Positions 1-38,772 of a stretch of 38,772 nt of DNA are shown here, in pieces. The notes beneath the pieces were generated by a model. That model made no database searches and was not told the DNA's origin. It saw only the letters and a list, made by a program, of their open reading frames with translations. The number at the start of each line of letters is the position of its first letter. The stretch's first letter is position 1. Where the stretch lies: positions 1 through 38,772 of the forward strand of contig CAKKSD010000048.1 in the NCBI GenBank assembly GCA_919902995.1, given 5' to 3'. The DNA comes from Thermodesulfovibrionia bacterium. Its GTDB lineage: Bacteria > Nitrospirota > Thermodesulfovibrionia > JACRGW01. Made by a program: the position numbers and the translations under genes.

Positions 1-415
1 CGCGGACCGACCGGGTCCGTGTACTGCCGATCAGCGCATAGCACCCCACATGCAGTCCTGACAGGAATTTGAGCGGATGTGGTTGATGTTCTAAATTGTA
101 CATTGACTTCGCTGAAAAGCCCGCATTCAGGTCAAACTTTCCTTCACTGCTCATTTTCGCAACTTCCAACTGGGGCCCAAATACATACTGCACATCGGTG
201 AACCCTTCTTCGCGCAGCAACGGCTCGGCCACGTATATGGGCGCCCAGCATGCCGGTTTTCCCTTAAAAATTCGCAGCCTCGTCGTTTCAGGAGGCGGTT
301 CCACGGCAGCCGTCCCAAGCTCCGGTCGCCAGCCGAGAATTGCGGCCGTCCCTGTCAGCGCGAGCCCTCCAAGAAACTCCCTCCGGCTCCAGCCTTTTGA
401 CTTTTGATTTTTCAT
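1..415 (-). CDS. NitT/TauT-type ABC transporter substrate-binding protein, Tat-exported (3' end cut by window edge)
   Basis: Translating the minus strand from the ATG at 415 gives 138 open codons running off the left edge. The N-terminus carries a Tat signal (SRREFLGG around residues 10-17, then a hydrophobic stretch) followed by PPPETTRLRI and YVAEPLLREEGFTDVQYV. This pattern is typical of NMT1/THI5/SsuA-like periplasmic binding proteins, which deliver sulfonates, nitrate-like anions or pyrimidine precursors to ABC permeases. A strong Shine-Dalgarno (AAAGGAGGAG) precedes the ATG by about 5 nt. The piece is about 56% GC by my count, visibly richer than its neighbours, which may indicate horizontal acquisition. 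A long structured leader lies upstream. The substrate cannot be told from this fragment. Confidence 0.8.
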   Translation of the reverse strand, partial: MKNQKSKGWSRREFLGGLALTGTAAILGWRPELGTAAVEPPPETTRLRIFKGKPACWAPIYVAEPLLREEGFTDVQYVFGPQLEVAKMSSEGKFDLNAGFSAKSMYNLEHQPHPLKFLSGLHVGCYALIGSTRTRSVR

Positions 416-442
416 AGAACTCCTCCTTTTATGTGAAAATAA

Positions 443-482
443 CAAAAAAGCCGAACGTGACAAAGGAGTTTAATCTTTCGGC
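443..482 (-). terminator. Intrinsic terminator / riboswitch expression platform
   Basis: On the minus strand GCCGAA (477-482) can pair with UUCGGC (450-455), and a run of seven U follows at once (443-449). The 5' arm is also the 3' strand of the closing stem of the upstream aptamer, so the two structures exclude each other. This is the arrangement of a ligand-controlled attenuator, and here ligand binding would favour read-through. The stem is short (6 bp) with a long loop, so strength is uncertain. Confidence 0.55.
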
Positions 483-563
483 AAGTCGGCCATCTCCCTT
501 AAGACCCACTGCTTTCCGCCCCGTCCTCACTGTGGATTCAGCTTTGCCGGGACTTTCTCCTTT
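472..563 (-). promoter_or_regulatory. Candidate riboswitch leader, c-di-GMP-I (GEMM-I)-like
   Basis: The transcript predicted from the promoter at 570-598 begins about 563 and contains GGCAAAGC, GGACG, GGAAAGC, GGGUCUUAAGG-GAGAU-GGCC and finally ACUUGCCGAA. GGCAA pairs with UUGCC to close the domain, as in stem P1 of GEMM-I aptamers, and the order of blocks resembles that class (GGCAAA; GGACGCAAAGC; GGGUCU...AGA...GCC; GGGUUGCCGAA). The GNRA-capped P2 hairpin and the exact GGACGCAAAGC box are not clearly conserved, so it may be a divergent member or another class. It lies directly upstream of the terminator and the binding-protein gene. Confidence 0.45.
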
Positions 564-569
564 TGATTT

Positions 570-598
570 ATTATACTATGGATAGACACAACTGTCAT
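570..598 (-). promoter_or_regulatory. Sigma-70-type promoter of the binding-protein leader
   Basis: On the minus strand ATGACA (593-598) and a perfect TATAAT (570-575) are separated by 17 bp. Transcription would start about 563, just at the start of the structured leader. The rest of the gap up to the end of the permease gene (599-757) shows no gene or strong motif. Confidence 0.65.
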
Positions 599-757
599 TA
601 TTGTAATTTTGGTTTTTCTTAAGATTACCCCTCTTCCATTGATACCTCTTGATTGAAAGGTTTTAGATTGTTGCGAAAGGATTCGATTGGTTGAATTAAA
701 TCACACTTTTTAGGCACGGTTAAGAAGATTTCTTTTACGTATGAGAGAATTAGGGTT

Positions 758-1735
758 TTATTTTATAAAATACTGCGAAATATATCGTACAGAGAGGAAA
801 ACGATTATAATGCCTAAGATAAGCTTTATAAATCTCTGTGGAACGAATTTCTGGAATCTTGCACCAAGATACATTCCTGCAAAACCTCCTATTCCGAAAA
901 GAAATCCGAGGAGCCAGTCCGGAGAAGTGGACAATCCGTCCCTGGAAGGGATAATACTATAAACTATTACTCCTACAATTGAAGTAATGAATGTACCCAT
1001 TAGCGAAGCACCTGCAATAGTATAGATGGGAAGATGGAATACTGCCACACAGAAAGGTGCAATGATAGCACCTCCACCAATGCCATATGTACCACCTATA
1101 ATTCCAACAAACAAGGCAAGTAAAAACATTGATATTGGGTTAAAGGAAAATCTTTCTCCCCAGAACTCGTATTCAATTCTTTTAAGGGAAAGTTTAATGG
1201 TTTTAACTACTGCTTCTGGAGGAAGTCCGGAAACTACACGGGTATTTTGTTGTTCTTTCAATTGCCTTACTCTTTCATTAAATTTTTCATCGAAAGAATC
1301 CGACTTGTCACTCTTATCGAAGTATTTTCCTGTAATTTCGTAGATAAGGCGTATTCCTACATAAAGGAGGACGGATCCAACAAAGACCTTGAATGTACCT
1401 GGATCAGGTAGATAGAGTACCCTTAAATAATATCCAATAATAATACCTGGGAGAGTTCCAAAAATAATTACCCATGTGAGAGGCCAGGCCATGCGGTCTT
1501 CCTTTATATAACGGTAGACCCCGCTTGGGATGGCAAAAATATTGTAAACAAAATTTGTAGAACTTACTGAGGGAGTCGTAAAATTAAGAAAACTCATCTG
1601 GAATGGAAGAAGGAGGAAGGCACCTGAAATTCCACCCATAGAGGTAAAAAATGATATTACGAAAGCGATAAGAGGTGGAATAAATAACCACGTTCTAACA
1701 CCTGAAACAGGGAACAGCATGTATAAAGAATCCAT
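758..1735 (-). CDS. TauE/SafE-family anion permease
   Basis: A 325-residue multi-pass membrane protein with the two-repeat layout of the TauE/SafE (sulfite exporter, DUF81) family. The N-terminal half carries FTSMGGISGAFLLLPFQMSFLNF and the second repeat FVGIIGGTYGIGGGAIIAPF, the glycine-rich signature seen in both halves of this fold. A hydrophilic, charged loop (about residues 143-190, many K/E/D) separates the repeats and is longer than in minimal members. The family moves sulfite, sulfonates, sulfoacetate or other organic anions across the inner membrane; the substrate here is unknown. It is transcribed divergently from the dksA-like gene and is the only gene in its unit before the candidate riboswitch region. 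The ATG at 1735 has only a weak ribosome site. Confidence 0.85.
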   Translation of the reverse strand: MDSLYMLFPVSGVRTWLFIPPLIAFVISFFTSMGGISGAFLLLPFQMSFLNFTTPSVSSTNFVYNIFAIPSGVYRYIKEDRMAWPLTWVIIFGTLPGIIIGYYLRVLYLPDPGTFKVFVGSVLLYVGIRLIYEITGKYFDKSDKSDSFDEKFNERVRQLKEQQNTRVVSGLPPEAVVKTIKLSLKRIEYEFWGERFSFNPISMFLLALFVGIIGGTYGIGGGAIIAPFCVAVFHLPIYTIAGASLMGTFITSIVGVIVYSIIPSRDGLSTSPDWLLGFLFGIGGFAGMYLGARFQKFVPQRFIKLILGIIIVFLSVRYISQYFIK

Positions 1736-1758
1736 TTAATATACTCCAATTATTTTTA

Positions 1759-1788
1759 TTGACTGTAAAGATTTCAGTTTGTTATTAT
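1759..1788 (+). promoter_or_regulatory. Promoter of the DksA/TraR-like gene
   Basis: TTGACT (1759-1764) is followed 18 bp later by TATTAT (1783-1788), inside the AT-rich divergent region between the permease and the zinc-finger gene. The predicted start is about 1795, upstream of the inverted repeat at 1817-1839. Confidence 0.5.
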
Positions 1789-1816
1789 ACTCGAAATTTT
1801 CAGAGCATGCAATTCC

Positions 1817-1839
1817 TAAACCTGTCAGGAACAGGTTTA
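1817..1839 (+). promoter_or_regulatory. Perfect 9-bp inverted repeat in the dksA-like leader
   Basis: TAAACCTGT (1817-1825) and ACAGGTTTA (1831-1839) are exact inverted copies around a 5-nt spacer. The repeat lies between the predicted start site and the ribosome site of the gene at 1860, with no U-tract after it. It is therefore either an operator or a 5'-UTR hairpin rather than a terminator. Confidence 0.55.
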
Positions 1840-1859
1840 AAATAATGTGAGGTGGCAGA

Positions 1860-2252
1860 GTGAAAGCTAAGAAAGAGGAAAGATTATCAAGAGACGATAA
1901 AAAGATCCTAACTATAAAGAAGAAACTTGAAACTCAAAGAGCAGTACTTTTGGCTGAGGCAGGTGAGACGATCGTAGAGACCCTAACCCCTGAAAAGCTA
2001 ACCTTCCCCGATCTCGGGGATCAGGCTACTGCCGAGTCTGATAGAAGTTTCCTGCTAAGATTGAGAGGGCGTGAACAGAAACTCTTAAAGAAGATAGAGG
2101 ATGCCCTTGAGAAAATCGAATCTGGAACCTATGGTATATGTGAGACCTGTGGTGAGAAGATTAGTATAAAACGTCTTGAGGCAAGACCTGTAACAACACT
2201 CTGTATAGAATGTAAAACGAAGCAAGAGAAAGAAGAAAAACTCAGGGAGTGA
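1860..2252 (+). CDS. DksA/TraR-family C4 zinc-finger protein
   Basis: A 130-residue protein starting with GTG (ribosome site GAGGTGG just upstream). It is highly charged with a long coiled-coil-like middle segment and ends in the four-cysteine zinc finger CETCGEKI...CIECK (CxxC-x17-CxxC), the mark of the DksA/TraR family. The segment LRGREQKLLKKIEDALEKIESGTYGICETCG is typical. Such proteins bind the RNA polymerase secondary channel and modulate promoters during stringent or stress responses. The coiled-coil tip acidic pair of E. coli DksA is not obvious, so it may be one of the stand-alone family members common in Nitrospirota and Deltaproteobacteria rather than DksA itself. Family call is firm; exact role is not. 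Confidence 0.9.
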   Translation: MKAKKEERLSRDDKKILTIKKKLETQRAVLLAEAGETIVETLTPEKLTFPDLGDQATAESDRSFLLRLRGREQKLLKKIEDALEKIESGTYGICETCGEKISIKRLEARPVTTLCIECKTKQEKEEKLRE

Positions 2253-2268
2253 TGTTTTTATTAAGTTA

Positions 2269-2343
2269 TGGTAGGCGATGTTGGGATTGAACCAACGACC
2301 CCTGCCGTGTGAAGGCAGTGCTCTCCCACTGAGCTAATCGCCC
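2269..2343 (-). tRNA. tRNA-Val (anticodon CAC), CCA encoded
   Basis: The minus strand folds into a standard cloverleaf: acceptor GGGCGAT pairs with ATCGCCT (first pair G-U), D-arm with AGCTCAGTGGGAGAGC, anticodon stem CTGCC/GGCAG with loop TTCACAC (anticodon CAC), and T-arm GTTGG-TTCAATC-CCAAC. The discriminator A is followed by an encoded CCA (2271-2269). It is head-to-head in convergence with the zinc-finger gene that ends 16 bp away. Confidence 0.95.
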
Positions 2344-2405
2344 ACCTTTTTAAAGGGTATCATAAAGACTTTTTATTCGTCAAATAAAAATTGTGAGCTG
2401 ATCTT

Positions 2406-2571
2406 GTCATTCCTGCCCCGTATCAAGGTACGGGATAAACTCCGGCAGGAATCTTATATTTTTTTATATGTCATGCCTGAAGTTTTTAATCAGGCATCCA
2501 TTTCATTTGTATTCTGGTTTCCCGTGTTCACGGGAACGGCGTCTGGATTCCCGCTTGCGCGGGAATGACGG
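2406..2571. repeat. Cluster of dispersed palindromic repeats (REP/MITE-like)
   Basis: Three hairpin-forming blocks lie side by side. Block 1 (2406-2453) begins GTCATTCCTGCC and ends GGCAGGAATC around an inner CCCGTA/TACGGG hairpin. Block 2 (2473-2497) is ATGCCTGA, 9 nt, TCAGGCAT. Block 3 (2513-2571) has TTCCCGTG/CACGGGAA and GATTCCCGC/GCGGGAATGACG. Block 3 is related to the element at 22669-22736. The 470-bp gap 2345-2814 holds no gene: only these repeats, and the promoter of the next gene at its end. Translation gives the familiar spurious RLRGND peptide of such elements. Confidence 0.75.
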
Positions 2572-2763
2572 AATAGAGGATTGTCAGATTTTCACAGAAA
2601 TTCCCATCACAAAATTGGAAATACTTCCCTTAGAACTTCCTAAGACTCTTTTCCAACAATAAAATTATATTCATACATAAGTCTAATTGTTTACTTTTTT
2701 AGTCAAATAAACAAAGAATATTGGTAGATAAAAATAATTAATATCTAGATTGGTTAATAATTG

Positions 2764-2793
2764 TTGACAAATTATAAACTGTCGTTGTATACT
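2764..2793 (+). promoter_or_regulatory. Promoter of the wHTH-nucleotidyltransferase/HEPN operon
   Basis: A consensus TTGACA (2764-2769) is followed 18 bp later by TATACT (2788-2793). The start would be about 2800, so the 5' leader is only about 15 nt before the TTG start codon. The -35 is embedded in an imperfect dyad (AATTGT-TG-ACAAATT), which may be an autoregulatory operator for the wHTH protein. Confidence 0.6.
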
Positions 2794-2814
2794 TCTCAAC
2801 AAGGGTGATAAGTA

Positions 2815-3387
2815 TTGTTAAACAAATTGTTTTCTTCACAGACAAGGGTCAATCTTTTAAGCTATCTCTTTGAGCATATGGAGGAGGGGTTTTATATAAG
2901 GGAGTTGGCAAGAATCATCAGAAAGGACGCTTCCGGCGTAAAACGTGAACTCGATAATCTTGAGAAGATGGGTTTGCTAACAAGAGAGAAGAAGGGAAAT
3001 CAGAGATATTTTACTGTCAATAAGACCTCTCCTTTATATCCTGAGATAAAGAGTCTAATTCAGAAGACTCTCGGCGTCCATGGAGTTATCAGGGATGCCC
3101 TGGCTAAGAAGATAAAGGGAATTACCAAGGCCTTTATTTATGGTTCAGTAGCAAAAGGTTCTGATAGAAGATTGGGTACTATTGACCTTATGATAGTGGG
3201 AAGACCAGACCTTACTGAACTCAACGGAATTATCCTCAGCCTTGAGGAGGGATTTAAGAGAGAGATTAATTACACCGTTTTTGATGATGATGAATATATT
3301 AAGAGAAAGGAAAAGGGAGATCCCTTTCTGTCAGAGATACTTTCTGGGAAGAAACTCATGCTGATAGGAAGGGAGGATGAACTTTAA
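2815..3387 (+). CDS. wHTH-nucleotidyltransferase (MNT-type) protein, putative antitoxin/regulator
   Basis: The 190-residue product starts at TTG (ribosome site AAGGGTG about 8 nt upstream). Residues 1-70 form an ArsR-like winged helix (YIRELARIIRKDASGVKRELDNLEKMGLL). Residues about 103-185 form a minimal nucleotidyltransferase with FIYGSVAKGS and then GTIDLMIVG. The canonical motif is GS...SDID; here the first catalytic aspartate is Thr122 and only Asp124 remains, so adenylyl transfer may be lost. It overlaps the following HEPN gene by 11 nt, the usual layout of MNT-HEPN pairs. The N-terminal DNA-binding domain suggests autoregulation. Known members of this pairing act as toxin-antitoxin or as silent regulators; I cannot tell which here. 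Confidence 0.7.
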   Translation: MLNKLFSSQTRVNLLSYLFEHMEEGFYIRELARIIRKDASGVKRELDNLEKMGLLTREKKGNQRYFTVNKTSPLYPEIKSLIQKTLGVHGVIRDALAKKIKGITKAFIYGSVAKGSDRRLGTIDLMIVGRPDLTELNGIILSLEEGFKREINYTVFDDDEYIKRKEKGDPFLSEILSGKKLMLIGREDEL

Positions 3388-3826
3388 GGATTTTAAGGAA
3401 AGGGGGCTTATAGAGGAAAATCCACCCAATTTTAAACAGATCTCAAACCTTCAGGCCAGGGCATTTAAGGATCTGATTACGGCAGAGACGATTTTAGAAA
3501 CAGATCCTGAATGGGCATACACTATAGCCTATCAGGCCACTATGAGGGCAGCAAAAGCACTTATTTTATCTGAAGGGTATAGGCCTAAAGGCAGAGAGCA
3601 ACAAAGGACGATAGTTCAACTTACAGCTGTCATCTTAGGGAAGGGTTTAAAAACCCTGGCAGTTAAGTTTGACAGGATAGGAAGGAAGGGTCAGTGGTTT
3701 ATAGAAGACCCGGACAAACCCATCTCTAAGTATGAGGTGGAAGAGGCGATGAAGGATGCTAAGGAGTTTGTAGAGAAAGTAATAGATATTGCGAGAGAGA
3801 GAAATCCTCAATTGTCTCTTCTCTGA
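3377..3826 (+). CDS. HEPN-domain protein, partner of the upstream nucleotidyltransferase
   Basis: A 149-residue mostly helical protein with the HEPN layout: LQARAFKDLITAETIL, then WAYTIAYQATMRAAKALILSEGYRP, then FDRIGRKGQWFIED and ISKYEVEEAMKDAKEFVEKV. In RNase-type HEPN toxins the third block carries R-x4-6-H; here the corresponding stretch RIGRKGQWF (about residues 100-108) has no histidine, so ribonuclease activity is doubtful. It is translationally coupled to the wHTH-nucleotidyltransferase by overlap. The pair may have decayed from a toxin-antitoxin module or belong to a non-toxic regulatory subfamily. Fold assignment is by pattern only. Confidence 0.65.
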   Translation: MNFKDFKERGLIEENPPNFKQISNLQARAFKDLITAETILETDPEWAYTIAYQATMRAAKALILSEGYRPKGREQQRTIVQLTAVILGKGLKTLAVKFDRIGRKGQWFIEDPDKPISKYEVEEAMKDAKEFVEKVIDIARERNPQLSLL

Positions 3827-3843
3827 GGAAGGGGGTGAAGAGG

Positions 3844-3894
3844 ATGGCGAAAGCCAAGAAGAAAGCCGCAAAGAAAGCGGCGAAAAAGAGATAA
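3844..3894 (+). CDS. Tiny Lys/Ala-rich peptide (16 aa), possible
   Basis: ATG at 3844 opens 16 codons composed only of M, A, K and one R (MAKAKKKAAKKAAKKR) and ends at TAA. It begins 17 nt after the HEPN stop codon, and GGAAGGGGGTG lies upstream as a possible ribosome site. The composition is that of histone-H1-like tails (AlgP/HC1-type), so it could be a small nucleic-acid-binding peptide or a remnant of a longer basic protein. Translation is not proven. Confidence 0.35.
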   Translation: MAKAKKKAAKKAAKKR

Positions 3895-3910
3895 GAAAGT
3901 CAGGAACTTC

Positions 3911-3946
3911 TTTGGCAGGGGACATAATCTTATGTCCCCTGCCAAA
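3911..3946. repeat. Perfect 17-bp palindrome with 2-nt loop, between convergent genes
   Basis: The left arm 3911-3927 (core GGCAGGGGACATAA) and the right arm 3930-3946 are exact inverted copies around TC. It lies between the end of the HEPN operon (plus) and the end of the LolA-like gene (minus). No U-tract follows on either strand, so it is not a classic intrinsic terminator, but such a hairpin could protect both 3' ends. The GGGGACATAA core resembles palindromes dispersed in many genomes and mobilised by REP-associated transposases. Confidence 0.7.
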
Positions 3947-3992
3947 ACTCATCAATTCAAATAAGATTCTTTTATTTTATATCTGAGATTTT

Positions 3993-4730
3993 TTAAGGAA
4001 AAAGAGAAAATTTCTTTTCACTCAGAATTCTTTCCAGTTCCTTAACCTCTCTTCCACGTGTATCCTTCAGGGAAAAGAGTTCCTTAGAGGGAATTTCGTC
4101 GGTTTTTACCTCTTTGTGTTTTATGGTAATAGATATTCCAGAGTGGAAATAAAGGGTTATTTGCAGAGGGAAATTATCCATAAATTCATCAATCTCCACT
4201 CTGAAATTAGATTTTCCATTCTTCAAGATATCAATCCTTCTCTGTTTCAGTCTTAACTTATCGAAAAAGAATTTTGCTTTTATCGAAAGGGAGTCTCCTT
4301 CAGAGTTAAGCAAATAAAGTATGTAATAGTCTTCTATCTCTTCCATGACATAATGAAAGCGATCTTCGAGTATACCGAAGATGAGCCACAAATCTCTGGG
4401 TAGATTGCCCTGATAAAGTTCATCGCTTGAAGGGATATATATCTGAAGAATATTATCGTTTCCTATAAGGTCGAAGATTGTAAGCCCAAAGGGGTTAAGA
4501 AGTTTAAAAGTAATACTCTCTGGAGCCTTGAAGGCAGATATCCCTTGAAATTCGCCTCTCGATTCTCCATCCTTATAGATAGATAAGTTGAATGTTGTCT
4601 TTGATGTTTTAATGGCACTTTTTATTATAATACCTTTTAGGGTTGCTGGGTTTATGAGTTCTTCTGCAGAATAGGCATGTCCTGAAAATAGAGCTACCAA
4701 GAGGAAAGTGCTTATCTTCAACCATTTCAT
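3993..4730 (-). CDS. LolA/LolB-like periplasmic lipoprotein-handling protein
   Basis: I choose the ATG at 4730, which gives 245 residues beginning MKWLKISTFLLVALFSGHAYSA, a clear Sec signal peptide. It also makes an ATGA overlap with the upstream gene's stop. An upstream ATG at 4769 would add 13 residues in front of the signal. The mature protein is rich in beta-strand-type segments with KGIIIKSAIKTSKTTFNLSIYKDGESRGEFQGISAF and PFGLTIFDLIGND, resembling LolA/LolB or DUF4292 outer-membrane biogenesis proteins that bind lipid in a half-barrel. No lipobox cysteine is present. It is the last gene of a coupled minus-strand set behind the GH18-like and DUF362 genes. The function is inferred from fold-like features and is only moderately supported. 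Confidence 0.55.
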   Translation of the reverse strand: MKWLKISTFLLVALFSGHAYSAEELINPATLKGIIIKSAIKTSKTTFNLSIYKDGESRGEFQGISAFKAPESITFKLLNPFGLTIFDLIGNDNILQIYIPSSDELYQGNLPRDLWLIFGILEDRFHYVMEEIEDYYILYLLNSEGDSLSIKAKFFFDKLRLKQRRIDILKNGKSNFRVEIDEFMDNFPLQITLYFHSGISITIKHKEVKTDEIPSKELFSLKDTRGREVKELERILSEKKFSLFP

Positions 4731-5710
4731 ATAACTGAACCCTTCCATAACCTGAGATAGCTTTTCCATTCATCATTATCCATGACCCAGTAAGAGTAGA
4801 TCGCTACTCCCCCGAAAGAGGATTTATTACTTCTTTCGTTCATCAGGCCTGATATTGTTCCATAGAGTCCATTTTCAATGTTTTCTACTTCAGGCCTGTG
4901 GGTAAGACGTCTCTCGTCATAGGCTGGTAGCCCTATTAATATTTCTGTGCTTGGATTACGAAGACCAGCTACAGCATTTGTAACATTTATAGTCTGGCTC
5001 TTAACATATAAGATATAGAGTTTCTTGAAGGGGATGGCTGTGTCGTATACCATTACAACCATCTGGTCAACCAGTCTCCCCATCTCTTTATAGTATCCAG
5101 AACTCCAGAACCATTTTGAGTGCCAGGTATGTGGAAGGTTGAAGGACTTCCATTTCATTGCAGCGACAGAGAGGTATTTTTTGTGTCCTATCTCATTCCT
5201 GACTGAACGGAGAAGATTGATAAAGTTAGTATCTCCGTCATTAAGCGGTTCTATGTTTATATGGATACCATCAAAGCCGAGATTGACCAATTCCTTAGAT
5301 ATGCCTGAGATCTTATTGATTACATTGGGATAACCTAAATCTACTTTTCCTCCAAAGGCCTTATTCGTTCCTCCAATCCATGCTAAAACCGTCAGCTCAG
5401 CGTTTGCATACTTTATCCTCTGGATAAAACTTTTTGGGATCTTTTTAGAGTAGAGGGGTATCCCTCCTTCCCGGTTTAAAGGTCCAACATGTAGAAAAAG
5501 ATATTTCATATCGTATTCCTTCAGTCTTTTTCCAAGTTCTGAGACCTCCTCATTCGAACGGTATTCATCAAACCAGCTATGTGCCATCCACACCCCGTTT
5601 CTATGTTTATTGAAGATACTCCCATTGATTTCAGGGATGGGAGAATAGAGGGAATAGGCTATTATGATGATAACGAAGAGAGAAAAACTTATTAATAAGA
5701 ATTTCTTCAT
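4727..5710 (-). CDS. GH18-like TIM-barrel protein, membrane-anchored, altered active site
   Basis: A 327-residue protein with an N-terminal hydrophobic anchor (residues 3-22) and an exported domain. The segment LGFDGIHINIEP (residues 144-155) sits where family-18 glycosidases have the DGxDxDxE catalytic motif. Here D147 and the terminal acid E154 remain, but the two middle aspartates are H150 and N152. Other barrel strands are visible (YLFLHVGP, ELTVLAWIGG, MVVMVYD, EILIGLPAY, GGVAIYSYWVMD). It may bind or cleave a glycan with altered chemistry or be non-catalytic. Start and stop overlap its neighbours by 4 nt, so the three genes are translationally coupled. Confidence 0.6.
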   Translation of the reverse strand: MKKFLLISFSLFVIIIIAYSLYSPIPEINGSIFNKHRNGVWMAHSWFDEYRSNEEVSELGKRLKEYDMKYLFLHVGPLNREGGIPLYSKKIPKSFIQRIKYANAELTVLAWIGGTNKAFGGKVDLGYPNVINKISGISKELVNLGFDGIHINIEPLNDGDTNFINLLRSVRNEIGHKKYLSVAAMKWKSFNLPHTWHSKWFWSSGYYKEMGRLVDQMVVMVYDTAIPFKKLYILYVKSQTINVTNAVAGLRNPSTEILIGLPAYDERRLTHRPEVENIENGLYGTISGLMNERSNKSSFGGVAIYSYWVMDNDEWKSYLRLWKGSVI

Positions 5711-6840
5711 AGATTAACCAAACTGTATTTTCTGCTTCCAAGACCGAGTTTTTCTGCCTCTTCGATCTGGATATGATAAGGCTTTTGATTAATCTTAAAG
5801 AGGATATCGTCGCCTTCTCTGATTTCTTTATCATCTGCTGCTGATTGTGGAAGGGGTTTGGCTTTGAGGAGGATATCTAAGGTTGCCTGTTCGATAGCAA
5901 CGGGGTCATCAGCGATGAGGATTCCCTGATCCTGTATAACAGGAACATCAGCCGCAGGCATACAGTCACACTCTGGAATGATCTCTGTGAGGAAGTTTAT
6001 ATAGATGACCTTTTTATCAGAAAAGGTGCTTAACACAGATGCTGCAGCCTCTGCAAGGGATTTCATAAACCTCACATCATCACCTGGCAGTAGTAATGCC
6101 TCTGACTGACATACCCTCACGCATCTTCCACACCTCCAGCATTCCTCTTTGTCCCACTGGAGGATTTCTCCACCATTTGGTGTTTCGACAAAATCTATAG
6201 CACCGAGCGGACACACCATTTCACACTGGTAGCAGAATGTACATTTATCTGAAAACCAGTTAAGGATTCCTTCTCCGATGGTATGCATCGCCCCGCGGCC
6301 CTTCTCCCATCCATGGATTCTGTGTTTTGAACTAACTCCACCCATAGCGAGGTTCTTTATAGCACCCCCATAGCCTGCCTGGATATGTCCCTTTGCGTGG
6401 GTGCATAAGACCATCGCTGGTACGTCGTGTATAACAGATGAGACAGCAACTTCACCAAGTATTTCACCTGCCGGTATAAGGATATTATCTCTTCCATAGA
6501 GACCATCGGCGAGGACAACAGGGGCTCCGCAGGAAAGATGGTTTATGCCATTCTGGTTCGCGACCTCTAAATAATCGAGGCCCTTTATCCTTACTGTATC
6601 TGTAACAAATGGTTTTGCCCCAACGGATTTTATGCCATCAACTATCTTACGAAGGAATACAGGTCTTACAATCCTGTGGGCACCCTCAGAGCCAAAATGG
6701 GTCTTGACAGCCACCCATTCATCCTTCTCAAAATACCTGGTAAGATCGAATTCCCTGAGTAGTTTTTCGAGTTTTCCTGGAAGACTATCTTTATAGTCCC
6801 ATCGTTCAGTTCTTGCTGAGGCAAAATAGACCTTGCTCAT
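5707..6840 (-). CDS. DUF362-family protein with two [4Fe-4S] ferredoxin motifs
   Basis: The 377-residue product has the DUF362 body (VAVKTHFGSEGAHRIVRP, KPFVTDT, ADGLYGRDNILIPAG, HAKGHIQAGYGGAIKNLAMG) with an inserted bacterial ferredoxin domain. The cluster ligands are C200, C203, C206, C210 and C234, C237, C240, C244, each CxxCxxCxxxC. DUF362 proteins are cytoplasmic iron-sulfur proteins common in anaerobes; their biochemical role is poorly known. It opens the minus-strand operon that continues by a 4-nt overlap into the GH18-like gene. No good ribosome site is visible at the ATG; a TATATT-like hexamer lies just upstream. Confidence 0.85.
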   Translation of the reverse strand: MSKVYFASARTERWDYKDSLPGKLEKLLREFDLTRYFEKDEWVAVKTHFGSEGAHRIVRPVFLRKIVDGIKSVGAKPFVTDTVRIKGLDYLEVANQNGINHLSCGAPVVLADGLYGRDNILIPAGEILGEVAVSSVIHDVPAMVLCTHAKGHIQAGYGGAIKNLAMGGVSSKHRIHGWEKGRGAMHTIGEGILNWFSDKCTFCYQCEMVCPLGAIDFVETPNGGEILQWDKEECWRCGRCVRVCQSEALLLPGDDVRFMKSLAEAAASVLSTFSDKKVIYINFLTEIIPECDCMPAADVPVIQDQGILIADDPVAIEQATLDILLKAKPLPQSAADDKEIREGDDILFKINQKPYHIQIEEAEKLGLGSRKYSLVNL

Positions 6841-6913
6841 TTTTTAAATATATAATTGGAAGATAAAAAGGTTTGGTTTTTGAAAGTTATTATCTCACAT
6901 GGCGTTCAGGAAT

Positions 6914-8371
6914 TCAAGGGGTTGCAGGAGTACCTTTTCTTATTTTGAATAAGTCATCCTTTACCCATATCCATAAAAGGCTCTTCAATCCTTTCCAGGC
7001 GACTCTCAAATCATTTATATTTCTAATTCCGACGACCCTTCTCAGCAAGAACCTTGGCCTCGAGTAGAATCTCCTGAATGCAATGGAGCGAAGTCTCTGG
7101 ATTGTGTCCCTTGTCATAGTATTGGGAATAAATGCTGCACCTTGATAAGTGAAATCAGTTAGATTATCGGATATAGTCCCAAACTCTGTAACTCTATCAT
7201 AAAGGTCAGTGCCCGGGAATGGCGTTATTGTGTGGAAGTTCGCTACATCAGGGTCAAGCTCGCAGGCAAAGTCAATCGTTTTGAGTCCCTCTTCAAATGT
7301 TTCACCTGGTATTCCGAATATAAAGGGTGTAAATACCTTAATTCCTACCTCTTTTGCAGTTCTAACAGCATTCCGTGTCTGGTCTAATGTTATACCTTTC
7401 CTGATTGTATTCAGGTTTTTCTGAACACCACTTTCTGCACCAAAGAGTATCGCCCAGCACCCAGCTTCTTTAAATGCCTTCAATAAAGGTTTATCTACTT
7501 GATTTACACATGCTGAGGCGAACCATGTGAAATCCAATTTCCTTGCCTTTATCTCCTGAGCTATTCCCATCGCCCTGTCGTAATCAGCGGCTAAGGTATC
7601 ATCTATGAATTTTATCTCCCTGAATCCCTGTTTCAGACAGAGCTCTATTTCATCCATGACATTCTCTACGCTACGGTATCGGATTCCACTTTTCCTATCC
7701 CTGTCTATCTGGAAGCAGAAGATACATCTCCTGTTACATCCCCTTGATGTTAAAACAACTGCAACAGGTTTTCTTCTATATGTGGCTGGCGGAGGGATAT
7801 ACAGATTTTTATCACCAAGGAGATTCCTTGCAGGTAATGGGATTGAGTTGAGGTCAGAAATCAAAGGTCTTTGAGGGTTCTTTATAACCCTGTTACCTTC
7901 TCTGTAATCAACACCTTCGATGTCTTTTAGACTCAGGCCTTTCTGTATCCTATCAATAAGCTCGAGGACAGCGAGTTCACCCTCTCCTGTAACTATGGCA
8001 TCAATGCCCCCAGCCCCACTGTCAAGAAGGCATTGCTCCTGCATGGCGATAGGATAGGGTCCACCGGCACAAACAAAAATCCTTCCATCGAACCTCTTTA
8101 TGTCTTCAGCAGTCTTTTTTGCTTTAGGCCAACCAAAGGCTGTTGAATATATACCGACAAACTCAGGATTATATTCTTTTACATCTTTAAGAATCTCTTC
8201 ATGTGTCATAAAGGCACCGTTGAAAAACTTTACATCATGACCGGCTTTAATGAGGCTTGAAGCAACATAAAGTATCCCCAAGGGCTGCCAGTAGTTTATC
8301 TGTGAACTGGCTGTCTTTGAAGAGAAGATATCTTCAGGAATCCAGGCGGGTATGATTAATGCACATTTCAT
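6914..8371 (-). CDS. B12-binding-domain radical SAM protein
   Basis: A 485-residue protein. Residues 1-150 show the cobalamin-binding fold often found ahead of radical SAM domains (PLGILYVASSLIKAGHDVKFFNG, FVGIYSTAFGWP, AGGPYPIAM, IVTGEGELAVLELI). Residues 205-430 hold the radical SAM core with SRGCNRRCIFCF: C212, C216 and C219 bind the [4Fe-4S] cluster, and GAESGVQKNLNTIRKG and IFGIPGET are typical later motifs. Family members carry out methylations, ring contractions or unknown lipid/hopanoid modifications. The substrate is unknown. The next gene upstream encodes an FAD oxidoreductase, also often found near such enzymes. A heptamer repeat lies directly before the start codon. Confidence 0.85.
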   Translation of the reverse strand: MKCALIIPAWIPEDIFSSKTASSQINYWQPLGILYVASSLIKAGHDVKFFNGAFMTHEEILKDVKEYNPEFVGIYSTAFGWPKAKKTAEDIKRFDGRIFVCAGGPYPIAMQEQCLLDSGAGGIDAIVTGEGELAVLELIDRIQKGLSLKDIEGVDYREGNRVIKNPQRPLISDLNSIPLPARNLLGDKNLYIPPPATYRRKPVAVVLTSRGCNRRCIFCFQIDRDRKSGIRYRSVENVMDEIELCLKQGFREIKFIDDTLAADYDRAMGIAQEIKARKLDFTWFASACVNQVDKPLLKAFKEAGCWAILFGAESGVQKNLNTIRKGITLDQTRNAVRTAKEVGIKVFTPFIFGIPGETFEEGLKTIDFACELDPDVANFHTITPFPGTDLYDRVTEFGTISDNLTDFTYQGAAFIPNTMTRDTIQRLRSIAFRRFYSRPRFLLRRVVGIRNINDLRVAWKGLKSLLWIWVKDDLFKIRKGTPATP

Positions 8372-8381
8372 GGCAGATCAA

Positions 8382-8409
8382 GATTCATGATGCATGATAC
8401 ATGATTCAT
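8382..8409. repeat. Heptanucleotide tandem repeat, four units (GATTCAT type)
   Basis: Four consecutive 7-nt units, GATTCAT, GATGCAT, GATACAT and GATTCAT, lie between the FAD-oxidoreductase and radical SAM genes. Only the fourth base varies between units. This is one of several heptamer tracts in the window. Confidence 0.8.
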
Positions 8410-8411
8410 GC

Positions 8412-8448
8412 AAATCCCCCTTAGTCCCCCTTCACTAAAGGAGGATTT
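8412..8448. repeat. Short dispersed repeat with CCCCC blocks and AAATCC/GGATTT ends
   Basis: AAATCC at the left and GGATTT at the right enclose two CCCCCTT-type blocks and AAAGGAGG, forming an imperfect hairpin. This looks like a known kind of small repeat in which AATCCCCCTTA and AAAGGGGGA blocks alternate. It abuts the heptamer tract and ends 8 bp before the next stop codon. Confidence 0.5.
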
Positions 8449-8455
8449 AATTGGA

Positions 8456-9859
8456 TTAAAATCCTGCATCTTGCATCGTGTATCCTTTTGAATTTTTAAT
8501 TATCTTTTCAGCCGTTTCTATTCCTGTTTCGATCACATCGTCCATATTATCGTACCTGAACATCCCTCCCCGGCCGGCGATATGGAGGTTCTTGAACCTA
8601 TCAAGATAGCTAATTATTCTATCATAATGCTCCCTGTACCCTATCTCAAATAGTGGGTAGGCCTTTGGTACCCTTACAATGGTGCAGTCGATTACCTCAT
8701 CAATTTTGATGAACCCTAACTTCTCAAGACTCTGGATCGTGCTTTTTATAAGCTCAGCATCACTCCTTCTCCATGTCTCATCGCCTTCAAAACAGAAGTG
8801 TTCTGTTACGATATGGGTCTTTCCTTCAGGGGACATCCTGGCACTCCAGTTCTTTGGCTCATGAATCCTGCCGAAAGGTATATTCCTCTCGGGGAGATAT
8901 AACCAGGTCAGGTCAGTAACCCTCTCCCGGTTGATGGCAATTGTTACAATTATAATGTCTCTGAATTTGAGTTTGGATGCACTTGAAAGGATATCTTCAG
9001 GTGGTTTTGGGTGGAGGATATGGATTAGGGTGGTAAGTGGTATACTCGATATGAATTTCCTACCTTCAACCATATAAGTAATATCGCAGTTCCTTGCAAT
9101 TGCGGTCTCTATTCTGAAGTTATTATGATTTAATCTTATAATATTTGTGCTGGTAAATACGGTGTTTCCCCCATTGATCCCGTCTCTAAGCCTTTCTGAG
9201 ATACGCCCAATCCCTAATGATGGGTAGAGGAAATTGTCTGCAAGGGTAGGTATACCTCTTTTGCTGAATTTAAAGAAGGCAGATCTGATTGCTATTCCAA
9301 GGGATAGGCCATTTATTCGCTTTGCCACCCATTCCTTGCTTATCCTTTTACATTCCATACCCCAGACCTTCTCACTGTATTCTTTGAAATAAATGTTAAA
9401 CATTGTACGGCCGAAATTGCTCACCACCCAGTCTTCGAGAGAGACAATATCATTCTTCTTTAAGGATTTTTTGAGGATTTCTTTACCATAGTCTATTATT
9501 GTCTTTAATGTGGTTGGGACACCAAGACCCAAAATGGCATTTGCAGGCTTGAGGGGATAATCAAAATATCTGTTGCGAAGATAGATTTTACTTTTTCTGG
9601 GAACAGTTAGCAGTTCTCCGTCCATCAGTTCTTTTACAAAACGCTCAACCTTCTTTTTATTTGTGAAGAATCTGTGACCTCCCAGATCAAAACGGAAATC
9701 ACCCATTACTACTGTCCGCGAGAGGCCACCTACCGTAGAATTACTTTCAAATACTGTAACTTTCCTTCCAGCCCTGGAGAGGAGATATCCGGTTGAAAGC
9801 CCTGCAAGACCACCACCGAGTATTATTATTCTATCTTTATTGTTTTCAGGGGCATTCAC
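8456..9859 (-). CDS. FAD-dependent oxidoreductase, amine-oxidase / UDP-galactopyranose-mutase-like
   Basis: 467 residues starting with GTG (ribosome site AGGAAG 5 nt upstream). The N-terminal Rossmann motif IIILGGGLAGLSTGYLLSR and VFESNSTVGGLSRT bind FAD; DLGGHRFFTNKK and LHIAGRGGMFRYDNMDDVIETG are the second and C-terminal FAD contacts. The pattern fits the protoporphyrinogen-oxidase/UDP-galactopyranose-mutase superfamily. Proteins of this type in polysaccharide or membrane-lipid loci desaturate or isomerise glycan or isoprenoid substrates. It precedes the B12 radical SAM gene on the same strand with an 84-bp gap containing repeats. The exact reaction is unknown. Confidence 0.8.
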   Translation of the reverse strand: MNAPENNKDRIIILGGGLAGLSTGYLLSRAGRKVTVFESNSTVGGLSRTVVMGDFRFDLGGHRFFTNKKKVERFVKELMDGELLTVPRKSKIYLRNRYFDYPLKPANAILGLGVPTTLKTIIDYGKEILKKSLKKNDIVSLEDWVVSNFGRTMFNIYFKEYSEKVWGMECKRISKEWVAKRINGLSLGIAIRSAFFKFSKRGIPTLADNFLYPSLGIGRISERLRDGINGGNTVFTSTNIIRLNHNNFRIETAIARNCDITYMVEGRKFISSIPLTTLIHILHPKPPEDILSSASKLKFRDIIIVTIAINRERVTDLTWLYLPERNIPFGRIHEPKNWSARMSPEGKTHIVTEHFCFEGDETWRRSDAELIKSTIQSLEKLGFIKIDEVIDCTIVRVPKAYPLFEIGYREHYDRIISYLDRFKNLHIAGRGGMFRYDNMDDVIETGIETAEKIIKNSKGYTMQDAGF

Positions 9860-9991
9860 TTTTCTTCCTGATTTATGGAGGAGGATCCTTTCGGGACAGG
9901 GTTTTCATGGCGATATCGGGAGACAGATAATTTCTTACGCAGGGAGCATTGGACTCATTACTTCTAACCGGAAGATCTGGATAAAAATATT

Positions 9992-10453
9992 CTATCGGGC
10001 TAAAAGTACAGGGACTTTCGCTTTATGAGCCACATCTCTAGTTACATCACCCATAAAAATCTTCTGGGCTAATGTCCTTGTGGCACCGATAATTATCATA
10101 TCTACTGCTTCTTCTTCAGCAGTTTTCAGGATTTCATCTGCTACATGTCCCAGCTTTATAACTGTTTTTACTTTGGTTATCCCGTTTTCTTCAAGAGTCT
10201 TCCTGTGTGAATCAAGTATTTCCTTTGAATTTTTATCCATCTCTGCCTGTTTACCCGACCTTAGAAGTTCTTCCTTCAAAGTAGATATCTCTGAATCACC
10301 GAGTCTGTCATGAATTAAGGTTTTACCTCCAGGCTGTTGTATGTTTAAGAGTATTACTGTTTCAACAGTTGTGGACGAAAACAGACGAACAAATGCATTA
10401 ACACTTACCTTAGCTCCCTTGGAATCGTCTACAGCAAGAAGTACCTTCTTCAT
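9992..10453 (-). CDS. Universal stress protein (UspA family), degenerate ATP motif
   Basis: A 153-residue UspA-fold protein: KKVLLAVDDSKGAKVSVNAF at the start and VDMIIIGATRTLAQKIFMGDVTRDV...KVPVLLAR at the end. ATP-binding Usp proteins have G-x2-G-x9-G-S/T; here the second glycine is Arg and the Ser is Asp (GATR...GD), so this one probably does not bind ATP in the usual way. It closes the minus-strand group YedE-like, TusA-like, GGYGAP-repeat peptide, Usp, with a 41-bp gap from the preceding gene. A role in the sulfur-trafficking group is inferred only from position. The 132-bp stretch after it shows nothing convincing. Confidence 0.9.
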   Translation of the reverse strand: MKKVLLAVDDSKGAKVSVNAFVRLFSSTTVETVILLNIQQPGGKTLIHDRLGDSEISTLKEELLRSGKQAEMDKNSKEILDSHRKTLEENGITKVKTVIKLGHVADEILKTAEEEAVDMIIIGATRTLAQKIFMGDVTRDVAHKAKVPVLLAR

Positions 10454-10494
10454 ATTTTTTTCTCTCCTGTACAGGGTTTATTTTGATAGACCTC

Positions 10495-10755
10495 TTATCT
10501 CCCGTATCCTCCGGATGGCGCACCGTAACCACCGGCTGGTGCCTTCTTTCCTCCTGATGGTGCTCCATAACCTCCTGCAGGGGCTCCGTATCCGCCTGCT
10601 GGTGCTCCATAGCCACCTGCTGGTGCTCCATAGCCACCTGCTGCCGGCGCTCCAGCGCCAACTCCTGCTTTCATCTCATGTTTTTGACTATAGCCTACTA
10701 CAAACCCAAAAAAAAACGCCACAACAACAATCACTATCCAGAGACTGTTTTTCAT
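10495..10755 (-). CDS. Small membrane-anchored GGYGAP-repeat protein
   Basis: The 86-residue product has one N-terminal membrane helix (about residues 4-21, WIVIVVVAFFFGFVVGY) and then a low-complexity tail. The tail consists of near-identical 7-residue units GGYGAP(A/S) from residue 40 to the end; one unit is GGKKAPA and the last is truncated as GGYGR. The DNA is correspondingly a 21-bp tandem repeat. No known family is recognised. A Gly/Tyr/Ala/Pro tail outside the membrane could be a flexible, sticky or wall-interacting segment. The ATG has a good ribosome site (AAGGAGG). It lies between the TusA-like and Usp genes. Confidence 0.75.
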   Translation of the reverse strand: MKNSLWIVIVVVAFFFGFVVGYSQKHEMKAGVGAGAPAAGGYGAPAGGYGAPAGGYGAPAGGYGAPSGGKKAPAGGYGAPSGGYGR

Positions 10756-10782
10756 CTTTATTTCCTCCTTAAAAAAGTTAGA

Positions 10783-11034
10783 TTAAGACTTCTTAATTTT
10801 CCACAGAAAAGTTGCGCCTTCCTGCTTTCTCTCTACAATTTCTATTCCCATCTGCTCACACATCATGGAGATAGATTCAGCAGAGGAGGGGTTGTCAAAC
10901 AATACCTCAAGAACATCGCCTTTCGCTATCTTTTCAAGAGCCTTCTTGGTGTAAATCTGTGGATGGGGACAGACATATCCCAGGACATCCAAAAAGTAAA
11001 GTCCTTCGCCCTTTTTCTCAAATTTCATAGCCAT
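10783..11034 (-). CDS. TusA/SirA-family sulfur carrier
   Basis: An 83-residue protein with the TusA signature GYVCPHPQIYTKKALEKI: C22 in the CPxP motif is the persulfide-carrying cysteine. The remainder (GDVLEVLFDNPSSAESISMMCEQMGIEIVERKQEGATFLWKIKK) is the alpha/beta sandwich of the family at usual length. TusA proteins relay sulfane sulfur between sulfurtransferases. It follows the YeeE/YedE permease by 54 bp on the same strand, the standard pairing in which the carrier receives sulfur from imported thiosulfate or a related compound. The ribosome site AAGGAGAG lies about 11 nt before the first ATG. Confidence 0.92.
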   Translation of the reverse strand: MAMKFEKKGEGLYFLDVLGYVCPHPQIYTKKALEKIAKGDVLEVLFDNPSSAESISMMCEQMGIEIVERKQEGATFLWKIKKS

Positions 11035-11088
11035 AACGCAATACTCTCCTTTTTAATTGGTTTTTAAAGTTTTCGCTGCAGCAATTTA

Positions 11089-12519
11089 TTAAAAAGCCTC
11101 CATCTCTTTTGCCAATTTCCTCTCAGTGTACCAGTTAAAGACCTTAACGCCTAAAAAGGCGCCGCCTACCATGCCGATACCAAATAACCATCCAGACGGG
11201 TTGCCATTTGAAACCCTTATAAAAAAGGCGCCCACATTGCATCCCATGGCAAGCCTTGAGCCTATACCCATAAAGAATCCTCCCAGTATTGCCCAGAATG
11301 CAAGTTCCATTGTCGGCTTCTTCCACTTGAATTCATTGTGTGCAAGCGCCATTATGCAAGCGCCTCCGAGAAGGCCAATTGTCATCCAGTCAGCAGGGTT
11401 AAAAAGCGGATTTGGAATACCGTTGGTGAGTCCAAAAAATATATTATCCATATTTTCAATGCCGAGTTTTTGTGTTACCCAACCTACCCATTGAGCTTCC
11501 TGAGTTGTAACATACCAATATCCAGGGTCAAAAACCGTTCCATTTGCAGTTAAACCAAAGGTATGTCCCATTCTTGTCATAAGCTCGCCAAAATTTTGAA
11601 TCCCAAACTTGACCTGCAAACCCTTCATAACGAACATGTGAAACCCGGCTGCAATACCCAGGACTAAACCTGCGAGAGCCGTTCTCTTTGAAGCTGTTAT
11701 CATGCTCCAGTATCCTGCAACATCGGCCCCGAAGCCTGTGCCTATCCCCTGCCCTGCTGCCATCCTCTTTTTCAAAAAACCTTTCCTCACCCACACGAGA
11801 TAAACCCACACGAGCACGAGTGCAGCCGGTAATATAACACCCACAATTGTGTTCAATAAAAAAGCCCCTACGACAGACTCATCAGGAAACCCAAACATCC
11901 TGGCAAATGTTATATTAGGAAAGTTCCAGACATAGCCGGCAAGGTATTGGTCCATCCAGCCATCACCGACTTTTATAATTGCAGGCAGCCCTTTTGATAC
12001 AGCTGAATCATGCCAGGATTGCGGGACAAGTTTGTTAACCCAGTCGCCGCGAATAGCCACAAAGACCGACTGAGTAATACTGATTGATAAAAGAACTAGC
12101 ATGGCAGCGCCACTGCCCTCTCCTGATTTGTATAGAGAACCTGATGCGCACCCGCCGGCTAAAACCATTCCGAATCCGAAAAAACCCCCTGCTATGACCA
12201 TAAAAAACCCAACTGGCGCCGCGTGGAAGGTGCTCATCTCTGTTGAAGTTACAATAGATGAAACAAAAGCGAAGAATATCATGGATATCATGATACCCAC
12301 AACCATCCTCGGAACCCCTACAGCGAAGAGGTCTCTAAAAGCCGAAGAAAAGCAAAACCTTCCATACTGCAGGCACATCCCGTAGATAACCCCAAACCAT
12401 ACGTAGGCCGCGATATAGATATAGTAGTCATTAATAAGATAAGTCGCTACGGTGGCCAGAGAAAGGAATGCAATTACCATAAACATCCTTTTTTTGTTCT
12501 TTTGCTCCCATGCTTCCAT
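11089..12519 (-). CDS. YeeE/YedE (TsuA-like) sulfur-compound permease
   Basis: A polytopic protein of 476 residues. I prefer the ATG at 12519 because AAGGAGG lies 8-9 nt before it; the ATG at 12525 is only 2 nt from that site. It has the duplicated YeeE/YedE architecture with cysteine-containing signatures GMCLQYGRFCFSSAFRDL, MVLAGGCASGSLYKSGEGS and, near the C-terminus, GIGSRLAMGCNVGAFF. In TsuA these cysteines line the path for thiosulfate. An insertion of about 100 residues in the middle is predicted to be periplasmic or interhelical. With the adjacent TusA gene it most likely imports thiosulfate or another sulfane-sulfur donor. Some YedE relatives serve selenium metabolism instead; no selenium genes are seen here. 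Confidence 0.88.
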   Translation of the reverse strand: MEAWEQKNKKRMFMVIAFLSLATVATYLINDYYIYIAAYVWFGVIYGMCLQYGRFCFSSAFRDLFAVGVPRMVVGIMISMIFFAFVSSIVTSTEMSTFHAAPVGFFMVIAGGFFGFGMVLAGGCASGSLYKSGEGSGAAMLVLLSISITQSVFVAIRGDWVNKLVPQSWHDSAVSKGLPAIIKVGDGWMDQYLAGYVWNFPNITFARMFGFPDESVVGAFLLNTIVGVILPAALVLVWVYLVWVRKGFLKKRMAAGQGIGTGFGADVAGYWSMITASKRTALAGLVLGIAAGFHMFVMKGLQVKFGIQNFGELMTRMGHTFGLTANGTVFDPGYWYVTTQEAQWVGWVTQKLGIENMDNIFFGLTNGIPNPLFNPADWMTIGLLGGACIMALAHNEFKWKKPTMELAFWAILGGFFMGIGSRLAMGCNVGAFFIRVSNGNPSGWLFGIGMVGGAFLGVKVFNWYTERKLAKEMEAF

Positions 12520-12705
12520 CGTCATTACCTCCTTGCAGATTGATTAAGGAATTATTGTAAGAATCATAAGCGCCAATAAAATATTTTAAACCCTTAGGGT
12601 TAATAAAACTAAAATTAAAGTTGATGAAATTAACATGAGGTTTCCAAAAAGTCAATAGTAATTATCCCGGATCTTTGCTGGATGCACAGGAAATTATGCG
12701 AGATC

Positions 12706-13836
12706 TCAGGGATTTTTTAAAGAATCAAAACTGAAGACTAATGCACTGATATCTTCTTTAGTTTTAAGGGTAGAGGCTAATTTCTCTACCTCTTTCTTTT
12801 CCTCGAACTTACCAACCAGCACCTTATGGATCTTCTCATTCCCGACTGTTACGCTATGGACAAAGGATTCATAACCTTTTCCCTTGAGCCTCTTCATAAG
12901 GGCATCCGCATTATCCATATTCTTGAAGGCGCCGACCTGTACTGAATAAAATGGTTTTTCTTTAGCCGGGGCTTTCTTTGCAGGCTCTTTTGGAGGCGGC
13001 TCAATGATTATCTTTGGTGTCTCTGTTGATAGAGGTTCCTGATCCCGGGGTTTAGCAGGAGGTTTTGGTTCGGAGATAAGTTCCTTCTTTGGCACAGGGG
13101 TTGTAGCCTTTACAGGCAGTTTTTGTTTTATATTCTTGAATATGGTTTTGAACTCGATCCCGCCTCCCTGCCAGAGCAGAAAACTTGCTGCTGAGATTAT
13201 AAGGACTGTTCCGACTCCTATTATTACAGGCAAATTGGATCTTTTCTTTTCAAGGACGATCTTTCGGTTCTTCTCTACAGGATTGTTCTTCTTCAGCTCA
13301 AAGGACCTTTCGATAAGATCTTCGACCTTTTCATAAGGAGGCACACTATTTGGTGTCACCCTGAATACAGAAGGCATTTCCTCGGATTTCTCCGCAGGGA
13401 TATCAATTGGTTCTGATTCTGTTGCTTCGTATTCATGGATATTTGTTATCCCTGCATGTGCCGTTTCAGTGATTCCCCTTATACTAAGTACTGTCTCTAC
13501 CTTAAGGGCCAGCTCCTCTGGGCTGAAGGATTTATCGAGGGTATCTATGATGCCGTACTCTGCGCCATAGCGCATCTTTGGGCCCTTTTCCGGCGAGGTA
13601 AGGGCTATAATCGGGGTCTTTGAGAACTCTCCGATACTATGAATATTTTTAGATATCTCGAGACCGCGGGGCATCGAGAGGCTTACAAAGATAAAGGATG
13701 GGTCTGTCTCCCTTGCGGTGGTTATTGCCAGGGACTCTGTAGGTGCTATGAATACAAGATAGCCTTCCGCCCTTAATACCTCTTCGATCTTTCGGGTTAT
13801 TTCAGGGTCGTTATCTATTACAAGGATAGGATTCAT
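12706..13836 (-). CDS. Pseudo-receiver - transmembrane - SPOR domain protein
   Basis: The 376-residue protein joins three parts. Residues 1-118 are a CheY-like receiver (ILVIDNDPEITRKIEEVL, PIIALTSPEKG, DKSFSPEELALKVETVL) in which the phospho-acceptor aspartate is Ser52 (FVSLSMP); the acidic pocket and K102 remain. Residues 202-222 are one transmembrane helix, followed by a Pro/Lys-rich linker. Residues 295-375 are a SPOR domain (YSVQVGAFKNMDNADALMKRLKGKGY), which binds denuded septal peptidoglycan. Topology implies receiver in the cytoplasm and SPOR in the periplasm. It lies 6 bp after the MamK-family gene and two genes after an amidase that makes denuded glycan, so I infer a link between a cytoplasmic filament and the wall. 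Confidence 0.8.
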   Translation of the reverse strand: MNPILVIDNDPEITRKIEEVLRAEGYLVFIAPTESLAITTARETDPSFIFVSLSMPRGLEISKNIHSIGEFSKTPIIALTSPEKGPKMRYGAEYGIIDTLDKSFSPEELALKVETVLSIRGITETAHAGITNIHEYEATESEPIDIPAEKSEEMPSVFRVTPNSVPPYEKVEDLIERSFELKKNNPVEKNRKIVLEKKRSNLPVIIGVGTVLIISAASFLLWQGGGIEFKTIFKNIKQKLPVKATTPVPKKELISEPKPPAKPRDQEPLSTETPKIIIEPPPKEPAKKAPAKEKPFYSVQVGAFKNMDNADALMKRLKGKGYESFVHSVTVGNEKIHKVLVGKFEEKKEVEKLASTLKTKEDISALVFSFDSLKNP

Positions 13837-13842
13837 TTTTTT

Positions 13843-14868
13843 TCACATCTCTGCCCAGTATTTTTCAGGGATATCCTTGGCTAATAACATAGCTCCATCG
13901 GAGACAACAAAAAGAGGGTCTTCAACACACCTCACATCGCAATCTCCAAACTCTTTTAATGCATCTTTTATGTAATTATCTATGCCTCTTATCTTACTGC
14001 CCCCTCCTGAAAGTATGATATTGTTCTTTATCTTTATCTGAAATTCCGGGTCAAATTTTGCAATCATTTCAGATGTCGTCTCGATTATGGCTGGAAGGAT
14101 ACTTTCGCAGGCGCGCCTCATCTCGTTCGTTATATCATGATTCAAAGGTTTCCCTTCAACCGGAATCTCTACCTTAATCGTCTCACTGCTATCACCAACA
14201 AAGCTATGCGTCTCTTTAAACTGACGAACCATGTTCCTGTTGAATCTGGAATTTGGGTATTTCTCAATAAGATAACTGAAGAGCTGTTCATCTATATAAT
14301 CACCTGCGGTTAGTATCGCCTTCTGGTCGTCATTATCAGGAATTGTGCCATGCATCATACAGAAGTCAACAGTCCCTGCACCGATATCTATTATAAGTGA
14401 ATTACCTAAAAGATTAAGGCCATAGGCCGCAGCAAAAGGTGCTGATACTACCATAACGGAATCAACAAACCCTGACACTGCCTTCTTGATAGCAATTTGA
14501 TTTACCTTCATGGCATCTGCTGGAACACCAACTATTGCATAAATTTTTTGATCTTCCTTCGGTCCTGCAAGTTGTATCAGATATCCTATCAGTTCCTTAA
14601 CTGCTTCCTCATTCCTCTCGATTCCTTCCTTTATCACACCTCTTTCGAGTGGTCTGTATAGATCAAGAGAAAGCCTATTCTGTAATGCCTCAGAACCAAA
14701 AAGGATTGATTTCCCTACTACCTTAGCTGCTATAAAGTCCTTTGGCCAGCCAACATAACTCTCATTCCATTTCTTTGTCCCATTACTTGCTGAGATTGAA
14801 CTCCTCGATGTCCCGAGGTCAACACCTACGAACAGGATGTCATCCTTCCTCTGTTCTTTTTGCTTCAT
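13843..14868 (-). CDS. mamK-like: MamK-family actin-like filament protein
   Basis: A 341-residue actin-fold ATPase matching MamK in length and motif spacing. Phosphate-1 loop GVDLGTSRSS (15-24), VGWPKDFIAAKVVG (39-52), phosphate-2 loop IIDIGAGTVDF (159-169), adenosine motif IILSGGGSKIRG (284-295), and a C-terminus FGDCDVRCVEDPLF...IPEKYW that closely parallels MamK. The residue equal to the catalytic Glu143 of Magnetospirillum MamK is Ala143 (VVSAPF), while Asp161 is kept. MamK filaments position magnetosomes, but no other mam gene is in the window. Start overlaps the amidase gene by 29 nt, and the SPOR gene follows after 6 bp, so this looks like an envelope-linked cytoskeletal operon. Distinction from MreB is by overall motif match; a MamK-like paralogue is the likeliest reading. 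Confidence 0.82.
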   Translation of the reverse strand: MKQKEQRKDDILFVGVDLGTSRSSISASNGTKKWNESYVGWPKDFIAAKVVGKSILFGSEALQNRLSLDLYRPLERGVIKEGIERNEEAVKELIGYLIQLAGPKEDQKIYAIVGVPADAMKVNQIAIKKAVSGFVDSVMVVSAPFAAAYGLNLLGNSLIIDIGAGTVDFCMMHGTIPDNDDQKAILTAGDYIDEQLFSYLIEKYPNSRFNRNMVRQFKETHSFVGDSSETIKVEIPVEGKPLNHDITNEMRRACESILPAIIETTSEMIAKFDPEFQIKIKNNIILSGGGSKIRGIDNYIKDALKEFGDCDVRCVEDPLFVVSDGAMLLAKDIPEKYWAEM

Positions 14869-15946
14869 GAGTTAATGCTCCTTTATTCCTTAGATAATTT
14901 AATATTCCAATTTCAATATAGTGGGCAATCTTTTCCCTGTAATTCCATGTGTTGAGTCTCAGTTCCTCCACTTTATTACTGAGACACGAGACTTCTACAA
15001 GTACCGATGGCATCTCTACGCCTAAGAGGACAACAAAGGGTGCTCTTTTTATACCGAAGTCCATTACCTCGCTGTCAATCCTCTTTATATTTGTAAACAG
15101 ACTTCTCTGGATAGAGTCAGCGAGTCTGTAGGATTCCTCGTATTTCATTGTAGAGTTGACTTTTTCGAGGATCTTCTTGAATTCGCTGTGGCCGTATGGG
15201 GAATCAGTGTTTTCCTTTTCAGCGAGTTTCAATACCTCTTCATCGAATGAAAGACCAAAATAGTATGTCTCAATAATATTTGCAGGTCTTGTAGGGAGAT
15301 AATTGAGATGAATAGAGATAAAGAGGTCTGCCATTGAAGAATTGGCAAGTTCAACCCGCTTCTGGAGGGATACCGCTTCATCTTCTTGGCGTGTCATAAT
15401 GACTTCGTAATTATATCTTTCAAGTCGTGACTTAAGCCTCTTTGCTATATCCAGAGCCACGTTCTTTTCTTTTGTCCCAATAATGCCGCTGGTACCAGGA
15501 TCAGAACCGCCGTGTCCTGGATCTATCATTATTCTCTTAACCTTTAAACCGAATACCTTTGCTATAGATATCTCGGGGTTGACCATCGGGGATAGGAATT
15601 TTAAAGAGTCCCTTTGTACGTGGGGTGCCTGGATCTGGGAGTGAACCTCTGAATTATTAGACTCAATTACTGAACTGACCAGAGTCTTTTCACCCTGAAG
15701 GGTTATATAGTTATGGTAAACTGTATAGCCTAATAGAATGATAATTAGTGTGAGTAGTATAGGGGAAATTCCTTTATATGTAATAGGTTTTTTCTTGAGG
15801 GTCTGATAGGGTTGCTTCCCCATAATTCTGAGGTTGTCAAGGAATATCTTTTTATGAATTTTCTGTCTGAATCTTGAATCTTTTCTCAGGTACTTAAGTA
15901 TTTCCATCTGGGTATAAATTATTTCATAAATTTTAAAGAAGTTCAA
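14840..15946 (-). CDS. N-acetylmuramoyl-L-alanine amidase (Amidase_3, AmiC-like)
   Basis: 368 residues with an N-terminal cytoplasmic segment, a transmembrane anchor (ISPILLTLIIILLGYTVYHNYI) and an Amidase_3 catalytic domain from about residue 137. Zinc and catalytic residues are visible: IDPGHGGSDPG (His), GTKEKNVALDIAKRL (Glu), DLFISIHLN (His) and MPSVLVEVSCLSN (catalytic Glu). The enzyme cleaves the amide between MurNAc and L-alanine, producing the denuded glycan bound by SPOR domains. There is no AMIN domain, so targeting may come from partners such as the SPOR protein two genes on. An alternative start nearer the membrane segment is possible. Its 3' end overlaps the mamK-like start by 29 nt. 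Confidence 0.9.
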   Translation of the reverse strand: MNFFKIYEIIYTQMEILKYLRKDSRFRQKIHKKIFLDNLRIMGKQPYQTLKKKPITYKGISPILLTLIIILLGYTVYHNYITLQGEKTLVSSVIESNNSEVHSQIQAPHVQRDSLKFLSPMVNPEISIAKVFGLKVKRIMIDPGHGGSDPGTSGIIGTKEKNVALDIAKRLKSRLERYNYEVIMTRQEDEAVSLQKRVELANSSMADLFISIHLNYLPTRPANIIETYYFGLSFDEEVLKLAEKENTDSPYGHSEFKKILEKVNSTMKYEESYRLADSIQRSLFTNIKRIDSEVMDFGIKRAPFVVLLGVEMPSVLVEVSCLSNKVEELRLNTWNYREKIAHYIEIGILNYLRNKGALTHEAKRTEEG

Positions 15947-15998
15947 GCAAAAACAGATAACATTTATTGTCTGTAAAAAAAAGAATAGAAACTGTCAT

Positions 15999-18900
15999 CT
16001 ACCTGAATTCGAATCTGAATTTCAGATCACCGCCTACTTGCCCCTGCTCATCCCTTACGCCGACAAGGGATATGTTTTTACCGAGTATATACTCGATCCT
16101 GATGACCTGTTCATCAGATGTCCCTATATTTGCAGAGTAGGTCATATAGAGCCTTCCATTGAGAAGGTTCTTTCCGACTGTAAGTCTGGGGCCTCCAGCA
16201 GAAGACGATCTTGTAACATAAGGGTCTACCTGAAACCTATCAAGCCCTGCGATCTTTCTAAATCTCTCCTCAAGTACATCCTGAAGCTTTCCTGTAAGAA
16301 AAGAAGCAGCTTCGCTTGCCCCTATGCCAGCCTCTAAACCCTGCAGACCCTTAGTGGGCTGTCCCACTGTAAGCAGTGCGAGGAGGTCCGTGTCAGAAAG
16401 AGGGGGATCAGAGGATAGCGACAGAGAAAATCTATCAATTGGCCCATTAAGGGAGAGATTCACCCTGTATCCTTTCAACTGTGTAACTGCCACTACATTA
16501 AAGACAGGATAGATTCTATTCGGATCGAAGAAATCGGCTGATGCTGAAATAATCCTGAAGGAGTTATTTCTGAAAAATATCTTGCCCTCGGAGGATTCGA
16601 TTCTTCCGAATAGCAGTGGTCTTATAGGTGTTCCCTTAAGAATCAGGTCTAGTCCTACAGGACCCTTACCAATATTATTATCCACATCAAGCTTTCCTGA
16701 CATATAGATATTAAGGTTTGTGCTTAAAAGTGGTGAGACTTCAGCCTTTGGCTTCTCTTCAACCTTTTTTACCTCAAGAAGCCAGCTCTTCCAGTCTATC
16801 CTTCTTGTATAAAGGGCATTGTTGAATATTATCTCACCGCTCAATGTCTGGGACTTCCTATCTCCTTCATAGACCAATCTTCCATTAAGGTTTGTTGTAA
16901 GACCCTCAAAATATCTATATCTAATCCCATAAGCATTTCCTTGAATATAGAAATTCCTGAATGAAAATCCCTTTAAGACCGCAAAACCGGAGAAGTCGAG
17001 TCTTCCCCCTCCGAGCTCGCCCTGAAGGGAATCGAGGATGATTCTATCCTTATCAAAGGTAAGTTTTCCTGACAGTTTTCCAATCCTCTGAGGCAGATCC
17101 CTGATCTTAAGGCTTCCACCCTTGAGATTTATTGTCCCCTGAAACCTCGGGTCTTCCCATCGGTCCGATAGGGCTAACATAAATTCTCCGTCGCCGTTAA
17201 AGGACTCAATCTGTGGGATCAATGGTCTCATGATACCGATATCTGCCTTTCCATAAAGATAGAGGTTATAGAAATCTTTTATCCTGAGGTCTCCGCCAAT
17301 CTCGATAGATGATCCTTCAGGACCCTTAAAACTTAGTGAATGAACCTTAAGATCTCTGTTTTTAAGGCTTATCTCAGCAACTTCATAATTATTAATCGTA
17401 TGACCGAAGATATTCAGAGAGATCGAGTTAAGTTTTACGATCAGGGATAATTTATCAATGTCTGTACCCTTTCCTTCTGCCTTAATACTTCCAGAAGTAG
17501 CTATTGAAACCCTGCTCTGGCTCTTATCCTCGCCTGTCTGTGTAAAAAGATCGTTGAGTCGCATATCTCTTAAAAAGATGGCTGTATTCCATGGGAGATC
17601 ATCTGTCATATTCATTTCTCCTTCAAACCTCAACCCCCCAATCCTTGCCGATGCCTGAAGCCTCCCGTCTTTAATAGATACAGCCACAGTCCCTTCACCA
17701 ATAGGGCTTTCCCTGTAGGCAACTTTCTCAAGCCTTAGATCTGCAAAAATCTCTGGCTTTTTGAATGTTCCTTTACCGTTTATCCTGAGTGAAGTAACCC
17801 CCCTCATTCCCCATTTATTAGAAGGGGGAGAAGAGGGATTGAGGATATTAATATTCCCCAGTGATAATTTTTTCGAAAATATCGTTCCATGGAAGCTTTC
17901 ATCGAATCCTATCCTTCCATCTACATAAAGGATATCGCCTCCCTTTTCAATCTGAACAGAAGGGAAATTTATTTCCCCTGGCTTACCCTGAACCCTTTTA
18001 AGCACTGCCTTAATCCGTGCCTTATCGAACTCTTCTCCATAGGCTCTTCCACTATTGAGGCGGAGATCTGCCTCACCTTCATAGTCTCTGTTGCTTCCTC
18101 TGAAGGTCATCTCACCATTAACAGATGTATCTACAGGGAGGTCTCTGTAAAAGATGGAAGTTATCTTTCTTGGATTCCCGTTCTTTATCTTTGCCTTCGC
18201 ATTATAGTATGGACCTTCTGTCCCGAACTGTATACTGCCGTCGATTAGATAGGTACTGCTTTCCTGTTCTATTTGAAACCCTGAGATAGATATTCCCTTT
18301 TCTTTGTATCTCACACTGCCATAGACCCTCTGGATGGGTACCCCTTTTACCTCAGCAGTCCTGATATCAGCGTTACCATTTATTGTAGGATTTCCTATCG
18401 GCCCTGTTATTTCACCTGCGATATCAATAAGACCTTTTGTTCCTTTATAATATGGGTCAACCCATTCTCCAAAATTCTCGCTATGAATCTTGAAGGGGAA
18501 CTCTCCTTCTAATGTAGTAAGGGATAGCGATCCAGTAAATTCAGCAGATGAATAAGGTGAAGATATATTCCCCTTTTCTATAGTTAAATAACCTCCAATG
18601 GATGAGAAGTTAATCTCTGCAGTTTCTATTATGGATGGTGTAATACTTATTGCTACCCGCCTCTCCTGTCTCGTCTCCTTACCCTTTATATATTTTATCC
18701 AGCCATCTCCATTGATGTTCTGGAGTTCTGTAACCTTTCCTGGAATAAGTGCTGTCAGTTTTCCTTCCACCATGCCTTCCAGAATTTCACCCTTTATCCC
18801 AGGAAATGTAAGTTGTTTTGGTTCGTAACTGAATTTTGATCCTACATTCTTTATCCTGATACCGGATATCTCTCCATCTGATAAAGATATCTCCCCCTTT

Positions 18901-19910
18901 GATATCAGTTCTGGATATTTACCCTTTAGATTTCCTTTAATCCTTACAGTTCCTTCTATATCTCTTTCCTTTATTAAAATCTCTTTAAGGAGACCGATCG
19001 GTATTTCTGCCTCGACATCAAGGTCAAGATGGGGGATGGATTGAGATCCTTTACTGTCCATAATTGGCAGGTCTCCCTTTATCTTCCCTGATACAAGTAT
19101 CTCACCTGTGTATGTCTTTTTGAGTCCAAGAATTTCAGTAAAGGATCTGGCGATGAGGGTTATCCTTGTCTTCAGATTAACTTCTGGTTTATCTGAAAGG
19201 TTTATATTTCCTTCAACACCGATAGAAGATCCGAGATTACTTATCCTTAAAGTATGAACAGTGAACTGTGAACCGTGGAGTGTAAGTCTTGATTCCGCTT
19301 TCAGGATTAGTTCAGGGAGTGTTCTGATTTTTGTCTTTAATTCATCTACTCTAACATTTATTTTAAATCCCTTTCGGAGGAATACTGTCCGCAGGTTAAG
19401 AGATAAACCTTTTCCGCGGGCAGAGAAAAATTCTTTCTCATCAAAAAAATCCATCTCTCCCTTTTCAACTGAAAGACCCTTAAAATCTATTTTTACAGGA
19501 ATTTTTCTTTCTTCTTTAAGATATTTTTCTATAGAGGTAATCAGGGGTGAAATACTGAATGACCCGTCTTTGTATCTCTCAATGATAAAATATGGTTCGG
19601 TCATCTTAACACTTATCTTCAGCTCTTTCTGGATGGGGCGTCCCAACCCTATAAAACCCCTCGCCCTTTTTATCTTTACGATTGACCTGCCTTCATTATT
19701 AAATAACTCTATCCCCTTAAGTTCAATGAATGCAGGGATAAGATTAATGACTGCCTTCTCTATTCTCACGTTGTGATTGGTGGCATTTATAATCTCTGCG
19801 ACTGCGAGGGCCTTTACCTTATCAGAGACTAAGTCTGTCCTGAGCAGAAAGGATAAAGCGATTATGGTTCCGACAGAAAGGATTGTTATGATTAATAATA
19901 CCTTTTTCAT
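15999..19910 (-). CDS. tamB-like: TamB/AsmA-like outer-membrane biogenesis protein
   Basis: 1303 residues with one N-terminal membrane anchor (MKKVLLIITILSVGTIIALSFLL) followed by a very long run of alternating beta-type segments (repeated GxIxxxGxL/F units), as in the hydrophobic-groove TamB/AsmA proteins. The last 350 residues have the DUF490 signature, including SDPPLSDTDLLALLTVGQ, RFQVDPYVTRSSSAGGPRLTVGKNLLNGRLYMTYSANIG and a C-terminal FRF. TamB-like proteins form a bridge for phospholipid or outer-membrane protein transport between the membranes, so the cell is diderm. Two low-complexity inserts derived from small repeats are read in frame (19254-19281 and about 17795-17836). It stands alone on the minus strand, 52 bp before the amidase gene, with a TATAAT close to its ATG. 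Confidence 0.9.
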   Translation of the reverse strand: MKKVLLIITILSVGTIIALSFLLRTDLVSDKVKALAVAEIINATNHNVRIEKAVINLIPAFIELKGIELFNNEGRSIVKIKRARGFIGLGRPIQKELKISVKMTEPYFIIERYKDGSFSISPLITSIEKYLKEERKIPVKIDFKGLSVEKGEMDFFDEKEFFSARGKGLSLNLRTVFLRKGFKINVRVDELKTKIRTLPELILKAESRLTLHGSQFTVHTLRISNLGSSIGVEGNINLSDKPEVNLKTRITLIARSFTEILGLKKTYTGEILVSGKIKGDLPIMDSKGSQSIPHLDLDVEAEIPIGLLKEILIKERDIEGTVRIKGNLKGKYPELISKGEISLSDGEISGIRIKNVGSKFSYEPKQLTFPGIKGEILEGMVEGKLTALIPGKVTELQNINGDGWIKYIKGKETRQERRVAISITPSIIETAEINFSSIGGYLTIEKGNISSPYSSAEFTGSLSLTTLEGEFPFKIHSENFGEWVDPYYKGTKGLIDIAGEITGPIGNPTINGNADIRTAEVKGVPIQRVYGSVRYKEKGISISGFQIEQESSTYLIDGSIQFGTEGPYYNAKAKIKNGNPRKITSIFYRDLPVDTSVNGEMTFRGSNRDYEGEADLRLNSGRAYGEEFDKARIKAVLKRVQGKPGEINFPSVQIEKGGDILYVDGRIGFDESFHGTIFSKKLSLGNINILNPSSPPSNKWGMRGVTSLRINGKGTFKKPEIFADLRLEKVAYRESPIGEGTVAVSIKDGRLQASARIGGLRFEGEMNMTDDLPWNTAIFLRDMRLNDLFTQTGEDKSQSRVSIATSGSIKAEGKGTDIDKLSLIVKLNSISLNIFGHTINNYEVAEISLKNRDLKVHSLSFKGPEGSSIEIGGDLRIKDFYNLYLYGKADIGIMRPLIPQIESFNGDGEFMLALSDRWEDPRFQGTINLKGGSLKIRDLPQRIGKLSGKLTFDKDRIILDSLQGELGGGRLDFSGFAVLKGFSFRNFYIQGNAYGIRYRYFEGLTTNLNGRLVYEGDRKSQTLSGEIIFNNALYTRRIDWKSWLLEVKKVEEKPKAEVSPLLSTNLNIYMSGKLDVDNNIGKGPVGLDLILKGTPIRPLLFGRIESSEGKIFFRNNSFRIISASADFFDPNRIYPVFNVVAVTQLKGYRVNLSLNGPIDRFSLSLSSDPPLSDTDLLALLTVGQPTKGLQGLEAGIGASEAASFLTGKLQDVLEERFRKIAGLDRFQVDPYVTRSSSAGGPRLTVGKNLLNGRLYMTYSANIGTSDEQVIRIEYILGKNISLVGVRDEQGQVGGDLKFRFEFR
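17795..17836. repeat. CCCCC/GGGGG-type small repeat inside the TamB-like gene
   Basis: The plus strand carries ACCCCCCTCATTCCCC, then TTATTAGAAGGGGGAG, resembling the C-block/G-block element at 8412-8448. It is read in the minus frame as SSPPSNKWGMRG, a Pro/Gly patch unlike the surrounding beta repeats. The match is loose, so this is a tentative call. Confidence 0.35.
19254..19281. repeat. Heptanucleotide tandem repeat inside the TamB-like gene (GTGAACN type)
   Basis: Four 7-nt units read ATGAACA, GTGAACT, GTGAACC and GTGGAGT. The tract is translated in the minus frame as part of LTLHGSQFTVHTLRI. The unit matches that of the tract at 31994-32021. Confidence 0.65.
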
Positions 19911-20019
19911 TTTTATCTAAATTATAACCGAGGAAGGCAGAACAATGACCAAGTTTAGCAGTAATCTGAGTTAAAATCTATAGGTTCTTTTTATCCGATT
20001 ATCTATTGCTCAGAGGTTA

Positions 20020-20035
20020 TGTCACCCATGTGACA
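20020..20035. promoter_or_regulatory. Palindromic operator 1, upstream of the PhnD-like gene
   Basis: TGTCAC and GTGACA form a perfect 6-bp inverted repeat around CCAT. A TATTTA hexamer (20068-20073) begins 32 bp after the palindrome, which would put the dyad centre near -52. The same outer half-sites and spacing occur at 23580-23595. The form suits a Crp/Fnr-family dimer, and such a regulator is encoded between the two sites. Confidence 0.6.
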
Positions 20036-20106
20036 GCATTTTTTTTGTCCATCTGGTAAGTTGTTCTTATTTAATTCTAAAAAAGTTTAAAGAAAGGAGA
20101 AAGGTA

Positions 20107-20940
20107 ATGAGAAAGATATTGATGGTTTGTTTATTTTTGATTTTAGTAATGGCCCCAGCAATGGGGATCGCTGCAGAAATAAAGTTTGGTTTGCTTCCGA
20201 GACTTCCTGAAAAACAGTTGATCGAAATGTTTACCCCATTGGCTAAATACCTTGAGAAAGAGACTGGGATGAAGGTTACTTTAGTAATCCCAAAGGATTT
20301 TGATACCTATACCAAACAGGCAATAGCGGGTGATTTCGATATTGGATTCACAAACCCCAACATTTATATTACTGTAAAGAAAGCAAGCCCTCAGGTAGAA
20401 CCGTTGGCTTTAGCCTCTGAACCAGGGCCAGGCACTAAATTAGTAGGAGTTTTTATAACGCTTGCAGACAGCCCGATAAAATCAATCAAGGAACTCAAAG
20501 GCAAAAAAATCAGCTTTGTTGATGTAGGCTCTGCTGCCGGCTATGTTGCCCAGATGCTGGAATTGGAAAAGGCCGGTATCAAAAAAGATGATATCAAGAT
20601 CGAATTTGCAGGAAAGCCTCCAAAGGTGGGTGAAGCTGTGAGGGATGGAAAGGCAGATGCTGGTGGTATGCCAGAGCCTGTCTTTAAGAGACTGCCTTTC
20701 GAGTATATGCTTAAGGTAATCGGTAAAACCGCACCCCTACCTAATTGGCCTATGCATACAACTAAGAAGACTGATAAGGCAGTAGCCGCAAAGGTAAAAG
20801 AGGCACTTCTGAAACTAAAACCACTTACAGCAACTGCCGAACGTGCCCTGAAAGACGCTAACCTTGAGGGATTTGTTCCGACAACTGATAAGGATTTTGA
20901 CATAATGAGGGATGCTGCGAAGGCAGCAGGAGTTTTCTAA
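20107..20940 (+). CDS. PhnD/PtxB-like periplasmic oxyanion-binding protein
   Basis: 277 residues: a Sec signal peptide (residues 1-23, ending GIAA) and a two-lobed binding protein of the phosphate/phosphite/phosphonate type. Typical motifs are IKFGLLPRLPEKQLIEMFTPLAKYLEKETGMKV, GDFDIGFTNPNIYI, SPIKSIKELKGKKISFVDVGSAAGY and VRDGKADAGGMPE. Family members bind small oxyanions or organophosphonates for an ABC permease, yet no ABC ATPase or permease is nearby; the next gene, 69 bp on, encodes an SLC13-like permease. It may feed that carrier or act as a sensor. The ribosome site AAAGGAGAAAGGT precedes the ATG. The substrate is unknown; sulfur or phosphorus oxyanions are both plausible. Confidence 0.82.
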   Translation: MRKILMVCLFLILVMAPAMGIAAEIKFGLLPRLPEKQLIEMFTPLAKYLEKETGMKVTLVIPKDFDTYTKQAIAGDFDIGFTNPNIYITVKKASPQVEPLALASEPGPGTKLVGVFITLADSPIKSIKELKGKKISFVDVGSAAGYVAQMLELEKAGIKKDDIKIEFAGKPPKVGEAVRDGKADAGGMPEPVFKRLPFEYMLKVIGKTAPLPNWPMHTTKKTDKAVAAKVKEALLKLKPLTATAERALKDANLEGFVPTTDKDFDIMRDAAKAAGVF

Positions 20941-21009
20941 TGTCTTGGAGAATTAGGAGATTTTATCAGTTAGAGCGGAGTCCTCAACTAATATGAGGAG
21001 GGAAAGATT

Positions 21010-22503
21010 ATGGAAGAGAAGAGTCAAAATGAAGCAACATTAGAAGAAAGAATGAAGGCTATAGAAGCTGCAGAGGAAGAAGAGGTAGGAAGCCCTAAGA
21101 AGGCGACTATCGGGTTAATCATCGCCTTTGCGATTCTACTGGCATTACATTTCGGACCTACAATCCCAGGCCTGAGACCAACATCCCAGTCTGTATTAGG
21201 CGTTTTCCTCTGGTTCATAACAATAATGGCCACGGATGCCCTTCCAAAGGCTATTGTAGGATTTGCATCTCCACTTCTACTTGTGATTTTTGGCGGAGTA
21301 AAAATACCAGCAGCCTTTAAGGCCTTTACCACAGATGTTTTTTTCTTGGGTGGTGGTGCCTTTGTGATTGCAGGTATAATGATGGGCACGCCCCTCGGCA
21401 GGAGAATCGCCCTTACAATAACTACTGCGATGAGGTCAAATCGTGTGACAAGGATACAGACAGGACTCGGGTTATCAGATATTGCAGTAGGTGGTGTCCT
21501 TCCAACTGTTTCTGAAACTGCCCTTTTCCTTCCTGTCACAAAGGCTATCACAACATTGATGAGAGGGAGAGAGCATTTGCCAGAGGCAAAGAGGATAAGT
21601 ACCGCAATGTTACTTCAGACCCCAGGCTTGACGCCACTTTTCACAGGCACTCTGATACTGACAAGCCATTTCCCAAATATCATGCTCGCAGGTCAACTAA
21701 AGGAGGCAAAGGGAATATATATATCATGGCTTGACTGGTTATGGCTGAATTTACCCCTCTGGGGTCTGCTTCCTATAATGTTCTTTTATGTCTTTTCCTA
21801 CTTCAAATTATGGAAACTCGATATTCCTGGTGCTGAAGTGGAGATACCGAAGATGAAGAAAGAGTTAGGGAAGATCACCTGGCCTGAGATATGGGGATTG
21901 ATATGTATAGGTCTTGGTCTTGCCTTATGGATAACAGAAGATCTCCATAAAATAAAATCAGGTATGACCGCCCTGATTATAGCAACATTACTATTTATGC
22001 CCTGGGGCAGGATTAATTTCAAGAAGGTAAACAACCATATCATGTGGGATACCTGGGTGCTTCTTGGCGGAGCGATTTCCCTCGGCTCGGTACTCTATGA
22101 TGTGGGGACTGTTAAGTGGCTTTCAAATATGGTTGTAGAGCCGATTAAAGGTATGGGTCTACCGACCTTATTAATGATGTTTGTCCTTGTGTTTGCTATG
22201 CATATAGCGAGGGCCGGGATCGTCAGTGCTGTGGCAATGGGTGCTGCATTCATTCCTATAACAATCAGTATGGCAGAATCCTTCAGTCTTAATGTATTGC
22301 CCTTCTCGCTGGTTGTGATAAACTGCTTGAGCTATGCCTTCTTCCTGCCTATATCCATTACAGCATTCCTCATTGCCTGGGGTGCGTCTGGTGCCTCTGG
22401 CTGGACAGCTGTCAGATTTGGGACAATACTTTCGATTATTAGTAATATCTATGTTATAGTTGTGCAGACCGCCTGGCTTGCATTGATAGGCTATCCTCTA
22501 TAG
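21010..22503 (+). CDS. SLC13/DASS-family anion permease with altered SNT motifs
   Basis: 497 residues, with a charged N-terminal cytoplasmic tail (1-30, rich in Glu) and about 11-12 membrane segments in the two-repeat layout of DASS/CitT transporters. In the family each half carries an Ser-Asn-Thr motif that binds sodium and the substrate. Here the first half reads GGVLPTVSETALFLPV, so SNT is S168-E169-T170, and the second half reads ARAGIVSAVAMGAAFIPI with no SNT. Ion coupling or substrate choice may thus differ from classic sulfate or dicarboxylate carriers. It follows the PhnD-like gene in the same unit and is closed by a strong terminator. Confidence 0.82.
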   Translation: MEEKSQNEATLEERMKAIEAAEEEEVGSPKKATIGLIIAFAILLALHFGPTIPGLRPTSQSVLGVFLWFITIMATDALPKAIVGFASPLLLVIFGGVKIPAAFKAFTTDVFFLGGGAFVIAGIMMGTPLGRRIALTITTAMRSNRVTRIQTGLGLSDIAVGGVLPTVSETALFLPVTKAITTLMRGREHLPEAKRISTAMLLQTPGLTPLFTGTLILTSHFPNIMLAGQLKEAKGIYISWLDWLWLNLPLWGLLPIMFFYVFSYFKLWKLDIPGAEVEIPKMKKELGKITWPEIWGLICIGLGLALWITEDLHKIKSGMTALIIATLLFMPWGRINFKKVNNHIMWDTWVLLGGAISLGSVLYDVGTVKWLSNMVVEPIKGMGLPTLLMMFVLVFAMHIARAGIVSAVAMGAAFIPITISMAESFSLNVLPFSLVVINCLSYAFFLPISITAFLIAWGASGASGWTAVRFGTILSIISNIYVIVVQTAWLALIGYPL

Positions 22504-22541
22504 GACCTTCTTAAAGCCATTCAATTTCGTTTAGAAAATTT

Positions 22542-22575
22542 ATATTAGGGGGCGAAAGCCCCCCAATATTTTTTC
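22542..22575 (+). terminator. Intrinsic terminator after the permease gene
   Basis: GGGGGC-GAAA-GCCCCC (22548-22563), extended below a single A-C mismatch by ATATT/AATAT pairs, is followed by TTTTTTC. This is a strong Rho-independent terminator ending the PhnD-SLC13 unit. The 359-bp gap 22504-22862 otherwise holds the repeat at 22669-22736 and the promoter of the regulator gene. Confidence 0.9.
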
Positions 22576-22668
22576 TTTCACAATTTCCTGAGAATTTATA
22601 TTCCCAGAAGTTACCCTGTTAGAGTATCGTAATAACCCTCCGAGAAAATCATTTCCAATTCCGTGATT

Positions 22669-22736
22669 GTCATTCCCATGAAAATGGGAATCCAGCTTCT
22701 TTTGTCTTTCTGGATTCCTGCTTCCGCAGGAATGAC
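22669..22736. repeat. Dispersed palindromic repeat (REP/MITE-like)
   Basis: Outer ends GTCATTCC and GGAATGAC enclose two hairpins, TTCCCAT-gaaa-ATGGGAA and GGATTCCTGC-ttcc-GCAGGAA, joined through TCCAG...CTGGA. It is the same class as block 3 of the cluster at 2406-2571. Confidence 0.75.
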
Positions 22737-22803
22737 GACGAGAAGATCAAAATGCATAATAGTTATCACGGAAAAGGTAATGCTTACCCCTCCGAGAAAA
22801 TTC

Positions 22804-22832
22804 TTGAGACTTCTTTAATATAGTTCTATAAT
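22804..22832 (+). promoter_or_regulatory. Promoter of the Crp/Fnr regulator gene
   Basis: TTGAGA (22804-22809) and a perfect TATAAT (22827-22832) are separated by 17 bp. The start would be about 22839, giving a short leader before the TTG start codon at 22863. No TGTC-N8-GACA site is visible here, so the regulator does not seem to control itself through that motif. Confidence 0.7.
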
Positions 22833-22862
22833 AAAAAATGTATTTGTAAAGCGGAGGGGCCT

Positions 22863-23552
22863 TTGGAGAAAAAATGGCATTTAGATAGAATCGATGTATT
22901 AAAGGAGCTGTCAGAGGAGGATAGGGCATTTCTTATGAAGAAGGCGATAAAGAAAGATTTCGAAAAAGGGTGCTGCATCTTCATGAGAGGTGACCAGGGG
23001 AATACTATATTTCTTATACACAAAGGGGTTGTAAAAATTTATGACCTTTCTGAAAGCGGAAAAGAGTCAATTTTCTGGTTTCGCTATCCAGGAGAAGTCT
23101 TTGGGTTGGCTGAGGTATATGGGGGAGGAGTTCGGATGTGCTATGCTGAAGCAGTAGAACCTACTTCTGTATTCGTTATCAGACGGCATGTCCTTGAAGA
23201 ACTTCTGCAGAGAAATCCGAGAATAGCCCTGCTGATAATAAAGATTCTAAGTGCCAGGCTGAGGCGGTTGGGGGAGGCTTTTAAGACATTATCGGTTTAT
23301 GATTTGAGATCTCGACTGGCACTACTTTTACTTAATCTCGGGAATATATGTGGCGTTGAAAACTCTGACAAGATAACTATCGAAAAGAAATTTACTCATC
23401 AGGATATGGCAGATATGATAGGCGCTACCCGTCAGAGGGTTACAGAGGCGTTAAATAACTTTTCAAGGGACGGCTTAATCAAATGTGACAGCAAAAAAAT
23501 AATTCTTCTTGACCCCAAAAAACTCTCATCAATAATCCCCACTTTAGAATAA
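22863..23552 (+). CDS. Crp/Fnr-family transcriptional regulator
   Basis: 229 residues from a TTG start with GGAGGGG in good position. Residues about 10-120 form a cyclic-nucleotide-binding-like sensor (EKGCCIFMRGDQGNTIFLIHKGVVKIY, FRYPGEVFGLAEVY). The cAMP-contacting Glu and Ser are not conserved (GLAE; VRMC), and there is no N-terminal FNR cysteine cluster, so the signal is unknown; C37, C38 and C93 might be relevant. Residues 174-210 are the Crp helix-turn-helix HQDMADMIGATRQRVTEALNNF, whose recognition helix (TRQRVTE) differs from both CRP and FNR. It sits between the permease unit and the aprA-like operon, each preceded by a matching palindrome, so it probably controls both. Confidence 0.88.
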   Translation: MEKKWHLDRIDVLKELSEEDRAFLMKKAIKKDFEKGCCIFMRGDQGNTIFLIHKGVVKIYDLSESGKESIFWFRYPGEVFGLAEVYGGGVRMCYAEAVEPTSVFVIRRHVLEELLQRNPRIALLIIKILSARLRRLGEAFKTLSVYDLRSRLALLLLNLGNICGVENSDKITIEKKFTHQDMADMIGATRQRVTEALNNFSRDGLIKCDSKKIILLDPKKLSSIIPTLE

Positions 23553-23579
23553 ATTATCCTGATATTTCCCAACATATTA

Positions 23580-23595
23580 TGTCCTCTAAAGGACA
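23580..23595. promoter_or_regulatory. Palindromic operator 2, upstream of the aprA-like operon
   Basis: TGTCCT and AGGACA form a perfect inverted repeat around CTAA. TATATT (23628-23633) begins exactly 32 bp after it, as at operator 1. Both sites share TGTC-N8-GACA, indicating the same DNA-binding protein. Confidence 0.6.
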
Positions 23596-23690
23596 GATTA
23601 TTTCATACCAATTAAGTTAAATAAAGGTATATTCTTCGCACGGGAAAATCTCATATAAAAGTAACTAAATTAAAAGGGGGGATGAGGACG

Positions 23691-25523
23691 ATGGAAAAAA
23701 GGCTTCCGAAAAATATTAAGGAAGTAGAAGAGGTCAGGATTGAGACTGACCTGCTTATTGTCGGTGGAGGCAATTCAGGATGTTTTGTTGCTATAGAGGC
23801 AAAGGAGAAGAACCCGGATCTTGATGTGACAATTATAGAGAAGGCACATATTGACAGGAGCGGCGCTTTGGCTGCTGGAATGGATGCTATCAATACCTAT
23901 ATTGGTGAGGGCGAAACTCCAGAAACACTTGTTGCCTGGAGCAGGGCGCAAGTAGGCGGTGGGCCTTTAAGAGAAGACCTCGCACTGGGCAATGCCAAGA
24001 TATTGAATGGGTGTGTAGAGTCTTTAGAAAAGTGGGGCGTGCCTTTTATAAAGGATGAAAAGGGAAGGTATAAGAAAAGAGGAAGGTTTGATATATCGAT
24101 TCGTGGAGAGCAATTGAAGCCTATCATTGCGGAGAAGGCAAAGAGTTATAATCCAAGGATATTGAACAGGGTTACTGCAACAAATTTCATCAAAGATGGC
24201 GACAGGGTCATTGGCGCTATGGGTTTTGGTGTGAGGGATGGTAAGTTCTACATAATAAAGGCAAAGGCAACAGTTGTTTCAACAGGAGGTGCAGCAGGTC
24301 TATACCGATCACCAACCAATGATGGTACTACATCACATCACCAGATGTGGATGTGTCCCTTCAATGTAGGGTCAGGCTATTCCATGGGGATAAGGGCCGG
24401 TGCTGAATTCACACTCATGGAGCAGAGATGGTGTGCTGCGAGGGTAAAAGATTTTACTGGTCCTGTTGATACAATATCTGTAGGTTATAAGGCAAGGATG
24501 ATTAACAGCAAAGAAGAGCTTATTCTCCAGAAGAGATACAGTCATCTTGGTGGAGATACAGCTCCGCGCTACATAAGGGCTAATGCACCTATGGGAGAAT
24601 GGAATGATGGCCGTGGACCGACCTATGTGGATACAAGACACCTCTCTCCTGAGCAGGTGAAGGAATTAAAGATAGATTATCTTAATGAACGACCAACATA
24701 TGTCCTTTTCCTTGCGGCAAGGGGTCAGGACCCTGCCAAAGAGCCATTAGAGATATACGGAAGCGACCCTTATATCGTAGGCGGGCATACCTCAAGCGGC
24801 TACTGGGTTGACATAGACAGGATGACAACATTAAAGGGTCTTTTTGCTGCCGGTGAATGTGCAGGAGGTATGCCAAACAAGTTCGTTGGTGGCTGTGCTG
24901 CAGAAGGTGTCCTTGCAGCGAGGGGATCACTGAAGTATATTTCAGGTGTAGGCCATGGGAATATCAATGAGGAACAGGTTGCCGCTGAAAAACAGAGGGT
25001 ATTTGGACCCTTGTTTAAGGGGTTGAATATGGAGGCTAAGTATAATATACCTTCCGGACAGGACCCGCGCTGGCAGTATGACGGTATTACCCCTGAAGAG
25101 ATGGAAGAGAGGCTGCAAAGGCTAATGGATGAATATACAGGTGGCGTAGGGCAATTCTTTAGATGTAATGAGGAACAACTAAACTACGCCATCAAGCATA
25201 TAAAGATTATGAAAAAACAGGTGGAGAGACTTTTTGCCAATGATCTTCATAATCTCGTGCTTGTTCATGATGTTATAGATCGTCTGGATGTTTCTGAGGT
25301 TGTTGTGATGCATCTCAGAGAGAGAAGGGAGACCAGATGGCCGGGATGGCAGACGAGGACAGATTATCCTGATAAAAATCCAGAACTCGACTGCTTTATA
25401 AACTCAAAAAAGAATCTCAGTACTGGAGAGATTGAGATGACTAAGAGACCCTATGAACAGATACTGCCGGGAGACAGAACAAAGTCCCCATCTCCTGTAC
25501 CGCTTTCAGTTGAGAAGGCATAG
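23691..25523 (+). CDS. AprA-like flavoprotein (divergent adenylylsulfate reductase alpha family)
   Basis: An FAD protein of the fumarate-reductase/AprA superfamily. I prefer the ATG at 23691 (ribosome site GGGGGG 9 nt before) over 23682; the first reads 610 residues, the second 613, and the numbers here use the longer form. FAD-binding LLIVGGGNSG (24-33), then DRSGALAAGMDAINTYIG, KWGVPF, IRGEQLKPIIAEKAK, GGHTSSGYWV, RMTTLKGLFAAGECAGG and ETRWPGW...RTDYP align block by block with AprA. Residues recalled as lining the APS site of Archaeoglobus AprA appear kept: N71, W223, R249/R254, R299, H369. It is about 30-50 residues shorter than classic AprA. It heads an operon with AprB-, HdrA-, HdrC- and HdrB-like genes. 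The substrate may be APS/sulfite or another adenylated or small anionic compound. Confidence 0.85.
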   Translation: MEKRLPKNIKEVEEVRIETDLLIVGGGNSGCFVAIEAKEKNPDLDVTIIEKAHIDRSGALAAGMDAINTYIGEGETPETLVAWSRAQVGGGPLREDLALGNAKILNGCVESLEKWGVPFIKDEKGRYKKRGRFDISIRGEQLKPIIAEKAKSYNPRILNRVTATNFIKDGDRVIGAMGFGVRDGKFYIIKAKATVVSTGGAAGLYRSPTNDGTTSHHQMWMCPFNVGSGYSMGIRAGAEFTLMEQRWCAARVKDFTGPVDTISVGYKARMINSKEELILQKRYSHLGGDTAPRYIRANAPMGEWNDGRGPTYVDTRHLSPEQVKELKIDYLNERPTYVLFLAARGQDPAKEPLEIYGSDPYIVGGHTSSGYWVDIDRMTTLKGLFAAGECAGGMPNKFVGGCAAEGVLAARGSLKYISGVGHGNINEEQVAAEKQRVFGPLFKGLNMEAKYNIPSGQDPRWQYDGITPEEMEERLQRLMDEYTGGVGQFFRCNEEQLNYAIKHIKIMKKQVERLFANDLHNLVLVHDVIDRLDVSEVVVMHLRERRETRWPGWQTRTDYPDKNPELDCFINSKKNLSTGEIEMTKRPYEQILPGDRTKSPSPVPLSVEKA

Positions 25524-25594
25524 GGATAAAATAGAAGTACTGTGTACAGAACATATCAAAAGTTATTAAGCCAAGTCTATAGAGGAGGAAGATT

Positions 25595-25921
25595 ATGCCG
25601 CCTTATGTATTGAAAGATAAATGTGATGGATGTAAAGGAAAAGATGAACCCCTCTGTGAGCAGATCTGTATTGGTGACCTTATGACACTTGATCACGTTA
25701 CGGGCAGGGCATACTGCAGGTCATTGAGAGACTGCTGGGATTGCATGTCATGCACAAAGATATGTCCAAAGGGAGCAATTGAGCAACGGATACCTTATCA
25801 GCTTGGATACCATGGTGCAAAGCTGATCCCGATGATTGGCACTGACTCAATAACATGGACCTGTGTAGATATCGACGGCAAGGTAGAACGTTTCACATAC
25901 CGTACGAGAAATAAAAAGTAA
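25595..25921 (+). CDS. AprB-like two-cluster ferredoxin, lacking the C-terminal tail
   Basis: 108 residues with eight cluster cysteines arranged as in AprB: C10, C13, C21, C25 and C47, C50, C53, C57 (CDGC...CEQIC; CWDCMSCTKICPKGAIE). W48, next to the cluster ligand, matches the Trp that in Archaeoglobus AprB lies on the electron path to FAD. The domain after the clusters (LIPMIGTDSITWTCVDIDGKVERFTYRTRN) also matches AprB, but the protein stops there. Canonical AprB goes on for roughly 40 residues that wrap around AprA. It should pass electrons between the AprA-like flavin and the HdrA-like subunit encoded 16 bp downstream. The start ATG has AGGAGGAAG 6 nt before it. Confidence 0.85.
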   Translation: MPPYVLKDKCDGCKGKDEPLCEQICIGDLMTLDHVTGRAYCRSLRDCWDCMSCTKICPKGAIEQRIPYQLGYHGAKLIPMIGTDSITWTCVDIDGKVERFTYRTRNKK

Positions 25922-25937
25922 AAGGGCGGGTCACTAA

Positions 25938-28208
25938 GTGGAAGAGGAACAGAAGATAGGAGTATACCTCTGTACCTGCGAAGGGGAGATTGACAGGGTA
26001 ATTGATATCGATTCGATTGCAAAGGATGTATCTGATCTGAAAGGGATAATAACCGTTCAGAAGGATTCATATCTGTGTTCAGAGAATGGTGTCCGTAAGA
26101 TCAGGGAGGATGTAGAAAAACTCGGGCTTGAGAAGATACTGATAACTGCCTGCTCCCCCTTTTTGAAAGAAAGAGAATTTTCTAACCTCGGCATAAACAG
26201 TTTCCTCGTCGAACGTGTGAATATAAGGGAGCAGTGCAGTCGTGTTCATACTGACAGACCTGATTCTGCCACTAAAAAAGCCAAAAATGTATTGGCAGTC
26301 TCTCTTGAAAAACTGAAATATGCAATTCCAATTCATCCTTTGAATGTTCCTGTTATAAGGAGCGTACTTGTCATCGGTGGAGGTGTGGCAGGGATAAATG
26401 CAGCAGTTGATATAGCAAAAACAAAAAACGAGGTCTTCCTTATCGAAAAAAATCCCTTTCTTGGAGGAAAGGTGGCAGAGCTCAATAAATACTATCCACG
26501 GATGTGCCCTCCATCCTGCGGTCTTGAAATTATGTTTTCAGAGATAAGGAATAACCCCTATATCCGTGTCATAACCTCTTCAATAATAGATACAGTCATC
26601 GGCTCACAGGGTAACTTCGAAGTATTGATTAAGACACACCCAAGGCATATCGACGAAAATAAATGCATACTCTGTGATAGATGTATCAAGGTATGCCCCA
26701 GAAATTCGATTGTTTACCCAAGAGGTTTCTCATACCCGGCTGTCCCTGCAATACAGAGAGGTCTTTGTAATAAGGATTGCAGGTTATGTATTGATGCCTG
26801 TCCGGTAAATGCTATAGACCTTGATGAAAAAGAGAAAGTAGGCAATCTTAAGGTTGGATCCTTTATTGTCGCAACAGGGTGGGAACCCTATGATCCAACA
26901 CATATCACAGAGTTAGGATATGGGAGATTAAAAAACGTTTTGACAAATCTTGATCTCGAGAAGGTTTTTAGGGAACAGAAGATAATCTACAGAGACCCTA
27001 AGAAAGTAGCATTTATCCAGTGTGTCGGTAGCCGTGATGAAAGGTATCTTTCTTATTGTTCTGATGTCTGCTGTATGGTGAGTATCAAGCAGGCATTAAC
27101 ACTTAAAGAGATAAATCCGGATAATGAGATATACATCTTTTATAATGACATCAGAACACCTGGTGAATATGAAGAACTGTATCAGAGGGCGCGAAGGAGC
27201 GGTGTGATATTTATTAAGGGGATTCCCTCTGAATTAAAAGAGGGTGAGACCGGGAAGGTCAGTTTTTCTGTATTCGATACTATTGCAGGAGAAAGAATTG
27301 ATTACGCCTTTGACTTAGCAGTCCTCGCAACAGGGATGAAACCATCAGAAAGCAATATGGAATTGAAGGAAAAGATCGGTATCCCTTTAAGCAAAAATAA
27401 TTTTGTTGAATCACATCTCCAGTGTTATCCACAGGATACACAGAGAGAGGGAATATTTAGTGCAGGCACATGCCGTGCACCAATGGATGTCTCGAGGTCA
27501 ATAGAGAGTGCAGGAACTGCTGCAGTAAAGGCGATCCAGTTTTTTAATAGTACCGTAGAGATAATCCCTGATCATCCTGTTGTGAATAAATTGAAATGCG
27601 ATGTCTGTAAACGGTGTATTGAGGAGTGTCCCTTTAAGGCGTTTTCCCTTGATGAGAAGGGATTTCCTGAGGTGGATATCCCAAAGTGTAGAAGATGCGG
27701 GATATGCCTGGGAAGCTGTCCTCTTACTGCGATCTCATTCGGAAGTCTTTCGATAGAACAGTTATCAAGTATGTTTGATGCAATAGATAAATCTTATCTG
27801 GGAGATGATGAGCCTATAGTCCTCGGTTTCTTATGTAAAAACGATGCATACAGGGCTGTGGACGATGTCTCTTTGAAAGGGATAAGTTATCCGCAAAATT
27901 TTTTAGGCATTATGGTACCCTGCGCTGGTACAGTCAACGGTGTGGTTGTCGCACAGGCGATTTCTTCAGGGATTGATGGTGTTTTGGTTGCAGGTTGTCC
28001 AGAAGATCAGTGCCATTATGTTAAAGGAAGTGCTTTGGCAAAAGTCAGACTAAAAGATGTATCTGATAAACTAAAGGAGATGTACCTGGAGCCAGAAAGG
28101 GTACGTTTCGTCAGTATAAGTAGAGATGAACCTGAGAAATTTGCTGACACTGTGAATGAATATGTGAAGGAATTAAAGATTATGGGAAGAAACCCCTTGA
28201 GGATTTAA
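25938..28208 (+). CDS. HdrA-MvhD fusion (QmoB-like) electron-transfer flavoprotein
   Basis: 756 residues from a GTG start. Order of parts: N-terminal HdrA domain (1-135, KIGVYLCTCEG), FAD Rossmann motif VIGGGVAGINAAVDIAK (145-161), a cysteine pair CPPSC (190-194), two [4Fe-4S] motifs (243-253 and 277-288), a second FAD segment ending FSAGTCRAPMDVSRSIESAG (507-526), two more [4Fe-4S] motifs (554-564, 584-594), and a C-terminal MvhD domain with C633, C662, C687 and C692. This is the QmoB layout. HdrA proteins carry out or support flavin-based electron bifurcation; MvhD links them to hydrogenase or formate dehydrogenase. Here it joins the AprAB-like pair to HdrCB. Spacing is 16 bp before and 2 bp after. 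Confidence 0.9.
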   Translation: MEEEQKIGVYLCTCEGEIDRVIDIDSIAKDVSDLKGIITVQKDSYLCSENGVRKIREDVEKLGLEKILITACSPFLKEREFSNLGINSFLVERVNIREQCSRVHTDRPDSATKKAKNVLAVSLEKLKYAIPIHPLNVPVIRSVLVIGGGVAGINAAVDIAKTKNEVFLIEKNPFLGGKVAELNKYYPRMCPPSCGLEIMFSEIRNNPYIRVITSSIIDTVIGSQGNFEVLIKTHPRHIDENKCILCDRCIKVCPRNSIVYPRGFSYPAVPAIQRGLCNKDCRLCIDACPVNAIDLDEKEKVGNLKVGSFIVATGWEPYDPTHITELGYGRLKNVLTNLDLEKVFREQKIIYRDPKKVAFIQCVGSRDERYLSYCSDVCCMVSIKQALTLKEINPDNEIYIFYNDIRTPGEYEELYQRARRSGVIFIKGIPSELKEGETGKVSFSVFDTIAGERIDYAFDLAVLATGMKPSESNMELKEKIGIPLSKNNFVESHLQCYPQDTQREGIFSAGTCRAPMDVSRSIESAGTAAVKAIQFFNSTVEIIPDHPVVNKLKCDVCKRCIEECPFKAFSLDEKGFPEVDIPKCRRCGICLGSCPLTAISFGSLSIEQLSSMFDAIDKSYLGDDEPIVLGFLCKNDAYRAVDDVSLKGISYPQNFLGIMVPCAGTVNGVVVAQAISSGIDGVLVAGCPEDQCHYVKGSALAKVRLKDVSDKLKEMYLEPERVRFVSISRDEPEKFADTVNEYVKELKIMGRNPLRI

Positions 28209-28210
28209 TA

Positions 28211-28657
28211 ATGCAGAACGGTTTTTTTGATTTTGAAAAAGAGGGATTAAAATACTGTTACTACTGCGGTAAGTGCTCTTCGGGATGCGAGGTTAACAGG
28301 CTTGAGAGTTCATTTCAGCCTCACAGAATCCTCTATTTACTGAACATCGGCATGACGGATAGTGTGATAGGAGGCGATGATATTTGGAAATGTACCACCT
28401 GTTTTACATGCTCTGAGAGGTGTCCGCAGGGGGTCAAGGTCACCGAGATTATATGGTTTGCGAGGACGATGGCTGTTAAGTCAGGTCATCTACCTGAATT
28501 GATAATGCATCAGAAAGAGACATTATTAAGAACAGGCAGACTTCATCATATAAGTCACATAGACAATAATAAGAGGGGAAAAGTGAAACTTCCTCAACTT
28601 ACAGATGCTTCTTCTCTAATATCAGAGATATTCAAAATGACAAAGGGGGACGAATAG
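28211..28657 (+). CDS. HdrC-like iron-sulfur subunit
   Basis: 148 residues with two cluster motifs, C16, C19, C22, C26 (CYYCGKCSSGCE) and C61, C64, C67, C71 (CTTCFTCSERCP), in the HdrC arrangement with the intervening FQPHRILYLLNIGM helix. The first motif ends in CE rather than the usual CP. There are no membrane segments, so this is soluble HdrC, not the HdrC-HdrE or QmoC type that reaches the quinone pool. It begins 2 bp after the HdrA-like stop and is followed by hdrB after 6 bp. Confidence 0.92.
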   Translation: MQNGFFDFEKEGLKYCYYCGKCSSGCEVNRLESSFQPHRILYLLNIGMTDSVIGGDDIWKCTTCFTCSERCPQGVKVTEIIWFARTMAVKSGHLPELIMHQKETLLRTGRLHHISHIDNNKRGKVKLPQLTDASSLISEIFKMTKGDE

Positions 28658-28663
28658 GCGGTA

Positions 28664-29542
28664 ATGAGATACGCCTTTTATATCGGCTGTACAGTACCTG
28701 TCAAGGCCTTAAAATACGAAGTATCAACAAGGAACCTCGCAAAGGGCCTGGGTATAGAATTGGTTGATATCCCTGAATTCGGCTGTTGCGGTTACCCTGT
28801 TAAATCGATGGATATGTTTGCTGCCCTTCTAATGTCAGCACGTAATCTTGCCCTGGCAGAGGAGAAAGGCATGGACATAATCGGTATCTGTATAGGATGC
28901 ATGGCAACACTTTCTGAGGCAAAAAAATATCTTGAAGACGATAATCTGAGGAATACCATCAATCAAAAACTAAGGGAACTGGGGATCAGAGAATACACAG
29001 GCAAGGTAAATATCAAACACCTTGCGAGGTTTTTATACGAAGATTACGGCCTCTCGTCTATAAAAGAAAAGATTATCAAACCTCTGGAGTCTTTAAAATT
29101 TGGTGTCCACTATGGCTGTCACTATATGAAACCGGGTCATGCCTATGATTACTTTGATAATCCCTCAAAACCTGTTACCCTCGATATACTCACAGATATT
29201 ACAGGGGCAAAGACTATAGATTATCAGAACAAGAATCAATGCTGTGGTCTTACGATTATGGGGACTGCGAAGGATCTCAGTTTCAGACTTGCATCCGAGA
29301 AGCTCGTGTGTTTATCCGGTATTGATATTGATGCAATGTTGCTTGCCTGCCCATCCTGCTGTATTGCCTATGAAAATAACCAGAGGCTGGTGGGAGAAAA
29401 AACCGGGAAGAAATTTAACCTACCTGTTCTTTATTTTACTCAGGTAATCGGGCTCGCAATAGGATTGGATGAGAAAGATCTGGGTTTTGAGTTTAACAGG
29501 GTAAGGGCAGATAGGATTATAGAAAAGCTCGGACCTTATTGA
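28664..29542 (+). CDS. HdrB-like CCG-domain subunit
   Basis: 292 residues containing both CCG (DUF224) motifs that hold the unusual non-cubane [4Fe-4S] clusters of HdrB: C9, C41-C42, C76, C79 (GCCGYP; CIGC) and C152, C193-C194, C229, C232 (QCCGLT; CPSC). All ligands appear present, so heterodisulfide- or disulfide-type chemistry is possible. In methanogens the site reduces CoM-S-S-CoB; in bacteria the substrate of such HdrB proteins is mostly unknown. It is the last gene of the aprA-like operon and converges on glnD with only 3 bp between stop codons. Confidence 0.93.
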   Translation: MRYAFYIGCTVPVKALKYEVSTRNLAKGLGIELVDIPEFGCCGYPVKSMDMFAALLMSARNLALAEEKGMDIIGICIGCMATLSEAKKYLEDDNLRNTINQKLRELGIREYTGKVNIKHLARFLYEDYGLSSIKEKIIKPLESLKFGVHYGCHYMKPGHAYDYFDNPSKPVTLDILTDITGAKTIDYQNKNQCCGLTIMGTAKDLSFRLASEKLVCLSGIDIDAMLLACPSCCIAYENNQRLVGEKTGKKFNLPVLYFTQVIGLAIGLDEKDLGFEFNRVRADRIIEKLGPY

Positions 29543-29545
29543 TAA

Positions 29546-32236
29546 TCATCCAGAGATAACAGAATGAAGGACTTCTTTTATATCGTCAATCCTTTTTTTG
29601 TCAAGGATTTTCCCCCTACGTCCATCTGTAACATAGAAGACATCTGCTACCCTTTCTACCTCTGTATTGATCTTTGCTGAGGATATATCTATACCCGTTT
29701 CGTAGAGGGTCTTTGTGATCTGATATAAGAGGCCGATCTTGTCCCTGCAGAAAACCTCTATGATGGAGTAGTCTTCCGATGCCTCATTATTGATCACAAC
29801 CTTTACCGAAATACTATAGGCCTGAGGGATCTTTAGGTAGGCAGGTCTTTCAAATATCAGGTCTTCAACCTTTCTTTCACCTGTTAAAACTGATCTTATA
29901 TCTATCTGGAGTCTTCTCAGTGTTTCTTCCAACCCTGTTGGATCCTGATCTGGATTCGAGATCTGTATCCTGTCTATGATCATACCGTCCTTACCTGTAA
30001 AAATCTGCCCTCCGACGATATTTATACCCCTTGAGGCTATCGCCCCTGTTATCCTTGAAAATATCCCAGGTTCATCATAACTAAGGATAGTAAATTCGGT
30101 GATCCCTCTATTATAATCAGGTATATAGGTTATAATAGGTTTCTCCTCCCTTATTTTCTCTGTCAACAAGATATGGTTTATTATAATCGTAGCAGGAGTT
30201 ACTATCAGGTATCTCCTGGTAAAATTCTTGAGATGTGCCTCCAACCTGTTCCTCGAAATATCTGGAGAGACCTTGAGTGCTTCCTCGATCTGGGAGAGTT
30301 TTTCGTTCTCATCTTCCATAAAGGGTTTTCCCCTCAGTAAATAGAGTGTCCGCGTATAGAGTTCTTCAAGAAGGGCTGCCTTCCAGTCTGTCCAGAATCC
30401 AGGCCTTACTGCAGAGATATCTGCATAAGAGATAAGATAGAGCATATTCAGGTTTTCCTCATTAACTATCTCAGAGGCAAATGATTCTATTACCTTTGGA
30501 TCAGAGAGTTCTCTTCTTTCTGATAGCATTGACATTACGAGATGGTTTTTTACGAGAAAGGAAATCCTGTCTCCTTCATCGCCTGTTAATCCTAACCTCT
30601 TAAGGGCAGGTTCTATTATCTCCTCAACTGCCCTGACATGACCCTTCCCTGATGCCTTTCCTGTATCATGCAGCAGGAGGGCAAGGAAAGGAATCCTGTG
30701 TGTTCTTAAAGAATTAAAGATATCAGAAAGTTTTTCAAGTTTTTTATATTTTGTATCTTTTAGCTCCGTTAAATTTTTTATTGCCAGAAGGGTATGCTCA
30801 TCTACGGTATATTTATGATAGAGGTCGTAAAGAACTAACACCCTGAGTCTTCCGAACTCAGGCAGGTATTTCCCTAATATTCCGATCTCATGCATTGTCT
30901 TCAATGTCTCATATATATTTGCCTTTGTATTAAGGAGGGAAAGGAATACCTCCTTAATTTCACACGAAGATCTAAAATCATTATTAATTAAGTGCAGACC
31001 TTCCCTTATAAGGTCTTTGGTTCTTACACTAATAGTGGCGTTATGCCTCTGGCACAATTGAAAGACCTCCATAAGCATTTTAGGTCTTTCAACGAATGGG
31101 TTTCGATTAGTTCGAATATCCTTCTGGTTCATGGCGAGACCGATCTCTCTGCCTGATAAGATAAATGAGTCACCTATCTTTTTTATGGTTCCGGGAAATT
31201 GCCTTGTTCTTTTAAGAGATCTCCTTATAATTGCTAAGGATGTATCACTTATCCCCTTTGTATATAGATAGTATCTCCTCATGAATCTTTCTGCAGCCGT
31301 GAAATTGGCAGAATCTTTATGTCCAAAAAATCTCGCCACTGTTTCCTGAAATTCGAAACTGAGAACATCGTTTCTCCTATCTGAGAGGTAGTGCAACTCA
31401 TTCCTCACCCTCTGAAGGAAATCATATGATCGCTGAAGTAAAAGGTACTCTTTATCGGTGATTATCCCTTTTCTTTTTATTTCCTCGAGCCATGAGCCTG
31501 ATTCAGGGTCGGTCTTGAGTTTGACCTTTGCTATCCATAAAGCGGTCTGTATATCCCTCAAACCTCCTTCGCCTTCTTTAATATGTGGCTCCAGTAGATA
31601 TGGAGAACCACCGTAATGAATATGTCTTTTATGGGTCTCCTCAAGTTTTTCCCTTATGAAGGAAGAACCTCCGTGTGAAAGGATTTTTTCTAAAACCTTT
31701 TTCCTGAAAAGGTCATAGACCTCTCTTTTGCCGCATAGAAATCTTGATTCAAGAAGGGATGTCTTGACCTTGATATCCTGCTGTGCCATATCTATACAGT
31801 CTTTAAAGGATCGAACACTATGGCCGATATCGAGACCGAGGTCCCACAGGATATAAAGAATATTCTCAGAAGTCTCTCTGCTATAAGTGGAGAGTTTCTG
31901 GGGATATAGAAACATGATATCGATATCAGAGTAAGGACTCAACTCACTTCTACCGTAACCACCCAGTGCAAGGATGGCGAGTTCAGTACTATCGTTAACC
32001 GTTAACCGTGAACCGTGAACCGTAGAGAGAGTCCTGAAGAGGGAGATTATGATGGAGTCCATAAGTTCTGCCTGGAGGGAAGCGACCTCTCGACCTCCTC
32101 CACATAGGAGATGGACTTCCCTTACCTCCCCCCTCTTTTCTTCAAGGTAGGTCTTTAAGAAGTCCCGAATGCGTGAAATATCTGAATAACTCTCAGATTT
32201 TGATAAGAGAGAACCTATATGTCTATCTAGTGTCAA
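29546..32236 (-). CDS. glnD: Bifunctional PII uridylyltransferase/uridylyl-removing enzyme GlnD
   Basis: 896 residues with the full GlnD layout. The nucleotidyltransferase motif LGGYGRSELSPYSDIDIMF is at 91-109, the GlnD linker with EGEGGLRDIQT near 221-231, an HD domain with DEHTLLAI (479-486) and LLHDTGKASGKGH (521-533), then two ACT domains (about 710-790 and 825-896) that sense glutamine. It modifies PII protein in response to nitrogen status. The HD motif is HDTGK, close to the usual HDIAK. Residues 71-82 (STVHGSRLTVND) are encoded by a heptanucleotide repeat just before the catalytic domain. It is the last gene behind the isc genes, 37 bp after the IscU-like stop. Confidence 0.95.
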   Translation of the reverse strand: MTLDRHIGSLLSKSESYSDISRIRDFLKTYLEEKRGEVREVHLLCGGGREVASLQAELMDSIIISLFRTLSTVHGSRLTVNDSTELAILALGGYGRSELSPYSDIDIMFLYPQKLSTYSRETSENILYILWDLGLDIGHSVRSFKDCIDMAQQDIKVKTSLLESRFLCGKREVYDLFRKKVLEKILSHGGSSFIREKLEETHKRHIHYGGSPYLLEPHIKEGEGGLRDIQTALWIAKVKLKTDPESGSWLEEIKRKGIITDKEYLLLQRSYDFLQRVRNELHYLSDRRNDVLSFEFQETVARFFGHKDSANFTAAERFMRRYYLYTKGISDTSLAIIRRSLKRTRQFPGTIKKIGDSFILSGREIGLAMNQKDIRTNRNPFVERPKMLMEVFQLCQRHNATISVRTKDLIREGLHLINNDFRSSCEIKEVFLSLLNTKANIYETLKTMHEIGILGKYLPEFGRLRVLVLYDLYHKYTVDEHTLLAIKNLTELKDTKYKKLEKLSDIFNSLRTHRIPFLALLLHDTGKASGKGHVRAVEEIIEPALKRLGLTGDEGDRISFLVKNHLVMSMLSERRELSDPKVIESFASEIVNEENLNMLYLISYADISAVRPGFWTDWKAALLEELYTRTLYLLRGKPFMEDENEKLSQIEEALKVSPDISRNRLEAHLKNFTRRYLIVTPATIIINHILLTEKIREEKPIITYIPDYNRGITEFTILSYDEPGIFSRITGAIASRGINIVGGQIFTGKDGMIIDRIQISNPDQDPTGLEETLRRLQIDIRSVLTGERKVEDLIFERPAYLKIPQAYSISVKVVINNEASEDYSIIEVFCRDKIGLLYQITKTLYETGIDISSAKINTEVERVADVFYVTDGRRGKILDKKRIDDIKEVLHSVISG
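31994..32021. repeat. Heptanucleotide tandem repeat inside glnD (GTTAACC/GTGAACC)
   Basis: Two GTTAACC units are followed by two GTGAACC units. The tract is translated in the glnD frame without disturbing it. The same unit type occurs in the TamB-like gene at 19254-19281. Confidence 0.8.
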
Positions 32237-32273
32237 AGAAAAGATCCAGATAATAAATTAGGTTTTAACTTCA

Positions 32274-32813
32274 TTAAACACTCGTCCCACATTTTGTGCA
32301 GATAGTAGTCTCTTTTTTGAGTGCCTCACCACAGTTTGGGCAGATTTTTATAGAGGCACCGCAGGAGTTACAATAGGGATAGGGTGCATCGCAGGTAGTA
32401 TTACAGTAAGGACAGTGGCAAACAAATTTTTCCTTTGTCTCTTTAGATTTCTGCTTACTTCTGTAGTCTTCTACTGCCTTATGGAGTGCATCAGAACCCA
32501 AGTTGGAGCAATGCATCTTGTTAGGTGGTAGACCACCCAGAGCCTCGGCAACCGTTTCCTTGGTAAGTGCCATCGCCTCATCCAGTGTCTTTCCTTTAAC
32601 CATCTCTGTGACTATACTGCTTACCGCTATAGCGGCGCCACAGCCAAAGGTCTTGAACTTTATATCCTTTATACGGTTATCCTCAACCTTTATTGACATT
32701 TTCATCACATCACCACATAAAGGATTACCTTCTGTGCCGACACCATCGGCATCCGGTATCTCTCCGACATTTCTTGGATTGCTGAAATGTTCCATTACCT
32801 CTTCTGAATACAT
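32274..32813 (-). CDS. iscU-like: IscU/NifU-N iron-sulfur scaffold fused to a zinc-ribbon tail
   Basis: Residues 1-120 are an IscU/NifU N-terminal scaffold with its three cluster cysteines C33 (PLCGD), C58 (FGCGAAIA) and C102 (MHCSNLG) plus D35. Residues 130-179 form an added cysteine-rich tail with ten cysteines, including CPYC, CNSC, CPNC and CTKC pairs, typical of tandem zinc ribbons or a rubredoxin-like double ribbon. Standard IscU ends at about 125-150 residues without this. The scaffold assembles Fe-S clusters with sulfur from the cysteine desulfurase encoded upstream. The tail may bind zinc or iron, or dock partners. The gene has a clear ribosome site (AAAGGAGGT). Confidence 0.92.
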   Translation of the reverse strand: MYSEEVMEHFSNPRNVGEIPDADGVGTEGNPLCGDVMKMSIKVEDNRIKDIKFKTFGCGAAIAVSSIVTEMVKGKTLDEAMALTKETVAEALGGLPPNKMHCSNLGSDALHKAVEDYRSKQKSKETKEKFVCHCPYCNTTCDAPYPYCNSCGASIKICPNCGEALKKETTICTKCGTSV

Positions 32814-32834
32814 TTTTACCTCCTCCTTTAATTA

Positions 32835-32906
32835 GAGTTTAGAGTTATGAGTTGTGAGTTGTGAGTTTTTGAACTAACCAATTAAAACTCTGAACTCAAA
32901 ACTAAT
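32835..32906. repeat. Heptamer repeat pair: GAGTTNN direct units, then AACTCNN units
   Basis: Five units of type GAGTTNN (32835-32869) are followed by three units of type AACTNNN (32886-32906), which are the reverse complement, so the whole can fold back on itself. It lies in the gap between the iscS and iscU-like genes and just enters the 3' end of iscS. Confidence 0.75.
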
Positions 32907-34090
32907 TACTGCCTTTCAGGGTATATTGCTGACATAGCCCTCAACCGTTCTATAATCTTTGGCAAGACATCAATCACCCTGTCTATGTCCTCCTCGGTGT
33001 TATCCACGCCAATACTGAAGACCAATGAACTATTAGCTATCTGTGGAGGAACACCTATGCCCTGAAGGACATGGGATGTCTCGAGTGACATCATGGTACA
33101 GGTTGATGCGCTGGCTGTTGCTATACCTTCTTTCATCATTGATAGGAGCATCGCCTCTCCTTCTACATATTCTATCGCAATGTTCACATTATTTGGCAGT
33201 CTCTCTGAAGGATGACCATTATAATATACATGGTCTATCTTTTCCAGTATCCCCTTTTTGAGTTTGTCCCTGAGCGGTATTAAATAACCGATCCTCTTGT
33301 TTATCTCCTTATCGGAGAGTTCTGCTGCTACACCAAAACCTACAATTCCTGGAACATTCTCGATGCCTGTCCTTCTACCAGCTTCCTGGACCCCACCATG
33401 TATAAGGGGTGTGATTTTTACCCCCTTTTTTACATAGAGGGCACCAACCCCTTTGGGTCCATAGAACTTATGGGCAGAGATGGACATAAGATCTACATTA
33501 AGTTGTGCAACGTCTAAAGGTACTGTCCCAGCAGATGCAGCTGCATCTGTATGGAAGATGATCCCCTTTTCTTTGGCAATCTTGCCTATTTCTGCGATTG
33601 GCTCTATTGTACCTATCTCGTTATTGGCGTGCATAACAGAGATAAGGATCGTCTCATTTGTTATATTATTTCTTACATCATCAGGATTGACAAGGCCAAA
33701 ATTATCTACAGGGAGATAGGTTACCTTATATCCAGATTTCTCGAGAAACTTAAGTGGAGTAAGGACAGAGCGGTGTTCGATAGATGATGCTATTATATGT
33801 CTTCCTTTTTTTTCGAAGGCATTGGCAATACCTTTAAGGGCAAAGTTGTTTGCCTCTGTCCCGGAACTTACAAAGATGATTTCCTGTGGCAGTGCCTTTA
33901 TCAGGTTTGCGATCTTTCCCCGTGCCTCTTCTATCGCCATCTTTGCCTGCCATCCAAATTCGTGGTCGCTCTGGGGGTTTCCAAATATCTCTCTGAAATA
34001 GGGCTGCATTGCCTCGACAACCTTTGGATGGCATGGTGTTGTGGCAATGTGATCAAGATAAACTTTTTTTGCAATAGATTTCTCACTCAT
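32906..34090 (-). CDS. iscS: Cysteine desulfurase IscS/NifS
   Basis: 394 residues of the class V aminotransferase fold. VYLDHIATTPCHP opens the protein, PLP is bound by K208 in SISAHKFYGPKG, FHTDAAASAG contributes the cofactor aspartate, and the catalytic persulfide cysteine is C331 in ATASASTCTMMSLETS, equal to SSGSACTS of IscS. The first block reads DHIATTP rather than the usual DNSATTP, a small oddity. It supplies sulfur to the IscU-like scaffold encoded downstream. It follows the Rrf2 gene by 12 bp and shares its promoter. Confidence 0.95.
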   Translation of the reverse strand: MSEKSIAKKVYLDHIATTPCHPKVVEAMQPYFREIFGNPQSDHEFGWQAKMAIEEARGKIANLIKALPQEIIFVSSGTEANNFALKGIANAFEKKGRHIIASSIEHRSVLTPLKFLEKSGYKVTYLPVDNFGLVNPDDVRNNITNETILISVMHANNEIGTIEPIAEIGKIAKEKGIIFHTDAAASAGTVPLDVAQLNVDLMSISAHKFYGPKGVGALYVKKGVKITPLIHGGVQEAGRRTGIENVPGIVGFGVAAELSDKEINKRIGYLIPLRDKLKKGILEKIDHVYYNGHPSERLPNNVNIAIEYVEGEAMLLSMMKEGIATASASTCTMMSLETSHVLQGIGVPPQIANSSLVFSIGVDNTEEDIDRVIDVLPKIIERLRAMSAIYPERQ

Positions 34091-34102
34091 TTTGATCTCC
34101 TT

Positions 34103-34555
34103 TCATTTAAAAACCATACTCTTTCTTTTATTCTTTATAGAAATTTCTTCATCGCATAAATCCTTCAAGGTAGTTTTTTTGAGGAAGTTATTTATCTTTT
34201 CACCCAATTGTTTTAAGAGGAGCCTTGTTACACAGGCGTCTATTCTGCAACATCCATATATAACAGAAGGATCCAAGCATTCTGAGAGTGCTACAGGACC
34301 TTCAAGAACATTCAGTACATCCCCCAGACTTATATCCTTTGGATTCCTTTCGAGGACGTAACCTCCTCCCGGACCCTTCACGCTTTCAATCAATCCTTTT
34401 CTCCTGAGTTTATTAAGGAGTTGTTCAAGATAGGGGATAGATATCGTCTGTCTTTCTGCGATCTCCTTTATTGTGATAGGACCCTTGCCGTATTCCTTTG
34501 CTATCTCGAACATAGCCCTTATTCCGTATTCACCTTTTTTCGATAACTTCAGCAT
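34103..34555 (-). CDS. iscR-like: Rrf2/IscR-family regulator
   Basis: 150 residues. The N-terminal winged helix reads KLSKKGEYGIRAMFEIAKEYG...IAERQTISIPYLEQLLNKLRRKGLIESVKGPGGGYVL, the Rrf2 signature. Cluster-candidate cysteines C93, C102, C103 and C108 are spaced close to those of IscR (C-x5-7-C-x5-C). It would repress its own isc operon when Fe-S supply is adequate. The 25-bp dyad at 34570-34594 overlaps its promoter and suits this role. A basic tail (KNKRKSMVFK) follows the cluster region. Confidence 0.92.
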   Translation of the reverse strand: MLKLSKKGEYGIRAMFEIAKEYGKGPITIKEIAERQTISIPYLEQLLNKLRRKGLIESVKGPGGGYVLERNPKDISLGDVLNVLEGPVALSECLDPSVIYGCCRIDACVTRLLLKQLGEKINNFLKKTTLKDLCDEEISIKNKRKSMVFK

Positions 34556-34569
34556 GAATAAAAGTTAAT

Positions 34570-34594
34570 ATACTTTACTAAATTTGTCAAGTAT
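34570..34594. promoter_or_regulatory. IscR-type operator overlapping the isc promoter
   Basis: ATACTTTAC and GTCAAGTAT are inverted copies with one mismatch around TAAATTT. The minus-strand TTGACA (-35) is inside the right arm, with TAACTT 17 bp on as a possible -10. The location, just upstream of the Rrf2 gene, and the ATACTTGAC half-site resemble type-1 IscR sites, so autoregulation is likely. Confidence 0.65.
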
Positions 34595-34606
34595 TTTTTT
34601 TAACCC

Positions 34607-34635
34607 TTGACAACTGATTATTATTGTGATAAAAA
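34607..34635 (+). promoter_or_regulatory. Promoter of the DsrE-like gene
   Basis: TTGACA (34607-34612) is followed 17 bp later by TAAAAA, preceded by an extended -10 TGA. It is divergent from, and about 20 bp away from, the isc operator. Co-regulation by the Rrf2 protein is possible. Confidence 0.5.
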
Positions 34636-34658
34636 TTTCTTACTAAAGGTAAGAAGAG

Positions 34659-34949
34659 ATGGAGAAGAAAAAGAAAAGGATTGCTGTACTTGTAAGGGAT
34701 AAAAAGAGAGATAGAAAATACGAAGCATTACGTATGGCTGTGGGTCTGACACTTGCTGATGATGAGGTAAATGTCTTTATCATGGATGATAAACTGGAAA
34801 TAGATGAGGCAATAGCACAGAATTTCGAAATGCTGTCAGACCTTGAATGCAAGATATTTACGAATAACCCTGAAAACAAATACGAACAGATGACCACTGA
34901 AGAGATTGCCCATGCAATTCCCGGATATGATGTTGTAATGCCTTACTAG
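34659..34949 (+). CDS. DsrE-like small protein
   Basis: 96 residues: KKKKRIAVLVRDKKRDRKYEALRMAVGLTLADDEVNVFIMDDKLEIDEAI. The RIAVLV strand, the EALRMAVGLTLADDEVNVFIMDD unit and the short length match the DsrE/DsrF/YchN fold used in sulfur relay and redox proteins. The only cysteine is in LECKIF, and it is not the exposed active cysteine of DsrE, so sulfur transfer is doubtful. It is divergent from the isc operon and 51 bp ahead of a response-regulator gene. Assignment is by pattern only. Confidence 0.5.
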   Translation: MEKKKKRIAVLVRDKKRDRKYEALRMAVGLTLADDEVNVFIMDDKLEIDEAIAQNFEMLSDLECKIFTNNPENKYEQMTTEEIAHAIPGYDVVMPY

Positions 34950-35000
34950 ATCAGATATTAGGCTATACCCCTTAAAAATAAACTGTGGAGGATGATCTCA

Positions 35001-35648
35001 ATGAAAACAATAAGGGTATTAATCGCAGCGGAAAAGGGTGATAATTTAAAAGAGCTTATTGATATTGTTAGTAAAGAGTCTGATATGGGTCTTCTTGACA
35101 GCATCGAGGAGTTTACACATCTTATGAAAGTATTAACCATGAACCCAGATGTCATTATCCTGGATCAAGCCCTATTCCCCAGAGAAGAAATTCCTGTTGT
35201 TCTCAGCAAGATAAAGAAGAAGGCTCATAGGGCTGGAACCATCCTTCTTCTTAAAAGGGATACGGATGATAAGGCCCTCATGGATGCTCTCATAGATGGT
35301 GTAAAGGGCTATATCAAAAAGGCAGAGGTACCAAAATATCTGACAGAGGCTATAAGGTCAGTCTCGGAAGGAGATGTATGGGCTGAAAGGAGGATTCTTA
35401 ACAAATTCCTTACAGGTACTCCGCTAATTCAGAAGAATATAGAATCTAAACTTAAAACAATACATAATCCCCTCACAAAAAGGGAGACAGAATTGATCCG
35501 TGAAGTCCTGAAGGGGACCTCTAACAGGGATATCGCGAGAAAATATAAAATAACTGAGATGACAGTAAAAACCCATCTTTATAGAATCTACAAAAAGATG
35601 AAAGTAAAGAGCAGGGCACAGGCCATAGCCTATCTTATTTATCCCTGA
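35001..35648 (+). CDS. NarL/LuxR-type response regulator
   Basis: I prefer the ATG at 35001, 9 nt after GGAGG; the ATG at 34992 is fused to that site. The 215-residue protein has a receiver domain (TIRVLIAAEKGDNLKELIDIV; phospho-acceptor in DVIILDQALFP; Lys in GVKGYIKKAEVP) and a C-terminal LuxR helix-turn-helix (LTKRETELIREVLKGTSNRDIARKYKITEMTVKTHLYRIYKKMKVKSR). The first acidic pocket residues are Ala-Glu instead of Asp-Asp, so phosphorylation may be weak. No sensor kinase gene is nearby. Confidence 0.88.
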   Translation: MKTIRVLIAAEKGDNLKELIDIVSKESDMGLLDSIEEFTHLMKVLTMNPDVIILDQALFPREEIPVVLSKIKKKAHRAGTILLLKRDTDDKALMDALIDGVKGYIKKAEVPKYLTEAIRSVSEGDVWAERRILNKFLTGTPLIQKNIESKLKTIHNPLTKRETELIREVLKGTSNRDIARKYKITEMTVKTHLYRIYKKMKVKSRAQAIAYLIYP

Positions 35649-35654
35649 TTCGTC

Positions 35655-36071
35655 CTATTCGGCAATTATCCTGTAACTTGAAGTAATCTTTACAGTAGGT
35701 CTGAGCATAGCCTCTACGGAGCAGTATTTTTCTTCGGAGAGAGAGATCGCCCTCTTAACTGCCTCTTCAGATATGTCTTTCCCCTTAACGATATATTCAA
35801 CCTTTATATCCCTGTAAACCATCGGGTGGGCTTCTGATCTTTCACCCTTTACCCTGACCTCGAATCCTGTGAGATTCTGTCTCTTTTTCCTCAGGATAGA
35901 GAGGACATCCATTCCTGTGCATCCACCGAGACCAACGAGGATGAGTTCCATCGGCCTGAAACCGGCATTCCTTCCTCCGTAGGCTTCTGCGGAATCCATC
36001 GTTAAATTATGACCTGATAATGCCTCTCCCCTAAGCTCCATCCCATCTATGAGTGTGACCTTAGCTTCCAT
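35655..36071 (-). CDS. OsmC/Ohr-family protein
   Basis: I choose the ATG at 36071 (138 residues), directly behind AAAGGAGGAATC; a longer frame to 36104 lacks such a site. The protein has the OsmC fold with both redox cysteines, in [21 protein letters not shown] and in [13 protein letters not shown]. Members reduce organic hydroperoxides or related compounds with thiol cofactors. The start overlaps the end of sucD by 11 nt, so it is coupled to the succinyl-CoA synthetase operon. Confidence 0.88.
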
Positions 36072-36951
36072 GATTCCTCCTTTCATTAAAGACATTAAAA
36101 ACATGCCTTCCTATTTCTGCAGGGTTCATTATTATTCTGACCCCAGAAGACCGTAGTGACTCAACCTTTCTCTCATATGTTCCTCTCCCTCTTTCTATGA
36201 TTGTACTTGCATGACCCATCCTCCTTCCTTCAGGTGCTATCCTCCCTGCTATATATGCAAAGATGGGTTTCTCGAAATTTTCCCTTATATATTCCGCAGC
36301 CGCCTCTTCCTCTTCTCCGCCTATCTCACCTATGATAATGACAGCCTCTGTGTCTTGATCATCATTGAAAAGTTTGATAAGGTCAACAAATGATGTTCCC
36401 ACAATCATATCACCGCCTATCCCGATACATGTAGACTGGCCGATACCGAGTTCTGTCAACTGATTTACTGCCTCATATGTAAGACTCCCGCTTCTTGATA
36501 TAACCCCGATCTTTCCCTTCTTATGGATATGACCGGGCATTATACCTATCTTGGATTCTTCAGGTGTTATGATACCAGGGCAATTGGGGCCTATCAATCT
36601 TGTTCTATTTCCTCTTAAGTACCTCTTGACCTCTACCATGTCGTGAACAGGGATGCCATCGGTTATGCAGACCACTGCGTCAACGCCTGACTCTAATGCC
36701 TCGATGATTGCGTCCTTTGCAGAATGAGGTGGGACGAAGATTATGGATGCATCTGCGCCTTCTTTACTTACAGCTTCCTTAACTGTATCGAAGACAGGTA
36801 TACCTGAGAAAAATTGTCCTCCCTTTCCAGGGGATACCCCTGCTACAATCTTTGTCCCGTACTCAACCATCTGGAGGGTATGAAAAGACCCTTCTTTTCC
36901 TGTTATACCCTGAACAAGAACTCTTGTATCTTTATTGATCAGTATTGACAC
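36061..36951 (-). CDS. sucD: Succinyl-CoA synthetase alpha subunit
   Basis: 296 residues, typical length. CoA-binding [31 protein letters not shown] at the N-terminus, [10 protein letters not shown] in the middle, and the phosphohistidine H247 in RMGHASTI. It converts succinyl-CoA and ADP or GDP to succinate and NTP, with SucC. SucC overlaps it by 20 nt. In an anaerobe it may serve an incomplete or reductive TCA route. Confidence 0.95.
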
Positions 36952-38083
36952 GAATTGCAGCTATACTTGCAGCCTCTTCCATAGAGTCTGCCCATATAAG
37001 GTTAAGGCCTGAATCCCGGATTATCCTCTTTCCCTCTTCAATCATTGTCCCCTTAAACCTGATGATTATTGGGATTTTTATTTCTTTATTCCCGGAGGCA
37101 TTCACAAGCCCTTCGGCAAAACGGTCGCATCTGAGGATCCCACCAAAGATATTTATCAGCATGACCTTCATCCTTTTATCTTCGAGGAGGATTCTGACCG
37201 CCTTCTCTATCTTTTCCGATGATGCCCCGCCTCCCACATCGAGAAAATTGGTTGCCTTACCTCCATAAAAATCTATCAGATCAATCGTTGCCATGGCGAG
37301 ACCAGCCCCATTCACAAGACAACCTATATTACCATCCATCTTTACATAATTAAGCGACTCTTTTTGCGCTTCAGATTCTAAAGGATCCAGTTCTCCCGGG
37401 TCATAGAGGTCTGAAATTTCCTTCTGCCTGAAGAGTCCATTATCATCAAAGGACATTTTAGCATCTAAGGCCACGAGCCTCCCCATTTTATCTATTGCAA
37501 GGGGATTGATTTCAAGAAGGGTGATATCATATTTAATGAATAACCTGTAAAGTTTTTCGATGAGGGAGGCAAATTCATCAGAACTTTCCCTGAGACCGAG
37601 ACTGTAAATGAGTCTCCTCTTCTGGAAAGGATACAATCCCATAGGGGAAGTTATATCCTCTTCGAAAAAGGTCTTTCCCTTTTCTATCTCTATTCCACCT
37701 TCAGGGCTTACGATTACTATTGGGCAGGCCCTTTTCCTATCTATAGTAAGTGAGATATAGATCTCTTTCTCAATATTTACTTTCTCTTCGATAAGGACCG
37801 TTCTTACTATCCTGCCAGAAGGGCCTGTCTGTGTCGTAACGAGCCTTTTCCCTAAAATCGTCTTTACATACTCCAGGGCTTCTTCTTTCGAATCTACAGT
37901 CAGTATTCCACCTGCCTTTCCCCTGCCACCTCCGTATATCTGTGCCTTTATAACATAATTTTTAAAAGGGAGAGTATTCAGGACAGAATCAGCATCGTTG
38001 ATTGTGGTTATCACTTTTCCTTCAGGGATAAGGATCTGATTCCTGTTAAGAAGGGACTTGGCCTGATATTCGTGGATGAACAT
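36932..38083 (-). CDS. sucC: Succinyl-CoA synthetase beta subunit
   Basis: 383 residues, typical length, with the ATP-grasp fold: [64 protein letters not shown], and the C-terminal ligase domain [31 protein letters not shown] with [19 protein letters not shown]. It is the first gene of the sucC-sucD-osmC set and begins 32 bp after the end of the CcdA-like gene on the same strand. Confidence 0.95.
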
Positions 38084-38115
38084 TTATGCTTTACGAGTCA
38101 TCGACTGGTTTACGG

Positions 38116-38772
38116 TTATATCCCGGTGAAACCTGTTAGTTCAATGATATAGCCGGTAATAGTCTGGAGGTAATTGGTGAATATCAGAATACCAGCAACA
38201 ATCAGTAAGATTCCGCTTATAAGATTTATAACTTTTAGATATTTCTGAATCCTTCTGAAATAGGAGAGGAATGTGTTGAGTGCGAGGGATGCTATAAAAA
38301 ATGGGAGGCCAAGACCAAAAGAGTAAACAGATAGTAGCTGAACTCCGTAACCAACAGATTCGGACTGAGAGGCGTACAGAAGAATTGAACCAAGGACAGG
38401 TCCAATACAGGGAGTCCATCCAGCAGCAAAGGCAACACCTACTAAGAATGAACCCAAATATCCTATAGGTTTTTCCTGGAGATGCACCTTTTTCTCTCTT
38501 GTGAGGAATCCAGGTTTGATGATTCCTATAACATAAAGCCCGAAGATAATTATAAGGACGCCTCCGATCTTCCTGATCGCATCCTTGTATTCGAAAAGAA
38601 GACTGCCGATAAAACTTGATGACGCCCCGAGAAGGATAAAGATCGATGAGAATCCGAGTATAAAGAAGATTGAGTTAAGGGCAGTTATTTTCCTTATCCT
38701 TTTTCTGTCCTGTTTTCCTGTCAGGTCTTCAAATGATAATCCTGTGATAAAAGAGAGGTATGATGGAATAAG
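38116..38772 (-). CDS. ccdA-like: CcdA/DsbD-type cytochrome c biogenesis membrane protein (5' end cut by window edge)
   Basis: The minus frame is open from the window edge (218 codons). It reads LIPSYLSFITG at the edge, then membrane helices, then VAFAAGWTPCIGPVLGSILLYA with the second redox cysteine, and FGLGLPFFIASLALN. The internal GTG at 38487 is not the start. The first helix with the SPCxxP cysteine lies just beyond the edge. CcdA passes electrons from cytoplasmic thioredoxin across the membrane for cytochrome c maturation or other periplasmic thiols. Confidence 0.88.
   Translation of the reverse strand, partial: LIPSYLSFITGLSFEDLTGKQDRKRIRKITALNSIFFILGFSSIFILLGASSSFIGSLLFEYKDAIRKIGGVLIIIFGLYVIGIIKPGFLTREKKVHLQEKPIGYLGSFLVGVAFAAGWTPCIGPVLGSILLYASQSESVGYGVQLLSVYSFGLGLPFFIASLALNTFLSYFRRIQKYLKVINLISGILLIVAGILIFTNYLQTITGYIIELTGFTGI

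Follow-up and report, generated by a model that had tools for sequence, protein, structure and literature searches.

The question raised by this locus is what a second APS-reductase-like enzyme, set between an importer and an Hdr complex, contributes to a genome that already has the canonical sulfate pathway. Eight intact, co-directional plus-strand ORFs, which were translated and searched with profiles, occupy positions 20107-29542 of the window (the whole stretch of DNA that was analysed, 38,772 nucleotides), and the order of eight genes in one block given by the earlier note was thus confirmed. They encode a PhnD/PtxB-like periplasmic binding protein (20107..20940; PF12974, hydrophobic signal-like N-terminus), a DASS/SLC13-family anion permease (21010..22503; PF00939, of an AprA2-associated clade), a Crp/Fnr-family regulator with a TTG start (22863..23552; profile match), AprA2, which is an FAD subunit of the APS-reductase superfamily (23682..25523; assigned by profiles, tree and the nearest solved structure, 8a8o, a PAPS reductase alpha subunit), AprB2, a short ferredoxin-type subunit for two [4Fe-4S] clusters in which all eight cluster cysteines are present beside a conserved Trp (25595..25921), an HdrA fused to MvhD with a GTG start (25938..28208), which by its motifs and domains is an FAD plus Fe-S electron-transfer hub, a soluble HdrC (28211..28657) and an HdrB (28664..29542).

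The absence of sat and qmoC, which the earlier note had stressed, holds for the block and fails for the genome. Contig C55 of the same genome carries sat, aprB, aprA and qmoC, all scoring above the NCBIfam cut-offs, and a membrane pyrophosphatase ORF. Two HdrA-like ORFs lie between its aprA and qmoC genes, and we interpret them by placement as qmoA and qmoB. The idea that AprA2 substitutes for a missing sulfate pathway was dropped because sat-aprBA-qmoABC is present on C55; therefore, the aprA2 block is an extra module and not a replacement, that is, an accessory module in a genome already equipped with the canonical pathway. Among 53 AprA2 genomes, dsrA matches were found in 52 (49 above the cut-off), canonical aprA above the cut-off in 47 and Sat matches in 50, so that APS should nearly always be available to AprA2 hosts; these counts come from separate searches, and the E-value limit of one survey (1e-120) hides most canonical AprA. 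Of 89 class members lacking AprA2, 49 also have a canonical AprA above the cut-off, which indicates that the co-occurrence with sulfate genes partly reflects the abundance of sulfate reducers in these groups.

The AprA2 clade was found in Nitrospirota, the Desulfofundulus class (Bacillota) and Desulfobacterota, including the type strains Desulfofundulus thermosubterraneus DSM 16057 and Desulfovirgula thermocuniculi DSM 16036. The window AprA2 scored 599.8 bits against the broad adenylyl-sulfate reductase alpha model NF005331 (cut-off 557) and 391.2 bits against the dissimilatory AprA model TIGR02061 (below its cut-off of 641.75), and AprB2 scored 92.4 bits against TIGR02060 (below 135.65). The identity of the window AprA2 was 30-38% to canonical rows, 33% to the canonical copy of its own genome, and 45-51% to the related-tier AprA of other Nitrospirota classes. 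In the tree, AprA2 is a separate clade (43 rows, one label change) and the 13 canonical rows form one group with a support of 100, so the AprA-like protein falls outside canonical AprA in the tree check that had been suggested for it; with the very long SdhA outgroup, the support of the AprA2 split is just 62. The related tier does not hold together in the tree (2 changes), and 7 of its rows, from Bacillota, group with canonical AprA, a placement that the program marks as possibly false.

The flavin side and the nucleotide side of the pocket gave different pictures. N74, W234, R265, R317 and H398 (A. fulgidus numbering), which we take to be the flavin-side catalytic residues of dissimilatory AprA, are kept in 43/43 AprA2 rows. 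On the nucleotide side, positions 145/261/274/277/278 read DWDSV in 43/43 AprA2 rows, in 0/40 related-tier rows and in 0/13 canonical rows, the last reading QFGFL in all 13, as far as a sequence alignment can compare pockets. S277 by itself also occurs in 4/40 related-tier rows and is thus not special to AprA2, and the E141 to R change is common to AprA2 and the Sat-linked related tier. The retained R317, the mild L278 to V change and the E141 to R change are compatible with nucleotide binding. A fumarate-reductase-like identity was also considered and dropped: when aligned with one SdhA-like protein, 43/43 AprA2 rows carry Lys in place of the Arg of the GANRLG motif, presumably the substrate-binding residue of fumarate reductase/succinate dehydrogenase.

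The neighbours of AprA2 were counted by tblastn up to 8 kb on either side of 52 loci, which were selected for their AprA2 similarity, whatever their gene neighbours (G414 is among the 53 genomes, with its region left out of the loci); the counts include near-duplicate genomes, e.g., L013, L014, L140 and L141. Of the 41 loci that have 3.5 kb or more of upstream sequence, 40 have a DASS or tripartite-tricarboxylate (TctA) transporter and 40 likewise a Crp/Fnr gene. TctA/TctC stands in place of DASS at four AprA2 loci, and the 41st locus for transporters (L166) has a TauE/SafE gene (sulfite-exporter family; Pfam on picked ORFs) directly upstream. Sat lay within 8 kb of 1/52 AprA2 loci versus 17/18 related-tier loci, and DASS, TctA and Crp matches were found at none of the 18 related-tier loci. 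The importer and regulator that the earlier note had proposed are thus both conserved partners of AprA2 in three phyla, and the block is more than chance because it recurs across these phyla.

The window permease scored 172.6 bits against TIGR00785, below the cut-off of 198.6, and is the sole match to this model at E <= 1e-10 in its own genome. A tree was built from 17 AprA2-linked DASS proteins and 16 of the other DASS matches, the latter from nine AprA2 genomes, with L209 left out; the 17 linked proteins group as a single clade to the exclusion of the 16, two of which are encoded in G373 about 13 kb or less from canonical aprA. At the positions of the two SNT motifs, which we take as the mark of DASS di-/tricarboxylate carriers, the window permease has SET and SIT in place of the SNT pair, and the other AprA2-linked DASS type has Arg at the first motif. 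Sulfate transporters characterised in other bacteria belong to the DASS family, as do candidates from sulfate reducers (PMC5840216), so the transporters do not fix the substrate of AprA2.

The window HdrA-MvhD has the HdrA FAD and Fe-S motifs and a C-terminal FlpD/MvhD domain, with NF040770 as its best NCBIfam match (641 bits, below the cut-off of 1100), and the N-terminal CxC of HdrA is lost in several relatives. HdrC was claimed to have no membrane part, and the hydropathy scan agreed: no 19-residue segment exceeded 1.6, six such segments were found in QmoC of the same genome, and HdrC scored 59.7 bits against the membrane QmoC model NF038018, below its cut-off of 300. HdrB keeps both cysteine-rich CCG motifs, as had been noted. 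What did not survive is the soluble Hdr complex as a fixed part of the module. HdrA was found near 30/52 AprA2 loci (one match, at L220, is probably QmoB) and HdrB near 11/52; within 8 kb, tblastn found no HdrA near 22/52 loci, and the split was 27 with and 19 without at the 46 loci with at least 4 kb downstream. We thus regard the Hdr wiring as common but optional. The Lys at the HdrA K409 position was set aside as proof of bifurcation, because the window HdrA has it in common with the QmoA and QmoB encoded on C55, and it is not diagnostic.

Two operator-like palindromes, TGTCACCCATGTGACA (20020..20035, unstranded as are the others; 87 bp 5' of the binding-protein gene and 125 bp from a divergent AsmA-like gene) and TGTCCTCTAAAGGACA (23580..23595; 102 bp 5' of the aprA2 start), share the pattern TGTC-N8-GACA, and a third match falls inside the permease gene, at its 3' end (22410..22425). 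The pattern, which we take to resemble the CooA site, occurred upstream of 17/125 module genes versus 7/602 other genes, with mechanical ORFs used as gene starts and relatedness ignored in this comparison and its Fisher tests. Its recurrence 5' of module genes and its absence from C55 support a regulation separate from that of the canonical pathway. In five intergenic stretches, no FNR- or CRP-consensus site with fewer than two mismatches was found. The Crp/Fnr regulator would pair with these candidate sites.

We believe that in some sulfate-respiring bacteria the second, distinct AprA copy, with its own importer, regulator and in many cases an electron-supply complex, probably releases or handles sulfite from some compound. 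Our more specific reading, held with slightly less than even confidence, is that AprA2B2 arose by neofunctionalisation of an APS-reductase-like enzyme and cleaves an imported anion reductively, with the sulfite going to DsrAB. In this view of the locus as a regulated accessory to sulfur respiration, the DASS permease and the PhnD/PtxB-like protein would take up a small anionic sulfur compound, and the Crp/Fnr regulator may switch the module on through TGTC-N8-GACA, apart from the canonical sat-apr-qmo cluster. The donor would be other than canonical APS, but the flavin chemistry would be that of APS reductase: reduced FAD would attack the sulfonyl sulfur, a flavin-sulfite adduct would form, and the released sulfite would pass to DsrAB. 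Where HdrA-MvhD is present, it may, with HdrC and HdrB, deliver electrons taken from low-potential carriers of the cytoplasm; elsewhere another donor may do so. The gene content, its conservation, the clade, the altered pocket positions, the company of dsrA and the motif are observations, and from them we infer the reaction direction, sulfite as the product, the physical complex and the pairing of regulator and sites. The top substrate candidates are organosulfonates and compounds of the S-sulfonate or thiosulfate-like kind. Sat in nearly every host, the nucleotide-compatible residues at 317, 278 and 141, the PAPS-reducing near relative, the support of 62 for the AprA2 split and the loci with no HdrA match speak against this reading.

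The main rival, which we consider rather unlikely, is a second APS reductase isoform: AprA2B2 would reduce APS from the Sat encoded elsewhere, DASS would import sulfate, and another condition would be served, e.g., scarce sulfate, or ferredoxin or H2 electrons arriving via Hdr instead of the quinone pool. The Sat matches in most hosts, the passing of NF005331 and the sulfate transporters of the DASS family speak for it, and so does the company of Sat at the related-tier loci. In three class members (L177, L219 and L221), an HdrA-type protein and Sat come after an AprA of the related tier. The DWDSV set in every AprA2 row argues against it, as do the single AprA2 locus with Sat nearby, the separation of the linked DASS clade from the two DASS near canonical apr in G373, and the replacement of DASS by TctA/TctC or TauE. 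An oxidative direction is improbable; here, AprA2B2 would oxidise sulfite with AMP or another acceptor and send electrons out via Hdr, in disproportionation or sulfite detoxification, and the transporter would handle sulfite, sulfate or thiosulfate. The TauE/SafE gene at L166 would suit it, whereas the binding proteins that adjoin the permease at some AprA2 loci point to import. Dissimilatory APS reductases are reversible, but the relative 8a8o had no measurable reverse reaction (both from PMC10322725).

A PAPS reductase like the Methanothermococcus enzyme, giving sulfite for assimilation or recycling PAPS, is very improbable, even though 8a8o is the closest solved structure by sequence (E 2.8e-146) and, ranked by E-value, heads the fold search with the predicted AprA2 (TM 0.86/0.94; 0.89/0.85 for the dissimilatory 1jnr_A), and a sulfotransferase-family gene lies near three AprA2 loci (L053, on which Pfam was run, L161 and L162). 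The mean pLDDT of the model was 87.9 from a 72-row alignment and a poor 56.6 from ten AprA2 sequences; alignment A3 holds 72 of the 93 available sequences (the window's and 92 others). K120, R121 and S122 are proposed to bind the PAPS 3'-phosphate in MtPAPSR (PMC10322725), but in AprA2 these loop positions read R/K (35/43), W/F and D (43/43), and the Asp would oppose a 3'-phosphate. Least probable of all is a non-sulfur oxyanion enzyme, e.g., one that oxidises phosphite with AMP and so yields ADP, the phosphorus counterpart of making APS from sulfite + AMP. The solved structure nearest to the window binding protein is that of PtxB, which binds phosphite (E 1.5e-20); however, the STS loop and His, which we assume to be the ligand-site residues of PtxB, read SAA and Pro, PhnD-like matches lie near just 9/52 AprA2 loci, and dsrA in nearly all hosts points to sulfur. 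The changed ligand residues and the small number of loci with a PhnD-like match weakened phosphite as a candidate.

APS reductase is a marker used for sulfate reduction. With a conserved AprA2 paralogue of changed pocket and own importer in genomes of which 47/53 already have the canonical enzyme above the cut-off, marker counts can mislead, and AprA2 hosts may respire another sulfur compound. Under our preferred sulfite-releasing reading, it is possible, and we suggest it more cautiously still, that the module is a new entry to sulfur respiration in Nitrospirota, Bacillota and Desulfobacterota: a flavoenzyme of the APS-reductase fold would leave APS aside, split an imported sulfonyl compound reductively in the cytoplasm and be fed by a soluble HdrA-MvhD complex where present. 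The clade would then have been overlooked because family models file AprA2 as APS reductase. The presence of AprA2 in type strains makes the question directly testable.

The module had been proposed as undescribed, and the available portions of the literature searched gave no description of it. Its relation to known systems can be stated as follows. The PAPS reductase of Methanothermococcus thermolithotrophicus (8a8o), the sole characterised near relative of AprA2, shares R at 141 and the loss of F277; unlike AprA2, it reduces PAPS, lacks the DWDSV set in the alignment and belongs to an assimilatory pathway with APS kinase. The dissimilatory AprAB-QmoABC on C55 shares the alpha/beta architecture, FAD-side residues and fold with AprA2B2 and differs in the pocket and in the Sat and QmoC that the AprA2 block lacks. 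The Sat-AprBA operons of other Nitrospirota classes carry Sat at 14/14 loci and Rrf2 at 11, with no DASS, TctA or Crp matches, and a NIR_SIR-type reductase in the single ORF checked (L058). Gram-positive sulfate reducers place QmoAB-HdrBC, that is, HdrA-family proteins with HdrB/HdrC, beside AprAB, and the two Qmo proteins serve a canonical AprAB adjoining Sat (PMC10504309 and PMC4759654), whereas the AprA2 block has a single HdrA-MvhD, a different AprAB and an adjoining importer. The HdrA2, or type Ia HdrA with fused MvhD, of methanogens has the same domain order of HdrA then MvhD, but the gene neighbours of the window HdrA-MvhD encode an Apr-like enzyme.

The AprA2 module, which consists of divergent APS-reductase-like subunits (AprA2 and AprB2), a transporter and a Crp/Fnr regulator, often with HdrA, is real and conserved. 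The window is contig C48 of a host genome of 2.01 Mb in 69 contigs, whose closest relatives with names are Nitrospirota, one of them a Thermodesulfovibrionia bacterium. In it, the eight-gene block described in the earlier note was recovered at 20107-29542 on the plus strand by its ORFs and family assignments: a PhnD/PtxB-like binding protein, a DASS/SLC13 permease, Crp/Fnr, AprA-like and AprB-like proteins, an HdrA-MvhD fusion, HdrC and HdrB. HdrC has no hydrophobic segment, and both CCG motifs of HdrB are intact, as that note had said of the two proteins. Its statement that sat and qmoC are missing is correct for the block but wrong for the genome, as both genes are on contig C55, where sat, aprB, aprA and qmoC each scored above their own NCBIfam cut-offs. 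Two HdrA-like ORFs amid these genes were interpreted as qmoA and qmoB; C55 also has an ORF for a pyrophosphatase. Because C55 has the sat-apr-qmo genes and contig C10 carries dsrA above the curated cut-off, the block is an addition to the canonical pathway, not a substitute for it. A second, divergent dsrAB-like pair of this genome is on another contig, C40 (locus L217, 7294-9533); its alpha protein scored 330 bits, below the TIGR02064 cut-off, and its beta protein 380 bits, above that of TIGR02066. Similar alpha matches were found in genomes G001 and G003. Elsewhere in the window, a YeeE/YedE-type sulfur transporter (PF04143) and a TauE/SafE protein are encoded at 11089-12525 and 758-1735.

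AprA2 scored 599.8 bits against the broad family NF005331 (cut-off 557) and 391.2 bits against the dissimilatory family TIGR02061 (cut-off 641.75), whereas the canonical AprA of the same genome showed the opposite pattern (352.2 and 895.6, respectively). By sequence, the closest solved structure was 8a8o, an alpha subunit of PAPS reductase (E 2.8e-146), with the A. fulgidus APS reductase ranking lower, and the predicted model (mean pLDDT 87.9) gave the same order by E-value, with query/target TM-scores of 0.86/0.94 for 8a8o_A and 0.89/0.85 for the A. fulgidus structure 1jnr_A. A tree was built by a quick method, with SH-aLRT support only, from 97 rows: 43 AprA2, 40 of the AprA proteins nearest AprA2 yet outside its clade (the related tier), 13 canonical AprA and one SdhA. 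The AprA2 rows required one label change, and their split had a support of 62 with the very long SdhA branch included; canonical AprA formed a group with a support of 100. For the related tier, the number of changes was two, since seven of its rows, from Bacillota, grouped with canonical AprA; this grouping was flagged as possibly false.

Pocket positions were mapped by alignment to A. fulgidus AprA and by MAFFT alignments, and the roles of most pocket residues other than Q145 were assigned from A. fulgidus structures. The flavin-side residues N74, W234, R265, R317, H398, K447 and F448 were retained in all 43 AprA2 rows. On the nucleotide side, R141 is present in AprA2 and in 40/40 related-tier rows. 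Positions 145, 261, 274, 277 and 278 read DWDSV in 43/43 AprA2 rows, QFGFL in 13/13 canonical rows and most frequently NYGAL (21/40) in the related tier, where DWDSV was seen in 0/40; taken singly, S277 also occurs in four of these 40 rows. Excerpts of PMC10322725 report that Q145 clashes with the 3'-phosphate and is substituted in 8a8o. We read AprA2, from its residues, as an enzyme that has kept the flavin-sulfite chemistry and changed the donor site. Of 52 loci, 51 or 52 retain each of the eight cluster cysteines of AprB2, and 51 have Trp at the electron-transfer position (Trp42 in 8a8o, according to the same excerpts).

The neighbours of 52 AprA2 loci were counted by tblastn within 8 kb on either side. 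AprB2 was near AprA2 in every locus. Of the 41 loci whose upstream sequence spans at least 3.5 kb, 40 have a DASS or TctA transporter (the exception, L166, has a TauE/SafE gene immediately upstream in its place) and 40 have Crp (the exception is L164). TctA and TctC, three of these proteins also by Pfam, are near five loci, alongside DASS in L053 and replacing it in L171, L173, L175 and L176. HdrA was near AprA2 in 27 of the 46 loci with at least 4 kb downstream; by group, it was found in 9/9 Nitrospirota, 13/23 Bacillota and 8/20 Desulfobacterota-group loci, and HdrB in 8, 0 and 3 loci, respectively. Sat was near AprA2 in one locus of 52 (L019, opposite strand). A chromate-transporter-family gene adjoins HdrB in two Nitrospirota loci (L052, 15164-16381; L053, 3757-4926), and a sulfotransferase-family gene is near the module in three loci (L053, 2486-3625, PF13469; L161; L162).

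The 18 related-tier loci had Sat in 17, Rrf2 in 11 and HdrA in 4 (one probably QmoB), and the same search (tblastn, 8 kb either side) found DASS, TctA or Crp in 0/18. The large ORF of L058 (11693-14131, another Nitrospirota class), the one such ORF examined from a related-tier operon, adjoins AprBA and Sat and encodes an NIR_SIR sulfite/nitrite reductase that ends in a TusA domain, so this tier appears to be an APS (or PAPS) reductase that is supplied by Sat and is partly assimilatory. In L177, L221 and L219 of the Desulfofundulus class, related-tier AprA is followed by an HdrA-type protein and then Sat, after which L221 and L177 have canonical AprBA and Qmo genes. The AprAB of these three loci is a third kind, which may be wired to a single HdrA.

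The window has three copies of the motif TGTC-N8-GACA, each of them within the module locus (20020, 22410 and 23580), versus 0.37 expected, and at least three were found in 0/100 shuffles. It lies upstream of 17/125 AprA2, DASS, PhnD or Crp genes versus 7/602 others (Fisher 4.5e-9, relatedness ignored). The earlier note had raised regulation shared with canonical sat and qmoC as an objection to a separate system; we saw no sign of it, because the motif is absent from C55 (35 kb) and the one match in the C10 dsr stretch is within the second dsr ORF. Between DASS and Crp, at 22672-22733, two perfect short inverted repeats resemble a small repeat element.

AprA2 was called above 850 bits with its search alignment A1, except in G129, where a split copy gave two matches of 534 and 416 bits; this aprA2 is broken into two overlapping ORFs (L053, 8992-10712) by a frameshift or assembly error. 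It was found in 9/345 genomes of the window's phylum, 24/113 of the class of the Desulfofundulus thermosubterraneus genome G347 and 18/395 of the phylum sample of a Desulfocapsaceae MAG (G350), and in 53 genomes in total with G349 and G351 included. Among the hosts with names are D. thermosubterraneus (DSM 16057) and Desulfovirgula thermocuniculi (DSM 16036). Canonical AprA was above cut-off in 47 of the 53, present as split halves in two more (G403, G421) and not found in four (G001, G411, G550, G779). Sat had matches in 50 (47 above cut-off), all except G001, G003 and G411, and dsrA in 52 (49 above cut-off), all except G384; the sole dsrA match of G001 is of the divergent second type. In the G347 class, canonical AprA was above cut-off in 21/24 AprA2 genomes versus 49/89 others (Fisher p 0.004). 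The presumed D. ruminis genome, G409, has both AprA2 and canonical AprA; the APS reductase of D. ruminis is described as single-copy in excerpts of PMC3569383. The module is a property of Dsr-bearing organisms, and this suggests that it either yields or uses sulfite.

In a midpoint-rooted tree, 17 AprA2-linked DASS proteins clustered separately from 16 others drawn from nine AprA2 genomes; of these 16, two are encoded near the canonical aprA of G373, at a distance of about 13 kb or less. SNT motifs are a feature of dicarboxylate carriers. The AprA2-linked proteins are without them, having SET/SIT in the window type and Arg in the first motif of the other type, and the window genome gave no second TIGR00785 match at E <= 1e-10. 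The SET-type permease is directly preceded by a PhnD-like binding protein in the window (20107-22503), L053, L161, L162 and L168; in L052, Crp and an ABC transporter are upstream and no PhnD-like protein is there, and contig ends cut this region in L010 and L163. The closest solved relative of the window binding protein is the phosphite-binding PtxB, whose STS loop and His are both lost. The gene order in the five loci could mean that the DASS transporter depends on a binding protein.

Residues 3-615 of the window HdrA-MvhD align with bifurcating HdrA and those beyond 615 with MvhD, and its cysteine motifs are present. Yet the N-terminal CxC is lost in G003, G129 and the Desulfobacterota-group HdrA proteins examined, and the equivalent of HdrA K409 is also in QmoA and QmoB. 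Electron bifurcation is thus a hypothesis here. Judged by redox potentials, it would suit an acceptor of low potential, such as thiosulfate, better than APS.

No description of the AprA2 module was met in the open-licence literature searched, and as far as searched it is undescribed. Related work, here in excerpts, covers the PAPS reductase (PMC10322725), DASS proteins (PMC5840216) and further subjects (PMC4759654, PMC12054007, PMC10734219, PMC12998232, PMC5165239, PMC6018796, PMC6129605). Excerpts of PMC10504309 deal with QmoAB-HdrBC, type II Qmo and AprA-like genes. That AprA has divergent paralogues is in itself not new, since AprA-like paralogues in archaea appear in excerpts of PMC7174415.
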